Shown here: one piece after another, positions 1 to 64,000 of the stretch
Numbering within the stretch: the stretch's first letter is position 1
Layout of the letters: each line of letters opens with the position of its first letter
Assembly (NCBI RefSeq): GCF_002252665.1
Contig: NZ_NQKZ01000002.1
Coordinates: 62,001 to 126,000, forward strand
Direction of reading: 5' to 3'
Source of the DNA: Synechococcus sp. 8F6
GTDB lineage: Bacteria > Cyanobacteriota > Cyanobacteriia > PCC-6307 > Cyanobiaceae
DNA length: 64,000 nucleotides
The notes under the pieces: model-generated
The model's database searches: none
Told to the model about the DNA's origin: nothing
The model's input: only the letters and a program-made list of their open reading frames with translations
Translations under genes and position numbers: made by a program

Positions 1-220
1 GCGGGGGAAGCGGCGGGGCCTCCACCCCAGGCCTCGACAGTTGGGCTACCAATCCGGCGCCCAGTAAAGCCAGCAGCCCGCTGAGCACACGCAGGGAAAC
101 CTGGCCGTGGGGGCGATCCAGGCGGGACGGACGGCGAGAACGCACCAGGGCAGTCGGACGGTCCGCACCAGTCTGAGGCTGGTTGCGAAGATCGGGGCTT
201 CTTGCCTCCCGCGCCTCCAT
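1..220 (-). CDS. Unidentified protein, N-terminal part only (cut by the window edge)
   Basis: An open minus-strand frame of 73 codons runs from an ATG at 220 off the left end with no stop. The first 40 residues are polar and Arg-rich. They are followed by a hydrophobic segment ([15 protein letters not shown]) and a Pro-rich stretch, which looks like a signal anchor or signal peptide. The ATG shares the four bases CATG with the mfd ATG on the other strand. A GTG at 145 would give a more typical short N-terminus before the hydrophobic segment and may be the true start. The family cannot be named from this fragment. The reading frame is supported only by openness and the plausible signal, so confidence is modest. 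Confidence 0.4.
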
Positions 221-3200
221 GCCCCTCTCCGCCCTGGTGCGTCAACTGCAGCAGGCATCCCTCACCGGGGAGGTGCTGGAGCGCAGCAAGCGGCCCGAGC
301 GCCTGCGACTGAGCGGCGCTGGCCGGGGGGCCAGGGCCCTGATCAGCTCGGCGCTGGCGGGCGCCGCCGGCGCTCCCCTGCTGGTGATCGTGCCCACCCT
401 GGAGGAGGCCGGGCGCTGGGCGGCGCTGCTGGAGCTGATGGGCTGGCCCAGCTGCCAGCTTTATCCCACCAGTGAAGCGAGCCCCTACGAGCCCTTCGAT
501 CCCACCAGCGAAATCACCTGGGGCCAGCTGCAGGTGCTGGCGGAGTTGCTGGATGGCGGCCAGCGCCTGGCGATCGTGGCCACCGAGCGGGCCCTGCAGC
601 CCCACCTACCGCCGCCGGAGGCCCTGCAGGCCCAGTGCCTGAGCCTGCGCAAGGGCGACACGGTGGATCTCGACGAGCTAGCCACCACGCTGACGCGCCT
701 TGGCTATGAGCGGGTGCCCACGATCGAGCAGGAGGGCTGCTGGAGCCGCCGCGGCGACATCATCGACGTGTTTCCGGTAAGCGCCGAGCTGCCGGTGCGG
801 CTGGAATTTTTTGGCGAGGAGCTGGAGAAGCTGCGGGAGTTTGATCCAGCCTCCCAACGCTCCCTCGATGCCGTTGAGGTGGTGCGCCTCACCCCCACCG
901 GCTACGGCCCACTGATCGCCGATGCCCTGCGCGAGGCGATGCCCGATGAACTGGATCAGCTGCTGAGCGCCGAGGCCAGCGACCAGCTGCTGGAGGGCGG
1001 CACCCCCGAGGGCCTGCGGCGGCTGATGGGGCTGGCCTGGCAGCAACCGGCCTGCCTGCTCGATTACCTGCCCGCCCACACCTTGATCGCCGTGGACGAG
1101 CGGCGCCATTGCCTCTCCCACGGCCAGCAGTGGTTCGACCATGTTGTGGAGCATCACAGCGAGGTGTGCCAGGAGCTGGCTCTGCTGCCACCGCTGCTGC
1201 ACCGCCCGCCCAGCGAGGCCCTGGAGCAGGCGGCAGCCTTCGGCGGCTTCGATCTGGCCGAGCTGCACGAAACCGACAGCTACCCCAACAGTCTCGATCT
1301 GGCCTCCCGCTCGGTGCCGGCCTACCCCAACGCCTTCGGCAAGCTGGCGGGGCTGGTGAAGGGCTTTGTGGCCGAGAAGGCCACGGTGTGGCTGCTCTCG
1401 GCCCAGCCCAGCCGGGCGGTAGCCCTGCTGGAGGAGCACGACTGCATCACCCGCTTCGTGCCCAACCCCACCGACTTCCCGGCCATTGATCGGCTGGTGG
1501 AGCAGGCCACGCCGGTGGCGCTGAAAACCAAGGGCACCGCCGAGCTCGAAGGGCTGCAGTTGCCGGCCTGGAAGCTGGTGCTGATCACCGATCGGGAGTT
1601 CTTCGGCCAGCACGCCCTGGCCGCCAGCGGCTATGTGCGGCGGCGGCGCAAGGCCGCCAGCCGCACGGTGGATCCCAACAAGATGCAGCCGGGCGACTTT
1701 GTGGTGCACCGCAACCACGGCATCGGCCGGTTTCTCAAGCTGGAAAAGCTGGCGATCAGCGGCGAATCGCGCGACTACCTGGTGGTGCAGTACGCCGACG
1801 GCCTGCTGCGGGTCGCCGCCGACCAGCTGGGCAGCCTCGGCCGCTACCGCGCCAGCACCGATGCCCCGCCCGAGCTCAACCGCATGGGCGGCACGGCCTG
1901 GACCAAGGCCAAGGAGCGGGCCCAGAAGGCCGTGCGCAAGGTGGCGCTGGATCTGGTGAAGCTCTATGCCGAGCGCCACCAGGCCCCGGGTTTCGCCTTC
2001 CCGGCCGATGGCCCCTGGCAACACGAGCTCGAAGACTCCTTCCCCTACGAACCCACCCCCGATCAGGTGAAGGCGATCGCCGATGTGAAACGCGACATGG
2101 AGCAGCCCCAGCCCATGGACCGGCTGGTGTGCGGCGATGTGGGCTTCGGCAAAACCGAGGTGGCCATCCGCGCCATCTTCAAAGCTGTGACCGCCGGCAA
2201 GCAGGTGGCGATGCTGGCCCCCACCACCGTGCTGGCCCAGCAGCACTGGCGCTCCCTCTCGGAGCGCTTCGCGCCCTATCCGCTCAAGGTGAGCCTGCTC
2301 AACCGCTTCCGCACCGCCGGCGAGCGCAAGGTGATCCTCGAGGGGCTGGCCAGCGGCAAAGTCGATGTGGTGGTGGGCACCCACCAACTGCTCTCCAAAG
2401 GCACCGGCTTCAAGCAGCTGGGCCTGCTGGTGGTGGATGAGGAGCAGCGCTTCGGCGTAAACCAGAAGGAAAAAATCAAGGCCCTGCGCAAAGACGTGGA
2501 CGTGCTGACGCTCAGCGCCACACCGATCCCACGCACCCTCTACATGAGCCTCTCGGGCGTGCGCGAGATGAGCCTGATCACCACACCGCCGCCGCTGCGC
2601 CGGCCGATCAAAACCCACCTGGCCGCCCTCGATGAGGAGGCGGTGCGCAGCGCCATCCGCCAGGAGATCGACCGCGGCGGCCAGATCTTTTACGTGGTGC
2701 CCAGGGTGGAGGGCATCGACGATGTGGCCGCCCAACTGCAGAGCATGATTCCGGGCCTACGGCTGCTGGTGGCCCACGGCCAGATGGCCGAGGGGGAGCT
2801 GGAGAGCGCCATGGTGGCCTTCAACGCCGGTGAGGCCGACCTGATGCTCTGCACCACGATCGTGGAGAGCGGCCTCGACATCCCCAGGGTGAACACGATC
2901 CTGATCGAGGACGCCCACAAGTTTGGTCTGGCCCAGCTGTATCAGCTGCGCGGCCGGGTGGGCCGCAGCGGCATCCAGGCCCACGCCTGGCTCTTCTATC
3001 CCGGCGATGCCTCCCTCAGCGAAGCGGCACGCCAGCGGCTGCGGGCGATTCAGGAATTCGCCCAGCTGGGCAGTGGCTACCAGTTGGCCATGCGCGACAT
3101 GGAAATCCGCGGCGTGGGCAACCTGCTGGGGGTGGAACAGAGCGGCCAGATGGAGGCGATCGGCTTCGACCTCTACATGGAGATGCTGCAGGAATCCCTC

Positions 3201-3767
3201 GCCGAGATCCAGGGCCAGGACATCCCGGCGGTGGACGACACCCAGATCGACCTGCCGATCACCGCCTTCATCCCGGGCGACTGGATCACCGAGAACGACG
3301 AAAAGATGGCGGCCTACCGCGCCGCCGCCGACTGCAGTAACAGGGAAACCCTAGTGGAGCTGGCGGCCGGCTGGGTGGATCGCTATGGGGCCATCCCTGC
3401 GCCGGTGCAATCGCTGCTGCAGCTGATGGAGCTGAAGCTGGTGGCCAAGCGCTGCGGCTTCTCGCGCATCAAGCCGGAAAAGCCCAACATCGCCCTGGAC
3501 ACACCGATGGAAGAGCCGGCCTTCCGGCTGCTGCGCCAGGGTCTGCCCCAGCACCTGCATGGGCGGCTCGTGTATCAGCCGGGGTCGGGGAGCACCGCCA
3601 AGGTGCTGGCCCGGGGCCTGGGCGTGCTGCCCGCCGAGAAGCAACTGGAGGAGCTGATGGGCTGGCTGAACCAGATGGCCGCCCAACTCCCCGGCGCCGA
3701 TGGCCTCACCGAGGCCCAGCGCAGCGAGCAGCAGGCGGCCCAGAACGAGGCGGTGCTGGCGGTGTGA
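219..3767 (+). CDS. mfd: Transcription-repair coupling factor Mfd
   Basis: Mfd is an ATP-driven translocase that removes stalled RNA polymerase from damaged template DNA and recruits UvrA. The 1182-residue product has the full family architecture. A UvrB-like N-terminal region comes first, then a CarD-like RNA polymerase interaction domain near residue 488 ([15 protein letters not shown]). The helicase core has Walker [10 protein letters not shown] near 639, a DEEQ box near 740 and a C-terminal TRCF domain. The length is normal. An in-frame TTG at 183 could extend it by 12 residues, but the ATG at 219 gives the usual N-terminus. It stands alone on the plus strand and converges with the PIN gene 6 bases away. 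Confidence 0.97.
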
Positions 3768-3773
3768 GGGCGA

Positions 3774-4274
3774 TCAATCCAGCGGAAACCGCAGCCGCGA
3801 AAACTGACGCCCGGCCTCGATGGCCCGCCTCTCGATTGCCACGGCTGAATCCAGCCACCCCTCACGCTCCAGAAACAACAACCAGGCGCGGGTGGTGACC
3901 TTGAGACAACCCGGCGGCAGCAGGAAGGTGGCGCGGGCGATCTTGTGGTCTTCAAACAGAAATACGCCTCGACGGGGAGGCTGCTCCATTGCCATGGCCT
4001 GCATCGTTTCTTGAATGGCCATCTCACCCAGATGGCGTTGGCGGCGCCCTGCTGCCCGGCGGCACACCTCTGTGCTCAAAACGGGGATCTGCTGATCGGT
4101 GACCCACGCAGCGATCTGCTGGCTTGTGGGTGTGTGGCTACGGGTGAGCTCCTCCAGCACCATGTCCACCATGGCCAGAGGCCAGCCCGGCTTCAGCAAC
4201 AGATCCAGACCATCGGCATAGGCCAGGGTGATCCAGGGCCCGGCATCAGGAATCAGAACGGGGGCGTCCCCCAT
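3774..4274 (-). CDS. PIN-like domain protein, probable toxin of a type II toxin-antitoxin pair
   Basis: The 166-residue protein begins with a PIN-type acidic strand (VLIPDAGPWITLA, Asp10), has the acidic helix VDMVLEEL near residue 40 and a later acidic segment FLFEDHKIARA. These are the positions where PIN ribonucleases place metal ligands. PIN toxins cleave RNA and are neutralised by a cognate antitoxin. The ATG overlaps the stop codon of the upstream RHH-like gene by one base (TGATG), the classic coupled arrangement. Which RNA it would cut cannot be told. The fold call rests on motif spacing, so a different nuclease-like fold remains possible. Confidence 0.7.
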   Translation of the reverse strand: MGDAPVLIPDAGPWITLAYADGLDLLLKPGWPLAMVDMVLEELTRSHTPTSQQIAAWVTDQQIPVLSTEVCRRAAGRRQRHLGEMAIQETMQAMAMEQPPRRGVFLFEDHKIARATFLLPPGCLKVTTRAWLLFLEREGWLDSAVAIERRAIEAGRQFSRLRFPLD

Positions 4275-4615
4275 CAGACCAGCTGCTGCAGGTCGCTCAC
4301 CATGGCTTCAGTGGCCTGATCGGCGAGGCGCGGCATCGGCAGGTGGGCCTGGGCCAGCAACAGGAACAGGTCCTCTTCGTGATCGAGATTGAGCTGCTCC
4401 ATCACCTCGATGTCGCTGATGCGGCCGAGGGCAAACCCCAGCAGCAACGTGGCATTGCGGTTGCCGTGCTGCTCGGCCAGCTCGCAGGTTTCCACCAGAT
4501 AGCGCAGCTCCGCATTGAGCAGGGCGCTGATCGAGGTGTCGTGCTGAGCCGCCAAAACCTTGGCCCGGCGCAGAAGATCGCGGTCCACGGAGGCGGTGAA
4601 GTTGACGCTGGCCAT
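4274..4615 (-). CDS. Ribbon-helix-helix-like antitoxin of the PIN pair
   Basis: The 113-residue protein opens with a short beta strand and two helices (VNFTASVDRDLLRRAKVLA, then ISALLNAELRYLV). This resembles the MetJ/Arc ribbon-helix-helix DNA-binding fold of antitoxins. The rest is acidic and helical (LDHEEDLFLLLAQAH), suitable for wrapping a basic toxin. RHH antitoxins usually repress their own operon. It lies directly upstream of the PIN gene with a one-base overlap and 57 bases downstream of the nuclease-helicase gene on the same strand. It could be co-transcribed with that gene or have its own promoter in the gap. Confidence 0.7.
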   Translation of the reverse strand: MASVNFTASVDRDLLRRAKVLAAQHDTSISALLNAELRYLVETCELAEQHGNRNATLLLGFALGRISDIEVMEQLNLDHEEDLFLLLAQAHLPMPRLADQATEAMVSDLQQLV

Positions 4616-4672
4616 GGAACCTGCTGCACCGATTTCAGTGTGTCACAGATTCCAGTATGGGGGTGCCGCTTT

Positions 4673-7600
4673 CTACGCGTTCGACGTGATGCTGCACAGC
4701 CGGTTGATCTGCTCGGCCTCCTCCACCGTGTTGGCAATCCCGGTGGTCAGGCCGGGTGAGCCCACCACGATCGAGAGACACTGAGCGCGGCTGATCGCCA
4801 CGTTGAGCCGGTTGGGCTCCAGCAGAAAGCCCAGGCCCCGTGGTGCGGCATCACCGTCACTGGCCGTGAGCGAATGAATCGCCACCGGCGCTTCCTGACC
4901 CTGGAACTTGTCGACCGTGCCCACCCGCGCCCGCTTGCCGAGGCGCTGCTGCAGACGGTTCACCTGCACGTTGTAGGGAGCGGTCACCAGGATCTGCTCC
5001 GGCCCGAGCACGCCTCGCTGCTCTCCGCCAGCACGCGCATGGCAGTAGCTGCCGTTGAGCAAGGCATCGACGATCTGCTCGATCCGATCGATCTCGGCTT
5101 CGCAGACAACGCTGCAGCCGCTGTGGGCCACGGGCTCAAACACCAACCCCTGCTCTGGCAAAGGCTCACCAGTCGCCGCCAGACAGCGCTGGCGCCAGCA
5201 GATCGCGTTGACGGCGTTGGCGGGATTGGCCTTGAGCCGGCCGTCATAGAAGAGCTGCGACACCATCGCCGTGAGCGAGGGTTCCATCCGCCAGCTGGTG
5301 GCCAGGAACACGCCGCGATCGTCAGGCACCACGTGGGCGCCCTGCATCAGGTACTCAAGGCACGAGCGCCCTGAGTCGCCGGGATGATCGGCCTGGGATG
5401 GTTGGGCCAGCTGCTGCTGATCGCCCACCAGCAGGATCGTTTTGGCGCAGCGGGCCATCACCAGCAGGTTGGCCAGCGACATCTGGCCTGCTTCATCGAT
5501 CACCAGCAGGTCGAATTGATCAGCCAGCTCCTCTCGGCAGAACATCCAGGCCGTGCCGCCCACTACCGCCATCTCCTCTGCGATCGCTGCTGGAGGCACC
5601 AAGGGGATGCCGCGCTCCTGCAGCACCTCTTCCTTCTTGCTGCTGCTGCACTTCACCACCCTCTCCCCAAGCCCCTGTTTCTGGCAGGTGGTGTGGGCCT
5701 TAATCAGCAGGTTGTTGATGGCGGCATGGCTATTCGAGCTGATCGCCACCCGCTTGCCGTCGGCCACCAGCTGGGCGATCACCTGGCCTGTCACCGTTGA
5801 TTTACCCGTCCCTGGCGGGCCCTGCAGCGCCAGGGTGACGCCGCTGGAGTTGGCAAGGAAGCTCGCCAGCCGGGGTGCAACAGAGCCCGGCTCAGCCGCA
5901 ATGGCGCTATTGAGGGTCACCAGCTCGGCAATGGGCTGGCGCTCCAGCAGCTGCAGCATCGCCGGCGGCAGTGGTTGGTTGCCGTCCAGCCATGCATTGG
6001 CCTGCTCCAGCAGGCTCTCGCGCAGCTTCTCGCTGATGTCGGCCGGCACCTTGATCAGCGATGTGAGCCGATCGGGGATGCCATCGCCAAGCCCATCGGC
6101 GCGGCGCTGATCGCGCTTTTTCCATGGCAGCTTCAAAGTGACGCGGCCGCGTTCGGCATCGAGCGACTCGACACTCACCTTCAGGCCGGTTTCGGGGATC
6201 TCCAGCTGCAGGCCCCGATCACCGCTGTCGGCCCGCAACTTCAGCGGCTGCGCCGGATCAAATGAAAAGGTGTGGTAATCGGCTCCGGTGAGCTTGCTCT
6301 CGCGCGGCTCCACACTTTTCCAGCGGGCCTCGGCGATCGCTTCTCCGTCGTCAACCAGATCACCCGGGCTGAGTTCGGCCCTGTTGCGCCGGTCGAAATA
6401 GGCCCACCAGGCCACCTTGGCCTCGCGGTGGTGGAAGGGCAGCAGCTGGGCCAACAAGCGCTGCACCCGCCAACTCATGCCTCGTTTCCCGCCTTCTTCC
6501 TGGGCGGCGAGGAGCGCATCTCTGGCGTTGGCAGGCGGATCGCTCTGCAGCTCCTCCGGCAGTTCGGCCAGCAGCTGGGCACTGAGTTGCTCCAGCGGCC
6601 AGGGCTCCTTGGGTTCCTGGCCCTCACTGCTCAGCTGCAGGTGTTCCTCCGGCAGCCCCTGCTCCCGCTTGAGATCGCGCAGCCAGTCATGCAGAAGGAC
6701 GGTCGACTCGCAGTCCTCGCGGTTGTAGTTCTCGATGTTCTTGAGCAGGGGACTACCAGCGGGCAAAACCCCGGGGCGATCGGGTTCGCCAGAGTTCTGC
6801 CAGTTGAGGTAGGCCACCACCGAGTCGCCGGCGTTGGTCACTTCTGCCTCGCGCTTCTCCATGTAGAGGTGCTCCACCTTCTTGATCGAATAGCTGGGCT
6901 CACCCAGCACGATCGAGCTAGTCACCACCGGCAGCAGGTCCACCAGCAGGCCAGAGCACAGCCACTCATCGATCACCGCTTCTCGGGTGCAGTGCTGCTG
7001 GGCCAGACGGCGCATCGCCGTCCTCTCGTAGCTGGCGTAGTGGTACACCCGCAGGCCCGGATGACGCGTACGCCGCGCTTCCACCCAGTCCACCCACTGC
7101 TCAAAGGCCTTCTTCTCCTCCACAGGGCTGTGGGCCCACCAGGCTTTGAACTGCGACTCGCCGCCAGGCACATCGCGATAGCAAGCGCCAAAGAGGTATT
7201 CGAGCTTTGTGCCAGCCACCGAGTCCTGGACGCCCTCCATGTCAAAACAGATGTCACCATCGTCAGCGGCAGGTAGGGCCGCCAGACCTTTGCCGTTGAC
7301 GACGGGCCTCAGGCGGTAGGCCGGCCGGCCATCGGCCCCAGCAGGGGTGAGCTGCAGTTCGGCCTGTTGCCGCAGTTCATGCAGCGTTTCAGGGTTCACC
7401 CCCGGTACCGATGTGCCGCCGGGCAATGCCGCGAGGGCGTCAATGGTGGTGATGCCAGCAGCGCGCAGCTTCTGCCGCTGGCTCTGGCGCATGTTCGCCA
7501 CCAGCATCAAATCGCGCTGATCGGCCAGCCGCTGCTCGATGAAGGCAGTCCAGCCGCCGTGGTCGCCGGGCATGTCCTCCGGAATGGCCTGTGGGTCAAA

Positions 7601-8224
7601 GGCTGCTCGGAAGGTGCGGTAGCGCTGGCGCAGCAGCTGATACCAGGCCCAGAACTGATCTGTGGCATAGCGCTGAAAGCGGCCACCACCGAGGTAAAGC
7701 TCAAAGTGATCAGGCCGCTGGCCCAGCAGCGGAGTCAGCAGCTCGCAGTAGGCCGAGGCCTGCACCAGAAAGGTGGTCTTGGGCTTGGAGGCGAGCTTGC
7801 ACTCGATTGGGATGTAGCTCCAGGCCCCCAGGGATGAGGGTTGTTCGATGCGGCGCAGCAGATCAGCTGAGCCCCGTAGTTCGTCGTTGCAGAGCGAGGC
7901 CTGGTGGATAAAGTCAAAGCCCTCTGCCATTGCTGCCTTTGTGGCCGCGTAGTCGGCGCTGTTCTGCTTGCCGGGCAGACGGGCAATGCGATGGCCCTGG
8001 GCTTCCAGCTTGGCGAGGAGCACCTGCTCATGGCGCAGACCATCGGCAAAAAGCTGTTGATCCAGCGCATTGGGCTCAGGTTTGGCTCCCTCAAAGAGGC
8101 CGCGTGCTTCTAGCTCTTCCCACCAGGCACCGATGAGCGGGCTGCGGGAGAAGAGTGAGAGCTTGCTGGGGGTGATGAGGGCCGGCTGCTTTGAAGCATC
8201 CGTGTTTCTTATGAAGCTGCTCAT
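4673..8224 (-). CDS. RecB-like nuclease fused to a DNA2/NAM7-type superfamily 1 helicase (TM0106-like)
   Basis: This is a 1183-residue multidomain enzyme. Residues 1-220 form a RecB-like PD-(D/E)XK nuclease (GSADLL at 118, IECKLA with E141 and K143, QASAY at 155). Residues 320-520 form an RNase H-like domain (FDMEG with D328 and E330; YNREDC at 500). Residues about 760-1183 form an SF1B helicase, with GPPGTGKS at 802, DEAG at 910, SWRMEP at 977, DKFQGQE at 1105 and NRLNVAISRA at 1138. All catalytic motifs look intact. TM0106-family fusions are known but their role is not established; DNA end processing or defence are the usual guesses. It starts 9 bases after the stop of a second PD-(D/E)XK nuclease gene. 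Confidence 0.88.
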   Translation of the reverse strand: MSSFIRNTDASKQPALITPSKLSLFSRSPLIGAWWEELEARGLFEGAKPEPNALDQQLFADGLRHEQVLLAKLEAQGHRIARLPGKQNSADYAATKAAMAEGFDFIHQASLCNDELRGSADLLRRIEQPSSLGAWSYIPIECKLASKPKTTFLVQASAYCELLTPLLGQRPDHFELYLGGGRFQRYATDQFWAWYQLLRQRYRTFRAAFDPQAIPEDMPGDHGGWTAFIEQRLADQRDLMLVANMRQSQRQKLRAAGITTIDALAALPGGTSVPGVNPETLHELRQQAELQLTPAGADGRPAYRLRPVVNGKGLAALPAADDGDICFDMEGVQDSVAGTKLEYLFGACYRDVPGGESQFKAWWAHSPVEEKKAFEQWVDWVEARRTRHPGLRVYHYASYERTAMRRLAQQHCTREAVIDEWLCSGLLVDLLPVVTSSIVLGEPSYSIKKVEHLYMEKREAEVTNAGDSVVAYLNWQNSGEPDRPGVLPAGSPLLKNIENYNREDCESTVLLHDWLRDLKREQGLPEEHLQLSSEGQEPKEPWPLEQLSAQLLAELPEELQSDPPANARDALLAAQEEGGKRGMSWRVQRLLAQLLPFHHREAKVAWWAYFDRRNRAELSPGDLVDDGEAIAEARWKSVEPRESKLTGADYHTFSFDPAQPLKLRADSGDRGLQLEIPETGLKVSVESLDAERGRVTLKLPWKKRDQRRADGLGDGIPDRLTSLIKVPADISEKLRESLLEQANAWLDGNQPLPPAMLQLLERQPIAELVTLNSAIAAEPGSVAPRLASFLANSSGVTLALQGPPGTGKSTVTGQVIAQLVADGKRVAISSNSHAAINNLLIKAHTTCQKQGLGERVVKCSSSKKEEVLQERGIPLVPPAAIAEEMAVVGGTAWMFCREELADQFDLLVIDEAGQMSLANLLVMARCAKTILLVGDQQQLAQPSQADHPGDSGRSCLEYLMQGAHVVPDDRGVFLATSWRMEPSLTAMVSQLFYDGRLKANPANAVNAICWRQRCLAATGEPLPEQGLVFEPVAHSGCSVVCEAEIDRIEQIVDALLNGSYCHARAGGEQRGVLGPEQILVTAPYNVQVNRLQQRLGKRARVGTVDKFQGQEAPVAIHSLTASDGDAAPRGLGFLLEPNRLNVAISRAQCLSIVVGSPGLTTGIANTVEEAEQINRLCSITSNA

Positions 8225-8233
8225 GCTTTGACA

Positions 8234-9487
8234 TCAGTCCTCCGACAAGTTCTTGAGTGGCACCAGTCGGCCGCCCTCAAGCATCAGTTTTTCGTCCACT
8301 TTGTTAACAATCTCGCGGACTCGAGGCCATATCTCATCGATGGCAATCCGAATTGGCTCCTGGTCACCTGGCGCCTCGTCGGTATTTCCTGGCTTGATCC
8401 TAATTCGAATTTGTGAGATCCAGTTTTTTGCCCTGATGTTGTCCTTGCGGGCCGGATCCTGCACTTGATCGATGGCCTCACGAATAATCGACCTCGCAAG
8501 GGGCGCACCGCCCGGCGAGATCACGGTTGCGAAGTAACCCTCTACAGAACCCTTCTGCTCCCACAGACGAATCTCGAACAAGAACTGCTCACGACCTTTC
8601 CATCCTTTGGCATTTTTTGGAATAATTTCATTGAGACCTCCCGTCAGAAAGCGGACATAGCAGTTGCTGCATGAACCCATCTTCCAGCCTTCGTCTAAGA
8701 CTTTTTGCTTGATATAGTCACAGGCGATTGTTGCCGCGTCAGGCTTGTTGTCATAGATAAAGTCTAAAATTTCTTTATGGCTTTCGTAAAGCTGCCTGGC
8801 CAGGGCGTTAAGCGGGCTTTCTTTCATGAGATTCGTGCAGAGGTTGTCTAGGTAGTCACTGATGTAGATGCCGACACTTGGAGCCATCGACTCCCTGTGC
8901 AGCTTTAGTATTCTCTCAAGGTGCAAAGAGATTTGGTGATATGAGTAATTGATATAGTTTGCTTGCTCGCCCTCGTCTCCTGGGTCGCGCCCATCAGGGG
9001 TCAGGTAGACGAACGTCTTTCTGCAAGAAGGGAAGCTTTTATTGACAATTTCCCTATAGCGAGCCAGCTGTTTCTGGCTGTCAGAGCTGTCAACTTTGTT
9101 TTCGATGCATACTGCCAAGTCGTCAGCGACGAGGAGGATATCAATATTGCGCCACTCGCGCCTAACTTCGACTCGCCTGGCATTTATGTCTTGCATTCCT
9201 ATTTCGTTGACGGACTCGGGGCTGTCTAGAAGGGAGACGTCCCGAAGAAAGCGCTTCAGAAAGAGCGATCCAAGGCCATGGGTCCCCTCGGGGTCGAGTA
9301 GCCAGGCCAGAAAGTTGGAATGCCTGATCTCCATTCGCTCGATACCGAGTACGGAGAAGATATTCGGATCCTTCAGCTTGAGATCCAGCTCATCAAAGCC
9401 TTCGCTATTCACGAGCTCGGAAAACTGATCGATTCGGACTAGGCGTTCTTTATCTAGCTCCAATTTAGCCTCGTGCTGATAGTTCAA
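8234..9487 (-). CDS. PD-(D/E)XK nuclease family protein (PF14281-like)
   Basis: The 417-residue protein carries the signature of the PDDEXK_4 nucleases. HSNFLAWLLDP is at residue 56 with E53 just before it. WRNIDILL near 113 contains D116, IENK is at 128-131 and a QL pair follows at 140. Members are often found among restriction and anti-phage genes, but their substrates are mostly unknown. The start is a TTG at 9487; no better start is visible, so the true N-terminus may differ slightly. The gene and its flanks (about 8.25-9.5 kb) are clearly richer in A+T than the neighbours, a sign of lateral transfer. It is only 9 bases upstream of the nuclease-helicase gene. Confidence 0.85.
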   Translation of the reverse strand: MNYQHEAKLELDKERLVRIDQFSELVNSEGFDELDLKLKDPNIFSVLGIERMEIRHSNFLAWLLDPEGTHGLGSLFLKRFLRDVSLLDSPESVNEIGMQDINARRVEVRREWRNIDILLVADDLAVCIENKVDSSDSQKQLARYREIVNKSFPSCRKTFVYLTPDGRDPGDEGEQANYINYSYHQISLHLERILKLHRESMAPSVGIYISDYLDNLCTNLMKESPLNALARQLYESHKEILDFIYDNKPDAATIACDYIKQKVLDEGWKMGSCSNCYVRFLTGGLNEIIPKNAKGWKGREQFLFEIRLWEQKGSVEGYFATVISPGGAPLARSIIREAIDQVQDPARKDNIRAKNWISQIRIRIKPGNTDEAPGDQEPIRIAIDEIWPRVREIVNKVDEKLMLEGGRLVPLKNLSED

Positions 9488-9534
9488 TAGGTACGGTTCG
9501 GGTCGTGATTTGTTTACTGGCGGGCTATTTGCCC

Positions 9535-9909
9535 TTAGGCCTTCCTGTAAATCGTTTCGATTGCCCCTGCCTCTCGAAGTCCATCGGAATCAAGCTGCGG
9601 CACATAGAGCATCATCGTCCCCATTCTGCGGTGGAGCTGCGGTAGCAGTCCCTCGCCTTGCCAGAGCTTCTGCTTGGCGCGCACAAAGTCCACCACATCA
9701 GAGCAGCTCCATACTCTCTCTGAATAGCTAGCGTCGGTGGGATATAGTTCCAGTAGTTGATCTAACGTCACAGCCTGAACCACCGGCGAGAGTGCCTCGT
9801 CAAACACCAGGTAGTGGAAGGGACTGTCAATCGCCAGGTCCCGCTCTCTGTAGAAGAGATCGATATAGGCCAGCCGCTCCTCGCGGCTGATTGGGCTGAT
9901 AGCGCTCAT
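9535..9909 (-). CDS. Conserved-looking small protein of unknown function
   Basis: The 124-residue soluble protein has no recognised domain. It is rich in acidic and aromatic residues (REERLAYIDLFYRERDLA near the N-terminus; YPTDASYSERVWSCSD in the middle) and has no signal peptide or membrane segment. The chosen ATG at 9909 overlaps the stop of the phosphatase gene by four bases (ATGA), so translation is probably coupled. A longer frame starts at 9939 but would run deeper into the phosphatase gene. Its position between the phosphatase and the nuclease suggests an accessory role, but no function can be assigned. Confidence 0.65.
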   Translation of the reverse strand: MSAISPISREERLAYIDLFYRERDLAIDSPFHYLVFDEALSPVVQAVTLDQLLELYPTDASYSERVWSCSDVVDFVRAKQKLWQGEGLLPQLHRRMGTMMLYVPQLDSDGLREAGAIETIYRKA

Positions 9910-10571
9910 GCCGCCACCTCCAGTTTGTGCTCTGCCCAAGGATCAATCGGCAGGGCGGTGAGTCGGCCGCTCACGAACGCCCCCGTGTCGATCCCAATCC
10001 GGTGGGGCAGCTGGGCGACGCGGTAGTTGCGTTGGAAGGTGTGCCCGTGCACCACCGTGTAGGGCAGGCCGTGATCGCGGTTCAAGAAGGGTCCGCGGAT
10101 CCACAGCAGGTCCTCTGCCCGTTGCTGCCTCAGCGGCACCCCCGGCCGAACGCCGGCGTGCACAAATAGGTACTCGCCCCGCTGTGCCGTCAGCGGCAGG
10201 CTCTCCAGCCAGGCCTGATGCTCACGGGCCACCGGCAGGAAGCCTGCATTGCCTCCGTTCCACTGCCATAGATCAGTGGCGTGATCGGGCTCCTCCTCTG
10301 CAAGCGCATCGAGCAGCATCTGCTCGTGGTTGCCGCGCAGCACGGTTACCCCAGCCAGCCCATAGACCTCTGGATTGGCCTGCAGCTCACGCACCAGCTC
10401 GATCACCTGCTGGTCACCATCGGGTTCAGGCGAGCGGTCGATCAGATCCCCTAGGAAGATCAGCTCGGCTCCACTGCCCAGATGGGGCCAGATGGTCTCT
10501 CGCAGCAAGGTGGCGCAGCCATGCACATCGCCGATCGCCACCACCGGTGCCTTGCGCTCAGACGTTGTCAT
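9906..10571 (-). CDS. PPP-type metallophosphatase (serine/threonine phosphatase or Ap4A hydrolase-like)
   Basis: The 221-residue product has the complete metal-binding signature of calcineurin-like PPP phosphatases: GDVHG at 14-18, GDLIDR at 41-46, RGNHE at 79-83, then FVHAGVRPG and VVHGH near the C-terminus. This is the compact lambda-phosphatase/ApaH-like form. Substrates could be phosphoproteins or dinucleoside polyphosphates; the sequence does not decide. The ATG at 10571 lies 14 bases inside the end of the vWA gene. A longer frame from 10613 lacks support because it would overlap that gene further. The tight coupling with a vWA protein suggests a phospho-regulated complex, which is inference. 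Confidence 0.88.
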   Translation of the reverse strand: MTTSERKAPVVAIGDVHGCATLLRETIWPHLGSGAELIFLGDLIDRSPEPDGDQQVIELVRELQANPEVYGLAGVTVLRGNHEQMLLDALAEEEPDHATDLWQWNGGNAGFLPVAREHQAWLESLPLTAQRGEYLFVHAGVRPGVPLRQQRAEDLLWIRGPFLNRDHGLPYTVVHGHTFQRNYRVAQLPHRIGIDTGAFVSGRLTALPIDPWAEHKLEVAA

Positions 10572-11808
10572 CGCCGCTCTCCCACACGTTGAGGCTGGAG
10601 CGCAGCGATTCACGCCGCAGGCGTTTGCGGCTGAGGTTGCGGTCCTGGGTCATCAGTTCCTTCTTCTCCGCCAGCAGTCGGCGTTCCCTGGTGATGGCAT
10701 CGCTCTGGGGCAGACCCTTCAGGCGCTGGTCGATCGCTTCAATGCTCGCCATGGCGGCCCGCAGATCACCCCGGTCGAGTTCCTCGATCGCCAGGCGCCG
10801 TTCGCGGTTGGCCCTCAGCAGCGCCAGCTGTTCAGCCACCTCTGGATCAACCTCGAGGCCCTCCAGTTCCGCCTCGGGTTTCACCGGCAGTGTCAACTGC
10901 TCGATCAGCGTCTTGCGGCCCTCCTGATCTGGGCTATCCCAGGCCAGCCGCACGCTGGCGATCTCCTGGTTCGGCATCCAGGCCGGCAACTGCAGCCGCA
11001 CACCCACCGAGAGCTCCTGGCCGTAGCGGAGGTTGGGCAGCTGGTGATTCCCAGCGCTGGTGAGCGGTAGATCGTTGAGCAGGTCCACCAACTCAGCCCC
11101 GTGCTTGGCACGGATGCCAATGCTCACCTTGCGCCCAACCGTGCTTGCCAGGCCCTGCAGTTCGCTGGCGTAGAGATCTGCCAGCTGCTTCGGGGATTCG
11201 ATCTGGGCCAGGGTGCCGTCGCCGGCGGCAGCCATTGCCCCCATCAGGTCCTCATCAAAGCCGCTGCCCAGGCCAAAAGCGCTGGTACTGATGCCGCGCT
11301 GGGTCAGGCCCTCCACCTTGGCTGCGATCGCTTCGGCATCGGTGAGGCCCTCGTTGGCCTGGCCATCGGAGAGCAGCAGCACCCGATTCAAGCCAGCTGG
11401 ATCGAGCTGATTGGCTACCTGCGTCGCACCGGCCAGCCAGCCGTCAAACAAAGCAGTGCAGCCACCGCTGTGGATGGTGTTGATGGCGCTGATAAACAGG
11501 AGCGGATCACGCACCGGCTGGGAGGGCACCAGCACGTTCACCTCCTCGTCAAACGTGACGATCGCCAGCCGGTCGCGCTCGGTGAGCTCACCCGCAAGGA
11601 ACCGGGCGGCCTTACGGGCATGGCTGAGCTTGCTGCCAGCCATTGAGCCAGAGCGATCGATCACCAGCGCCAGGTTCAGACCCGGACGCTCCTTGAGTTG
11701 CATCGGAGGGTGTTCAGGCGAACGCACCGTGATCAGCAGATCGAGGGTGGTGGCGCCATCGGCGGCCACCGCCGGCCGCAGCGGCCGGAAGTGCAGAGAG
11801 GGGTTCAT
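10558..11808 (-). CDS. von Willebrand factor A (vWA) domain protein
   Basis: The 416-residue protein carries a vWA domain from about residue 45 to 215 with an intact metal-ion-dependent adhesion site: DRSGS at 51-55, the Thr of GGCTALFDG and the Asp of LLLSDGQANEG. A beta-rich region follows. The C-terminal 100 residues are helical and highly charged (ANRERRLAIEELDRGD, then a Lys/Arg-rich end), like a coiled coil. No signal peptide is evident, so it is probably cytoplasmic, as in bacterial chaperone-like vWA proteins that work with partner enzymes. It lies 52 bases after the MerR gene and overlaps the phosphatase gene by 14 bases. Confidence 0.88.
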   Translation of the reverse strand: MNPSLHFRPLRPAVAADGATTLDLLITVRSPEHPPMQLKERPGLNLALVIDRSGSMAGSKLSHARKAARFLAGELTERDRLAIVTFDEEVNVLVPSQPVRDPLLFISAINTIHSGGCTALFDGWLAGATQVANQLDPAGLNRVLLLSDGQANEGLTDAEAIAAKVEGLTQRGISTSAFGLGSGFDEDLMGAMAAAGDGTLAQIESPKQLADLYASELQGLASTVGRKVSIGIRAKHGAELVDLLNDLPLTSAGNHQLPNLRYGQELSVGVRLQLPAWMPNQEIASVRLAWDSPDQEGRKTLIEQLTLPVKPEAELEGLEVDPEVAEQLALLRANRERRLAIEELDRGDLRAAMASIEAIDQRLKGLPQSDAITRERRLLAEKKELMTQDRNLSRKRLRRESLRSSLNVWESGDDNV

Positions 11809-11860
11809 GGGTCTATCGGGGGTATCGGGTTGGTGTTTGTTCAGGGCTGATCAGAGGCGC

Positions 11861-12523
11861 TCAGCTCTCGCTCTCGAGCTGCTCGCGCAACCGCTCAAGC
11901 AGGCGGGCCAGCCAGGCTTCGCGGCGCTTGCCTGCTGGTGGGATCGAGGCCGATTCGCTCAGATGCAGCTCCACCCCTGGCGCCAGCGAGAAGCGATGCC
12001 AGCGGCTGGAGGCGACGTTGGAGCGCCCAGCCGATCGGGTGGAGAGAGATCGCTGAGGAGACAGGGAGGCGGAGCTGCTACTCAGGGGTGAGCCCAACAG
12101 CGGCAGCAAAGAAGCGCTGCTGCCTGGGGAGCTCGATAGGGATCGTTCGCCCTGCAGGCTCTGCAGATAGGACAGGGCCTCCTGCTGCTCTGCCGAGGGG
12201 GATGGCTCCTCCAGCTGCAGCAGCTGCTGGCCGAGCTCCTCGTCACTGCAAGTGACCAAGGGAGCGATCGCCGTGAGGCTGAGACCGCGCCTGGCCAGGG
12301 CACGGATCAACAGCAGCTGCAGCAAATGGCGCTGGCCATACACAGCACGGCGGCGGTCTTTGCCGGGTCGATCGATCAGGCCCTCGGTGGCATAAAGGCG
12401 CACCGTGCGTGGCGTGACCTCCTCCCCCAGACGCTCACCGGCCAGCGCCAGCAGCTCCTCCAGCCCGTAGAGGGAATCGGAGCCCAGGGAGGCAGCCGTC
12501 GAGAGGGAAAGGGAGTCAGCCAT
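11861..12523 (-). CDS. MerR family transcriptional regulator
   Basis: The 220-residue product has a MerR-type winged helix near residues 20-90. GLEELLALAG is followed by VTPRTVRLYATEGLIDRP, YGQRHLLQLLLIRALARRGLSL and an acidic helix. The middle is a Ser/Leu-rich low-complexity linker (runs such as SLSSSPGSSASLLPL). The C-terminus is a short basic-acidic helix (WLARLLERLREQLES). No metal-binding Cys pattern is seen, so the effector is unknown. A longer frame exists upstream, but the ATG at 12523 gives the natural MerR N-terminus. The gene leads a co-oriented run that begins with the vWA gene and is likely to control it. Its own promoter carries a dyad (see 12531-12559). Confidence 0.85.
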   Translation of the reverse strand: MADSLSLSTAASLGSDSLYGLEELLALAGERLGEEVTPRTVRLYATEGLIDRPGKDRRRAVYGQRHLLQLLLIRALARRGLSLTAIAPLVTCSDEELGQQLLQLEEPSPSAEQQEALSYLQSLQGERSLSSSPGSSASLLPLLGSPLSSSSASLSPQRSLSTRSAGRSNVASSRWHRFSLAPGVELHLSESASIPPAGKRREAWLARLLERLREQLESES

Positions 12524-12530
12524 GCACCAA

Positions 12531-12559
12531 TGGTTACACGCTTGCACTGCAAGTGTCAA
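12531..12559 (-). promoter_or_regulatory. Probable autoregulated promoter of the MerR gene
   Basis: On the minus strand a consensus TTGACA (12559-12554) and TAACCA (12536-12531) are separated by 17 bases. The spacer contains a perfect 13-base dyad, CTTGCANTGCAAG (12541-12553). A dyad between the -35 and -10 elements is the hallmark of MerR-controlled promoters, although 19-20 bases is the more usual spacing. The MerR start codon follows 7 bases after the -10, so the transcript would be nearly leaderless. A related sequence sharing CACTGCAAGTG occurs inside the MerR gene at about 12243-12257. Confidence 0.5.
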
Positions 12560-12597
12560 GCAACGAGGTAGGGTGGTCATGTTCCGCCGTGATCCCG

Positions 12598-12825
12598 ATG
12601 TCCTTTCCCCTGCTTCCTCTGGCGGCCGCTGTTCTCCTTGCCCAGGCCAACCCGCTGCTGATCCCCGCCAAAAACGGCAACACCTGCCCTGGTGGCACCA
12701 GCTACGGCGGCGCCGGCTACTGCAAGGTGCGCAACAACGCCCAATACGTTTCGGCGAAAAACGGCACCACCTGTCCCGGTGGCACCTCCTACGCCGGCGC
12801 GGGGTACTGCAAAGTTCGTCAGTAG
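12598..12825 (+). CDS. Small secreted protein with two Cys/Gly-rich repeats
   Basis: The 75-residue product starts with a signal peptide (hydrophobic PLLPLAAAVLLA, likely cleavage after AQA). It then has two near-identical 22-residue repeats at residues 24-45 and 53-74. Each contains NGxTCPGGTSY and a second Cys eleven residues after the first (AGYCKV), so each repeat could hold one disulfide. The mature protein is little more than the two repeats. The function is unknown; an extracellular or periplasmic structural or binding peptide is possible. It is divergent from the MerR gene and shares the 75-base control region with it. The HD protein gene follows 10 bases later. An upstream in-frame start at 12553 would disrupt the signal peptide. 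Confidence 0.75.
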   Translation: MSFPLLPLAAAVLLAQANPLLIPAKNGNTCPGGTSYGGAGYCKVRNNAQYVSAKNGTTCPGGTSYAGAGYCKVRQ

Positions 12826-12835
12826 GCCAGACGCC

Positions 12836-13498
12836 ATGACCATCACCCCCCGTTTTGGCGAAGCCCTGCTCTGGGCCGAGGCCCTGCACCGCAACCAGCG
12901 CCGCAAAGGCAAAAACGTGCCCTACGTCTCCCATCTGATGGCGGTCAGCGCCATGGTGTGGGAAGACGGCGGCACAGAAGACCAGGCGATCGCTGCCCTG
13001 CTCCACGACGCCATCGAGGATGCGGGCCAAAGCCATGCCTCCATCGCAGAGCGCTTTGGAGCGGTGGTGGCCGACATCGTGCGCGATTGCACCGACACCA
13101 GCGCTGATACCGCGCCTGGGGAGAAAGAGCCCTGGCTGATCCGCAAAACCCGCTACGTCGCTTCCCTGGCCGCCAAGACGGTGCAATCCCTGCTGGTCAC
13201 CGCGGCAGACAAAGCCCACAACGCCGGCGACATGGTGCTCGATGCCCGCAGCCAACCCGACATGTGGTGCAAATTCAATGCCGGCCTCGATGGCTCAGCC
13301 TGGTATTTGCTGCGTATGCATCAGCAGCTCAAGCAGCGCTTGCCCCACAGTCGATCCGTGGCACGGCTTGGTGAAGCGGTTGAGGAGATCCTGTCCAGCG
13401 AGCCCTACCGGCGCATCGTGCCTAATGGCATCGCACCTGCGGTGTGGGCTGCGGGCTATGCCGAGCGCAACAACCACTCCCAGGAGAACACCCCATGA
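12836..13498 (+). CDS. HD domain phosphohydrolase resembling MESH1/SpoT-type (p)ppGpp hydrolases
   Basis: The 220-residue protein has the pattern of single-domain (p)ppGpp hydrolases. An N-terminal HRNQRRKGK helix leads to VPYVSHL (His33), LLHDAIED (HD at 57-58, ED at 61-62), IVRDCTD, a RKTRYV segment and ADKAHNAGD supplying the last metal-ligand Asp. There is no synthetase or ACT domain, so it would act as a stand-alone hydrolase of alarmone or related nucleotides. Specificity cannot be read from sequence. The ATG at 12836 was chosen because earlier codons lie within the preceding repeat-protein gene. The 3' end overlaps the following broken gene by four bases (ATGA). Confidence 0.8.
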   Translation: MTITPRFGEALLWAEALHRNQRRKGKNVPYVSHLMAVSAMVWEDGGTEDQAIAALLHDAIEDAGQSHASIAERFGAVVADIVRDCTDTSADTAPGEKEPWLIRKTRYVASLAAKTVQSLLVTAADKAHNAGDMVLDARSQPDMWCKFNAGLDGSAWYLLRMHQQLKQRLPHSRSVARLGEAVEEILSSEPYRRIVPNGIAPAVWAAGYAERNNHSQENTP

Positions 13499-13725
13499 CC
13501 CCGTTTCGTTACTGGGTCAGCGAGAGGTACGGAGTGATGCTCCAGCACACCACTGCCGCAGGCATGGGGCATCCCTAAATTTGGGGCGATGGGCGCTGGC
13601 CGCCAGGCTCTGCCTACGTGATGGATGCCATCACCGGCCTCGGAGAAGACCTCTGGAGCTCAGGCGACTCAGCCGATGAATGCGATCAGGCCACCGCCGA
13701 GCCAGCAGCCCAGCTCCCGCAAAAA
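13495..13725 (+). pseudogene. Broken small gene interrupted by an in-frame TAA
   Basis: An ATG overlapping the HD gene stop opens a frame of 27 codons (RYWVSERYGVMLQHT) that ends at TAA 13576-13578. The same frame continues directly as a coherent protein-like sequence: WGDGRWPPGSAYVMDAITG, then GEDLWSSGDSADE, with a final acidic/Ala-rich stretch near 13725. Without the stop this would be one protein of about 75 residues, so a single nonsense change is the simplest explanation. The family is not recognised with certainty. Alternatives are a genuine 27-residue peptide, or a downstream start at the GTG at 13618. Confidence 0.5.
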
Positions 13726-13726
13726 T

Positions 13727-13756
13727 CCGTTACATTCATGAGAACTTGTGTAACGG
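13727..13756. repeat. Inverted repeat upstream of a small membrane protein gene
   Basis: CCGTTACA (13727-13734) and its exact complement TGTAACGG (13749-13756) flank a 14-base centre, ending six bases before the ATG at 13763. GTTACATT matches one half of the RpaB/HLR1 high-light box (GTTACAWW), but the second half is inverted rather than direct. It could be an operator or an RNA hairpin covering the ribosome-binding region. Confidence 0.4.
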
Positions 13757-13762
13757 GGTCCG

Positions 13763-13942
13763 ATGGGCGAGGTGATCGACGCGACTTCGGGCTTCGGCGG
13801 ATTCAGCGGTGGCTTCAGTCTGATCTCCGGAGTGGTCAGCCTTGTGGCCCTGGGTCTCTACGCCCTCCTTCAGGGCGACACAAACAACAACGACGATGAC
13901 GATTCCAGCCCCGGTGGCGGCCTGATGCAGCCTGTTGCCTAG
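13763..13942 (+). CDS. Small single-span membrane protein with an Asp-rich tail
   Basis: The 59-residue product has a Gly/Ser-rich N-terminus (TSGFGGFSGGFS) and one hydrophobic segment (LISGVVSLVALGLYALL). A strongly acidic tail with NNNDDDD is followed by a Gly-rich end. It has no recognisable family. The reading frame is supported by its membrane-protein composition, an upstream inverted repeat, and an intergenic position ending six bases before the convergent DUF6737-like gene. It may be a regulatory or structural mini-protein of the thylakoid or plasma membrane, but nothing in the sequence specifies which. Confidence 0.55.
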   Translation: MGEVIDATSGFGGFSGGFSLISGVVSLVALGLYALLQGDTNNNDDDDSSPGGGLMQPVA

Positions 13943-13948
13943 GCCGTA

Positions 13949-14182
13949 TCAGGGATCCAGGCTCTGGCGCTGCTGCTGCTGCTGCGCCCGATAGCTGGCT
14001 GGCACCAGCACCAGAAATAGCAGCCACCAGAGCAGCACCACCAGGGCCACAGGCCCAGTGATCCACCAACGCTGCAGCCACCACCAGCTCGTGGCCACAG
14101 CCACAGCCCCTGTTAGCACGATGCTCCAGGGCTGACACCACCAGGGTTTCAGGGTCCAGATCGACTCAGCGGGAGCCGTCAT
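13949..14182 (-). CDS. Small cyanobacterial membrane protein (DUF6737-like)
   Basis: The 77-residue protein begins with WTLKPWWCQPWSIVLTG, a Trp-rich motif characteristic of a short two-span family restricted to cyanobacteria and plastids (DUF6737, from memory of the family). Two hydrophobic segments follow, the second very Trp/Leu-rich (VVLLWWLLFLVLVPASY), then a Gln-rich cytosolic tail. The function is unknown. It begins four bases after the stop of the C-terminal processing protease gene on the same strand, so the two are likely co-transcribed. Confidence 0.75.
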   Translation of the reverse strand: MTAPAESIWTLKPWWCQPWSIVLTGAVAVATSWWWLQRWWITGPVALVVLLWWLLFLVLVPASYRAQQQQQRQSLDP

Positions 14183-14186
14183 TCAG

Positions 14187-15533
14187 TCAGCGGGCGGCGC
14201 CCGTTGGTTTGGCCAAAGCCGAAGGCAGGTTGGTGCTGGCCGGGTTGTAGGCCTTCTCCACACCATTGGCAGCGCGAAGCCGCTTCACCAGGGTGGTCTC
14301 GGCCACCCGGTATTGGCTGTCTTTGCGGGTGCCGAGATCCTCCAGCTTGAGCCGCTGGGCCTCCAGCTCGGTCATCTTCGCCGTCACATCGGGGTCGATG
14401 CCGTGCTTGTGGATGTCCCGGCCACTGGGGGTGAGGTATTTGGCGATGGTCACGGTCATGCCGGAGCCATCGGAGAGCCCCCGCACCGACTGCACCAGAC
14501 CCTTGCCGAAGGTCTTCTGCCCCACCAACACCGCCCGCTGGTTGTCCTGCAGAGCGCCGGAGAGGATTTCACTGGCACTGGCCGAGCCTTCATTCACCAG
14601 CACCACCAGCGGCTTGTTGGTGAGGGCGCGGCCGTTGGCCCGCTTCACATCGCGGATGCCATCGCGGGTTTTGGTGGACACAATCGTGCCCTCGTTGAGC
14701 CACTGGCGGGCGATTTCCACGCTCGCCATCAGCAGGCCGCCGGGGTTGCTGCGCAGATCCAACACGTAGCCCTGGGCGCCTTTCTCCTCCAGATCCTTCA
14801 CCGCCAGACGCATGTCCTTGGTGGCCGTGGCGTTGAACTGGCGCAGGCGGATGTAGCCCACCTTCACCCCATCAGTGGTGGTGTTGATCTGATGGTCAAC
14901 GGCATGGAGCTCAATGCGCTCGCGGGTGAGCGGCACCTCCAGGGTCTGGCCCTTGCGCTGCAGGGTGAGGGTTACCGAGGTGCCGGCCTGACCGCGGATC
15001 AGTTTGACCGCGTCCTCGGTGCTCATCCCCTTGGTGCTCTTGCCATCGATGGCCACGATCACGTCCTTGGGTTGCACCCCCGCCTTGGACGCGGGCGAGC
15101 CCTCGATCGGCGACACCACCACAAGATTTTTGGTCTCCTTATCGAGACTCAGCTGGATGCCCACCCCGGAGAGCTCTCCGGAGGTGTCGATCTGCATCTC
15201 CTTGAATTCCCGCGGATCGAGAAAGCGGGTGTAGGGATCATCGAGGCTGCCGAGCATGCCCCGGATCGCTTCGTAGGCCTCTTTGGTGCTGCCGTAGCTC
15301 TTGGCCAGCACACTGCTGCGCAGGCTGCGCCATTGCTCCGGTTTGTACTTGCCGTTGATGTCCAGATAGTCGCGGAAGACGATCTGCCAGGTCTGGTCGA
15401 TCACCTCCTTGGGGCTGTCGCTGATCCGCGACGTGCCCCCCGGGGGCGTGACAACTTCCCGAGCTACAACCGCCGTGGCCGCACAGGCACCGATGCCTAC
15501 CAGCACAACCAGGCTGGTGCGGGGGCTGGCCAT
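14187..15533 (-). CDS. Carboxyl-terminal processing protease (S41 family)
   Basis: S41 proteases remove C-terminal extensions of exported proteins; in cyanobacteria CtpA matures photosystem II D1. The 448-residue product has an N-terminal hydrophobic signal (SLVVLVGIGACAATAVVA), a PDZ domain near 115-200 (VSPIEGSPASKAGV) and the Ser/Lys catalytic region. NEGSASASEI contains Ser319, and FGKG contains Lys344, 25 residues later as in D1 protease. It is therefore active-looking and lumenal or periplasmic. Cyanobacteria carry several paralogues (CtpA, B, C), and the sequence alone does not settle which this is. The ATG at 15533 is preferred to one seven codons upstream because it starts right before the signal. 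Confidence 0.92.
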   Translation of the reverse strand: MASPRTSLVVLVGIGACAATAVVAREVVTPPGGTSRISDSPKEVIDQTWQIVFRDYLDINGKYKPEQWRSLRSSVLAKSYGSTKEAYEAIRGMLGSLDDPYTRFLDPREFKEMQIDTSGELSGVGIQLSLDKETKNLVVVSPIEGSPASKAGVQPKDVIVAIDGKSTKGMSTEDAVKLIRGQAGTSVTLTLQRKGQTLEVPLTRERIELHAVDHQINTTTDGVKVGYIRLRQFNATATKDMRLAVKDLEEKGAQGYVLDLRSNPGGLLMASVEIARQWLNEGTIVSTKTRDGIRDVKRANGRALTNKPLVVLVNEGSASASEILSGALQDNQRAVLVGQKTFGKGLVQSVRGLSDGSGMTVTIAKYLTPSGRDIHKHGIDPDVTAKMTELEAQRLKLEDLGTRKDSQYRVAETTLVKRLRAANGVEKAYNPASTNLPSALAKPTGAAR

Positions 15534-15633
15534 CAGAAAAAGCCGTGGAGGCACGGGAAACGTTCTCTGAAACTAGCGCCGCCGCAAGGTTTCCACGGGG
15601 GTGGGTAACCGGACGACAACAAGCCAGGAGCGC

Positions 15634-16890
15634 TCAGGGATCAACCCAGCGGCCGTCCTCCCGGATCAGGGCAATCAGGGCCTCCACCCCTTCCGCCTCC
15701 GGCACCCGGCGAATCTCCTCGCGGCCGCGGTAGAGGGAGATGCTGCCAGGGGTCTTGCCGACGTAGCCGTAGTCGGCATCAGCCATCTCGCCGGGGCCGT
15801 TGACGATGCAGCCCATCACGGCGATGTCGAGGCCGGTGAGGTGGGCGGTGGCGTTGCGCACCTTGTGCAACACCTCCTCCAGGTTGAACAGGGTGCGGCC
15901 GCAGCTGGGGCAGGCCACATATTCGACCATCGTTTTGCGCAGCCCCAGAGCCTGCAGGATCGAATAGCAAACCGGGATCTCCTTCTCCGGCGCTTCGGTG
16001 AGGGAGACGCGAATCGTGTCGCCCAGGCCCTCGGCCAGCAGGGGCGCAATGCCGGCGGTGCTCTTGATGCGGCCATAGTCGCCGTCGCCGGCTTCGGTCA
16101 CGCCCAGGTGCAGGGGGTAATGGAACCCCTCCGCATCCATGCGGGCGGCCATCATCCGGTAGGCGGCCATCATCACCGGCGCCCGCGAGGCCTTCATCGA
16201 CACGACGATGTTGTGGAAGTCGAGCCGGTCGCAGATGCGGATGAACTCCAGGGCGCTCTCGACCATGCCCATGGGCGTGTCGCCGTAGCTGAACAGCATC
16301 CGCTCGGCCAGGGAGCCGTGGTTGACGCCGATGCGCAGGGCCTTGTCCTGCTCCTTGAGCAGGCTGACCAGCGGCTCGAAGGTGTCGGTGATGCGCTCGC
16401 CGATAGCGGCGATCTCCTCGGGGCTGAATTCGGTGCGGTTGGGGTCGGGCTTGTCAAACACAAACAAACCGGGGTTGATCCGCACCTTGTCGACGTGCTG
16501 GGCCACCTCGAGGGCGATCTTCATGCCGTTGTGGTGCACGTCCGCCACCAGCGGCACGGGCTTGTAGCTGTCTTCCAGCCGCTGGCGGATCTCCTTCACC
16601 GCCTTGGCATGGGCCAGGGACGGCACGGTGAGCCGCACGATCTCGCAGCCGGCCTCATGCAGCCGCCGAATCCCAGCCGTGGCCCCTTCGATGTCGAGGG
16701 TGTCTTCGTTGATCATCGACTGGACCACCACCGGGTGGTCGCTGCCGACCCAGATGCCGCCCACCCGCACGCTGCGGGTTTTGCGGCGGTGGATCTGGGT
16801 GTCGAAACGGGGGTCGCTGGCCCAGTCGTTGGTCGGGTCGGTGGCCCGGTCGGGAGAGAAGGCGTCGGGGCGGGCCAGGGTGCCGGTCAT
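15634..16890 (-). CDS. ispG: 4-hydroxy-3-methylbut-2-enyl diphosphate synthase (IspG/GcpE)
   Basis: IspG performs the penultimate step of the MEP isoprenoid pathway, reducing MEcPP to HMBPP with a [4Fe-4S] cluster. In cyanobacteria electrons come from ferredoxin. The 418-residue protein has the TIM-barrel start ([12 protein letters not shown]), NPGLFVF, GVNHGSL and GVTEAGDGD. Cluster cysteines appear in [10 protein letters not shown] near residue 320 and in [11 protein letters not shown]. The length matches the cyanobacterial form. It is monocistronic-looking, with 100 bases separating it from the downstream protease gene. Its product supports the phytyl, carotenoid and quinone pools. Confidence 0.96.
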
Positions 16891-16971
16891 GACGGGAGAG
16901 CGCTGGGGGCCGGAGGCTGCGCAAAGCCTGTCACAACATCACCACCGCTGGCGGATCAGCCAAGTGATACC

Positions 16972-17601
16972 TCAGCCAAGTGGCGGGTCGATCAAACGGC
17001 GGCGCAGCTCGGCCAGATCGCGAACGGTGTGCCAGCGGGGAGATCCCTCCGCCTGGGAAGGATTGCGCAGCAGATAGGAGGGATGCAGCAGGGGCATCAA
17101 CCAGCGCCCCTGCAGGACGCCAAGGTTCGGGGTGTCCTGGTCACTGGCGCGCCACTGGCCCCGCAGCCGGGTGATGCCGCCGCGGATGCCCAGCACGGCT
17201 TCCAGGGCCGTGGCGCCCACCAGTCCAATCACCAGGGGATCCACCAGGGCGATCTGCTGCTCCAGCCAAGGGCGGCAGGCAGCCATTTCCGCAGCCGTGG
17301 GCTTGCGGTTGCCCGGCGGCCGGCACTTCACCACGTTGCACACGTAGGTGTCGCTCTGGCTGTCCAGCCCGGCGGCGGCCAGCAGCTGCTCGAGCAGCTG
17401 GCCGGAGCGACCCACAAAGGGAAGCCCCGCCAGATCCTCCTGGGCACCCGGCCCCTCGCCGATCAGCATCAGCCGGGCGGTTGGATTGCCTCGGCTCACC
17501 ACCACCTGCTGGCGGCCCGCCGCCAGGCCGCAGCGGCGGCAGGCAGCGCAGGAGCGGGCCAGCTGCTGCAAGGGGTCGCGCGGCGGGAGTGGGGAAGTCA
17601 T
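16972..17601 (-). CDS. Uracil-DNA glycosylase, family 4 (iron-sulfur type)
   Basis: This enzyme excises uracil from DNA to start base-excision repair. The 209-residue product has CAACRRCGL at the N-terminus and VCNVVKCRPPGNRKP in the middle, supplying the four cluster cysteines. GEGPGAQEDLAGLPFVG is the uracil-binding loop with the family 4 Glu, and LLHPSYLLRN holds the catalytic His motif. A much longer frame runs upstream into the aminotransferase region, but conservation begins at the ATG at 17601 (MTSPLPP). It is divergent from the aminotransferase gene across about 90 bases. Confidence 0.92.
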   Translation of the reverse strand: MTSPLPPRDPLQQLARSCAACRRCGLAAGRQQVVVSRGNPTARLMLIGEGPGAQEDLAGLPFVGRSGQLLEQLLAAAGLDSQSDTYVCNVVKCRPPGNRKPTAAEMAACRPWLEQQIALVDPLVIGLVGATALEAVLGIRGGITRLRGQWRASDQDTPNLGVLQGRWLMPLLHPSYLLRNPSQAEGSPRWHTVRDLAELRRRLIDPPLG

Positions 17602-17692
17602 CAAGGACCAGTGGTGACGCTCAGCAACGAACTGCCCCTTTCGTGCCAGCTCGAACCGTAGGTGGAGAAACCGTGCGGCAGGATGGATTTCA

Positions 17693-18919
17693 GTGCTGAA
17701 GCCGCGCATCCCGATGCCGGACACAGGGATGTTCGCCGCACCCACCACCACCCCGGCTCTCTCGGCCCGGGCGAGGGCGCTGCAGCCCTCCCTCACCCTG
17801 GCGATTGCCGCCCGCGCCAAGGCCCTCAAGGCCGACGGCCACGACATCTGCAGCCTCAGCGCCGGCGAGCCGGACTTCGACACGCCCGCCTTCATCCGTG
17901 AGGCCGCCACCGCAGCCCTGGAGGCGGGCCACACCCGCTATGGCCCCGCCGCCGGCGAACCGGCCCTGCGCGAGGCCATCGCCGCCAAGCTGAGCCAGGA
18001 AAACGGCGTAGCCACCACCGCCGACCAGGTGCTGGTCACCAATGGCGGCAAACAGGCCCTCTACAACCTGTTCCAGGTGCTGCTGGAGCCTGGCGACGAG
18101 CTGCTGCTGCCGGCGCCCTACTGGCTCAGCTACCCCGAAATCGCCCGACTGGCCGGAGCCTCGGTAGCGCTGATTCCCAGCTCAGCGGCCCAGGGATTTC
18201 GGCTCGATCCCGCCGCTCTGGAAGCGGCCATCACCCCGGCCAGCAAGCTGCTGGTGCTCAACAGCCCCGGCAACCCCACCGGCATGGTGCTGAGCCGGCC
18301 GGAGCTGGAGGCGATCGCTGCCGTGCTGCGCCGCCATCCCCAGGTGGCGGTGGTGTGCGACGAGATCTATGAGTTTCTGCTGGCTCCTGGCCACAGCCAC
18401 CACAGCTTTGCCGCGGTGGCACCCGACCTGGCCGATCGCATCTTCACCGTCAACGGCTTCGCCAAGGGCTGGGCCATGACCGGCTGGCGCATCGGCTGGC
18501 TGGCGGGTGCACGGTCGGTGGTGGCCGCCGCCAGCGCCCTGCAGAGCCAGAGCACCAGCAACGTGTGCAGCTTTGCCCAGTTCGGGGCCCTGGCCGCGAT
18601 CAGCGCCTCCCGCGACTGTGTGCGCGCCATGGCCGCCCAGTTCGATGAGCGCCGCAGCCTGCTGACGGCGGGACTGATGGCGATCGAACGGCTGGAACTG
18701 CTGCCGCCGGAGGGAGCCTTCTACGCGTTCCCCGACGTGAGTGCCTACGGCCTCGATTCCATGACCCTGTGCAATCGCCTGCTTGATGAGGTTGGTCTGG
18801 CGGTGGTGCCCGGCGTGGCCTTCGGCGACGACCGCTGCATCCGCCTGTCCTGCGCCGCCGGACCTGCCACCATCCAGGACGGCCTGGCGCGCTTGCAGCG
18901 CTTCTTGGCCAGCCTGTAG
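17693..18919 (+). CDS. Class I aminotransferase, aspartate aminotransferase type
   Basis: This PLP enzyme transfers the amino group between aspartate and 2-oxoglutarate, or related pairs. Diagnostic parts are GEPDFDTP, NGGKQALYN, NSPGNPTG and VVCDEIYEF. The PLP lysine lies in NGFAKGWAMTGWRIGW, with Ala where many relatives have Ser before the lysine. The protein is 408 residues from the GTG at 17693, which has a GGAT-type purine-rich stretch eight bases upstream. An ATG at 17714 would shorten it by seven residues. Substrate range (Asp, Glu, prephenate) is not decidable by eye. It is followed by the importer genes on the same strand. Confidence 0.88.
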   Translation: MLKPRIPMPDTGMFAAPTTTPALSARARALQPSLTLAIAARAKALKADGHDICSLSAGEPDFDTPAFIREAATAALEAGHTRYGPAAGEPALREAIAAKLSQENGVATTADQVLVTNGGKQALYNLFQVLLEPGDELLLPAPYWLSYPEIARLAGASVALIPSSAAQGFRLDPAALEAAITPASKLLVLNSPGNPTGMVLSRPELEAIAAVLRRHPQVAVVCDEIYEFLLAPGHSHHSFAAVAPDLADRIFTVNGFAKGWAMTGWRIGWLAGARSVVAAASALQSQSTSNVCSFAQFGALAAISASRDCVRAMAAQFDERRSLLTAGLMAIERLELLPPEGAFYAFPDVSAYGLDSMTLCNRLLDEVGLAVVPGVAFGDDRCIRLSCAAGPATIQDGLARLQRFLASL

Positions 18920-18939
18920 CGCCAGCCGATGGCGGAGGA

Positions 18940-19926
18940 TTGGGTCGTTTCCGAGCCACTCCTGCCTTGATCACACGAGAACGTTGGGCCGTTGCACTCG
19001 CCGGCCTCCTGCTGATCGGTCTGCTCCCAACGGCCTGCTCCAATCCCTCCGATCGCGGATCTTCAGCCCCCGGCACAGGGGCCGACCTCGCGGTGCAGCC
19101 GCAAGACAAGCGGGTGCTGCGCATCAGCGCCATTCCCGATCAAAACCCCGAAAAACTGAATCGGCTGTACGGCCTTGTGGCCGATGAACTGAGCGAGCAG
19201 CTGCAGGTGCCGGTCAAGTTCATCCCGGTCACCGATTACACCGCCGCGGTGACCTCTTTCCGCACCGGCGATCTCGACCTGGTGTGGTTTGGCGGACTCA
19301 CCGGCGTGCAGGCCTGGCTGCAGAAGCCCGGCGCCCGCGCCCTGGCCCAGCGTGACATCGACCGCTCTTTCCACAGCGTGTTCATCGCCAACCCCCGCAG
19401 CGGCCTCAAGCCAATCAGCGGCGTGAACGGCCTGCGCGAACTGAAGGGCAAGCGCTTCACCTTCGGCTCGGAAAGTTCTACATCAGGCCGGCTGATGCCG
19501 CAGTTTTATCTCAATGAAGCGGGCGTGCAGCTCAATGATTTTGCCGGCGGCGCACCGGGCTTCAGCGGCAGCCACGACGCCCTGATCGCCCTGGTGAAAA
19601 GCGGCACCTACGATGCCGGCGTGGTCAATGAAGAGGTGTGGACAAGCACGCTCAAGGCCGGGAAAGTAACTACCCAACAAGTCATCCCGATCTGGCGCAC
19701 CCCTGGCTACGCCAACTACACCTGGGTGGTGCAACCCAATCTTGACCAAGAGTATGGCAAGGGCTTTACCATCAAACTTGAGCAGGCCTTTGTGGGGCTC
19801 AAAGCCAGCAACCCTCGCCAAGCCCAGATCCTCGACTTGTTCGGTGCTGAGCGCTTCGTGCCAGCCAGCAACGACCAATACAAGGCCATCGAATCCGTGG
19901 GACGCCAGATCGGCAAGATCCGCTAA
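18940..19926 (+). CDS. Phosphonate-type ABC transporter substrate-binding lipoprotein, putative selenate binding
   Basis: The 328-residue protein is a PhnD-like periplasmic binding protein. A basic N-terminus leads to a hydrophobic signal and a lipobox (LLPTACS), so it should be lipid-anchored. The mature part begins with ISAIPDQNPEKLNRLY, which I recall as the hallmark of the family annotated as putative selenate-binding proteins. It continues with VWFGGLTGVQAW, FGSESSTSGRLMPQ and a GFSGSHDA ligand-loop motif. The start is a TTG at 18940 preceded by GGAGGA. It begins 20 bases after the aminotransferase stop and leads the importer gene group. Selenate specificity is by family name only; phosphonate or phosphite remain possible. 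Confidence 0.82.
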   Translation: MGRFRATPALITRERWAVALAGLLLIGLLPTACSNPSDRGSSAPGTGADLAVQPQDKRVLRISAIPDQNPEKLNRLYGLVADELSEQLQVPVKFIPVTDYTAAVTSFRTGDLDLVWFGGLTGVQAWLQKPGARALAQRDIDRSFHSVFIANPRSGLKPISGVNGLRELKGKRFTFGSESSTSGRLMPQFYLNEAGVQLNDFAGGAPGFSGSHDALIALVKSGTYDAGVVNEEVWTSTLKAGKVTTQQVIPIWRTPGYANYTWVVQPNLDQEYGKGFTIKLEQAFVGLKASNPRQAQILDLFGAERFVPASNDQYKAIESVGRQIGKIR

Positions 19927-19987
19927 CAGGCCCCACGCCCAGGCTGGCCACGCTGGGTGCCAGACCATTCACAATTGACGCATCCCG

Positions 19988-20224
19988 GTGCCTCTGTCTG
20001 TGGTCTGGTTGATCGATCTGGTGCTGCTACTGGCTGGCCTGGTGCTCTGGCGCCGGGCGGGCAACGAGGGCGATGAGGCGTGGTCGTTGTTTCTGCGCAG
20101 CATCGCCTTCCTCGATCTGGCCTTCATCGCCTTCGGCAATGGCCAGCTGTTGCTGGAGATTCCCCTGCTGGCGGTGGCCCTGGCGCTGCCCTCGGCGGCC
20201 AGCCTTGAGCGGCGGCGCTTCTAA
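19988..20224 (+). CDS. Small membrane protein inside the importer gene group
   Basis: The 78-residue product starts at a GTG and has a first hydrophobic span (VVWLIDLVLLLAGLVLW), a polar loop with GNEGDEAWS and a second hydrophobic hairpin-like region (LAFIAFGNGQLLLEIPLLAVALAL). It ends in a short basic tail (LERRRF). No domain is recognised. It lies between the binding-protein and ATPase genes, all on the same strand, so it is probably co-transcribed and may be a small accessory subunit. That role is inference from position only. Confidence 0.6.
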   Translation: MPLSVVWLIDLVLLLAGLVLWRRAGNEGDEAWSLFLRSIAFLDLAFIAFGNGQLLLEIPLLAVALALPSAASLERRRF

Positions 20225-20231
20225 TCCGGCC

Positions 20232-20318
20232 ATGAACCCCCGCGGCCCCGATCTGATTGAGATGAGCCTGGTGGCTTTGATCCTGGCGCTGATCGTCTAT
20301 CGACTCACCCTGGCCTGA
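20232..20318 (+). CDS. Very small membrane peptide (28 residues)
   Basis: An ATG eight bases after the stop of the 78-residue gene opens a 28-codon frame whose product is a single hydrophobic helix (MSLVALILALIVYRLTLA) after a short polar start. It ends seven bases before the ATPase start. The spacing fits an operon of tightly packed genes, and the composition fits a membrane mini-protein. The shortness leaves real doubt. Confidence 0.45.
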   Translation: MNPRGPDLIEMSLVALILALIVYRLTLA

Positions 20319-20325
20319 CCTCACC

Positions 20326-21069
20326 TTGCCGTCCCTGCTGAGCCTGGAGTCCATCACCGTGCGGGGGCGCACCCAGCCGCGGCTGGATGGGGTGTCGCTG
20401 CAGCTAGAGCCCGGCGAGCGGGTGGCCCTCTTGGGGCCCAGCGGCGCCGGCAAGAGCACCTTGATTGCGGTGGCCAACGGCCTGCTCGCGCCGGATCACG
20501 GCCAGGTGCGGTGGCAGGGCGAACCCCGGGCCCGCAGCCGCCGCGCCCGTCGCCGCCAGCAGGCCCGCATCGGCACCCTCTGGCAGGACCTGCGCCTGAT
20601 CGAGGAGCTGACGGTGCAGCAGAACCTCAACGCCGCCCGTCTGGCGGCGTGGGGCTGGCCGCGGGCCCTGCTCAACCTGCTGCTGCCCCTGGACACCCCG
20701 GCCTGCGCAGAGGTGCTGCAGCGGCTGGATCTGGATCCGGCCCTGCTCAACCAACCGGTGTCGGCGCTCTCAGGCGGCCAGCGGCAGCGGGTGGCCCTGG
20801 CCCGGCTGCTGCGCCAGGAGCCGCTGCTGCTGCTGGCCGATGAACCCCTGGCCAGCCTGGATCCGCGCCTGGCTGCCGATCTGCTCACCCTGCTGCTGGA
20901 GCTGGCCGGCCCGCCGCGGGGCCTGCTGCTGAGCCTGCACCGCCCCGACCTGCTGACGGGTTTCGATCGGGTGGTGGGGCTGCGGGATGGGCGTCTGGTC
21001 TTCGACCAACCCTGCGCCAGCCTGGATCCTGGCCAACTCGAGGCGCTCTACGCCGGCGCTGAACCATGA
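20326..21069 (+). CDS. ABC transporter ATP-binding protein (phosphonate/selenate-type importer)
   Basis: The 247-residue ATPase has Walker A GPSGAGKST, a Q-loop region (IGTLWQDLRLIEELT), the signature LSGGQRQRVALARLL and Walker B LLLLADEP with the usual D-loop. It starts at a TTG at 20326 (PSLLSLESITVRG). The order binding protein, ATPase, permease and the ATGA overlap with the permease mark it as the energising subunit of this importer. PhnC-like ATPases share this size and arrangement. The ligand is decided by the binding protein, not by this gene. Confidence 0.88.
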   Translation: MPSLLSLESITVRGRTQPRLDGVSLQLEPGERVALLGPSGAGKSTLIAVANGLLAPDHGQVRWQGEPRARSRRARRRQQARIGTLWQDLRLIEELTVQQNLNAARLAAWGWPRALLNLLLPLDTPACAEVLQRLDLDPALLNQPVSALSGGQRQRVALARLLRQEPLLLLADEPLASLDPRLAADLLTLLLELAGPPRGLLLSLHRPDLLTGFDRVVGLRDGRLVFDQPCASLDPGQLEALYAGAEP

Positions 21070-22652
21070 GGCCCGCTGCGCCCCTGTGGGTGCTGCTGCC
21101 CGCCCTGGTGCTGCTGCCGGTGCTGGCCCTGCTGCCCGGGATCAGCCATGGCGGCGGCTGGGAGCTGGTGGGGCAGTTTGCGGCGGCAGCGCTGCAGCCC
21201 TCCCCTGATCCGCTGGTGCTGAGGTCGGTGCTGGGAGGGCTGGGCGTGACCGCAGGCATCGCTCTGCTGGGCTGGGCCGGCAGCCTGGTGCTGGGCCTGG
21301 GGCTCGGCATCGCCAGCTCCCGGGTGGTGTGGCGCACCTGCACGGGCAGTGCCGCCCCGGCCGGTTGGATCCGCCGCCTGCTGGCCCTGCCCCGCTCGCT
21401 TCACGAACTGCTCTGGGGGTTGCTGCTGCTGCAGCTGGTGGGCCTGCAACCGGAGGTGGCGGTGGTGGCGATCGCGATTCCTTTCGGGGCCCTGGTGGCC
21501 AGGGTGGTCAGCGACCTGCTCGACACCCTGCCCACCGCGAGCCTGGAGGCCCTGCGCTCTGGCGGAGCCCCGGCCCCGGCGGCCCTGCTCACGGCCCTGG
21601 GGCCGCCGCTGCTGCCCCAGGTGATCAGCTACAGCGGCTATCGCCTCGAGTGCGCCCTGCGCAGCGCCACCCTGCTGGGGGTGTTCGGCCTGGGGGGTCT
21701 GGGCACTGAGCTGCGGCTCACCCTGCAGTCGCTGGCCTTCCGTGAGCTCTGGACCGGCCTGTGGCTGCTGCTGCTGTTGATGCTGCTGCTCGAAGCGCTG
21801 CTGGGCTGGCTGCGGCGCCGCTGGGCCATGCCGGCGCGGCTGGGGCTGCGCCAGCGGTCCGTGGGACGGCAAGCGCGCGAGTTGGTGGCCGCGGGTCTGG
21901 CCCTGCTGCCGCTGCTGGCGGTGGTGGCCTGGCAGCTGGAGGTAGAGCCCGCCGCCTTGCTGCAGTGGCAGGGCCTGCCCCCCCTGGGCCCGTCCGACTG
22001 GGGTGCCGTGGCCGCCCTGCCCTGGCCGGGCCTGATCGCCAACACCGTGCTGTTAACGGTGCTGGCCGCGGCCCTGGCCGTGGGGCTGGCACCCCTGCTG
22101 CTGTTGGTGGTCGCGCCCTGGCCGATTGGGGGCGCTCTGGTGCGCGGGCTCTGGGCCCTGGGCCGGCTGTGGCCGCCACCGCTGACCGCCCTGCTGCTGC
22201 TGTTTGTGCTCCAGCCCGGGGTGCTCACCGGCGCCCTGGCCCTGGGGTTCCACAACCTCGGCATCCTCGGCCGCTTGCTGCTGGAGGCCACCGAAACCAC
22301 AGGCGCACACCAGCAGCAGGCCCTGCTGGCCGCTGGCGGCGGGCCGCGCCTGGCCCTGCTCTACGGCCGCTTCAGTGGCCTGGCCCGCCCCTACCTGGCC
22401 TACGGCGCCTACCGGGCCGACGTGATCCTGCGGGAATCGGTGGTGGTGGGTCTGGTGGGCGCCACCGGTCTGGGCAGCCAGCTGCTCGAGGCCCTCAGTT
22501 CGTTTGCCGGCGACCAGCTGCTGGCGCTGGTGCTGGCCTATGCGTTGCTGACGCTGCTGGGGGAAGATCTGAGCGATCGCGCCCGCCTGTGGCTGTTGGA
22601 GACCCCCCATGGTGATGGCCATCCCCAGGAAGCTGGTGGCGCTTGGCGATAG
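21066..22652 (+). CDS. ABC transporter permease with two tandem permease domains
   Basis: The 528-residue membrane protein contains two PhnE-like permease units. Each has an EAA-type loop that couples to the ATPase: EALRSGGAPAPAALLTALGP in the first half, and HQQQALLAAGGGPRLALLYG in the second. These are followed by RSATLLGVFGLGGLG and RESVVVGLVGATGLG respectively. Single-domain permeases of this family are about 260-280 residues, so this is a head-to-tail fusion that would make the two-fold channel from one chain. The start overlaps the ATPase stop (ATGA). The composition is extremely Leu/Ala-rich and G+C-rich. Confidence 0.88.
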   Translation: MRPAAPLWVLLPALVLLPVLALLPGISHGGGWELVGQFAAAALQPSPDPLVLRSVLGGLGVTAGIALLGWAGSLVLGLGLGIASSRVVWRTCTGSAAPAGWIRRLLALPRSLHELLWGLLLLQLVGLQPEVAVVAIAIPFGALVARVVSDLLDTLPTASLEALRSGGAPAPAALLTALGPPLLPQVISYSGYRLECALRSATLLGVFGLGGLGTELRLTLQSLAFRELWTGLWLLLLLMLLLEALLGWLRRRWAMPARLGLRQRSVGRQARELVAAGLALLPLLAVVAWQLEVEPAALLQWQGLPPLGPSDWGAVAALPWPGLIANTVLLTVLAAALAVGLAPLLLLVVAPWPIGGALVRGLWALGRLWPPPLTALLLLFVLQPGVLTGALALGFHNLGILGRLLLEATETTGAHQQQALLAAGGGPRLALLYGRFSGLARPYLAYGAYRADVILRESVVVGLVGATGLGSQLLEALSSFAGDQLLALVLAYALLTLLGEDLSDRARLWLLETPHGDGHPQEAGGAWR

Positions 22653-23289
22653 CGGTGTGTTCGGCTGGGGCGACCCGCTGGAGGGGGGCTGGTGCGAGCG
22701 GCTGCGGCGCCATTGGATGGACCTGCCGGGCGGCCCGGTGCTCTACAACCTGGGCGTGCGGGGCGACGGGCTGGAGCGGCTGGCTGCTCGCTTGAGCGCC
22801 GAAGTGGGTTGCCGCGGAGAGCTGCGGCGCCAGCAGCCCCAGGGAATCCTGCTGGGGATCGGGCTCAACGACACGGCCCGGGTGGGACGGGCTGATGGCC
22901 GGCCCCAGCTCGATGCCGAGGGCTTTTTGTTTGGCCTGCAGCAGCTGCTGCAACAGGCCCGAGCGATCGCCCCGGTGCACGTGATCGGGCTTACACCGGT
23001 GGAGGAGGCCGCCATGCCCTACGCCGACGTGCTCTGGTATTCCCTAGCCGACATCCGCCGCTACGAGGGCCTGCTGGAGGAGGCCTGCCTGGAAGCCGAC
23101 GTGCCGTTCCTCCCCCTGCTGAAGGGATTGCTGGCCGATCCCGACTGGCCTCAGTGGCTGAGCAGCGATGGCCTGCATCTCAACAGCGACGGGCATCGTC
23201 AGGTGTATGAGCGGGTGCGCAACTGGCCGGCCCTGCTGACCTGGGCAGATCTGCAGCCCCTGCACGGCCAGACGCCTCTGGCCTACTGA
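22609..23289 (+). CDS. SGNH/GDSL-type hydrolase
   Basis: The 226-residue protein has the four SGNH blocks: ALGDSGVFGWG with the nucleophile Ser, NLGVRGDG, GIGLNDTA and SSDGLHLNSDGH with the catalytic Asp-His pair. These enzymes are esterases or lipases acting on acyl esters of varied substrates. No signal peptide is evident. The first ATG at 22609 lies 44 bases inside the permease gene; the ATG at 22615 is equally possible. The overlap suggests co-expression with the importer, although no functional link is obvious. Confidence 0.85.
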   Translation: MVMAIPRKLVALGDSGVFGWGDPLEGGWCERLRRHWMDLPGGPVLYNLGVRGDGLERLAARLSAEVGCRGELRRQQPQGILLGIGLNDTARVGRADGRPQLDAEGFLFGLQQLLQQARAIAPVHVIGLTPVEEAAMPYADVLWYSLADIRRYEGLLEEACLEADVPFLPLLKGLLADPDWPQWLSSDGLHLNSDGHRQVYERVRNWPALLTWADLQPLHGQTPLAY

Positions 23290-23388
23290 GGGGCGATCCC
23301 CCATTTGGGTGAGCGCAAGTCCCCCGCGCGGGGGAAGCGACGGTTGGGGCACCGCGGCGACGGTGAAAACACCGACGTCTCGCCCTCC

Positions 23389-24390
23389 ATGGCACCCGCT
23401 CCGAAGGTCCCCGCTCCCCAGTCTCTTGCTCCCAAGCCCACCGCATCAACACTCGCCGCATCCGAACTTCACGCGCGCAACCGCAGCTGGCTCGAAGCCA
23501 TGGCAGCCAGCCCCGACGCCACCACCCGACTGCTGTGGCGCAATGCCCTGGTGGAGCACAACCTGGCCCTGGTGCGCATGGTGGCCCAGCGCCACACCCG
23601 CCGCAGTGGCCAGCCCTTCGACGACCTAGTGTCGGCCGGAGGCTTTGGCCTGATCCGGGCCGTGGAGGCCTTCGACCTGCGCCAGCGCTGCAACTTCAGC
23701 AGCTTCGCCGTGCCCTACATCGAAGGGGCCATGCGCCACGACGTGCGCGACCACGGCCAACCGCTACACACACCGCGGCGGCTGCGGGAACTGCAGCAAC
23801 GGGCCCGGCGCCTGCAGGAGCAGCGCCGCGGCCAGGGTCTGGCTCCCCTGCAAACGGCCCAGCTCGCCGAGGAGCTTGGCTGCACCCCGACCCAGCTCCA
23901 GGAGGCCGCAGCGGTCCAGCGAGCCCTGCAGGTGCGCAGCCTCGATGCCCCGCTGTCCGGCAGCGATGGTGAGGAGGCTGGCTGCCTTCTGGATCAACTG
24001 GCCGCTGGCAGCACCACCCATGACGCCGACAGCACAGCGGGTTGTGCAACGGGTTGTTCAACAGGCTGGGCAACAGCAGGAGCAACACCCCACACCGAAC
24101 CAGACACCGAATCAGACACAGACGCAGACTCAGAGCAGCAGCTGCAGTGCCGCTGGTTGCACAGCCAGCTCACCCGCCTCAACCAGCTGGAGCAGCGGCT
24201 GCTGGAGGGGCGCTGGATGGAGGGCCTGAGCTGGAGCGAGCTGGCCCTTGAGCTGCGGCTCACCAGTCGCCAGGCCAGGGTCCGGGGGGATGCCCTGCTG
24301 GCTTGGCTTCAGGAGGCCGCCGCCAGCACCAGCGGAGCCAGCAGCAGCGGAGCCAGTGCCATGGCGAGCAGGGCGGCAATCGCCGTCTGA
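23389..24390 (+). CDS. RNA polymerase sigma factor, sigma-70 family (group 3-like)
   Basis: Region 2 is clear: LVEHNLALVRMVAQRH, DDLVSAGGFGLIRAVEAFD and FSSFAVPYIEGAMRHDVRDHG, the core-binding and -10-recognition helices. Region 3 follows (LREVQ-like helices with LAEELGCTPTQLQEA), and region 4 is at the C-terminus (NQLEQRLLEGRWMEGLSWSELALELRLT). Between regions 3 and 4 lies an unusual low-complexity linker of Thr, Gly, Ala, then Asp/Glu. The tail after region 4 is Ser/Ala-rich and overlaps the convergent VTE6-like gene by 82 bases. The ATG at 23389 is preferred; a frame from 23305 is open but contains a 16-base palindrome. Which alternative sigma it is cannot be fixed. Confidence 0.85.
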   Translation: MAPAPKVPAPQSLAPKPTASTLAASELHARNRSWLEAMAASPDATTRLLWRNALVEHNLALVRMVAQRHTRRSGQPFDDLVSAGGFGLIRAVEAFDLRQRCNFSSFAVPYIEGAMRHDVRDHGQPLHTPRRLRELQQRARRLQEQRRGQGLAPLQTAQLAEELGCTPTQLQEAAAVQRALQVRSLDAPLSGSDGEEAGCLLDQLAAGSTTHDADSTAGCATGCSTGWATAGATPHTEPDTESDTDADSEQQLQCRWLHSQLTRLNQLEQRLLEGRWMEGLSWSELALELRLTSRQARVRGDALLAWLQEAAASTSGASSSGASAMASRAAIAV

Positions 24391-25145
24391 ATCCCATTCA
24401 CCAGTTCGTTGCTAAGCCAGGCCCAGCGCTGCTGGGCACTGGCGCCGATCAGGCTTTCAATCAGGGTGGCCGCCAGTCCCACCAGGGTGATCAGCAGCCA
24501 GACGGCTCCTGGGTTGACGGCACTGGAACTGACCGAACTGGTGCTGACCCAACTGCCAGCCCCCAGGCCGAGCACGAGCATCAGCGCCGCCATCAGGCCG
24601 CTGCCCGCGAGGCTGGCGGCGGTGCCCTCGAGGCTGATCGCCCCTTCGGTGCCCGGCGGCACGGGACGCAGGGAGGTGATCAGCACCGTGTGGCGCCCCC
24701 AGCGCTTGCCGATCTCGCTGCCGCAGGTGTCGGCCAACTTGGCGGCGAAGCTGGCGGCAAAGCCGAGCAACAGCAAGGGCTGCCAAGACGGCGGCGCCAG
24801 CACCGCCGCCATCGCCAGCAGGGCGCCGGTGGCCGCCGAACCCCAGACGTTCTCCGGACCCCGTACCCCACCGCGCCCCTCCGCCAGACCGCGGGCCTGC
24901 TTGGTGCGGAAGCCGAGGCGGGTCACCAGGGATCCCAGGGCCAAATAGAGCACCACCGCCAGCCAACCCTTCAGCCCAAGGCAGCCCCACAGCAGGCTGC
25001 CGAGGATGCCGGCGTGCACCCAGCCAGCCCGGGTGAGCAGGGGCAGGCGCTGGGCCACGCCGATCAACAGGGTGTTCAGGGCCAGGGCCACCAACCAGTG
25101 GCTCCAGGTCTGGGGGGCCACCAGGGCTGGGGCGGGGATCGGCAC
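24309..25145 (-). CDS. DUF92/TIGR00297 membrane protein, VTE6-type phytyl-phosphate kinase
   Basis: The 278-residue polytopic protein matches the DUF92 family that includes plant VTE6 and its cyanobacterial homologues. These phosphorylate phytyl phosphate released from chlorophyll so that it can enter tocopherol and phylloquinone synthesis. Key parts are LTRAGWVHAGILGSLLW, RTKQARGLAEGRGGVRGPENVWGS, AKLADTCGSEIGKRWGR and ISLEGTAASLAGS. About seven hydrophobic spans are visible. Its 3' end overlaps the sigma factor tail. It is divergent from the conserved small gene at 25246. The assignment is by family; activity on other polyprenyl phosphates is possible. Confidence 0.88.
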   Translation of the reverse strand: MPIPAPALVAPQTWSHWLVALALNTLLIGVAQRLPLLTRAGWVHAGILGSLLWGCLGLKGWLAVVLYLALGSLVTRLGFRTKQARGLAEGRGGVRGPENVWGSAATGALLAMAAVLAPPSWQPLLLLGFAASFAAKLADTCGSEIGKRWGRHTVLITSLRPVPPGTEGAISLEGTAASLAGSGLMAALMLVLGLGAGSWVSTSSVSSSAVNPGAVWLLITLVGLAATLIESLIGASAQQRWAWLSNELVNGIQTAIAALLAMALAPLLLAPLVLAAAS

Positions 25146-25245
25146 GGGGCGGCGACGGCGCCATCAAAGTGTGTTGCACAGCGCGACCGGTGACGCAGCT
25201 GGGGAGCGGGGCAGCGGATAATCGACCTACGACGCTGCTGCCGTG

Positions 25246-25647
25246 ATGGTGTTCAACCGCAAGGCCTCCTTCTTCCTAGACCTGGGCAGTGAAGGCGCCG
25301 AACCGGCCAAGGTGGCCATCGCCGAACCCAAAGCCCAGCAACCCAAAACACCACCAGCCAAGTCAGCCGAAGGCCAGAGCGCGCCGGTCACAATCACCGC
25401 GGCTACCCCCGCGCCCAGCCAGGCGTCCCCCAGCGCAGAGGCCGCCGCCGGCAGCAGCCGCCTCACCACGGCCGAAGCCATTGCCGCTGAGCTGCGGGCG
25501 GCCCAGGAGGCCCTGCCCCCGCCCAGCAACGCCACCTTTGCCCCCGACTGCCTCAATCCGGCCAACACCCTGCGCAGCCGCCGCCGCCTGGCTGGCGCCA
25601 ACCTGGCCGGCTTCAAGGAGATGGCCTCCGGCATGTTCCGCAACTAG
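25246..25647 (+). CDS. Conserved picocyanobacterial protein of unknown function
   Basis: The 133-residue protein has a short hydrophobic start (MVFNRKASFFLDL) and a long Ala/Pro/Ser/Lys-rich low-complexity middle. A distinctive C-terminus (FAPDCLNPANTLRSRRRLAG, then NLAGFKEMASGMF) looks conserved and probably carries the function. There is no membrane span. A GTG one codon upstream is an alternative start. It converges with rsmE, overlapping it by four bases. An antisense frame of similar length exists but has no protein-like features. No function is known to me. Confidence 0.7.
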   Translation: MVFNRKASFFLDLGSEGAEPAKVAIAEPKAQQPKTPPAKSAEGQSAPVTITAATPAPSQASPSAEAAAGSSRLTTAEAIAAELRAAQEALPPPSNATFAPDCLNPANTLRSRRRLAGANLAGFKEMASGMFRN

Positions 25648-26426
25648 GGCAACCGCTGGGCACGCCAGTGGCTGAGCAGGGCTGCTGCAGCCACGGCGGC
25701 CGTGCTGCAGCGCAGTATTGTGTCGCCCAGGCTCACGGCTTGCCAGCCGTGCTCCCGGGCCAGGTCCTCTTCCTGCGACGTCCAACCACCCTCCGGTCCA
25801 ATCGCCACCGTCAGGGCTCCTGGCAGGCCATCGGGTGTGGAACCGAGATCTGCCAACGCCTCCGCCAACAGGGGCGTGCTGCTCTGGCGTGTGGTGCAGA
25901 GCCATCCCCGGCCTGGGCCGCCTGGCGGTGGCCCCCCCAGCAGCTCCTGAGCCGGCAGCGATGGGGCCAGCACGGGCAGCCAGAGCCGCTCGCATTGCTC
26001 CAGCGCCTCCCGCAGGATGGTGCCTGAGCGGCCAGGCGTGAGGGGTTCGGGGTCGACGCTCCGCTCGGCCTGCAGGGGGATCAGCCGGTCGATCCCCAGT
26101 TCGCAGACCATGCGCAGCAGCACATCGGCATCCCGCCGGGGCAGGGCCACCGCCAGCTCCAGGGGCACCGCCGGCGGCGGCTCCATCTGCAACGGAGCCG
26201 CCAGGAGTTGCTCCAGTTGGGCGCGATCGTTGGCTTGCAACACCGCACTCCAGAGCCGGCCGGCCCCGTCCACCACCGCGAAGCGATCGCCGGGGCGCAA
26301 CCGCAACACGCGGCCGAGGTAGTGGCCCTCGGCCCGTTCGAGGCTGAGGGCCAGGGCGCCCGATCCAGCCGCAGCAGCAGCCAGGCGCTCCGGGGCGATC
26401 AGCAGGCGTCGCAGTTCGCGAGCCAC
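25644..26426 (-). CDS. rsmE: 16S rRNA (uracil1498-N3)-methyltransferase RsmE
   Basis: RsmE is a SPOUT-fold enzyme that methylates U1498 in the decoding region of 16S rRNA using S-adenosylmethionine. The 260-residue product has the N-terminal PUA-like part (EGHYLGRVLRLRPGDRFAVVDG), LGIDRLIPLQAERS, and the C-terminal cofactor knot (VAIGPEGGWTSQEEDLA, then SLGDTILRCSTAAVAA). Many relatives have ETA where this protein has STA. It ends overlapping the small gene at 25647 and is preceded by DUF3531 8 bases upstream on the same strand, suggesting co-transcription. Confidence 0.93.
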   Translation of the reverse strand: MARELRRLLIAPERLAAAAAGSGALALSLERAEGHYLGRVLRLRPGDRFAVVDGAGRLWSAVLQANDRAQLEQLLAAPLQMEPPPAVPLELAVALPRRDADVLLRMVCELGIDRLIPLQAERSVDPEPLTPGRSGTILREALEQCERLWLPVLAPSLPAQELLGGPPPGGPGRGWLCTTRQSSTPLLAEALADLGSTPDGLPGALTVAIGPEGGWTSQEEDLAREHGWQAVSLGDTILRCSTAAVAAAALLSHWRAQRLP

Positions 26427-26434
26427 AGCGCCGG

Positions 26435-26965
26435 CTAGCTCCAGGCCTCGTTGCCGGACGCATCTTCTTCCTCAGCGTCAGCGTCCTCGTCGGCGTGCTC
26501 GTCCTGATCATCGATGGCATCCAGGCCCGCAAACATCGCTTCGGGCTGCTCCTCAATCGGCCAGTCGTCATTGAGGCCGCCGATCAGCAACTCCTCGATC
26601 TCCAGCACGTCGTTGTTGAGCTGACCCAGAGCATTGATCAACACATCCAGGGCGAAGGCATCGCTGGTGCCCAGGTCCACCCAACAGCGGGCCCAGTCGT
26701 CCTGGTATTCCATCGGGCCCATGTTGTGCATCAGGGCCGGCAAGGCGGACGCTGCCGCCTCATGGCTGTAGGCCATCCAGCCCAGCTCCTCCCCCTCCTC
26801 ATGGGCTTGGAGGTTTTCGGCGTTGAAGCCGCCCAGCTTGCCCAGGAAAAACCAGCTGTCGAAAGCGGTTTCCAGATAGCCCCGCTCCCCTGAGCCCAGG
26901 GGATGGGGGAAGCGCATCCAGATCCAGCAATTAAAGGGGTTGAACTCGCGGAAGCGCACCTCCAT
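26435..26965 (-). CDS. DUF3531 family protein
   Basis: The 176-residue protein begins with VRFREFNPFNCWIWMRF and continues with SWFFLGKLGGFNAENLQ, LMHNMGPMEYQDDWARCWVDLGTSDAFALDVLINAL. These are hallmarks of a family found throughout cyanobacteria and plastids (DUF3531). The C-terminus is an acidic tail rich in Asp and Glu. No catalytic motif or membrane segment is visible, and the biochemical function is unknown. It is the first gene of a probable pair with rsmE and is divergent from the ABC ATPase gene. Confidence 0.85.
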   Translation of the reverse strand: MEVRFREFNPFNCWIWMRFPHPLGSGERGYLETAFDSWFFLGKLGGFNAENLQAHEEGEELGWMAYSHEAAASALPALMHNMGPMEYQDDWARCWVDLGTSDAFALDVLINALGQLNNDVLEIEELLIGGLNDDWPIEEQPEAMFAGLDAIDDQDEHADEDADAEEEDASGNEAWS

Positions 26966-27027
26966 GGCAGAGCGGGATCGGGGGGAAGACTGGCTCCATC
27001 AAACACGCCCGGCGGCATGCTGGGTCG

Positions 27028-27687
27028 ATGCTCGAGCTGCGCAACGTCTGCTATCAGCCCGCTACGGCGCAGGAACCGGTGCTCAAAGGCGTCAACTTGA
27101 CCCTGCCGGTGGGCCGCGCCGTGCTGGTGGCCGGCCGCAGCGGCAGTGGCAAAACGACCCTATTGGAGGTGATCAGCGGCCTGGCCGAGGCCTCCGCCGG
27201 CCAGCTGCTCTGGGATGGACAGCCCCTCAACGGCCGCCAACGCCGCTGGCTGTGCGGCCTGGTGTTTCAATTTCCGGAGCGCCATTTCCTCGGCCTCAGC
27301 GTGGGCCAGGAGCTCAAGCTCGGCCACCGGCGGCTGACGGCCGAGCAGGCCCAGAACGCACTGCAGCTGGTGGGGCTGGAGGGCCTCTCGCTGCAGCAGG
27401 CGCCAGAGCAGCTCAGCGGCGGCCAGCAGCGGCGGCTCGCCCTGGCAGTGCAGCTGTTGCGCAATCCTCAGGTGCTGCTGCTGGATGAGCCCACCGCCGG
27501 CCTCGACTGGGCCGTGCGACGCGAGGTGCTGGAGCTGCTGGCCGCCCTGGCCGAGGAGCGGGCCGTGCTGGTGGTGACCCACGAACCCGAGCTGTTCAGA
27601 GGCGTGATCGATGGGGGCTGGCGGCTGGAGGCGGGCCAGCTGAGTGAGCTCCGTACGATGCCTTCACATCGAAACGGCGAGCCTTGA
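27028..27687 (+). CDS. ABC transporter ATP-binding protein (energy-coupling/plastid-type)
   Basis: The 219-residue ATPase has Walker [10 protein letters not shown], a Q-loop ([15 protein letters not shown]) typical of cobalt/energy-coupling-factor ATPases, signature [16 protein letters not shown] and Walker [13 protein letters not shown]. No membrane partner gene is adjacent. Instead hslO follows with a TTGA overlap. Stand-alone ATPases of this kind occur in cyanobacteria and as plastid non-intrinsic ABC proteins. The transported substrate is unknown. Confidence 0.87.
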
Positions 27688-28598
27688 GCGATCAGCTGCT
27701 GCGGGCCACGGCCGCCGGCGGGGGCATCCGGATGGTGGCGGTGAGCACCACCCACACCAGCCGCACCGCCCAGGAGCGCCACGGCCTCTCCTTCCTCACC
27801 ACGGCCCTGCTGGGCCGTGCCATGACGGCGGGGCTGCTGCTGGCCAGCTCGATGAAGGTGGCCCATGGCCGCGTCAACCTGCGCATCCAGTCGGACGGCC
27901 CGCTGCGGGGGCTGATGGTGGATGCGGGCCGCGACGGCAGCGTGCGCGGCTATGTGGGCCATCCCGGCCTGGAGCTGGATCTGGTGAGCGAGCCCGACGG
28001 GCTGCATCACTTCGATTTCCGCACCGCCACCGGCACCGGCTATCTCCACGTGGTGCGGGATCTGGGCGAAGGCGAGCCGTTCAGCTCCACCGTTGAGCTG
28101 GTGAGCGGTGGCATCGGCGACGATCTGGCCTCCTACCTGCTGCATTCGGAGCAAACCCCCTCGGCGGTGTTCGTCGGCGAGCAGATCGACAGCAGCGGCG
28201 TGCGCTGCAGCGGTGGCGTGCTGGTGCAGGTGCTGCCCAAGGCTGCCCGGGAACCGGCCCTGGTGGCCCTGCTGGAAGAGCGCTGCCGCGAGGTGCAGCA
28301 CTTCAGCCAGCGGCTGGCCGCCTGCGAGGGGCAGCTGCATAGCCTGCTGGAGGACATCTTCCCCGACCTCGATCCCCAACCTCTCGACGACCGTGCAGCC
28401 TGCACGCCGGTGCGCTTCCACTGCCCCTGCAGCCGCGAGCGCAGCGTCGGTGCCCTCAAGCTGCTGGGCCACGACGAACTCAGCGCCATGCTGGCCGAAG
28501 ACGGCAAGGCTGAACTCACCTGCCACTTCTGCAGCGCGGTGTACGAGGTGGGTGGAGGCGAGCTCCAGGAGCTGATCGACGAGCTCACCCCCGCCTGA
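27684..28598 (+). CDS. hslO: Redox-regulated chaperone Hsp33
   Basis: Hsp33 is a holdase activated when oxidation releases zinc from four cysteines. The 304-residue protein has the N-terminal domain ([36 protein letters not shown]) and the C-terminal redox switch. The latter is CPC in [18 protein letters not shown] and CHFC near the end, giving the CXC-X27-32-CXXC arrangement. It starts at a TTG that overlaps the ATPase stop (TTGA). Its 3' end overlaps the convergent AraC-like gene by 14 bases. Confidence 0.95.
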
Positions 28599-29262
28599 TG
28601 GCGGGAAGCAGCAGCTGGGCCGTGGCCTGGTAGATCCGGTCCTCCAATAACGAGAGGATCGACTGGCCCGGCACCATCTCACCGGTGCCATCCAGCAGGC
28701 GAATGATCAGGTTCAGATGTTGCAGGGCAGAGCGGGTGTCCGGATCGCGCAGGTCAACCTGCCAAGGCCGATGCAGGTCGAGCAGGGCTCGCTCCAGGCT
28801 GAGGGCGCGATCCTGCTCCACCAGATAACGCGCTAAGAGGGGCCGATTGAGGTTGTAGGCAATGCCAACGTGAGGGTGGGTGCGCACCTTCATCGCCTCG
28901 CCCGGCAGATACATGAGCGAGCGGCCCGCTTCAGCCGAAAACGAGCGACCACCAATGCGGTAGTCGATCCGGCCGAGCTGCAGAAACGCCATCACGGCCT
29001 CGTGGTGGTCATCCACCAGGGCAGCCGTGGGCGTGCAGGCCATCGCCGTAAGGCCGATGTCACCCACCAGGCGCAGGGCCGAGCGCTGGGCCAGCGTCAC
29101 GCGGTTGGCGCAGGGCTCGAGCCGACGCAGGTTCATCGCCAGCGAGAGCCTCTCGTGCAGCTCATCCAGGTTGTCGAACAGCTGGGCCTCGCCATCGCCG
29201 AACGGCAACTGGGCGACGGCCACCCAGCCCGCTGAATCAACAACTGGGCCCAGACCGTGCAT
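28585..29262 (-). CDS. AraC-type ligand-binding domain protein lacking the DNA-binding domain
   Basis: The 225-residue protein resembles the N-terminal sensor domain of AraC/OmpR-like regulators (AraC_binding_2). It shows [44 protein letters not shown] and the cupin-like [11 protein letters not shown], then a helical stretch. In full regulators two helix-turn-helix motifs of about 100 residues follow. Here the frame stops at LLLPAIRRG and overlaps the end of hslO, so no HTH is encoded. It could be a decayed regulator or a stand-alone ligand-binding protein. It ends a run after the CPP1-like gene (5-base gap). Confidence 0.7.
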
Positions 29263-29267
29263 GGTGC

Positions 29268-29957
29268 TCAGCTGCGCTCGTTACCGATCAACAGGGCCCC
29301 CAGCAGCAACAGCAGCAGAGCCGGCAGGCTCTGAACCTGCAGGGGCGTCAGAGGCAGGCCCAGGGGCAGGCTGGTGGAGAGGGCACCGGCCAGAATCGCT
29401 CCAACCAACAGGCCAAGGCAGAGCAGGCCAAAGCCCCAGCCCACAGCTGCCAGAAAGCGGCGATTCCGCCACTGCAGGTTGATCACCGCCATGGCAGTGG
29501 CCAGGGCTAGCACCAGATCCGGGGGGAAACCCGGAGCCAACAGCAGCAGGAGCAGCAACACCCCGGCGGTCGCCAGCGGGAACCACCGCTCCCGGCCACT
29601 GGCCAAGGCGAGGCCCGGCAACTTGAGCTGGGGCGCTGCCATCCGAGGCAGGGGCAGCTGGGGCAGCGCCGGCACCGCCAACTGCGGCGGTGGCGGGGCC
29701 AATTGTTCGCGCTGGGAGGCGGATTTGGCGGCACTGCTGACACGGCCCTGTTGACGCTCCTTGAGCCGCTCCATCAACACAGCGTCGTAGGCCGCCTCAA
29801 TGCGGGAGCGGGCCATCGTGTCATCGCCTACCTCCTCAAGGCGGGCCAGTTTGGCAGCCTGCACCGCATCGAAACTGGCATCAGACGAAACACCCAACCG
29901 CTCATAGGGGCCCGAGGGGTCGGCCGCCGGAGAGGGCTGATCGGAGCGTTGGGTCAT
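29268..29957 (-). CDS. CPP1-like membrane protein (J-like domain)
   Basis: The 229-residue protein has an N-terminal J-like helical segment (GPYERLGVSSDASFDAVQAAK, IEAAYDAVLMERLKERQQGR), a Pro-rich linker and about three to four C-terminal membrane spans. This is the architecture of the CPP1/CDF1-like family. Its plant member stabilises protochlorophyllide oxidoreductase and supports plastid protein import. It lacks the HPD motif of true DnaJ proteins. A role in pigment-enzyme stability is inferred from the plant member only. Confidence 0.85.
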   Translation of the reverse strand: MTQRSDQPSPAADPSGPYERLGVSSDASFDAVQAAKLARLEEVGDDTMARSRIEAAYDAVLMERLKERQQGRVSSAAKSASQREQLAPPPPQLAVPALPQLPLPRMAAPQLKLPGLALASGRERWFPLATAGVLLLLLLLAPGFPPDLVLALATAMAVINLQWRNRRFLAAVGWGFGLLCLGLLVGAILAGALSTSLPLGLPLTPLQVQSLPALLLLLLGALLIGNERS

Positions 29958-30025
29958 GACGAGCCGCGCCGCGGCACCAGGGAGATCGCAGGACGTTGCC
30001 TGGACTAGAGCGTATCGAGACTTGG

Positions 30026-30265
30026 CTAAAAAAGGGGCTCACTGCAGCGGAAACCCGCTTCGAGCTGCAAACGGCGGCGGCAGTGTTCCGCCTCTTCTGC
30101 ACCGAGGCGCTTGCGGTGCTTGAGCAGGGGCAACTGGGGGGGAAGGTGGCTCCCCTCCCGCATCTCCACGGTGGTCGCACCGATGGGTCCCTGGGCGGGC
30201 AGGAAACTCACGTAATCGCAGCCCCCGTCCGGGCGGGGACGCACCAGCCAGAGCGGCTTGGGCAT
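30026..30265 (-). CDS. Small conserved-looking cyanobacterial protein, DUF1651-like
   Basis: The 79-residue product (KPLWLVRPRPDGG, SHLPPQLPLLKHRKRL, then an AEEAEHCRRRLQLEAGF helix) resembles in layout the short picocyanobacterial DUF1651 proteins, which combine a Trp/Leu-rich start, a LLKxRRxL stretch and a C-terminal helix. The similarity is by eye and may be superficial. No membrane span is present and the function is unknown. The ATG at 30265 is followed on the same strand by the CPP1-like gene 68 bases later. It is preceded by prfC, 65 bases upstream. Confidence 0.5.
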   Translation of the reverse strand: MPKPLWLVRPRPDGGCDYVSFLPAQGPIGATTVEMREGSHLPPQLPLLKHRKRLGAEEAEHCRRRLQLEAGFRCSEPLF

Positions 30266-30330
30266 CGCTGTAATGGTTTGTTACGCATCAGTTTGGCGCG
30301 CTCCCTGGCTGGCCGTGGACCCACCTGCCC

Positions 30331-31959
30331 CTAGAGCCCGATCGGCTCAACCCCACTCACCACCGGCGCCACGGCGCTCAACTCCAGCTCCGGATGCTCC
30401 TCCAAGAGCTGGTTGAGGTTCCAGTCGTTCTTGAACAGCAGCACCGGCCGCCTCCAGGCGTCGCGCACGGTTTTGCAGTTGAAAATCCGCCCCACCTTTT
30501 CAAGCTCGCTCCAGCCACCCACCACCCAGCGGGCCACCGCGAAGCCCAGGGGCTCCAGGCGCGTCTGCACGCCGTATTCATGCTCGAGGCGGTACTGGAC
30601 CACCTCGAGCTGCAGCTGGCCCACCGCCGCCAGGATCGGATCGCGCTTGCTCTCGTCGGTGTCGTAGAGGATCTGCACCGCTCCCTCCTCCCGCAGCTCG
30701 TTCACCCCCTTGCGGAAGCTCTTGAAGGCCGAAGGGTTGGGGTTGCGCAGCCAGGCGAAGATCTCAGGGCTGAAGCAGGGAATGCCCTCGTATTCCACCT
30801 TGGGGCCGAGATAGAGGGTGTCGCCGATGGCGAACATGCCGGGGTTGTTCAGGCCGATCACATCGCCGGGGTAGGCGTCCTCCACCACCTCGCGGTCCTG
30901 GCCGAACAGCTTCTGGGGGCGCGAGAGGCGAATCGCCTTGCCGGTGCGGGCGTGCTGCACCGTCATGTCCTTTTCAAACTTGCCGGAGCACACCCGCACA
31001 AACGCCACCCGGTCGCGGTGGCGGGGATCCATGTTGGCCTGCAGCTTGAACACAAAACCGCTGAAACCCGCCGCCACCGGCTCAATTTCACCGGCGCTGC
31101 TGGCGCGGGCGATGGGTTTTTGGGCCAGCTCCAGAAAGGCATCGAGAAACGGCCGCACGCCGAAGTTGGTCATGGCCGAGCCGAAAAACACGGGGCTGAG
31201 CTCACCGGCATGCACCAGCTCCAGGTCGAGGTCGGCACCAGCCCCCTCCAGCAACTCCAGTTCCTCCAGGGCCTGAGCCAGCAGTTCCGGCTCCACGGCA
31301 CCTGAGTCGCGGGCCTCCTGCACCGACAGCACCTTTTCCTCGCTCTGGCGTCCCCGCTCGGCCCGCTCAAACAGGATCACGTCATGGCTGCGCCGGTCGA
31401 TCACACCGCGGAAGCGGTCGCCGCTGCCGATCGGCCAGTTCACCGGCCAGCAGGCCAGGCCCAGCTCCTGCTCGATCTCATCGATCAGTTCGAGCGGCTC
31501 CCGGCCCGGCCGGTCCATCTTGTTGATGAAGGTGAAGATCGGGATGCTCCGCATCCGGCACACCTCAAACAATTTGCGGGTCTGGGGCTCGAGCCCCTTG
31601 GCCGCGTCCTCGAGCATCACCGCGTTGTCGGCGGCCGCAAGGGTGCGATAGGTGTCTTCGGAGAAGTCCTGGTGGCCTGGGGTGTCGAGCAGGTTGACCG
31701 TGCTGCCCGAGTAGTCGAACTGCAGCACGGTGGAGGTGATCGAGATGCCGCGCTGTTTCTCCAGCTCCATCCAGTCGGAGGTCACCTTCCGCTGCTCCCC
31801 CTTGGCCTTCACGGCACCGGCTTGCTGGATGGCACCGCCGTAAAGCAGCAGCTTTTCGGTGAGGGTGGTCTTGCCCGCGTCCGGGTGGGAAATGATTGCG
31901 AAATTGCGGCGCCGGGCCACGGCCTCGGCCAAGGCCGCCAGTTCGGGAGAGCTCGTCAT
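30331..31959 (-). CDS. prfC: Peptide chain release factor 3
   Basis: RF3 is a GTPase that recycles RF1/RF2 from the ribosome after termination. The 542-residue product has the G domain ([39 protein letters not shown]) and the RF3-specific insert ([15 protein letters not shown]-type segment). Domains II and III follow ([24 protein letters not shown]), with a C-terminus containing [10 protein letters not shown]. The ATG at 31959 gives the normal N-terminus; the frame extends seven codons further. It starts 21 bases after the stop of the methyltransferase gene on the same strand. Confidence 0.96.
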
Positions 31960-31980
31960 GGGGTCAGCCTGCCAGGCCAT

Positions 31981-32655
31981 TCACGCGATGCGCCCCCACA
32001 CCTCCAGGTAGCGCTGCTGCCGCGGCGCCACCTGCAGCTGTCCCGCCAATCCCGCCTGCTCAAGCTGCCCCACCACCTCCTCAGGCGTGAAGGCGGCATG
32101 CAGGGAGGCCCGGTAGTCGTGGCGCAACACCTCCGGGGCACCCCCCATCTGCTCGGCCACCAGGGCCTCCACCGCCGCGGGGCTGGCAGGGCGGCGCAGA
32201 TCCTGCACAACCACAAAGGCCCCTGGTGCTGCCAGCTGGGCCACGGCCCGCCAAAGCCCCCCCGGATCATGCAGATGGTGCAACAGGCTGTTGCTCACCA
32301 CCGCCGAGAAGGCAGCGGCCAGGGGGCCCGGCTCGGCCAGGGGCAGCAGTGCCTGCTGAAACTGCAGCCGTTCTGCCAGCCCAGGCTCAGCCGCAAGCCG
32401 CTCCTGGGCCAGGGCCAGCATCCGCGGCGCGCCATCGAGTCCGAGCACGCGCGCCAGCGGCCAGCGCCGAGCCAGGCGGAGGCTGATGTTGCCGGGGCCG
32501 CAGCCCAGATCCACCAGCCGCCCGCCGGGATCACCGCCGCAGAGCGCCGATAGGCGATCCAGCATCGCCTGGTCGGAGGCGTCGAAATCGGCGGCGCCAT
32601 AGGCCTGCACCTGGTCGGCCCCATTCATCAATTCCGACTCGGGGATTCGCTGCAT
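31981..32655 (-). CDS. Class I SAM-dependent methyltransferase
   Basis: The 224-residue protein has a Rossmann methyltransferase core: LVDLGCGPGNISLRLA (motif I), VLGLDGAPRMLALAQ, and VVSNSLLHHLHDPGGLWR (motif IV region). It is a UbiE/Methyltransf_11-type sequence without features that indicate a substrate. Quinones, small molecules and tRNA are all possible. The start is the ATG at 32655, or a GTG two codons earlier. It is upstream of prfC on the same strand and divergent from nrdJ across about 130 bases. Confidence 0.82.
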   Translation of the reverse strand: MQRIPESELMNGADQVQAYGAADFDASDQAMLDRLSALCGGDPGGRLVDLGCGPGNISLRLARRWPLARVLGLDGAPRMLALAQERLAAEPGLAERLQFQQALLPLAEPGPLAAAFSAVVSNSLLHHLHDPGGLWRAVAQLAAPGAFVVVQDLRRPASPAAVEALVAEQMGGAPEVLRHDYRASLHAAFTPEEVVGQLEQAGLAGQLQVAPRQQRYLEVWGRIA

Positions 32656-32784
32656 CGGCACACCACACCTGCCTTGCCAGTCTGGGGGCGCCGGCGGGGC
32701 CGCGCACTGTTGCTGGTGTCAACGCTGTCTTGCACACCCCACTGGTGGCGTTATGGTTCAGCTCACCATCAGGCCATACCACCT

Positions 32785-35151
32785 GTGACCCTCTCCGCTA
32801 CGCCCCCCACAGCCGCCAGTGCTGAGAAGGCCTTTGCCGCCCCCAGCGGCAGACCGGCGGGCGCAGCCCAAGACTTTCCGGCCACCGCTCCTGCAGCCAA
32901 TCCGGTCTTCTATCGCACCTACAGCCGCAAAACCGAAACTGGCCGGGAGAGCTGGCATCAGGTGGCCGAGCGCAACCTCGGCGGACTGCGCCGCCTGGGT
33001 GATCTGAACGATGCGGAAGTGGACCTGCTGTGCCGCATGCAGCAGCAGCAGAAGGCCCTGCCCTCCGGCCGCTGGCTGTGGATCGGTGGCACTGAATGGA
33101 TCGAGCGCAGCGAAAACTTCTCCGGCTCCTACAACTGCACCTCCACCAACCTGGTGGACTGGGAAGCCTTCGGGTTAATGATGGACCTGGCGATGATGGG
33201 CTGCGGCACCGGCGCCATCATTGAGCCCCATCTGATCAACCGTCTGCCGGCGGTCCGCAATCGCCTCAGCGTCACCGGCGTCACCGACATCGGTGCCACC
33301 CCAGCGGATCAGCGCCAGGACCACACCAGCCACACCATCGAGGGCAACCGGGTGGCGATCAAGGTGGGCGACACCCGTCGCGGCTGGGTGGACAGCTACC
33401 AGCTGCTGCTCAACCTCTGCAGCGACGCGCGCTTCGACGCCAACAGTCCGATTGAGATCGCCGTTGATCTCTCTGATGTGCGCCCGGTCGGCGAAACCCT
33501 CAAGGGCTTCGGCGGCATGGCCAACCCGGTGAAGCTGAAGGATCTCTACGGCCGGGTGGCCCAGATCCTCAACAAGGCCCAGGGCCGCCAGCTCACCTCG
33601 GTGGAGTGCTGCCTGCTGATCGATGAGGCCGCCGTCACGATCGTGGCCGGCAACATCCGTCGCAGCGCCGGCATGCGCCAATTCAGTGCTGAAGACAACT
33701 CCGCCGCCGGCGCCAAGGAGAACCTCTGGCAGCAGGACAGCGAGGGCAACTGGAGCATCGATCCAGAACGCGACGCCCTGCGCATGGCCAACCACACCCG
33801 TGTCTTCCACAGCCGCCCCTCACGGGAGACGGTGCTGGAGGCCGTGATCAAGCAGTTCCAGAGCGGGGAGGGCGCAATCCAGTTCGCGCCTGAGGCCATT
33901 GCCCGCTCCAACGCCGACCTGCTGACCACCCCCGAACTGCGCACGGAGTTCATCGGCATCTACTGCGACCAGGGCCGCGAGCAAGCCGGCCGCTGGCTCA
34001 CCACCCACCACCCCGACATCAGCGCCGCTGAGCTGGAGCACCGCCTGGGGCGCTACGGCCTCAACCCCTGCGGCGAAATCCTCGGCGCCGACTTCCACTG
34101 CAACCTGGCGGAGATTCACCTCAACCAGATCGATCCAGCCGACCTGGTCGCCCAGGAGGAGGCCTTCCGCGCCGGCGGCCTGGCCGTGGCCTGCCTGCTC
34201 AACCACCGCTTCGAGGTGGAGCGCTACCGCCAGAGCCGCGCCTGGGACCCGATCGTGGGCGTGAGCTTCACCGGTCTGTTCGACTTCTTCGTGCACGCCT
34301 TCGGCACCCCCTGGCTGCAGTGGTGGGAAGCGGGCCGCCCCAACACGGAAGCGGGCCTGGCCTTCAAGGCCAAGGAGGCCGAATTCCTCAGCCGCTGGAA
34401 GGAGATCGTCAACGAGGCCGTGTGGGATTACTGCGATCGCCACGGCCTACGGCGCCCCAACCGCTGCACCACCGTGCAGCCGGCCGGCACCAAGAGCCTG
34501 CTCACCGGCGCCTCCCCCGGCTGGCACCCCCCCAAGGCCCAGCGTTTCATCCGCCGCATCACCTTCCGCAAGAACGATCCGGTGGCGCTGGCCTGCATGG
34601 ACTACGGCTACACGATCGTGCCGAGCCAGAGCGACAAAGACGAGCAGGGCCGCCTGCTGGACGATCCGTTCGATCCCCGCTGCACCGAGTGGCTGGTGGA
34701 GATCCCAACGGAAGTGAGCTGGGCCAACATCCCCGGCGCTGATGCGGTGGAGATCAACAACTTCTCCGCCCTGGCCCAGTTCGACTTCTACATGCAGGTG
34801 CAGAAGCACTACACAGCCCACAACACCAGTGCCACGGTGGAGTTCCGCGAAAATGAGATCGAACCTCTGGCCGATGCCATCCACCAGGCGATCGACAACG
34901 GCGAGGGCTACATCTCCGCGGCCCTGCTAGCCCGGTTTGATGCCAACGCCACCTTCCCGCGGCTGCCGTTTGAGCCGATCGACCACGCCACCTACCTGCG
35001 CCTCAATGCCGAGGTGGCAGCGCGGCGGCGCACCGATTGCTTCTTCGAAGCCCTGCAGCGCTACGACCGCGGCGAATTGGTGGAAGCCGGTCCGGCCGGC
35101 TGCGACTCCGACAAGTGCCTGCTGCCTCTTGCGAAGCCGAGCAACAACTGA
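32785..35151 (+). CDS. nrdJ: Adenosylcobalamin-dependent ribonucleoside-triphosphate reductase (class II)
   Basis: NrdJ makes deoxyribonucleotides from NTPs with adenosylcobalamin as radical source. The 788-residue monomeric form has [11 protein letters not shown] near residue 116 (one redox Cys), [16 protein letters not shown] near 427 (radical Cys loop), the barrel core [17 protein letters not shown] and a C-terminal Cys pair region ([12 protein letters not shown]). No intein interrupts it. The GTG at 32785 is chosen because conservation starts after it; the longer frame from 32674 has an unlikely N-terminus. The gene creates a need for B12, matching cbiX in the same window. No cobalamin riboswitch is visible in the short leader. 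Confidence 0.95.
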
Positions 35152-35187
35152 ACGAGTCCAGACCTCCCACCATGAGAAAATAGAAAG

Positions 35188-35209
35188 AGGTGCGGCAGCA
35201 GCCGCACCT
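35188..35209. terminator. Hairpin between nrdJ and tRNA-Ser
   Basis: AGGTGCGG and its complement CCGCACCT form an 8-base-pair stem around a 6-base loop, 36 bases after the nrdJ stop. There is no T-run on the plus strand. On the minus strand the stem is followed by a T-rich stretch (CTTTCTATTTTC). It could end nrdJ transcripts or minus-strand transcription from the gene at 35682. Confidence 0.45.
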
Positions 35210-35216
35210 TGCACCT

Positions 35217-35301
35217 GGAGAGGTGGTCGAGTGGTTGATGGCTCCGGTCTTGAAAACCGGCGTGCCGAAAGGCACCGTGGGTTCGAATCCCACCCTCTCC
35301 G
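35217..35301 (+). tRNA. tRNA-Ser (anticodon UGA)
   Basis: An 85-base class II tRNA. The acceptor stem is GGAGAGG (35217-35223) with CCTCTCC (35294-35300) and discriminator G 35301. The anticodon TGA is at 35251-35253 in a CCGGT/ACCGG stem. A variable arm (GTGCC GAAA GGCAC) and a T arm with GGTTCGAATCC follow. CCA is not encoded. It reads UCA and related serine codons. A phage-type gene follows directly downstream. Confidence 0.95.
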
Positions 35302-35343
35302 TTTAATGCCAGCCCGTGTGAGGCAAATCCTCTTGATTCAGTC

Positions 35344-35682
35344 CTAACCGGGAAGCCGGGTGGACAAAGGCAGGGCGCCAATCACCTGGGGTGGTTCACC
35401 AGCCCCAAGCCCAATAGGTGTCTGGGGGCGGTCGGCGCTGGCCCGGTTCAACTCGCGCTCGAGGCTGAGAATGCGCTTCTCACGCAGGCAGTATTTGCAA
35501 CCACCCATGGTTTGGAGATGCTTCTCAGGGGTGATAGAGATCTCCTTTACCGGATGGCTGGTGCAGCGAATCTTGATCGGCGTCTTGTAGCTCTTGTAAA
35601 CAATGGCCGAGTAGTCGTATTGATCGCCAAACCGAGAACGCGCCCGTTCCAGAAAGAGCTCTCGACTGATTGGGTTCCCCAT
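35344..35682 (-). CDS. Phage-type zinc-ribbon protein with a YDYS repeat (DUF723-like)
   Basis: The 112-residue protein has FLERARSRFGDQYDYSAIVYKSYKTPIKIRCTSHP and then GGCKYCLREKRI. This is the FGxxYDYSxxxY...IxC...GCxxC unit that recurs in phage and homing-endonuclease-associated proteins, probably a DNA-binding zinc ribbon. Only one unit is present and no nuclease domain is attached. It may be the remnant of a mobile endonuclease or a small DNA-binding protein. The sequence is less G+C-rich than its surroundings and sits 42 bases from the 3' end of tRNA-Ser, both consistent with acquisition. Confidence 0.7.
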   Translation of the reverse strand: MGNPISRELFLERARSRFGDQYDYSAIVYKSYKTPIKIRCTSHPVKEISITPEKHLQTMGGCKYCLREKRILSLERELNRASADRPQTPIGLGAGEPPQVIGALPLSTRLPG

Positions 35683-35727
35683 GGCCAGGCCCCGATCGCA
35701 TCAGTCAGGAGGCCAAAGGTTACGGGG

Positions 35728-35850
35728 GATCAAGCCTGCACCGCCCAGGCCTTCACAGTGCGTGATCCAGTGAAAAAGGGGTGGATTCGAGGCCACAACG
35801 GAGCTCCTCCCTACGGTGCCATTGAGCGCCATGAAGGGAGTGGTGATCAG
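35728..35850 (+). ncRNA. Candidate structured small RNA ending in a strong terminator
   Basis: Between two genes lies a segment with several stems. GATCA/TGATC (35728-35732 with 35763-35767) encloses GCCTG/CAGGC. Further on, CTCCCT pairs with AGGGAG around GGTGC/GCGCC (about 35806-35842). It leads straight into the intrinsic terminator at 35851-35874. No good open frame covers it. A terminator without an upstream gene on that strand suggests an independent RNA. The 5' end and promoter are not identified, and I could not match it to a known family. Confidence 0.4.
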
Positions 35851-35874
35851 GCAGGGAGGAATCCCTGCTTTTTT
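35851..35874 (+). terminator. Rho-independent terminator
   Basis: GCAGGGA (35851-35857) pairs with TCCCTGC (35862-35868) over a 4-base loop and is followed by six T residues. It is a textbook intrinsic terminator on the plus strand. No plus-strand gene lies between it and tRNA-Ser, so it ends either the tRNA transcript or a separate RNA. Confidence 0.8.
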
Positions 35875-35925
35875 ATGGGATCCCGGTGCCAGTCTGGAAC
35901 ACCATTGCCCCACCGTCTGCCGCCC

Positions 35926-36039
35926 ATGGCCCCCGAGTCTCCCCAGCGTCCAGCCTGGTTGAACTGGCTGTTCCTGCTGGCCTTCCTGTGGAGCTCTTAC
36001 CAACTGGCGGGGCTGTGGTTCCAGCGGCTGCACAGCTGA
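35926..36039 (+). CDS. Small single-span membrane protein (37 residues)
   Basis: The ATG at 35926 opens a 37-codon frame encoding a polar start (APESPQRP), then a Trp/Leu-rich hydrophobic segment (WLNWLFLLAFLWSSYQLAGLWF) and a short basic end. Such Trp-flanked single helices are common among small photosystem and membrane mini-proteins of cyanobacteria, but no family match is claimed. It lies 52 bases downstream of an intrinsic terminator. Confidence 0.5.
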   Translation: MAPESPQRPAWLNWLFLLAFLWSSYQLAGLWFQRLHS

Positions 36040-36098
36040 CATCAATGGTTGTGGGCGAAGAAAGCGTTGTTGCGCGCCTCGAGGACTGGCCCCCCGGA

Positions 36099-36464
36099 TC
36101 AACGGCGGGGCGAGGGCTGGGGCAAGAAGGCCCGCACCAGACGGATCAGTCCCGCCGCCACCAGGCCGAGGGCCGCGATGGCGACCAGCACCAGCAGCAC
36201 CACGGCCAGCAACTGCAGCAAACCCCAGAGTGCCTGCTGCACCCCTCCGATCAGGTTGGCCAAGGCGGTGCTGAGCACCAGGAACGTGTCGAAGCGCTCG
36301 GGCAACTGCAAGAGGACGATCAGCAAGCCCACCCCGGCTGCCCCCAACAGCAGGGCAATGCAGACCTGTCGCCAGCGGACTGGCCGGCGGCGGCGGCGAA
36401 ACACCCGCCGCGTCGAGGTGCCGGTGGCCGGAAGCTGCAGGGCACGGCGGCGGGGAGACGTCAT
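36099..36464 (-). CDS. Small membrane protein of unknown function
   Basis: The 121-residue product has an Arg-rich N-terminus (RRVFRRRRRPVRWRQ) and a hydrophobic span (VCIALLLGAAGVGLLIVLLQL). A second long hydrophobic region follows (ALWGLLQLLAVVLLVLVAIAALGLVAAGLI), perhaps two spans. No domain is recognised. Its ATG overlaps the stop of the preceding small gene (ATGA), placing it last in the DUF3038-DUF4335 gene group. Confidence 0.65.
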   Translation of the reverse strand: MTSPRRRALQLPATGTSTRRVFRRRRRPVRWRQVCIALLLGAAGVGLLIVLLQLPERFDTFLVLSTALANLIGGVQQALWGLLQLLAVVLLVLVAIAALGLVAAGLIRLVRAFLPQPSPRR

Positions 36465-36709
36465 ACCTCGAGGGCGTAGCCGGCACCGCGCATCCAGCGC
36501 TCAAATTCCATCAACACCAGCTCGTTGGGGCAATCGATCAACGAGAGATCAACCACGGTGCAATCCCCCTGACCGCCGTGGTGCAGAGACAGGCGAAAAT
36601 CATCGCCGCTGAGTCCACAGACCTCCGGATCGCTGCGCACCACCACATCCAGGGCCGCTCCAAGCCGCGCCACCCTGATCCGCAGTTCCGACCAGGTCAT
36701 CGCCGCCAT
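36461..36709 (-). CDS. Small conserved-looking protein in the DUF3038-DUF4335 group
   Basis: The 82-residue soluble product (MTWSELRIRVARLGAALDVV, LSGDDFRLSLHHGGQGDC, ELVLMEFERWMRGAGYALEV) has no recognised domain and looks like a compact alpha/beta protein. The ATG at 36709 follows the DUF4335 stop by 40 bases; another ATG lies three codons later. A frame open to 36769 would overlap DUF4335. It is coupled to the next gene by an ATGA overlap. Confidence 0.6.
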   Translation of the reverse strand: MAAMTWSELRIRVARLGAALDVVVRSDPEVCGLSGDDFRLSLHHGGQGDCTVVDLSLIDCPNELVLMEFERWMRGAGYALEV

Positions 36710-36749
36710 GGACTCTTTGTCGCTCAGTGTGGCCAGCCGACCGGCAACG

Positions 36750-37364
36750 TCAAGGGGAAGGAGTCGCACCCCGGGCCGGCTGACTGGACTCCGGCCGGCC
36801 AGGGGCGGCGGCGGGCTTGGGCTCGGGGATCAGCAAACCCAGGCCCGAGGCCAGGGCCAGGGCCAACACACCGCCCAGCGGCGCCGCCAGGCGCTGGGCA
36901 AGGGGGCGCCGCTCCAGCAGTTCGCGGGCCCGCAGGGGCACCGGAGCGGGCAACTCCAGGGGCAGCTGCAGGCGCGCGTCGAGCCGCAGCTGATCGAGCA
37001 CCCGCACCAGATCAGCCAGCTCAGCGTCATCGAGGGCGAGCTGCAGGGGCGGTGTGTCGGGCTGGCTGCTGCGCAACAGCAGGCTGTGGCCCCCCTCGGA
37101 GGCAGGGCCAATCTCCACAGGCTGGGGCTCGGCACCGAAGCGCCGCGGCACGCCGCTGATCAGGTAGCGGGCATAGGGCAGCACCACCTGCATCAGCGCC
37201 AACAGGTGCTCTTTGCGGCCTTCCAGCTCGGGGCGTCCCGCCCACTGCAAGGACCAGCCCGTGATGATGCCGAGAGCAGCACCGCTCTGGCCCACCGACA
37301 CATCCGGCAGGCCCTCCACCTTGAGACGGCAGCTGAGTTGGTCGAACTGCAGGATCTGCTTCAT
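36750..37364 (-). CDS. DUF4335 family protein
   Basis: The 204-residue protein starts KQILQFDQLSCRLKVEGLPDV, includes ITGWSLQWAGRPELEGRKEHLLALMQVVLPYARYLISG, and has a C-terminal hydrophobic segment (LGGVLALALASGLGLLI) before a Pro-rich tail. This matches the cyanobacterial DUF4335 family, which is usually encoded next to DUF3038, as here. It is probably membrane-anchored with a cytoplasmic beta-rich domain. The role is unknown. It begins 13 bases after the DUF3038 stop. Confidence 0.8.
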   Translation of the reverse strand: MKQILQFDQLSCRLKVEGLPDVSVGQSGAALGIITGWSLQWAGRPELEGRKEHLLALMQVVLPYARYLISGVPRRFGAEPQPVEIGPASEGGHSLLLRSSQPDTPPLQLALDDAELADLVRVLDQLRLDARLQLPLELPAPVPLRARELLERRPLAQRLAAPLGGVLALALASGLGLLIPEPKPAAAPGRPESSQPARGATPSP

Positions 37365-37377
37365 GGGTTGACCTGCT

Positions 37378-37920
37378 TCATGACTGGGCATCGAGGAGGC
37401 TGGCCCGCAGGCGCTCAAAGCCGCCCACACCGGAACCCAGCGAGAGGGCCTGCACCAGCAGCCGCGCCTGGCGGGCGCCGCCCTCTGGATCCAGCAACAG
37501 TTGCACGCCGCTGCGGCGGGGGTTCATCCGCTCGCGAATCAATTCGGCCAGGCGGCCGCGAAACAGGGCCCAGCGCTGGCTCAGCACCTCGGGCGGCTCG
37601 GCCGTGGAGAGCAGGCCGCGCAGCAACGGGTAGAGGCGATCGGCCAGGGCGCAGAGGATGCGGATCAGGGCATCGGTTTCCGCTGGCTCCAGCGCACCGC
37701 GGCGGGTGGTGCGGCGCAGGGGGTTGGTGCAGCGACGCTTCCACAGCTCCACCCGGTTGGGGAAGAGGCTGGTGAAACCCATCTGCTCACTCATCCACAC
37801 CATCGCCTCACCGCCGTTGAGGTCGAGGGCCTCCACGCTGAGCAAGAGCAGGTCGAGGCGTTCCAGGCCCCGGCGGGGAAGCCGGGCGCTGGATTCCGGC
37901 GCGGTTGGGTCCTGGGGCAT
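37378..37920 (-). CDS. DUF3038 family protein
   Basis: The 180-residue protein (RGLERLDLLLLSVEALDLNGGEAMVWMSEQMG, FPNRVELWKRRCTNPLR, then a helical C-terminus with QLLLDPEG) matches the all-helical DUF3038 family of cyanobacteria. No catalytic motif is visible. The conserved pairing with DUF4335 suggests the two act together. The ATG at 37920 is chosen over one ten codons upstream. It is divergent from apt, with only about 40 bases between start codons. Confidence 0.8.
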   Translation of the reverse strand: MPQDPTAPESSARLPRRGLERLDLLLLSVEALDLNGGEAMVWMSEQMGFTSLFPNRVELWKRRCTNPLRRTTRRGALEPAETDALIRILCALADRLYPLLRGLLSTAEPPEVLSQRWALFRGRLAELIRERMNPRRSGVQLLLDPEGGARQARLLVQALSLGSGVGGFERLRASLLDAQS

Positions 37921-37961
37921 GGCTGCGATGATGCCAGCAAGTGCACCCACCCGTCACGTCC

Positions 37962-38486
37962 ATGGCTCCAGACCTGCGGGAATTCGTGCGGGATGTGCCT
38001 GATTTCCCCAAGCCCGGCATCCTGTTTCGCGACCTGACACCCCTGATGCGCGACCCCGACGGCTGGCAGGAGGTGATCCGCCAGCTCACCTCCGTGTGTG
38101 AGCGGCTGCAGCCCGACTTGATCGTGGGCATCGAATCGCGCGGCTTCATCGTGGGCACCGCTCTGGCCACGGCCGTGCAGCTGGGCTTTGTGCCGGTGCG
38201 CAAGCCCGGCAAGCTGCCGGGCACCGTGACCGGGGTCGACTACGCCCTGGAATACGGCAGCGACCGCCTGGAGATCCACAGCGATGCCCTCGCCGATGGC
38301 TCCAAGGTGCTGATCATCGACGACCTTCTGGCCACCGGCGGCACCGCGGCGGCTTGCGCCGAGCTGGTGGCGGCCGCCGGCGGGCAGCTGTGTGGTTTCG
38401 GCTTTGTGGCCGAGTTGGCGGCCCTGGAGGGACGGCGCAAGCTGCCTGACGATCAGCCGGTGGAGTCGCTGATCATCTACAGCTGA
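37962..38486 (+). CDS. apt: Adenine phosphoribosyltransferase
   Basis: Apt salvages adenine to AMP with PRPP. The 174-residue protein has [18 protein letters not shown], the substrate loop [24 protein letters not shown] and the PRPP-binding motif [16 protein letters not shown]. The size is standard. The ATG at 37962 gives the usual N-terminus; seven further codons upstream are open. It is a single-gene unit followed by a convergent DUF2949 gene. Confidence 0.96.
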
Positions 38487-38521
38487 ACTGAGCTGAACTG
38501 GAAAACTGAGCCGGGCGGGCC

Positions 38522-38734
38522 CTAGGGGTTGCTGTCCTGCCAGGCCAGCAGGGCATCGAACTGCTCGAGGCTGATCAGGCCAAAGCGCCAGAGCACCACC
38601 GGCAGGGGTGCCTGCTCCTGCTGGGCCTGGCGCAGGCCCAGGGCCAGGGCGCTCTCACTCAGGCCGAACTGATGGCGCAGCAACCGCACCAGGGCTGGCG
38701 ACGGCGGCGGCTGGGAGGTGGTGCTGATCACCAT
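38522..38734 (-). CDS. DUF2949 family protein
   Basis: The 70-residue soluble helical protein (LVRLLRHQFGLSESALALGLRQAQQEQAPLPVVLWRFGLISLEQFDALLAW) matches the short cyanobacterial DUF2949 family, where a WxxGLIxLxQLxxLLdW ending is typical. The function is unknown. It lies 46 bases downstream of the UbiH-type gene on the same strand. Confidence 0.8.
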   Translation of the reverse strand: MVISTTSQPPPSPALVRLLRHQFGLSESALALGLRQAQQEQAPLPVVLWRFGLISLEQFDALLAWQDSNP

Positions 38735-38780
38735 GGGCAGCTCAGCGGGGGATCGAGCGCTTGGAGCACCTCCATGCTGA

Positions 38781-39992
38781 TCAACGCCGCAGCAGCTGGC
38801 AAGGGCCTTGGGTCATGGCCGCCAGGCTCAGCTGCCGCAGGGGCGCCAGGCGGGCCAGCAGGAGCAGGGCAAACCGGCGCAGGGCCAGCAGCAGTGGCGC
38901 GCGGTTGGAGAAGACACGCACCAGCAGGTCGGTAGCCACCAGGGTGAGCAACAGATCGGGCCAGCGGCGGCGCCCGTAGGCCGCTGGCAGCCGCTCCACA
39001 GCCATGCGGCCGGCACGCACCCGCCGGGCCAAACGATGCAGCTGGGCCACGTCGCGCCAGCACAGATTCAGCCCCTGGCCGCCCACCGGATGGCAGCGGT
39101 GGCCACTTTCCCCCACCAGCACCGTGCGGCCGCGGTGCAGCCGGCGGGCCAGCAACAACGACACCGGGAAAGCCCGAGGGTCGTCGAGCAGAGCATCGGG
39201 TTGGAGCTGATCCGGCAGGGCCCCGGCGAGGGCATCGAGAAAGGCGGCATCGCCCAGGCTCTCGAGCTGACGGCAACGCGGAGCCGGCGCACTCCACACC
39301 AGCTGAAACTGCCCTGCCCCCAGGGGCAACACTGCAAACGGCCCTTCCGGACGCAGCAGCTCCCAGGCCTGGTCGTCGGCGCTGCCGCGCAGCTGCACAA
39401 GGGCCGTGAGGCAGCTCTGGCGGTAGGGCCACTGAACCACCCCGATGCCGAGGGCGTCGCGGCTGGGGGAATGGGGCCCGTCGGCGGCCACGATCAGATC
39501 TGCCGCATTCAGATCAGCCGGGCTCAGATCTGCCGAGCTCAGATCAGCCGGGCGGGCAGGATCCGCTGTTGCCCCCACCCCCAGCTTCAGGCTGATGGCT
39601 GGGTGGGCGGCCAGGCGCTCCAGAAGCACGCCGAGCAGGGGACGGTGCAGGGCCACCCAACCCACCGCCGCTCCAGGGGCGGCCGCCAGCCGCCGGCCCA
39701 GATCCGCCAGGCCAAAGGGCACCTGCTGATCGATGGCCAGATCCAGCAGCTGCAGGGAGCGGAACGGCACCATGGCCGCTCGGAGCTCCTCCCACAGCCC
39801 TAACTGCGCAAGCAGGCGCTGGCTGGAGTGGGTGAAGGCGTAGGCCCGGTTGCGCTCCAGCAGGCTGGCGGCGAGCAACGGGTCGCTGATGGACACCTGC
39901 CAGCCGGCATCCGCCAGGGCGAGCGCCGCCAGGGCTCCGGTGGGTCCCGCCCCGTTCACCTGGGCCCGCAACACCGGATTTGAAGGAACCAT
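38781..39992 (-). CDS. FAD-dependent monooxygenase of the UbiH/Coq6 family
   Basis: The 403-residue flavoprotein has the N-terminal dinucleotide-binding motif (VNGAGPTGALAALALADAG), the central IVAADGPHSPSRDALG and the C-terminal FAD motif (LVGESGHRCHPVGGQGLNLCWRD). These are diagnostic of aromatic-ring hydroxylases of quinone synthesis. Cyanobacteria make plastoquinone rather than ubiquinone, so a prenylquinone-related substrate is likely but unproven. An insertion of four A-D-L-x-x units (encoded by 15-base repeats at 39496-39555) precedes the central motif. The ATG at 39992 gives a proper N-terminus; a longer frame runs through the hli terminator and is rejected. Confidence 0.88.
   Translation of the reverse strand: MVPSNPVLRAQVNGAGPTGALAALALADAGWQVSISDPLLAASLLERNRAYAFTHSSQRLLAQLGLWEELRAAMVPFRSLQLLDLAIDQQVPFGLADLGRRLAAAPGAAVGWVALHRPLLGVLLERLAAHPAISLKLGVGATADPARPADLSSADLSPADLNAADLIVAADGPHSPSRDALGIGVVQWPYRQSCLTALVQLRGSADDQAWELLRPEGPFAVLPLGAGQFQLVWSAPAPRCRQLESLGDAAFLDALAGALPDQLQPDALLDDPRAFPVSLLLARRLHRGRTVLVGESGHRCHPVGGQGLNLCWRDVAQLHRLARRVRAGRMAVERLPAAYGRRRWPDLLLTLVATDLLVRVFSNRAPLLLALRRFALLLLARLAPLRQLSLAAMTQGPCQLLRR
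39496..39555. repeat. Four tandem 15-base repeats inside the UbiH-type gene
   Basis: Units begin at 39496, 39511, 39526 and 39541, each starting AGATC and differing at a few positions (AGATCAGCCGGGCTC is the clearest). On the coding strand they give four pentapeptides of the form ADLxx. This looks like local slippage expansion and creates a pentapeptide-repeat-like insertion. Confidence 0.85.
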
Positions 39993-40025
39993 GGCGGGAG
40001 ATAGCGCAGCCCAGGGCAGGGGCAC

Positions 40026-40053
40026 AAAAAAGCCGCAGCAAAAGTGCTGCGGC
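40026..40053 (-). terminator. Rho-independent terminator of the hli gene
   Basis: On the minus strand GCCGCAGCA (40053-40045) pairs with TGCTGCGGC (40040-40032) over a 4-base loop, followed by a run of six T residues (40031-40026). It begins 19 bases after the hli stop and separates hli from the UbiH-type gene. Confidence 0.85.
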
Positions 40054-40071
40054 GATGGCTCAGCAGGAGCC

Positions 40072-40329
40072 TCAGCCGATGCCGAGCAGACCGCGGGTGA
40101 AGGATTCACCGCCCAGGGCGAATTCGGTGGCGAGCAGGGCGATGAAGCCGAGCATGGCCATGCGGCCGTTGAGCTTTTCGGCGCGCTCATGGAAGCCCCA
40201 GCCGCTCTCGGTGGACACCACTTCCATGCGGGGCTCGGTAGCAAAGGCGTTGAGGCGGCCGCCGTCTTCGGTGGTGACGGTGGCACCGCGGATAGTGGCG
40301 GCTTCGATGGAGGGGGTGGTCTGAGTCAC
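40072..40329 (-). CDS. hli: High light-inducible protein (Hli/SCP family)
   Basis: Hli proteins are one-helix thylakoid members of the light-harvesting superfamily that bind chlorophyll and carotenoid and protect newly made photosystem II. The 85-residue product has the chlorophyll-binding helix FHERAEKLNGRMAMLGFIALLATEF with the ExxNGRxAM motif, and a variable N-terminus. It starts at GTG 40329. It is monocistronic, with its own terminator and a partial HLR1 (RpaB) box about 30 bases upstream, consistent with high-light control. Confidence 0.95.
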   Translation of the reverse strand: MTQTTPSIEAATIRGATVTTEDGGRLNAFATEPRMEVVSTESGWGFHERAEKLNGRMAMLGFIALLATEFALGGESFTRGLLGIG

Positions 40330-40357
40330 GAGGAGCCTCTGGCGTGGCGATGGATGA

Positions 40358-40375
40358 ATTGTAACGCAATATTGC
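40358..40375 (-). promoter_or_regulatory. Imperfect HLR1 (RpaB-binding) box upstream of hli
   Basis: HLR1 is two GTTACAWW units spaced by two bases. On the minus strand the second unit here is exact (GTTACAAT, 40365-40358). The first (GCAATATT, 40375-40368) matches at five of eight positions. Placement in front of an hli gene makes regulation by RpaB plausible. Confidence 0.4.
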
Positions 40376-40543
40376 AGCCCATAACGGATCCCGCGCTCAT
40401 CGTGGCGGGCGAGCCGGGGTGCCCACTGCGAGAAGCCCGTCTCATAGGCGATTTCGGTTTGTTCAACAGGCTGTTGAACAACGTCCAGTTTCCAAAAACA
40501 GCCAACACGTCCAACGCCAGGCGGCGCCAGCCACGCATTGGCG

Positions 40544-41191
40544 TTAGCGGAACCGCTTCAGGCAGAGCTCTTCAAAGGCCGGCCGCAGCAGGAACGGGTA
40601 CTCGCCCACCCACAGCTTCAGCTGGGGGAGCCAGGCGTCGCTGATCGCCCCCACCCGTGAGAAGTCCTTGCGCTCGCTGAGCACCAGCACCCGCACCACC
40701 ATGCCGGCCCGGATCTGCTGGTGCTTCTTCTCGAACGGGAAGCGCACCTTGCCGAGATAGCCCTCCTCATCCGCCAGCTCAAGGGTGAGCCAGGTGCGCC
40801 GGTTTTCCACCAGCTCGAGGCGGCCGTTGTTGTTGGCCTGCTCGCGGCGCTCCTCAACGATCTCGCGGGTGTAGAGGTCGGCGACCTTACCCTCAAACAG
40901 GGCGGCGGCCGGGTAGCGGCGCAGGGTGGCGTTTTTCTGGCCCGCCTCCAGGATCGGCCCCCAGAGCAGGTAGAGGGCAAACACCACGCCCACCACCAGA
41001 AACACTGGACCGAACTGACTGGTGAACAACAAGGTCTGGCTGATCAGCAGGGTGATCACGGCGCCGATCACCGAGATCAGCACCCGCTGCAGCACCTTGC
41101 GGGGGTTGCCGGTGCAGGCGTTGAACTGCGGTCCAGTGGCGACCGCTGGGATCAAACGCGGCAGTTCACCCGGTCGAAGCGGAATCAACAT
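40544..41191 (-). CDS. Conserved cyanobacterial membrane protein of unknown function
   Basis: The 215-residue protein has a soluble start (LRPGELPRLIPAVATGPQFNACTGNP) and two adjacent hydrophobic spans (VLISVIGAVITLLISQTLLF and GPVFLVVGVVFALYLLWGPI). A long cytoplasmic beta-rich domain follows (LVENRRTWLTLELADEEGYLGKVRFPFE, MVVRVLVLSERKDFSRVGAISDAWLPQLKLWVGEYPFL). The pattern looks like a family conserved in cyanobacteria and plastids, but I cannot name it. Its start overlaps the dapB stop by one base (TGATG), so the two are coupled. Confidence 0.75.
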   Translation of the reverse strand: MLIPLRPGELPRLIPAVATGPQFNACTGNPRKVLQRVLISVIGAVITLLISQTLLFTSQFGPVFLVVGVVFALYLLWGPILEAGQKNATLRRYPAAALFEGKVADLYTREIVEERREQANNNGRLELVENRRTWLTLELADEEGYLGKVRFPFEKKHQQIRAGMVVRVLVLSERKDFSRVGAISDAWLPQLKLWVGEYPFLLRPAFEELCLKRFR

Positions 41192-42042
41192 CAGAGCAAC
41201 CTCTCCAGGCCATACACCAGGCCACCCAGCTGGCGCACCTTGCGCACCGTAAGCAGCACGCCAGGCATGTAGGCGGAACGATCAATCGTGTCGTGGCGCA
41301 GGGTGTAGGTCTCCCCGGGAGCTCCGAACATGACCTCCTGATGGGCCACCAGACCGGGCAGGCGGATGGAGTGGAGCCGCAGGCCGCTCTCGCGCTGGCC
41401 GCCGCGGCAGCCAGCCAGGGTTTCGTGCTCCTCCACCTGCTGGCGGTTGAAGGATTTGCCCAGCTCTTCCATCAGCTCGGCGGTCTTGATGCAGGTGCCA
41501 CTGGGGGCATCGGCCTTGCGGTTGTGGTGCAGCTCGGTGAGCTCAGCGAAGTCGTAGAAGCGGGCGGCGGCGGCGGCGGCCTGCTGCAGCAGCACCATGC
41601 CCACCGAGAAGTTGGGGATCACGGCCCCGCCCACCGAGGCTTTGTCGGCAAAGGCGGCAAGATCGGTCAGCTGCTGCGGGCTCAGGCCGGTGGTGCCGAT
41701 CACGGGATGCACCCCGTAGGCAATCGCGGCGCGGGTGTGCTCATAGACCACCGAGGGGTGGGTGAAATCCACCAGCACCGCCGCGCCACCCTGGCGGGCA
41801 GCCTGACTGGCCTGGCAGAGGACCCCCTCGAAATCGGCAGTGATCGCCACCTCCAGCTCGCCCAGCCCGAGTTCGAGGCCCACATCCGTGCCCTCCTTGT
41901 CCGGCGTGGTGTCGATCGCCCCCACCAACGCGCAATCCGCCGCGGTCTGCACCGCCTTCACCACTTCGGCGCCCATGCGGCCCAGGGCACCGGCCACCAC
42001 CACGGGGATCGGCGCCGGCGGAGGCGTGGCAGAGCTGGACAT
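41191..42042 (-). CDS. dapB: 4-hydroxy-tetrahydrodipicolinate reductase (DapB)
   Basis: DapB reduces the dihydrodipicolinate precursor on the way to diaminopimelate and lysine, using NAD(P)H. The 283-residue product has the nucleotide-binding start [37 protein letters not shown] and the catalytic and substrate loop [14 protein letters not shown]. The ATG at 42042 is favoured over one 12 codons upstream. It is divergent from chlH and followed by a coupled membrane-protein gene. Confidence 0.96.
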
Positions 42043-42149
42043 GGCGGCGGTAGCAGTGTTCGCGAGCCTATGGCTCAACGGCGTGCAGCGCTGGCATCCC
42101 GGCGCCTCCCTCCGTAGATTCCTTTCCAGTGCTCACTCCCACCGCGCGC

Positions 42150-45100
42150 ATGTTCACGCAGGTCCGCTCCACCAACCGCCGCGTCACCCCGGGCGACGTG
42201 AACGGCCGGGCCGTGATGAAGGCCGTGTATGTGGTGCTCGAACCCCAATATCAAAACGCCCTCACCCAGGCCGCCACCTCGCTCAACGCCCAGAACGGCC
42301 CCCTGGCGATCGAGCTGAGCGGCTACCTGATCGAGGAGCTGCGCGACCCCCAGAACTACGCCGACTTCCAGGCCGATGTGGCCTCAGCCGATGTGTTCAT
42401 CGCTTCGCTGATCTTCATTGAGGACCTGGCTCAGAAAGTGGTGGAGGCGGTGGCCCCCCACCGCGACCGGCTCAAGGCGGCGGTGGTGTTCCCCTCCATG
42501 CCGGAGGTGATGCGGCTCAACAAGCTCGGCACCTTCTCGATGGCCCAGCTGGGCCAGAGCAAGAGCGCCATCGCCAGCTTCATGAAAAAGCGCAAGGAGG
42601 CTGGCGGCGCCGGCTTCCAGGACGCGATGTTGAAGCTGCTCAACACCCTGCCGACGGTTCTCAAATATCTGCCGGTGGAGAAGGCTCAAGACGCCCGCTC
42701 CTTCATGCTCAGCTTCCAGTATTGGCTGGGCGGCACGCCAGACAACCTCAGGAATTTCCTGTTGATGCTGGCCGACAAATACGTGTTCCCGAAGGGCGAC
42801 AGCGACCGCGCCGCCGTGGTGGTGGCCGAGCCCGAGGTGTTTCCCGACCTGGGCATCTGGCACCCCCTGGCGCCGGGGATGTTCGAAGACCTCAAGGAAT
42901 ACCTCAACTGGACCGCCAGCCGCAGCGAGCTATCAGAGGCGGCCCGCAAGGGTCCTGTGATCGGCTTGGTGCTGCAGCGCAGCCACATTGTTACCGGCGA
43001 TGAGGCCCACTACGTGGCGATCATTCAGGAGCTGGAATACCGCGGCGCCACCGTGATTCCGGTGTTCTGCGGCGGGCTCGACTTCACCAAGCCGGTGAAT
43101 GCCTTCTTCTACGACCCGCTCAACCCGGACGTGCCCCTGGTGGATGGGGTGGTGTCGCTCACCGGCTTTGCCCTGGTCGGTGGCCCGGCCCGTCAGGACC
43201 ATCCCAAGGCGATCGAGGTGCTGAAAAAGCTCAACCGCCCCTACATGGTGGCCCTACCGCTGGTGTTCCAGACCACCCAGGAGTGGGAGGAGAGCGACCT
43301 GGGCCTGCACCCGGTGCAGGTGGCGCTGCAGATCGCCATCCCCGAACTCGATGGTGCCATCGAGCCGATCGTGCTGAGCGGCCGCGATGACGCCACCGGC
43401 AAGGCCCACACCCTGCAGGACCGGGTGGATGCGATCGCCGAGCGGGCGATTCGCTGGGCTTCGCTGCGGGTGAAGCCCCGGGCCGAGAAGAAGCTGGCGA
43501 TCACCGTGTTCAGCTTTCCGCCCGACAAGGGCAACGTGGGCACCGCCGCCTACCTCGATGTGTTCGGCTCGATCCACCGGGTGCTCGAGGAGATGAAGGC
43601 CAAGGGCTACGACGTGCAGGATCTCCCGCACAACTCCAAGGCGCTGATGGAGGCGGTGATCAACGACCCCGAAGCGCTCCAGGGCGCCCCGGAGCTGGCG
43701 ATCGCCCACCGCATGAGCGTGGAGGAATACGAGCGGCTCACTCCCTATTCCGAGCGGCTCGAAGAAAACTGGGGCAAGCCCCCCGGCAACCTCAACAGCG
43801 ATGGCACCAACCTGCTGATCTACGGCCGCCACTTCGGCAACGTGTTTGTCGGCGTACAGCCGACGTTTGGCTACGAGGGCGACCCGATGCGGCTGCTCTA
43901 TTCGCGCAGCGCCAGCCCCCACCACGGCTTTGCCGCCTACTACACCTACCTGGAGAAGGTGTGGCAGGCCGATGCGGTGCTGCACTTCGGCACCCACGGC
44001 TCGCTGGAGTTCATGCCCGGCAAGCAGATGGGCATGAGCGAAACCTGCTACCCCGATTCGCTGATCGGCGCCCTGCCCAACCTCTATTACTACGCCGCCA
44101 ACAACCCGAGCGAGGCCACGATCGCCAAACGGCGCGGCTACGCCTCCACGATCAGCTACCTCACGCCGCCAGCTGAAAACGCTGGCCTCTACAAGGGCCT
44201 CAAGGAGCTGGGTGAGCTGGTGGGTTCCTACCAGCAGCTGCGCGAAGGCTCTAGAGGCGTGCAGATCGTCAACGCGATCGTGGAAACGGCGCGCCAGTGC
44301 AACCTTGACAAAGACGTGGTGCTGCCCGACGTCGACGGCTCCGAGCTCGACCTCGACGGCCGCGACGGCGTGGTGGGGGCGGTGTACCGCCAACTGATGG
44401 AGATCGAGAGCCGGCTGCTGCCCTGCGGTCTGCACACGATCGGCAAGCCTCCCACCGCCGAAGAGGCAATCGCCACCCTGGTGAACATCGCTGCTCTCGA
44501 GCGCGAGGAAGACGGTCTGCGCTCCCTGCCAGGCCTGCTGGCCGAGAGCCGGGGCCGCACGATTGCCGACGTCTACAAGGGCAACGACGAGGGCGTGCTC
44601 GCCGATGTGGAGCTCAACTGCACCATCACCGAGGTGTGTCGCGCAGCGGTGGGCGCGATGGTGAAGGCCGTCACCGGCGCCGATGGCCGGGTGACCCTGC
44701 GCGAAAACTTCGGTTGGCTGTTCAAGCTGCTCGAGCAGTTTGGCTTCAAGCTGCCCAGCCCCTGGCTGAGCGCCTGCCGCAGCGCCGGCTTTGGCGAGGT
44801 GGATCAAGCCGAGCTCGACAAATTGTTTGGTTACTTGCGCTTCTGCCTCGAGCAGATCTGCGCCGACATGGAGATGGAGAGCCTGCTCAAGGCCCTCGAT
44901 GGCGAATACGTGCTGCCCGGCCCGGGCGGCGATCCGATCCGCAACCCCGGCGTGCTGCCCAGCGGCAAGAACATCCACGCCCTTGATCCCCAGTCGATTC
45001 CCACCCGCGCCGCGATTGCAGCGGCCAAGGTGGTGGTGGACCGGCTGATCGAGCGCCAGAAGGCGGAGCAGGGCGCCTGGCCCGAAACCATCGCCTGCGT

Positions 45101-46154
45101 GCTCTGGGGCACCGACAACATCAAGACCTACGGCGAATCGCTGGCCCAGATCCTGTGGTTCATCGGCGTGCGGCCCATGCCCGATTCCCTCGGCCGGGTG
45201 AACAAGCTCGAACTGATTTCCCTTGAAGAACTGGGCCGCCCCCGCATCGACGTGGTGGTCAATTGCAGCGGCGTGTTCCGCGACCTGTTCATCAACCAGA
45301 TGGGCCTGATCGACCAGGGCGTGAAGATGGCGGCCGAGGCCGATGAGCCCCTGGAGATGAACTTCGTGCGGCGTCACGCCCAGGAGCAGGCCGAAGCCCA
45401 GGGCGTCTCCCTGCGGGACGCGGCCACCCGGGTGTTCTCCAATGCCAGCGGCAGTTATTCCTCCAACGTCAACCTGGCGGTGGAGAACAGCACCTGGGAG
45501 GAGGAGAACGAGCTGCAGGAGATGTACCTCTCGCGCAAAACCTTTGCCTTCAACGCCGATAATCCCGGCGAGATGAACCAGAACCGCGACGTGTTCGAAT
45601 CGGCGATGAAAACTGCCGATGTGACCTTCCAGAACCTGGATTCTGCCGAGATCTCACTCACCGATGTGAGCCACTACTTCGATTCCGATCCCACCAAGCT
45701 GATCCAGGGCCTGCGCGACGACGGCAAGGCACCATCGAGTTACATCGCCGACACCACCACCGCCAATGCCCAGGTGCGCTCACTTAGTGAAACAATTCGG
45801 CTCGATTCGCGCACCAAGCTGCTCAACCCCAAGTGGTATGAGGGCATGCTGAACAGCGGCTATGAGGGTGTGCGCGAAGTCGCCAAGCGGCTCAACTTCA
45901 CCCTGGGTTGGAGTGCCACCAGCGGCGCGGTGGACAACTTCGTGTATGAGGAAGCCAACGACACCTTCATCAACGACCCGGAGATGCGCAAGCGGCTGAT
46001 GGAGCTCAACCCCCACAGCTTCCGCCGCATCGTGGGCACCCTGCTGGAAGTGAACGGCCGCGGCTACTGGGAAACCAGCGACGAGAACATCGCCCAACTG
46101 CAGGAGATCTACCAGGAGATCGAAGACCGGATCGAAGGTGTCACGGAGCCCTGA
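42150..46154 (+). CDS. chlH: Magnesium chelatase subunit H
   Basis: ChlH is the porphyrin-binding catalytic subunit that, with ChlI and ChlD, inserts Mg2+ into protoporphyrin IX, the first committed step to chlorophyll. The 1334-residue protein is full length. Recognisable parts include [68 protein letters not shown] and the C-terminal [15 protein letters not shown]. The ATG at 42150 is chosen; a GTG at 42129 is in frame. The 3' end overlaps the convergent folP gene by 46 bases. chlI and chlD are not in the window. Confidence 0.97.
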
Positions 46155-46969
46155 AGGGCATCGGCCATGCGGGCGGTCTGCGCGATCGGCCCCACGTCAT
46201 GCACCCGCAGGATCCGCGCCCCCTGGGCGATGGCAAAGCCGCACACCGCCGCCGTGCCCCAGAGCCGCGCCCGAGGCCGGGATTCGTTCAGCACGGCCCC
46301 GATGAAGCGCTTGCGTGAGGGGCCCACCAGCAGTGGAAAGCCCTCGCCCGCCAACAGCGCCAGGCCCCGCAGCAGCGCCAGGTTGTGGCCCGTGTCCTTG
46401 GCAAAGCCCAGACCCGGATCCCAGATCACCTGAGTGGGGCGCACGCCCGCCGCGATCGCGGTTTCGGTGGCCTCAAGCAGGCCAGCGCGCACCTCCCCCA
46501 CCACATCGTCGTAGTGCGCCAGTTGATCCATGCTGCGGCTATCGCCGCGGCTGTGCATCAGCACCAGGGGGCACCCCGCCGACGCCGCCAGCCGCAGCAA
46601 GGCGGGATCGCGGCGGCCGCCGCTCACATCGTTGATCCAGTGGGCCCCAGCCGCCAGGGCGGCCTCGGCCACGGGGGCGTGAAAGGTGTCGATCGAGAGC
46701 AGGGCGTTGGGATGGGCAGCGCGAATCGCGGCCAGGGCCGGCAAAAGCCGCTCCAGCTCCCGCTGCGGCCCCACCTCCTCGGCACCGGGGCGGGTGCTCT
46801 GGGCACCCAGATCGAGCAGATCAGCCCCCTGGACCAGCATCAGGCCGGCCTGTCGCACTGCGGCCTCCACACTGGCCAACCTCCCGCCTTCACTGAAGGA
46901 GTCGGGGGTGAGGTTAAGCACCCCCATCACGGCAGTGCGCCCACCCCAGGGGAAGCGAGGCTCGCCCAT
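46109..46969 (-). CDS. folP: Dihydropteroate synthase
   Basis: FolP joins p-aminobenzoate to dihydropterin pyrophosphate in folate synthesis. The 286-residue TIM-barrel protein has [63 protein letters not shown] and [10 protein letters not shown]. The length is normal; the C-terminus overlaps the end of chlH on the other strand. It lies 13 bases after the tpiA stop, so the two are probably co-transcribed. Confidence 0.95.
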
Positions 46970-46982
46970 CAGGCGACTCCCC

Positions 46983-47711
46983 TCAGCGGCCGTAGTTGGC
47001 GATGCGGGCGAAGCTCACCGCATCGAGGGAAGCACCACCCACCAGCACGCCGTCGATCTCGCTCTGGGCCATCAGGTCGTCGATGGTGGCCGGATTCACC
47101 GAACCGCCGTATTGCACCGTGACACTGGCATTGCCCACCCAGCCGCGGATCAGCCCGCAGATGCGGTTGGCCTCCTCGGCGGCACAGGTTTTGCCGGTAC
47201 CGATCGCCCAGATAGGCTCATAGGCCACGATCAGCCGAGTGGGGTCCACATCCTCCAGCCCCTGCTCGATCTGGCGGTGAATCACCCGCTCGGTTTCGTT
47301 GGACTCGCGCTGGTCGAGGCTCTCGCCCACGCAGAGGATCGGGATCAGGCCATGGATCTGGGCGTTGCGGGCCCGCAGATTGATCTGCTCATCACTCTCG
47401 CTGTAGTACTTGCGCGGCTCGCTGTGGCCCACGATCGCGTGGCTGACGCCGTGCTCCACCAGCATCGGCGCCGAGATCATGCCGGTGTAGGCGCCCTGGT
47501 CCTCCCAGTGCACGTTCTGACCAGCAATCTGCACCCCGGCCCCCGCGAGGTGGCGGCAGAGGGTGGGAATCGAGGTGAAAGGCGGAGCGATCACAACCTC
47601 CCGGTCGTCGGTGAGATCGGCAATCAGCGGTCGGAACGTGGCCGCAAACACCCGCGTCTCAGCGCAGGTCATGTGCATCTTCCAGTTGCCCGCGATCACG
47701 GCCTTGCGCAC
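46983..47711 (-). CDS. tpiA: Triosephosphate isomerase
   Basis: TpiA interconverts dihydroxyacetone phosphate and glyceraldehyde 3-phosphate in the Calvin cycle and glycolysis. The 242-residue protein has GNWKMHMT with the catalytic Lys, [12 protein letters not shown] with the catalytic His, [14 protein letters not shown] with the catalytic Glu, and [15 protein letters not shown] replaces the common GHSERR, as I recall in other cyanobacteria. It heads a tpiA-folP pair on the minus strand. Confidence 0.97.
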
Positions 47712-47773
47712 CGGCCCACCCCAACGACGTCAGCAAAACCTAATGGGCCGCCGGTCACTCCCTGAACCCTGGA

Positions 47774-47980
47774 TCAGGGCCGGGCTCTGGGCACCTCACG
47801 GGGCGGCGTGAACAACACCTCGCGGCCATCGAGGGCCACCGCATCCCCCAGGGCCAGCTGGCGACCCCGGCGGGTTTCGATGGCGCCATTGACGCGCACA
47901 TCCCCCCGTTGAATGCGCAGCTTGGCTTCACCGCCGGTGCCCACCAGGCCCTGGTACTTGAGGAATTGATCGAGTTTCAA
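47774..47980 (-). CDS. S4 domain RNA-binding protein (YbcJ-like)
   Basis: The 68-residue product is almost entirely an S4 domain (KLDQFLKYQGLVGTGGEAK, IQRGDVRVNGAIETRRGRQL), a small RNA-binding fold found in ribosome-associated proteins of the YbcJ type. The start is probably the TTG at 47980, directly before KLDQF. A frame extending to an ATG at 48025 would overlap the start region of the divergent ABC transporter. The RNA target is unknown. Confidence 0.8.
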   Translation of the reverse strand: MKLDQFLKYQGLVGTGGEAKLRIQRGDVRVNGAIETRRGRQLALGDAVALDGREVLFTPPREVPRARP

Positions 47981-48015
47981 GGATGAGCCCGCAACGGTGG
48001 CGATACCGTGACTGC

Positions 48016-49755
48016 ATGCTTGCACCGTCGCTGGCCGGCTTCCGTCACCTCTGGCCGCTGCTGAAGCCCTACGGCAGGCGCCTGCTGGCCGGGGGTCTGT
48101 GCATCCTCATCTACGTGAGCTGTTGGCCGCTGCTGGCCTGGCTGGCCGGTCAGCTCATCCCCGCCATCGGCGCCGGCAACTTCCCAGTGGTGCTGCGCAC
48201 GATCGCGGCGGCCTTGGGCTTGTTTCTGGTGCAGAAGGCGGCCCAGTTTGGCCAGGACACCCTGCTGGCCGGCCCGGCCCTACGCGTGAGCCAGGAGCTG
48301 CGCCGTGGGCTGTTTGCCCGGCTGCAGCGCCTGGAGTTTGGCGCCCTGGAGAAGCTCTCGGCCGGCGACCTCACCTACCGCCTCACCGAAGACGCCGACC
48401 GCGTTGGCGAGGTGATCTACAAGATCATCCAAGACACCACCCCCAGCGCCCTGCAATTGGTGGTGGTGCTGGGCTACATGGTGTGGCTCGACTGGCCCCT
48501 GGCCCTCGCCACCCTGCTGCTGGCCCCCCTGGTGGTGCTGTTGGTGAGCAGCTTCGGCGCCCGGGTGATGGCGGCGGCCGAGCGCAGCCAGAAGCAGGTG
48601 AGCGAGCTGGCCGGCCTGCTGGGTGAGGCGATTGGCGGGCTGCCGCTGGTGCGCGCTTTTGCCGCGGAACCCTGGCTGCAGCAGCGCTTTGACGCCGAGA
48701 TCGACCTGCACCGCCGAGCCCGCTACCGCACCCTGAAGCTGCTGGCCCTGCAGCATCCGGTGGTGGGCTTCCTGGAGGCCGCCGGCATTCTCACGGTGCT
48801 GCTGATCGGCGCCGCCCGCATCCAGGTGGGTGGCCTCAGCAGCCAGGGGTTCAGCAGCTATGTGGCGGCGCTGCTGATGCTGATCGATCCGATCTCCCAC
48901 CTCACCACCAACTTCAACGAATTCCAGCAGGGCCAGGCCTCGCTGCGTCGGCTGCGGGCCATTGAGGCAGAACCGGTGGAAGCACCCGACAGCCCCACGG
49001 CCCAACCTCTCGGGCCCGTGCGTGGCGCGCTGGTGCTCGAGCAGGTGCGCTTCGGCTACAGCCCTGGCCAGCCTGTGCTGCACGACCTCAACCTGGCCGT
49101 TGAACCGGGGCAGGTGGTGGCCTTGGTCGGCCCCTCGGGGGCCGGCAAGAGCACCCTGTTTTCGCTGCTGCTGCGCTTCAACACCGCCCAGCAGGGCCGG
49201 GTGCTGCTTGATGGCCAAAACCTCGCCGACCTGCGGGCCCGGGACCTGCGCCGGGCGGTGGCCCTGGTGCCCCAGCAGAGCAGCGTGTTTTCGGGCACCG
49301 TGGCCGAGGCGATCGCCTTCGGGCGGCCCGCCAGCGAGGCGGCGATCCGGCAGGCCGCCGAGCTGGCCAACGCCGCTGGGTTCATTGAGGCCCTGCCCCA
49401 GGGCTACGCCAGCCGCATCGAAGAGCGGGGCAGCAACTTCTCCGGCGGTCAGCTGCAACGCCTGGCCATCGCCCGCGCCGTGCTGGGCAACCCCGCCGTG
49501 CTGTTGCTGGATGAAGCCACCAGCGCCCTGGATGCCGAGGCCGAAGAGGCGGTGCAGCGGGGGCTGGAGCAGGCGATGGCGGGACGCACCGTGCTGGTGA
49601 TCGCCCACCGCCTCGCCACCGTTCAGGGAGCTAACCGGATCCTGGTGCTCGATGGCGGGCGGATCGTGGAGCAAGGCAGTCACAATGCGCTCATGGCGCA
49701 GGGAGGCCGCTACCGCGAGCTCTGCGAGCGCCAATTCATTCATCTGCAGACGTGA
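48016..49755 (+). CDS. ABC transporter with fused membrane and ATPase domains (exporter type)
   Basis: The 579-residue half-transporter has an N-terminal six-span exporter domain (residues about 15-310) and a C-terminal ATPase. The ATPase has GPSGAGKST, VPQQSSVFSGTVAEAIAFG, signature NFSGGQLQRLAIARAVL, LLLDEATSALDAEAE and the H-loop VIAHRLATVQ. It should act as a homodimer exporting lipids, peptides or drugs; the substrate is not readable. The ATG at 48016 is chosen; 11 further codons upstream overlap the S4 gene start. Its stop overlaps the next ATG by one base. Confidence 0.93.
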   Translation: MLAPSLAGFRHLWPLLKPYGRRLLAGGLCILIYVSCWPLLAWLAGQLIPAIGAGNFPVVLRTIAAALGLFLVQKAAQFGQDTLLAGPALRVSQELRRGLFARLQRLEFGALEKLSAGDLTYRLTEDADRVGEVIYKIIQDTTPSALQLVVVLGYMVWLDWPLALATLLLAPLVVLLVSSFGARVMAAAERSQKQVSELAGLLGEAIGGLPLVRAFAAEPWLQQRFDAEIDLHRRARYRTLKLLALQHPVVGFLEAAGILTVLLIGAARIQVGGLSSQGFSSYVAALLMLIDPISHLTTNFNEFQQGQASLRRLRAIEAEPVEAPDSPTAQPLGPVRGALVLEQVRFGYSPGQPVLHDLNLAVEPGQVVALVGPSGAGKSTLFSLLLRFNTAQQGRVLLDGQNLADLRARDLRRAVALVPQQSSVFSGTVAEAIAFGRPASEAAIRQAAELANAAGFIEALPQGYASRIEERGSNFSGGQLQRLAIARAVLGNPAVLLLDEATSALDAEAEEAVQRGLEQAMAGRTVLVIAHRLATVQGANRILVLDGGRIVEQGSHNALMAQGGRYRELCERQFIHLQT

Positions 49756-50054
49756 TGACGTGGGAATACCGGGTGATCCACATCAACGTGGAAAGCGGCA
49801 ATCCACCAGGGCCTCCCTCCCCCGAGGCCGATAGTGAGCGGCTGGGCGGCGCCCTCAGCCCGGAGTTTCTGAAGCAGGAATTCCCCCAGCAGTACGACGC
49901 TGCCGCCACCAAGCCACGCCACCCGGCGGAGCAGCTGCAATTTTTCCTCAATGCCCTCGGCAAGGAGAATTGGGAGATGGTGGAGGCAGCCCAGGTGGGG
50001 CCCCTGCTGATGTTTTTCTTCAAGCGACCGGCTGGAGTCCCCCCCGTATCCTGA
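49755..50054 (+). CDS. Small conserved protein, DUF4177-like
   Basis: The 99-residue protein has TWEYRVIHINVESG at the start, an acidic/Pro-rich middle, and QLQFFLNALGKENWEMVEAAQVGPLLMFFFKRP at the end. A beta strand, then LxxLGxxGWEMV, then a final FFKR strand is the DUF4177-type layout. The function is unknown. Its ATG overlaps the transporter stop (TGATG), suggesting translational coupling. Confidence 0.7.
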   Translation: MTWEYRVIHINVESGNPPGPPSPEADSERLGGALSPEFLKQEFPQQYDAAATKPRHPAEQLQFFLNALGKENWEMVEAAQVGPLLMFFFKRPAGVPPVS

Positions 50055-50076
50055 GGAGTCCAGTCATCTGTTTTCC

Positions 50077-50310
50077 GTGGATAGCGCCAGCCAAGCCGCC
50101 AGCAACCAGCCGCCCGTGCTCACCTTCGAAGGCAAGCGCTACGACCTCAACAGCCTTCCCGATGAGATGAAGGAGCTGGTGCGGGGCATGCAGGTGGCCG
50201 ATGCCCAGCTGCGCATGCACGAAGACACCTTGAAGGTGCTTGCCGTGGGCCGCCAAGCCATGGCCAGCCAGCTCAACGACAAGCTGCAAAACATCATCCC
50301 CCTTCCCTGA
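50077..50310 (+). CDS. Small soluble protein, DUF6447-like
   Basis: The 77-residue protein starts at GTG 50077 and has LTFEGKRYDLNSLPDEMKELVRGMQVADAQLRMHEDTLKVLAVGRQAMASQL. This has the layout (a GKxYxLxSLPxExK strand-turn-helix and then two helices) of short proteins grouped as DUF6447. No catalytic motif is seen. It is the last gene of the ABC exporter run, 22 bases after its neighbour, and converges with the TrpX-type gene. Confidence 0.7.
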   Translation: MDSASQAASNQPPVLTFEGKRYDLNSLPDEMKELVRGMQVADAQLRMHEDTLKVLAVGRQAMASQLNDKLQNIIPLP

Positions 50311-50339
50311 AAAGAGGGGTGATCTGATGGGGGTGGGCT

Positions 50340-51353
50340 CTAGCTCACCACCTTCTGGGCTTCCTTGATTAGCTCCTCAGGCAGGGTCACCCCAATCGCT
50401 GCGGCGGTGGCCTTGTTCACCATCAACTCAGTTTTGGTGAGGGGCTCGAAGGCCATTTTGGCCGGCGATTCTCCCTTCAATACCCGCACCGCCAGCTTGC
50501 CTGCTGCGTAGCCGTCATCGAAGTAGGCCCAGCCGATCGTGGCCAGGCAGCCGGGCAGCTTGATGTCGTCGGCATCCACCGAATACACGGGGATCTTCTT
50601 CTCGAGACCCACCTTGGCAATCGAGCCGAAGCCCTGAATCGTGGCGTAATCGCCGATCTTCACGAAGGCCTCGACCTTCTTGTCGGCCAGCACCTGGGCG
50701 GCTTGCAGCACTTCGCCGGAGTTGGCCACCGACTGCTCCACAACGGTGATGTTGCGTTTGGCCGCCTCCTCCTTGAGCACCTTGGCCTCGTATTCGGAGT
50801 TGGGCTCGCCGGGGTTGAAGATCAGACCCACGGTTTTGAGCTCAGGGTTGATTTGGCGAGCCAAATCGAGCTCCTTGCCCACCGGGTTGGTGCCGATCGT
50901 GCCGACCACATTTGGCTTGTGCTGCCCCACGCCACCCGGGGGCGTGCCGGCACCGGCACCCCAGGGATTGGAGCAGTAGCAGAACACCACCGGAGTGGTT
51001 TCTGGGGCCACCTTCATGGCGGCCTGCAGGGGCGGGGTGCCCACCGCCAGGATCATGTCCACCTGGTCGCCCACAAACTGCTTCATCACCAGGGTGGTGT
51101 TGGGCATTTCGCCGGCCGCATCCTTCTGGATGAAGTTGACCGTTTTGCCAGGTATGTAGCCCGCTTCTGCCAGGGCCGCTTCGAAGCCCTTGCGGGTGTT
51201 GGTCGGAGGCGGAGCTTCCACCATCTGCAGCATGCCGATGGTGGGGCCTTTCACCTTGGCGCCACCACCGAGCTTGCCGCAGGCGGAGAGCACCACCGTG
51301 CTCACAGCGCCAGCCCCAACCAGGCTCAGAAATTCACGACGCTGAAGACCCAT
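50340..51353 (-). CDS. ABC transporter substrate-binding lipoprotein, TrpX type
   Basis: The 337-residue protein belongs to the ABC_sub_bind family (PF04392), whose members bind tryptophan or related ligands. It has IGMLQMVEAPPPTNTRKGFEAALAEAGY, ILAVGTPPLQAAMK and VGLIFNPGEPNSEYEA. The N-terminus carries twin arginines (QRREFL), a hydrophobic stretch and a lipobox (VLSACG), so it may be exported by the Tat route and lipid-anchored. The ATG at 51353 fits this signal. It overlaps the ATPase gene by 20 bases and is last in a permease-ATPase-binding protein operon. Confidence 0.88.
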   Translation of the reverse strand: MGLQRREFLSLVGAGAVSTVVLSACGKLGGGAKVKGPTIGMLQMVEAPPPTNTRKGFEAALAEAGYIPGKTVNFIQKDAAGEMPNTTLVMKQFVGDQVDMILAVGTPPLQAAMKVAPETTPVVFCYCSNPWGAGAGTPPGGVGQHKPNVVGTIGTNPVGKELDLARQINPELKTVGLIFNPGEPNSEYEAKVLKEEAAKRNITVVEQSVANSGEVLQAAQVLADKKVEAFVKIGDYATIQGFGSIAKVGLEKKIPVYSVDADDIKLPGCLATIGWAYFDDGYAAGKLAVRVLKGESPAKMAFEPLTKTELMVNKATAAAIGVTLPEELIKEAQKVVS

Positions 51354-52212
51354 CTGGGGCACTGGAAGACTGCGGCGCAACTATGGCGGCGCCATACATC
51401 GACCGCAATGCGGCCGGGTCGAGATGTTCACGCTCGGCAGCATTCCAATCGCCAATCAAGCCACCCTCATGGAGCATCACCAACCGGTCGCCGTGGCTCA
51501 GGGCCTGCTCGAGGCTGTGGGTCACCATCAAGGCGGTGGTGCCCAGCTGGCGCACCAACCTGTCGGTGAGCGCCATCACCGTTGCTTCGGCCCGGGGGTC
51601 AAGGGCAGCGGTGTGCTCATCGAGCAGCAGCAGATCCGGGGAACCCAGGGTTGCCATCACCAGGCTGAGGCTCTGGCGCTGTCCTCCGGAAAGTTGACCC
51701 ACCGGTTCATCGAGCCGGTCGGCCAGGGGCAAGCCCAGCTCGCCCAGCAGCTCGCGGTAGCGCCTGCGGTCGCCGCCATTGGGATGAATGCCACCAAAGG
51801 CACTAATCAAAAAACCTGCTGCAAACCTGGCTGGCCTGTTGCGCCGCTCCGCCAGCCGCAGGTTTTCAGCCACGGTAAGCCCCGGACATGTGCCCTCCAG
51901 AGGGTTTTGCATCACCCGGCCAATCCAGCAGGCCCGCTGGTGATCTCGCAGGCGGTGCAGGGGGCGGCCGCCCAGGTGGATACGGCCGGCGCTGTGGCGC
52001 AGGGTGCCAGCCACCAGATTGAGCAGGGTGCTCTTGCCGGAGCCGTTGCTGCCAATCACCACCAGAAACTGACCCGGGGGGCAGCTCAGCGAGAAACCGC
52101 TGAATAATTGGCGCCAGCCCGATCCCGGCAGGGGATGGCCCCAGCTGAGCTCCTCAACGCTGAGGCCCGGGACGCTGAGAGCAGGGGCGCTGAGAGCAGG
52201 GGCAGAACTCAT
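51334..52212 (-). CDS. ABC transporter ATP-binding protein, TrpZ type
   Basis: The 292-residue ATPase has GSNGSGKSTLLNLVAG, the signature QLSGGQRQSLSLVMATL and Walker B LLLLDEHTAALD, followed by a normal H-loop (MVTHSLEQAL). It has an extra N-terminal stretch with repeated ALSxPxLS. Its ATG overlaps the permease stop (ATGA), and its end overlaps the binding-protein gene. It energises uptake of an aromatic amino acid or similar ligand with its two neighbours. Confidence 0.88.
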   Translation of the reverse strand: MSSAPALSAPALSVPGLSVEELSWGHPLPGSGWRQLFSGFSLSCPPGQFLVVIGSNGSGKSTLLNLVAGTLRHSAGRIHLGGRPLHRLRDHQRACWIGRVMQNPLEGTCPGLTVAENLRLAERRNRPARFAAGFLISAFGGIHPNGGDRRRYRELLGELGLPLADRLDEPVGQLSGGQRQSLSLVMATLGSPDLLLLDEHTAALDPRAEATVMALTDRLVRQLGTTALMVTHSLEQALSHGDRLVMLHEGGLIGDWNAAEREHLDPAALRSMYGAAIVAPQSSSAPDGSSAS

Positions 52213-53099
52213 TGCTCCTGCCTCCCCTGGTCTGCCGAAAGCCCAGGTATGCGCAGCCGCCCGAAGGCCAGGGCGATCAGCAGCAGCAGGGCCGTTGCCA
52301 ACTTGAGATCAACCGGTTCGAGGCCCAACTGCAGGGCGATGGCGATCATGGTGCGGAACAAAATCGCCCCCACCGACACCGCCAGCAGGGCCCAGGGCAG
52401 CGAGCGGGGCCGCAGCACCGATTCGCCAATGATCACCATGCCTAGTCCCAGGATCAGCGAGCCGATGCCCATGGTCACGTCGGCAAAGCCCTGATAGGTG
52501 GCAACCAGCGCCCCGGCCAGGGCCACCAGACCATTGGCAGCAGCGATTCCCACCGTGAGCCCGCGGCGCTGGTTGATGCCGTTGGCGCGGGCCATGGTGG
52601 GGTTGTTGCCCAGGGCGCGCAAAGACAGGCCGAAATCGGTGGCCAGCAGGAAGGAGATCAGCAGGATCATCCCAAGCGTCGCCAGGGTTAATCCCACGGC
52701 CCACTGACCATCTAGGCCCAGGCCCAGGTCGGGCAGGGCCAGAATTCCAGCTGGGGTTTCAGACAGGGGGATGTTGGAGCGCCCCATCAGTCGCAGGGTG
52801 ATCGAATAAAGGCCGGTGGTGGTGAGGATGCCGGCAAATAGATCATTCACCCCCAGCCGGGTGTGAATCAGGCCAGTCACCGTGCCCGCCAGGCAGCCAA
52901 ACAAGATCGCCAGCCCCAAGGCCACCGGCACCGGGGCGCCCTGACTGATCAACACGGCAGCGGTGCCACCACCCAGGGCAAAGGACCCGTCCACCGTGAG
53001 GTCTGGGAAGTTGAGGACGCGCAGGGTTAGGTAGGTGCCCAGGGCCAGACCGGCATAGGCCAAGCCCTGGTCGTAGGCACCAATCCAAAGGGAAAACAT
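52209..53099 (-). CDS. ABC transporter permease, TrpY type (branched-chain permease family)
   Basis: The 296-residue protein has about eight hydrophobic spans and the features of the PF02653 permeases: LTLRVLNFPDLTVDGSFALGG at the start, HTRLGVNDLFAGILTTTGLYSITLRLMGRSN in the middle and GLSLRALGNNPTMARANGIN in the coupling loop. It is the first gene of the importer operon, transcribed leftward with an ATGA overlap into the ATPase gene. Confidence 0.9.
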   Translation of the reverse strand: MFSLWIGAYDQGLAYAGLALGTYLTLRVLNFPDLTVDGSFALGGGTAAVLISQGAPVPVALGLAILFGCLAGTVTGLIHTRLGVNDLFAGILTTTGLYSITLRLMGRSNIPLSETPAGILALPDLGLGLDGQWAVGLTLATLGMILLISFLLATDFGLSLRALGNNPTMARANGINQRRGLTVGIAAANGLVALAGALVATYQGFADVTMGIGSLILGLGMVIIGESVLRPRSLPWALLAVSVGAILFRTMIAIALQLGLEPVDLKLATALLLLIALAFGRLRIPGLSADQGRQEQ

Positions 53100-53131
53100 G
53101 GCTGCATTGTGCCTAGCAGCAGCCTCTTGGC

Positions 53132-53812
53132 TTAAGCCAAGGGGGCAAGATCCTCGAAACGAAACACCTGGCGGCCGGCCGGCGTGTCGCCATGGGCAGC
53201 GGTCTCAACCACCCGCTCGCTCAGCACCCAGGGGCCCACCCGAGCCAGGGGCACAAAGGTGTCGGTGAAACGGCTGATGCCCCCCTTGGCTGCGCCAGTT
53301 GCTGGATCGGCGTACTGGCTGGTGTAGCTGCGGCTCAGGTAGCCGCTGCCGGTGTCTGTTGTGCTCTCGGTGAAGATCGTCACCACGGTGCCATGAATGT
53401 GGCGATGCACCATCGTCACCACATTTGCCTTGATGCGATAGCGATCGCCTTCGTTTTTGCCGCCCACGATCACCTCAGTGCCCACCGCGTCGGTGTCGCC
53501 GGCGCTGAAGGTGTTGGCGCCGTGGGTTTGCTCAAAGCTGCGCCGCACCCGGTGGATCGCCACCTCCCACAGTTGGGAGGCCAGGGCCTTGTGAATCTCC
53601 TCATCGGCGACGCCAGTCACCGTGGCCTTGAGGTCGGCGCCCACCACGAAGCTGCCCTCGACCTTCTTTTCGTCTTGCTCCCAGATGCAGCGGCCCTGAT
53701 AACCACCGAAATCCGGCTCCCAGGTGTAGCGATTTTCATAGGCGGCCCGGAAAGCCGCCGTGCAGTCGCTGCCTGAGGTGATCTGGTTGCTGACCTGGGT
53801 GCTGGCTGTCAA
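53132..53812 (-). CDS. DUF3386 family protein
   Basis: The product (226 residues from TTG 53812) has CTAAFRAAYENRYTWEPDFGGYQGRC, a domain with GSFVVGADLKATVTGVADEEIHKALASQLWEVAIHRVRRSFEQTHG, and VVTIFTESTTDTGSGYLSRSYTSQY. This matches the cyanobacterial/plastid DUF3386 family. No signal peptide is seen. The ATG at 53875 lies inside carB and is less likely than the TTG. The function is unknown. It follows carB on the same strand. Confidence 0.82.
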   Translation of the reverse strand: MTASTQVSNQITSGSDCTAAFRAAYENRYTWEPDFGGYQGRCIWEQDEKKVEGSFVVGADLKATVTGVADEEIHKALASQLWEVAIHRVRRSFEQTHGANTFSAGDTDAVGTEVIVGGKNEGDRYRIKANVVTMVHRHIHGTVVTIFTESTTDTGSGYLSRSYTSQYADPATGAAKGGISRFTDTFVPLARVGPWVLSERVVETAAHGDTPAGRQVFRFEDLAPLA

Positions 53813-53837
53813 AGCGGGATCTATCGGGCCCCCAACC

Positions 53838-57158
<3,321 letters not shown>

Positions 57159-57291
57159 GGGTTATGCAAGCCAAACCCGCCCAGCCTCTCACGGGCCCCC
57201 CAGGCCCCACCCCGCCAGCCCAGTTCAGCAGACACCCCCAGCCGCTGGGGGGAGAATCGCTACCCTGGTCTTCAACGTGGTTACGCGCCCG

Positions 57292-57927
57292 ATGAGCGAA
57301 CTCCAGCGCCTGAAAGGGCTGCTGCCTCCCGAACTGCAGAGCTGGGTGTTTGTGGAAGCGGCCGCCTCGGTGGAGCCGCCCCTGATCACCATCGAGGAAA
57401 TCGGTCGCGACGAGGTGGAGGTCCAGGTGGATCTGGAGAAGTGGGATGCCCTGGCGATCGACCACCGCAACCTGCTCTTCTGGCATGAGGTGGGCCGCAT
57501 CCAGAACGACACCGTGCCCCGCGACGGTTGGGAGATGGCCGCCCTGGCCATCGGCCTGGGTGGGGCCATTGGCGAGCTGTGGGTGCAGGACGGTCTGTTG
57601 TTGGTGATGGCCCTGGGGCTCTCCGGCTTTGCCGGCTACCGCCTGTACCTCAAGAACAACTCCGAGAAGCGCCTGCAGGACGCCATCGCCGCCGATGAGC
57701 GGGCCATCGACCTGGCCACCCGCTTCGGTTACAGCCTGCCCAATGCCTACAAGAGCCTGGGGGGCGCCCTCAAGGAGCTGGTGGAGCAGACCCGCAAGAA
57801 GAAAAAGCGCACCTTCTACGAAGACCGGCTCGAGGCCCTGCGCAAGAGTGCAGGCAAAGCCCGCGCCGAAATGGCCCAGCAGCAGGGCTCCCGCCAATCG
57901 GTGACCAGCGAGAACGTCTATGGCTGA
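57292..57927 (+). CDS. DUF3318 family membrane protein
   Basis: The 211-residue protein has LQRLKGLLPPELQSWVFVEAAASVEPPLITIEEIGRDEVEVQVDLEKWD, DHRNLLFWHEVGRIQNDTVPRDGWEMAALAIGLGGAIGELWVQD, two hydrophobic spans and a Lys/Arg-rich C-terminus. It is typical of the cyanobacterial DUF3318 family. The HExxR-like HEVGRIQ in a family with no known chemistry is worth noting. The ATG at 57292 marks the conserved start; a longer frame upstream is an artefact. Its end overlaps rsfS by eight bases. Confidence 0.85.
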   Translation: MSELQRLKGLLPPELQSWVFVEAAASVEPPLITIEEIGRDEVEVQVDLEKWDALAIDHRNLLFWHEVGRIQNDTVPRDGWEMAALAIGLGGAIGELWVQDGLLLVMALGLSGFAGYRLYLKNNSEKRLQDAIAADERAIDLATRFGYSLPNAYKSLGGALKELVEQTRKKKKRTFYEDRLEALRKSAGKARAEMAQQQGSRQSVTSENVYG

Positions 57928-58312
57928 GCCCCAAGCAACCGACCTGGACAGCAAGCAGTTGGCCCAGCTGGCCGCTGAAGCCTGCGACGACCGCAAGGCC
58001 GTCGACATCCGCTTGATCCGGGTGGATGAGGTCAGCTCCCTGGCCGACTGGTTTGTGATCTGCAGCGGCCTCTCCGATGTGCAGGTGCGGGCCATCGCCC
58101 GCTCGGCGGAGGATCAGATCGAAGAGACCACAGGCCGGCTGCCCCTGCGCCGCGAAGGCCAGAAGGAGGGCCGCTGGATGCTGCTCGACTACGGCGAGGT
58201 GATCGTGCACGTGCTCACCCCCAGCGAACGCACCTATTACGACCTTGAATCCTTCTGGGGTCACGGTGAACAGGTGGGCTTCGTATCGTCAACGCAAGCC
58301 GTTTCGTCCTGA
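57920..58312 (+). CDS. rsfS: Ribosomal silencing factor RsfS
   Basis: RsfS binds ribosomal protein L14 and blocks subunit joining under starvation. The 130-residue protein has LAAEACDDRKAVDIRLIRVDEVSSLADWFVICSGLSDVQVRAIA and RREGQKEGRWMLLDYGEVIVHVLTPSERTYYDLESFWG, the family core. It overlaps the DUF3318 gene and is followed by CGLD27 after five bases, forming one transcription unit. Confidence 0.95.
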   Translation: MAEPQATDLDSKQLAQLAAEACDDRKAVDIRLIRVDEVSSLADWFVICSGLSDVQVRAIARSAEDQIEETTGRLPLRREGQKEGRWMLLDYGEVIVHVLTPSERTYYDLESFWGHGEQVGFVSSTQAVSS

Positions 58313-58317
58313 GCGCC

Positions 58318-58800
58318 ATGCCTTGCCCGGTGCCGCCCGAGCAACGGCCCCTGCAGGAATACGAGCAGTTGCTGGCGTCCTGGTTTTTCGTGTGGCCCTC
58401 CCAGAGCCTGGCTGGGCTGCTGCGTCCTCTGGCCACCAGCTGGCTGCTGCTGCTTCCCGTCACGGTGCTGGTGGCCAGGGGCAGCTGGGTGCTGCGCCAC
58501 CACCCGGCCCAGTTGGTGCTGGCGGGCATGGTGGCGGCCGTGGCCCTGCCGATCCTGCTGCTGGTGCGCCAGTGGCTGGGCTGGACCTACGTCCACCGGC
58601 GCCTGGTCTCCGAGCGGGTGGAGTACGAAGAATCCGGCTGGTACGACGGCCAGGTGTGGGAGAAACCCCTGGCCTGGCGCCAACAGGACCTGCTCGTCGC
58701 CCAGCACCAGGTGCAGCCCGTGCTGCGGCGGCTGCAGCAGGGTGCGGCGCTGGCGGTGATCCTGGCCTTGGCGGGGGCCAGCCTCTGTCAGGCTCTGTGA
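58318..58800 (+). CDS. CGLD27/Ycf36 family membrane protein
   Basis: The 160-residue protein has CPVPPEQRPLQEYEQLLASWFFVWP, two hydrophobic spans, then TYVHRRLVSERVEYEESGWYDGQVWEKPLAWRQQDLLVAQHQVQPVLRRL. These are the defining segments of Ycf36/CGLD27, conserved in cyanobacteria, algae and plants. Plant homologues are linked to chloroplast iron homeostasis and acclimation. The biochemical role is unresolved. It lies between rsfS and the asparaginase gene. Confidence 0.9.
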   Translation: MPCPVPPEQRPLQEYEQLLASWFFVWPSQSLAGLLRPLATSWLLLLPVTVLVARGSWVLRHHPAQLVLAGMVAAVALPILLLVRQWLGWTYVHRRLVSERVEYEESGWYDGQVWEKPLAWRQQDLLVAQHQVQPVLRRLQQGAALAVILALAGASLCQAL

Positions 58801-58819
58801 GATCGGTTCCCGGGCTTCT

Positions 58820-59791
58820 GTGACCCTGTCCTCCAGTTTTGGTGGCACTTCCCGCGGGGGCGTCCCTCCCCTGGAGGTGCGCCTGCTGCGCAACGGCATC
58901 GTCGAATCCCGCCACCGGGTTCATGCCGTGGTGTGCGACGGCCGGGGCCGGGTGTTGATGCGGGCCGGTGATCCCCAGCAGCTGAGCTTCGTGCGCTCCG
59001 CGCTCAAGCCCTTCCAGGCCACCGTGTTTGTGAGCAGCGGCGCGGCGGAGCAGTGCAACTGCGGTGAGCGGGGCCTGGCCATCGCCTGCGCCAGCCATGC
59101 CGGCACGGCCATGCACGCCCGCGAAGCCTTCAAGCTGCTCTGGGGTTCGGAGATCGAAGCCGAGCAACTGCAGTGCCCCGTGCCCGACTGCGGCAGCAGC
59201 CCCCTGGAGCACAACTGCTCCGGCAAGCACGCGGCCTTTCTGGCCACCTGCCGCCGCCTGGGCTGGAGCACCGAGAGCTACCTGCAGAAGGAGCACCCCC
59301 TGCAGCAGGAGGTGCTCAAGCGCGTGGGCGATCTGCTCGCCCAGCCCGCCGCCGAGCTGCTCACCGCCCGCGACGACTGCGGCGCCCCCACCCTGCAGCT
59401 GCAGCTGGCCCAGATGGCCCTGCTCTATGCCCACCTGGGTGCCGGCAGCCAGGCCGACCTGGAACGGCTCAGCCGGGCCATGCTGGCCCACCCGGAGCTG
59501 GTGGCGGGTGAGGGGCGCTTCGACACTGAATTGATGCGCCGCGGCCACGGCCAGGTGGTCAGCAAGGGCGGTGCCGAGGGCATCCAGTGCCTGAGCCGCG
59601 TCGGCGAGGGCATGGGGGTCGCGATCAAGGTGGAGGACGGCTCCGCCCGGGCCAAACATTCTGTGGCCCTCCACCTGTTGGAGCAACTCGACTGGCTGAC
59701 GCCGATGACCCTGGAGGAGCTGCGCAGCCAGTTCTTGCAGCCGGCTCCCCATCTGCGCCTCGAGGTGCTCGGGGAGCTGCGCTTCGACTGA
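58820..59791 (+). CDS. Asparaginase II family protein (PF06089)
   Basis: The 323-residue protein starts at GTG 58820 and has VRLLRNGIVESRHRVHAVVCDGRGRV, SALKPFQATVFVSSGAAEQ, ACASHAGTAMHAREA, NCSGKHAAFLATCRRLGW and DDCGAPTLQLQLAQMALLYA. This is the signature of the Rhizobium-type asparaginase II family. It would hydrolyse L-asparagine to aspartate and ammonia, although many members are untested. It is last in the DUF3318-rsfS-CGLD27 unit with a 19-base gap. Confidence 0.87.
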   Translation: MTLSSSFGGTSRGGVPPLEVRLLRNGIVESRHRVHAVVCDGRGRVLMRAGDPQQLSFVRSALKPFQATVFVSSGAAEQCNCGERGLAIACASHAGTAMHAREAFKLLWGSEIEAEQLQCPVPDCGSSPLEHNCSGKHAAFLATCRRLGWSTESYLQKEHPLQQEVLKRVGDLLAQPAAELLTARDDCGAPTLQLQLAQMALLYAHLGAGSQADLERLSRAMLAHPELVAGEGRFDTELMRRGHGQVVSKGGAEGIQCLSRVGEGMGVAIKVEDGSARAKHSVALHLLEQLDWLTPMTLEELRSQFLQPAPHLRLEVLGELRFD

Positions 59792-59848
59792 CCCGCTTGA
59801 CGGAACCAGCTGGACGGGCCACACCGACTGGTATGGTTGGGAAGTCGA

Positions 59849-59925
<77 letters not shown>

Positions 59926-59931
59926 CATCCT

Positions 59932-59967
59932 CGAAACCCCGGCAGCCCCCTGTCGGGGTTTCGTTTT
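59932..59967 (+). terminator. Rho-independent terminator after tRNA-fMet
   Basis: CGAAACCCCG (59932-59941) pairs with CGGGGTTTCG (59954-59963) around a 12-base loop, followed by four T residues. It lies seven bases after the tRNA end and closes its transcript. Confidence 0.8.
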
Positions 59968-60021
59968 GGTTGGCCCGGGGATGGCCCACGCCCCGATCCA
60001 CCCTCTGTGCCGCCCCGCCCG

Positions 60022-61665
60022 ATGAAGGCCCCCACCCCAATGCGCCAACCGGACGCCATCGTTGTGGGCTCCGGTGCCACCGGCGGCGTGGCGGCGATGG
60101 TGCTGGCGGAAGCGGGGTTGCAGGTGCTGGTGCTTGAGGCGGGCCCCGACCTGTCCTCCCGCCAAGCCTTCGGCAGTGAACCGCTGAACACGGCCCGGCG
60201 CGTCGCCCACATCGCCAGCGGCAAGCAGCGCTTGCAGCGCCACCACCCGGGGTTCTGGAAACACAACCCCAACCTGTTCGTCGATGAGCAGCGCAACCCC
60301 TACTCCACTCCCAACGATGCACCGTTTCTGTGGAGTCGCGGGCGACAGGTGGGGGGCAAAAGCCTCACCTGGGGCGGCATCACCTTGCGCCTCTCCGACT
60401 ACGAATTTCAGGCAGCAGAACGCGATGGCCAAGGGCCCGGCTGGCCCATCGGCAGTGCCGACCTCGCCCCCTACTACACCCGGCTCGAGCAACTGCTGGA
60501 GGTGCATGGTGCCTGCGACGGCCTGCCGCAGTTGCCCGATGGCCACTTTCTGCCGCCCCTGCCCTTCACCCCGGGAGAGCAGCATCTGCAGGAGTGCATC
60601 GGCCGCGATCTCGGTCTGCCCCTGATCGCCTCCCGGGGCTTCAACCTGCACCGGGGCCCGGGCTGGCCCCGCTCCTCCAGCCAGGGCCGCACCCTGGCCC
60701 GGGCCCTCGCCACCGGCCGCACCCAGGTGCGCAGCAACGCCGTGGTGAGCCATCTGCTGCTCGATGGCAACCAGGCCAGGGGTGTGGTGCTGGTGGATGG
60801 CCGCACCGGATCCCAGGAGCGGATCGACGCGCCACTGGTGGTGCTCTGCGCCTCGACGATCGAAACGCTGCGGATCCTGCTGCACTCCAGTGAGAGCCAG
60901 CAGCGCGGCGGCTTGATCGACCCCTCGGGCAGCCTCGGCCGCTACCTGATGGACCACATCTCCAGCAGCCGCTTCTTCTCGATCCCCGATGTGGCTGCCC
61001 CCGGCGGGGCGGTGGAGCTTTCAGGGGCGGGCAGCTGCTTCATTCCCAACACCGTCAACCTGGAGCCCGGCAGCGAGGTCGGGTTCCATGGCGGCTACGG
61101 CCTCTGGACGGCGCTGCAACGCTTTGATCCACCCGCCCTGCTGCAACGCCGCCGCGGCGAGGCGGTGGGCTTCCTAATCGGCCACGGCGACGTGCTGCCC
61201 AACGCCGACAACCGGGTCACCCTGAAAACCGAACAGCGCGATGCCTGGGGGCTACCGACCGCCCACATCGCCTGCCGCTGGGGTGAGAACGAGCGTCGCC
61301 TGGTGGCCCACATGCACCAGCGCATGGCGGCCGTGGTGGCCGCCGCTGGAGGGCAGATCCGGCCGATCGAAGACCTGTTCGTGCTGCCCCTGCTGGAGCC
61401 CTGGATCCGCAGCAGCCTGGCGGTCAGGCCCGAGGCACCACCCCCCGGCTACTACATCCACGAACTGGGCGGCGCTCGCATGGCCACCAGCGCCGAGGAC
61501 GGCGTGGTGAACCCCCTCAACCAGTGCTGGGGGGCGGCCAACGTGCTGGTGGTGGATGGCGCCTGCTGGCCCCGTGCCGGCTGGCAGAGCCCCACCCTCA
61601 CCGAGATGGCGATCACCTGGCGTGCCTGTGAAGCCGCCGCCAGCCGCCTGCGCCGGGGCGACTAG
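60022..61665 (+). CDS. GMC family FAD-dependent oxidoreductase
   Basis: The 547-residue flavoprotein has the N-terminal FAD motif (AIVVGSGATGGVAAMVLAEAG, VLVLEAGPD), FLWSRGRQVGGKSLTWGGI, VVLCASTIETLRILL and a C-terminal GMC region (YYIHELGGARMA, VDGACWPRAGWQSPTLTEMAITWRA). The His before ELGG is retained. Substrates of the family are alcohols or sugars; this one is not predictable. The ATG at 60022 is chosen, with an ATG at 60040 also possible. It stands alone between two terminators. Confidence 0.9.
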   Translation: MKAPTPMRQPDAIVVGSGATGGVAAMVLAEAGLQVLVLEAGPDLSSRQAFGSEPLNTARRVAHIASGKQRLQRHHPGFWKHNPNLFVDEQRNPYSTPNDAPFLWSRGRQVGGKSLTWGGITLRLSDYEFQAAERDGQGPGWPIGSADLAPYYTRLEQLLEVHGACDGLPQLPDGHFLPPLPFTPGEQHLQECIGRDLGLPLIASRGFNLHRGPGWPRSSSQGRTLARALATGRTQVRSNAVVSHLLLDGNQARGVVLVDGRTGSQERIDAPLVVLCASTIETLRILLHSSESQQRGGLIDPSGSLGRYLMDHISSSRFFSIPDVAAPGGAVELSGAGSCFIPNTVNLEPGSEVGFHGGYGLWTALQRFDPPALLQRRRGEAVGFLIGHGDVLPNADNRVTLKTEQRDAWGLPTAHIACRWGENERRLVAHMHQRMAAVVAAAGGQIRPIEDLFVLPLLEPWIRSSLAVRPEAPPPGYYIHELGGARMATSAEDGVVNPLNQCWGAANVLVVDGACWPRAGWQSPTLTEMAITWRACEAAASRLRRGD

Positions 61666-61758
61666 AGATCCGGGCCCCGTCGGCCAGAAAAGTTGTCGTC
61701 TCACGATCCGGTGTCGATCGCCACAAACGACGCTGGACATGCTGCGCACAATGACTAT

Positions 61759-61821
61759 GCGACCTGTCACAGGGTCGGGCAAGGGAAACTCAGGCGGAGG
61801 TTGGCCCCTCCGCTTTTTTTT
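61759..61821 (+). ncRNA. Yfr2-like (Cyano-2) small RNA
   Basis: A 5' stem-loop (CGACC 61760-61764 with GGTCG 61773-61777) is followed by an unpaired AAGGGAAACTCAGG segment (61781-61794). A terminator hairpin follows (GCGGAGG 61794-61800 with CCTCCGC 61807-61813) with eight T residues. Two stem-loops flanking a GGAAAC-containing single strand is the layout I recall for Yfr2-family RNAs of marine cyanobacteria, reported to act as regulators. A TATG-type -10 lies just upstream (TGACTAT, 61752-61758). Confidence 0.6.
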
Positions 61822-61842
61822 GCGCCAATTCCGCGCAAACCC

Positions 61843-62103
61843 TCAGCGGCGCAGGAACAGGCCGTTGAGGTAGTGCTGGGTGACCCCCTGGTCGCTGCAG
61901 CCGTTCTGGAACAGGAAGCTGGCCAGGGCGGAGGAAATCAGACGGTATTGGTCCCAGTTGGGATGGTCGTTGAGGAACTCCCGCATGCCCTCGAATAGCA
62001 ACTCCGGCACCTCGGCTTCGAGGCTGATGCAACATGCCTCCGGCTCGATGCAGCATGCCTCCGGCTCGATGCAGCGTTCCAAGTGACTGCGCTCGGTGCT
62101 CAT
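61843..62103 (-). CDS. DUF2811 family protein with an N-terminal Cys repeat
   Basis: The 86-residue protein has the DUF2811 core (EVPELLFEGMREFLNDHPNWDQYRLISSALASFLFQNGCSD, then QHYLNGLFL), common and of unknown function in cyanobacteria. In front of the core lies an unusual tandem CIEPEAC unit occurring twice plus a degenerate copy, giving four cysteines in a row-like pattern. It ends next to the Yfr2-like RNA on the opposite strand. Confidence 0.85.
   Translation of the reverse strand: MSTERSHLERCIEPEACCIEPEACCISLEAEVPELLFEGMREFLNDHPNWDQYRLISSALASFLFQNGCSDQGVTQHYLNGLFLRR
62020..62080. repeat. 21-base tandem repeat in the DUF2811 gene
   Basis: One perfect unit (62042-62062, starting GGCTCGATGCAGC) is flanked by a degenerate copy (62020-62041) and a partial copy (62063-62080). 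The repeat keeps the frame and encodes the CIEPEAC units. Confidence 0.8.
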
Positions 62104-62533
62104 GGAGGACGACCAATGGCTGGGGAAGGCCCCCTAGTACGCCACACCAACGGCGGGTGCGTCAAAGCGCTGCAGCTGGCTCGCCCCCGCGCCAATCCAG
62201 CCTGAGATTGCCTGTGCTGACGGACACCTGGAGCACCCAACCAGCACCGCCTGGCGAAGTAGGCCACTTCGGGCTGGAACTGTCAAGGCGTGCTTGAACA
62301 AAAGCGGATATTCCCCAGAGCCACGGCCCCAACGGGCTCAACGAGCCCGTTTCTGGGGAAAAACCCCAGGAAAACGGGGGAAAACAGAGGCCAAATGGGG
62401 AAAGCGTCGACAGATCAGCAAGCCTGATGCACTCGAGTCTCGCAAGACGCTGACCGCGCCGAGACCAATGAGCTGCTCGAAACACCACGGAATTCTTCCG
62501 AATTGGCGCCCTTGATCACCAGTCCCTCACCCC
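62104..62533. other. Intergenic region with competing hairpins
   Basis: No convincing gene is seen in these 430 bases. The notable structure is at 62313-62369. AACGGGCTC/GAGCCCGTT (62331-62339 with 62343-62351) is enclosed by CCCCAGA/TCTGGGG (62313-62319 with 62352-62358). The TCTGGGG arm can instead pair with CCCCAG at 62364-62369. The rest is unremarkable. It lies between the end of cbiX and the start of the DUF2811 gene, both on the minus strand. Confidence 0.5.
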
Positions 62534-63637
62534 TCAGGTGGCACCGCCTGGGCGGAGGGTGCGGGGGCCGAGGGGATGGTCGGCGTGGGGGTAGGGCGGA
62601 TGGTGATGGCCGTGATCGTGGCTGTGCCCAGACCCGTGGTCGTGGTTGTGAGCATGGCCACCGAGGGGAATGGGCACCCCATCGGGCTGACAGGCGCCGG
62701 TGCATTCCCGCTCACAGAGATCACAGCCGTCGGTGAGCCCCTCCACGTGGTGGTGGTGGCTGTGCTGCGGCGCCCCCACTTCGGTTTCAAAGCCGAGCAC
62801 CTGGGCGCGGTATTTGCACAGCGAACAGTTCATGTTGGAGTCCCCCCGCACCACCTCGGCCACCCGTTCCACAAAGGTGTCGAGCACCAAGGGGTGATCG
62901 GCCAAGTACGACGCCTTCACAAACTCCACGTCGGGATGGTCCTGGGCCACCCGATCGGTGTGCTGCTGAATCCGGCTCACCAATACCCCCGAAAAGAGGA
63001 AATAGGGGAACACGACAACCCGCCGGTAGCCCAGCCGCACCACATGGCGCAGCCCAGGCTCTACCAGCGGGAATGTGACGCCCGAATAGACCGTCTCGCC
63101 CCAACCGAAACCGAGGCCTTCCACCAGCATCCGCGTCACCTTGGCGACGTTGGAGTTGGCATCAGGATCGGACGAACCCCGTCCCACCACCACCAGCAGG
63201 GTGTCGTGCAGAGGCACAGCGTCGCCGGCCTGCTCGAGGGCTTCGCGGATCCGGGCTCCAGCCGCCTGAATCATCTTCAGATCGACCCCGAGCTCCCGGC
63301 CGTAGTCGATGCGCAGGCCCGTCTCGGCTGCGTAGGTGTTGAGCACCGACGGGATGTCGTTCTTGGCATGCCCAGCGGCGAACAGCATCGCCGGCACCGC
63401 CAGCACGTGGCTCACGCCTCTGGCCCGCAGCGCCTCCAGGCCATCGCGCAGGATCGGTCGGGCAAATTCCAGGTAGCCGTAGTCCACGGGGACCGCTGGC
63501 AGAAGCGCCTGTAGGCCCCGGGCCAACTGGGCGAATTCAGCCACCGCCAGCCGGTTGCGGCTGCCATGGCCGCACACCAACACCCCAATCGGTCCATGGG
63601 GACCATCCCTGAGGTCGGGGCTGGGAAGGGAAGCCAT
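62534..63637 (-). CDS. cbiX: Sirohydrochlorin chelatase CbiX (long form with metal-rich tail)
   Basis: CbiX inserts cobalt (or iron) into sirohydrochlorin for B12 or siroheme synthesis. The 367-residue protein has two CbiX-like halves: VLVCGHGSRNRLAVAEFAQ with the metal His, then LLVVVGRGSSDPDANSNVAK. The C-terminus has NCSLCKYRAQVLGFE, another Cys cluster (DGCDLCERECTGAC) and a strongly His-rich tail (HNHDHGSGHSHDHGHHH). These probably hold an Fe-S cluster and store metal, as in the long CbiX form. It fits with the B12-dependent NrdJ encoded in the same window. Confidence 0.93.
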   Translation of the reverse strand: MASLPSPDLRDGPHGPIGVLVCGHGSRNRLAVAEFAQLARGLQALLPAVPVDYGYLEFARPILRDGLEALRARGVSHVLAVPAMLFAAGHAKNDIPSVLNTYAAETGLRIDYGRELGVDLKMIQAAGARIREALEQAGDAVPLHDTLLVVVGRGSSDPDANSNVAKVTRMLVEGLGFGWGETVYSGVTFPLVEPGLRHVVRLGYRRVVVFPYFLFSGVLVSRIQQHTDRVAQDHPDVEFVKASYLADHPLVLDTFVERVAEVVRGDSNMNCSLCKYRAQVLGFETEVGAPQHSHHHHVEGLTDGCDLCERECTGACQPDGVPIPLGGHAHNHDHGSGHSHDHGHHHPPYPHADHPLGPRTLRPGGAT

Positions 63638-63726
63638 GGCCGTTCACACCTGTTGCGACCCTATTCCGGCAGCCCATCACGGGCGGCACCGGGCAGGATG
63701 GGGACATTCAGGCCGCCCACGCCGCC

Positions 63727-64000
63727 ATGGCACTGCGCCTCCCCCCCTACAAGCCGTTGCCGGCTCCCAAGCCGGGATCGGCGCTGGTGGAGGTGCCGAT
63801 CGCCCAGCTGCGGCCGACCCAGCTCTGCGTGGGACTGGCGGAAGTGCACAGCCGGCTGCGGGATTTCAGCGCTGAAAATGCCCGCGAACGGCGCTCCTAT
63901 CTGGGCAGCAAGCCGGTGCCCCTGGTGCGGAACCGCCGCGGCGACGTTTGGATGGTCGACCGCCACCACCGCCTGCGGGCCCTGATCGAGATGGAGCCGG
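63727..64000 (+). CDS. ParB-like protein, N-terminal part (cut by the window edge)
   Basis: The ATG at 63727 opens a frame of 91 codons running off the right end. It encodes VEVPIAQLRPTQLCVGLAEVHSRLRDFS, RRSYLGSKPVPLVRNRRGDVWMVDRHHRLRALIEME. The LRPTQxxVG start and VDRHHRLRAL (a D-x-H-x-R-like catalytic helix) match the ParB-like family PF08857, distinct from chromosome-partitioning ParB. The function is unknown. It is divergent from cbiX. Confidence 0.75.
   Translation, partial: MALRLPPYKPLPAPKPGSALVEVPIAQLRPTQLCVGLAEVHSRLRDFSAENARERRSYLGSKPVPLVRNRRGDVWMVDRHHRLRALIEMEP

Follow-up and report, generated by a model that had tools for sequence, protein, structure and literature searches.

A possible defence-gene exchange site upstream of a mobile nuclease-helicase gene in Synechococcus sp. 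8F6

The window, the whole stretch of 64,000 nucleotides of Synechococcus sp. 8F6 DNA analysed here, contains two predicted nuclease genes that are separated by only 9 bases. A preliminary description interpreted this arrangement as a joint DNA-processing machine, with lateral gain of the first gene. Do the two genes form a dedicated pair, and if not, what explains their proximity? The features needed for the argument are the following.

4657-13707: block of about 9.05 kb that sister genomes lack between mfd and ctpA
4673-8224, minus strand: TM0106-type nuclease-helicase gene, 1183 aa, ATG start
Residues 65-159 of the TM0106 protein: motif residues of a RecB-like PD-(D/E)XK nuclease
Residues 325-515 of the TM0106 protein: RNase_H_2 DEDD-type exonuclease domain (PF13482)
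Residues about 790-1160 of the TM0106 protein: UPF1/DNA2-like SF1 helicase (AAA_11/AAA_12)
8225-8233, minus strand: intergenic gap of 9 bases between the PF14281 and TM0106 genes
8234-9487, minus strand: PF14281 (PDDEXK_4) nuclease gene, 417 aa, TTG start, candidate family PDC-S26 (PADLOC)
9535-9939, minus strand: orf134, left border of the slot, from tblastn and ORF comparison
9906-10613, minus strand: metallophosphatase gene, which precedes the slot in seven loci from four other genera
10558-11808, minus strand: VWA protein gene, upstream of the slot in the same way

Three further window genes, HD, merR-like and PIN-like, were identified by eye only. The coordinates of the two nuclease ORFs, both on the minus strand, and their 9-base spacing agree with the preliminary description.

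The upstream protein matched the PF14281 profile (E = 2.4e-33, 116 bits, curated cut-off 22.3) and, over residues 21-402, the PADLOC model PDC-S26 (E = 2.5e-115). It contains the D, E-x-K and Q-x3-Y residues of PDDEXK_4 and is a predicted nuclease. When the window protein was aligned with 20 relatives, hand-chosen out of 35 listed ORFs, E53, D116, E129, K131, Q140 and Y144 were invariant in all 21 sequences. A PDB sequence search identified no relative, and the AlphaFold2 model of the single protein (mean pLDDT 35.9) was set aside. Protein searches detected relatives in 41 plasmid and 3 phage records; a pattern scan of genome and viral contigs returned none with the single protein as query, and one viral contig with the alignment as query.

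The downstream protein scored 201.8 bits against TIGR03491 (curated cut-off 97.45), the TM0106 family, which we take to be COG2251. The RNase_H_2 match (E = 3.3e-18) adds a third nuclease domain to the pair, which the preliminary description had missed. The helicase part matched AAA_12 (E = 1.2e-26) and, in the PDB, the sequences of UPF1, SMUBP-2 and DNA2, and it contains the Walker A, DEAG, III, V and VI motifs by which UPF1/DNA2-like SF1 helicases are recognized. In an alignment of 54 sequences, window included, G118, D121, K143, Q155 and Y159 of the RecB-like nuclease and D328, E330 and D504 of the DEDD-type domain were invariant, E141 was found in 83% and H65 in 87%. The central residues of SF1 motifs I, II, III, V and VI were invariant or nearly so, and D910 was kept in 96%. 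(L039 and L200, which lack a full-length helicase gene, were excluded from this alignment and from the helicase tree.) As judged from sequence, the active sites of both proteins thus appear intact, and the earlier statements that both retain their PD-(D/E)XK residues and that the helicase keeps all motifs were borne out.

The two genes differ in composition. In a 1-kb GC profile, the intervals 8-9 kb (0.522) and 9-10 kb (0.538) were the lowest two of 64, followed by 0.602. The PF14281 gene deviated from a pool of 37 window ORFs in GC (0.502 vs 0.677 +/- 0.031, z -5.7) and GC3 (0.605 vs 0.850 +/- 0.038, z -6.4), and its codon usage was more distant from the pool than that of any member (z 5.7), all z values being inflated because pool members were chosen with a codon score whose seed was four host genes, which drops atypical genes. 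On this inflated scale orf134 was likewise atypical in codon usage (z 5.5), and the TM0106 gene, itself a pool member, was host-like (GC 0.645, codon z 0.9). The PF14281 gene is thus A+T-richer than its flanks, as had been noticed, and differs from the chromosome in both GC and codon profile.

The genomic distribution agrees with these findings. In 11 of the 12 fetched sister loci, mfd and ctpA lie within about 1.3 kb and the block genes are missing; the twelfth is interrupted by a contig end. Block borders were set by blastn against L081 and L083. A search of the genus's 15 other genomes, not all of them complete, found no PF14281. Composition, absence from the genus and block-free sister loci together support the earlier proposal that the PF14281 gene was laterally gained. 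The idea that the window retains an insertion footprint was dropped: no direct or inverted match of at least 11 bases was present between the block borders, and matches to the 5' end of the helicase gene did not exceed background (best E 0.002 among the matches listed).

A dedicated machine of the two proteins, with the logic of nuclease plus helicase defence pairs, would explain the 9-base gap, the common strand and the two intact active sites, and should recur as an adjacent pair in independent genomes. A PF14281 relative was found at none of 63 other TM0106-helicase loci (two of which, L039 and L174, offer less than 1 kb of upstream sequence), and the two genes adjoin in one of 60 PF14281-carrying genomes, namely that of the window. 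No TM0106 gene is listed in four annotated plasmid regions with PF14281; a fifth opened region is unannotated. The differing histories that composition indicates for the two genes also speak against a dedicated machine, which is not supported by these comparisons and which we consider highly improbable. Of the joint machine in the preliminary description, the distinct composition stood and the recurrent pairing did not; what persists is a weaker form, a possible companionship of the helicase with varied nucleases. The helicase gene does recur beside other restriction-type nucleases and defence genes, so the TM0106 protein might still cooperate with the nuclease in front of it.

The gene in front of the helicase varies among relatives that keep this gene order. 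Four other genera provide seven loci in which merR-like, VWA and metallophosphatase genes are followed by a variable slot and then by the helicase gene. In three of these loci, the gene after the metallophosphatase gene is an orf134 homologue (nearly full length in L183 and L191, partial in L189). Three slots (L180, L191, L192) hold an Mrr-like ORF of tentative identity: Mrr_cat matched in L192 only, below the cut-off (E = 0.045), with no match in L180 and L191, and a PDB sequence search with these ORFs identified no relative. The others contain UzuA (E = 1.3e-44), GmrSD (PF03235 2e-38, PF07510 4.4e-22) together with a 334-aa ORF that matched nothing above the cut-off, McrBC (L189; PF10117 3.7e-70), and, in one case, no large gene. 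A firmly matched defence gene is therefore missing from four of the seven slots, the three Mrr-like ones and the one without a large gene. Even so, the window and the seven loci share their borders and differ in the defence genes between them, as in a hotspot. The same spot is filled by unrelated, mostly anti-virus-type genes, which argues for a swapping site rather than a fixed machine. The McrBC genes of L189 are oriented opposite to the helicase, so a single operon is not a rule. Helicase-free loci are also variable downstream of the metallophosphatase gene; variability thus extends over a larger region that includes the slot.

Upstream swapping is visible in the sequences down to the gene boundary. 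Close helicase genes share 81-97% identity in their first 90 bases vs 27-50% in the preceding 60 (ungapped comparison; 14 of 16 listed pairs were comparable and L191 gave no anchor); their similarity ends at or just within the gene start. Between the window and its closest helicase gene (L037), similarity begins only at about codon 16. In the helicase tree, the adjoining genes differ even among close helicases, with manually assigned labels that do not separate upstream from downstream genes. A sister genome has its 94% identical helicase gene at a different locus, where an RmuC gene of low GC lies upstream. This RmuC gene is present in 2 of 16 genus genomes, which does not support its being an ordinary core gene.

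Matches to helicase gene ends were detected at 1e-4 in 14 of 89 flanks; controls on the same flanks gave 1 match for the other strand, 6 for the gene middle and 1 for the wrong end (best 3e-6). In L181, an A+T-rich insert of 1.7 kb is flanked by a 149-base copy of the 5' end (1.6e-60), and the helicase gene is mosaic. Weaker 5' remnants were found in L183 (53 bases, 6e-9) and L178 (44 bases, 6e-9, 4.7 kb away), and 3' remnants in L180, L183, L187 and L190 (4e-11 to 3e-19). Other matches were near background, and a 277-base match in L200 was dropped as a fragment of that locus's own broken gene.

Recurrence of defence genes beside the helicase was assessed as a raw tally over the scanned part of the neighbour ORFs. 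ORF calling in the relatives' genomes relied on a simple script that takes the first start codon instead of a gene finder, which makes the gap and overlap lengths approximate. On this basis, and with the first start codon assumed for the next gene, the helicase stop codon has a 1- to 4-base overlap with DruE-like (two loci: L176 was scanned and L181 is 98.7% identical to it), DUF499/HmaC (two), SNF2/C3a139 (one), HsdM (two) and SbcD-like (L182) genes. Upstream of the TM0106 gene, L194 carries a SngC/BrxHI-like helicase (1.7e-205). Neighbours on plasmids include McrBC, BREX brxL with PDC-S11, ubiquitin-like genes and Abi. On a Vibrio plasmid, the gene 6 bases upstream of the helicase is a NucS-like PDC-S11 gene. 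Of 18 inspected regions, 8 have a divergent WYL regulator upstream, with at most one gene between; all 8 are alphaproteobacterial. Genes that are not known defence genes also adjoin the helicase: L211-L213 have an ATP-dependent ligase (L212 scanned), L040 has transport and hydrolase genes, and L193 has a dynamin-like gene. PADLOC returned no match at 1e-5 for nine of ten further neighbour ORFs and none at 0.01 for seven of ten upstream ORFs, the Mrr-like ones included. An HsdS-like ORF in L238 was identified by eye only.

Such neighbourhoods could mean that TM0106 is a general processing enzyme that cooperates with any neighbouring defence nuclease or operon, PF14281 being its current partner. 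The overlaps with first genes of unrelated defence types, the 9-base distance in the window, the differing neighbours of close helicases and the recurrence of nuclease or restriction genes upstream (PF14281, RmuC, GmrSD, McrBC, NucS-like PDC-S11) would fit. However, co-residence in islands by itself yields an identical picture, one slot has no large gene and another has genes on the opposite strand, many neighbours have no defence match, and physical contact between the proteins is a postulate. We regard this as possible, if doubtful. Slightly less likely, in our view, TM0106 is a general mobile defence helper with interchangeable nucleases or operons, its gene perhaps acting as a homology anchor that imports defence genes, as the flanking 5' copy and mosaic gene of L181 might suggest.

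Alternatively, both could be ordinary DNA repair genes, together by chance. RecB-like, DEDD and SF1 domains are also combined in repair enzymes, a NAD-dependent ligase gene lies downstream of a second TM0106 copy in the window's genome, and the SbcD-like gene after the L182 copy points in the same direction. Against this stands a patchy presence: within the genus, 2 of 16 genomes have a full-length gene, and within the family, 48 of 400 genomes have relatives at E 1e-100, some partial. Plasmid carriage (171 records matching the window protein, 59 of them over at least 80%) and the defence-island neighbours make a repair role improbable. We also rejected the idea that the host lacks RecB and depends on the TM0106 enzyme: a RecB-like gene is present in the host (best E 8.4e-129, under the cut-off of the matching family, which also matches in 12 of 14 control genomes), so the host need not rely on TM0106 for degrading ends.

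We favour, with a probability of roughly 0.55, a defence-gene exchange site that consists of a resident mobile nuclease-helicase and an exchangeable upstream restriction-type nuclease, acting additively. The resident part would be the mobile three-domain enzyme with RecB-like nuclease, DEDD-type exonuclease and SF1 helicase. The slot upstream would receive differing, usually A+T-rich genes, mostly of the restriction-nuclease type, and would currently be occupied in the window by the PF14281 nuclease. The latter most likely works as a restriction-type nuclease encoded by a single gene, cutting foreign or modified DNA and possibly preferring modified DNA. The TM0106 protein, whose gene follows 9 bases on in the same orientation and is probably co-transcribed, would load on DNA ends, unwind and degrade them. 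We propose that PF14281 cuts first and TM0106 then degrades the ends, so that their effects, presumably directed against phages, would add up without an obligate complex.

TM0106-type nuclease-helicases occur on many plasmids and in islands, labelled only as putative nucleases. Their McrBC, GmrSD, DUF499/HmaC, DruE-like, HsdM, BREX and WYL neighbours raise the question of whether they protect alone or strengthen these neighbours. The slot also offers a route to the functions of unknown nucleases such as PF14281, via the genes that they replace. Searches of the open-licence literature listed no paper that describes a tested defence role for either gene.

Among known systems, COG2251 is described in PMC3985635 as a predicted exonuclease with PD-(D/E)XK-like, RNase H-like exonuclease and tandem AAA domains, a layout that the TM0106 protein shares; the defence role and swapped neighbours proposed for the window gene do not appear in the passages of that paper on this family. 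The corresponding parts of a YprA-helicase preprint (PMC12458937) do not concern the TM0106 family. Mokosh is similar in that the helicase part of the TM0106 protein matches MkoA (2.7e-50), but the best stretch covers residues 881-1176 only. All best PADLOC stretches of the protein lie in its helicase half, from residue 791 onward, and none reaches the N-terminal nuclease domains. A full-length MkoA with a partner gene was not found; the three neighbour ORFs scanned (3774-4274, 4274-4615 and 9535-9939) matched no PADLOC model at 0.01. Gabija is a system of nuclease and helicase, an idea that it shares with the PF14281 and TM0106 pair; unlike Gabija, this pairing does not recur, and neither protein matched GajA or GajB in the PADLOC scan at E 0.01. 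The PF14281 protein resembles the PDC-S26 nucleases in the extent of its match and its invariant nuclease residues, and differs from them in having a TM0106-helicase neighbour, seen only in the window among the genomes and loci searched. McrBC, GmrSD and Mrr are Type IV restriction systems. PF14281 belongs to another nuclease family, but McrBC, GmrSD and, tentatively, Mrr-like genes fill its slot in related genomes, and by analogy these slot-sharing genes suggest that the PF14281 nuclease may have a Type IV-like specificity for modified DNA.

Two genes on the minus strand of the window are separated by 9 bases:

8234-9487, minus strand: PF14281 nuclease gene, 417 aa, TTG start
4673-8224, minus strand: TM0106-type nuclease-helicase gene (the helicase), 1183 aa

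The open reading frames thus confirm the adjacency noted in the preliminary description. The 417-aa protein matched PF14281 in a profile search (E = 2.4e-33), and its residues 21-402 matched PDC-S26 of PADLOC (E = 2.5e-115); we take PDC to stand for "phage defence candidate". Its nuclease residues did not vary when it was aligned to 20 relatives, picked by hand out of 35. The 1183-aa protein matched TIGR03491, the TM0106 family, and comprises three enzymatic parts: a RecB-like nuclease, an RNase_H_2 domain overlooked in the preliminary description, and an SF1 helicase. Active-site and helicase residues were kept in 54 sequences (E141 in 83%, H65 in 87%). The claim that both nucleases retain their PD-(D/E)XK residues and the helicase its motifs held in these alignments of 21 and 54 sequences, respectively, and by sequence both proteins have the named domains with intact catalytic residues. 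Searches of open-licence papers listed none in which either gene figures as a tested defence gene.

The composition of the nuclease gene is foreign, judged from its sequence. The lowest two of the 64 1-kb GC values in the window (0.522 and 0.538) fall at 8-10 kb. The gene has a GC of 0.502 and a GC3 of 0.605, against means of 0.677 and 0.850 for 37 window ORFs, which bears out its suspected A+T-richness relative to the flanks. Its codon usage was farther off than that of all 37 ORFs (z = 5.7), usage in the adjoining small orf134 was likewise atypical (z = 5.5), and that of the helicase gene was ordinary (z = 0.9); these values are inflated because the codon score used to select the 37 ORFs was itself seeded on host genes.

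Similarity to two sisters ends at 4584 or 4656 and restarts at 13708, and therefore about 9 kb was added in the window. Eleven of the 12 sister loci lack this block, and mfd and ctpA fall there inside about 1.3 kb; the twelfth is interrupted by a contig end. The block contains HD-like and merR-like genes (both named by eye), VWA, metallophosphatase, orf134, PF14281 and helicase genes. A profile search found PF14281 in none of the genus's 15 other genomes; in that search 3 of 99 genomes, the window's own among them, passed the cut-off. A full-length helicase occurs in 2 of the 16 genomes of the genus, with two copies in the window's genome and one in the sister G004; four others gave only short and weak matches. 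The G004 helicase is 94% identical to the window's and located elsewhere in its genome, DNA similarity being confined to the helicase gene (window 4686-8176); upstream of it lies an RmuC homologue (GC 0.51), itself present in only 2 of the 16 genomes. The second copy in the window's genome (locus L038 on contig C58, 7640-11239) is about 52-55% identical to the first; downstream of it come a 251-aa ORF that matched nothing and an NAD-dependent DNA ligase. Beside mfd, at 3774-4615, is a short two-gene pair, whose upstream gene gave a weak, sub-cut-off RelB/ParD-type match and whose second gene was called PIN-like by eye. As the pair is also found between mfd and ctpA in two sisters (L081 and L083), it is probably older than the block.

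The preliminary description proposed that the two proteins form a joint machine, but the pairing did not recur. The PF14281 cut-off was passed in 59 of 386 genomes of the phylum; among these plus genome G052, a full-length helicase was found only in the window's genome and in G052, where the two genes are on different contigs. A PF14281 profile of the 21 aligned proteins, run against six-frame translations of the window and 63 other helicase loci (45 cyanobacterial, each at most 19 kb, and 18 plasmid regions; L039 and L174 with less than 1 kb of upstream sequence each), matched the window only. A dedicated two-protein machine is therefore unlikely.

Of 400 genomes of the family, 48 have the helicase at E = 1e-100, in some cases as a partial copy. 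The order merR-like, VWA, metallophosphatase, slot (the position just upstream of the helicase gene), helicase is common to seven loci of four other genera. Slot contents were as follows:

L180, L191, L192: Mrr-like ORF, GC 0.45-0.48, with a weak Mrr_cat match in L192 only
L190: UzuA
L183: GmrSD and a 334-aa ORF
L189: McrBC, opposite strand
L187: only a 147-aa ORF

Of the 16 pairs of close helicases listed, 14 were comparable; in these the first 90 gene bases are 81-97% identical and the preceding 60 bases 27-50%. A helicase tree (quick method, neighbours labelled by hand) grouped PF14281 closely with RmuC; Mrr-like, GmrSD and no neighbour; HsdM with SbcD-like; and DUF499 with SNF2. These comparisons indicate that the upstream gene is exchanged between genomes. 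Counting against a slot for defence genes, variability downstream of the metallophosphatase extends to loci without helicase. A protein of about 150-190 aa is encoded upstream of the helicase in eight loci (L187, 6428-6871, is one), at about 50 bases or less in five.

Defence-type genes also adjoin the helicase elsewhere. For the entries marked directly downstream, all from other genera, the following ORF begins 1-4 bases inside the helicase gene, overlapping its stop codon, assuming the first start codon. Neighbours included:

L176, L181: directly downstream, DruE-like (L176, 4.4e-100)
L177, L178: directly downstream, DUF499/HmaC
L179: directly downstream, SNF2/C3a139
L186, L188: directly downstream, HsdM
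L182: directly downstream, SbcD-like
L209: 193 bases downstream, type IIG/type I restriction-methylase match (1.9e-85)
L194: upstream, SngC-like helicase
L195: upstream, GajB-like helicase

The DruE-like proteins of L176 and L181, from different genera, are 98.7% identical, while the adjoining helicase genes are far more divergent in part of their sequence. SbcD-like genes, some followed by an ATPase gene, stand after the helicase in L182 (labelled by Pfam) and in L202, L203, L204 and L260 (by similarity or annotation), an alphaproteobacterial plasmid being among these loci. The window helicase matched 171 plasmid records, 59 over at least 80%. Eighteen plasmid regions were hand-picked from 40 records listed among the 171 matches; the helicase neighbours there included McrBC, ubiquitin-like genes, Abi, SbcDC-like genes and BREX brxL, the last together with a PDC-S11 gene that lies 6 bases upstream of the helicase. 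Eight of the 18, all alphaproteobacterial (L095, L099, L258-L260, L262-L264), have a divergent WYL regulator upstream, separated from the helicase by no more than one gene; a term search of a paper on WYL regulators (PMC9122601) found no mention of RecB, TM0106 or PF14281. Against defence neighbours count a ligase in L212 and the many ORFs without match, 9 of 10 at 1e-5 in one set scanned and 7 of 10 at 0.01 in another. On the gene content of these loci, the helicase recurs beside defence genes.

One locus hints at how such inserts arrive:

L181, 4754-4902 (orientation with the helicase on plus): 149-base copy of the helicase 5' end

A stretch of 1.7 kb with GC 0.44 separates this possible footprint from the intact gene downstream, and the L181 helicase is a mosaic relative to L176 (75-84% over about 200-1400, 90-98% elsewhere). 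Weaker 5' remnants occur in L183, between its two inserts, and far upstream in L178, and 3' remnants downstream in L180, L183, L187 and L190; the best value among controls run on these 89 flanks was 3e-6. In the window, no such remnant rose above background. The remnants fit insertion helped by homology at the helicase gene ends.

The PF14281 protein would restrict foreign, perhaps modified, DNA on its own, and the TM0106 protein would unwind and degrade DNA starting at ends, with additive effects. The helicase may have a general companion role. We equate COG2251 with the TIGR03491/TM0106 family. For COG2251, RNase H-like, PD-(D/E)XK-like and tandem AAA domains were already noted (PMC3985635).
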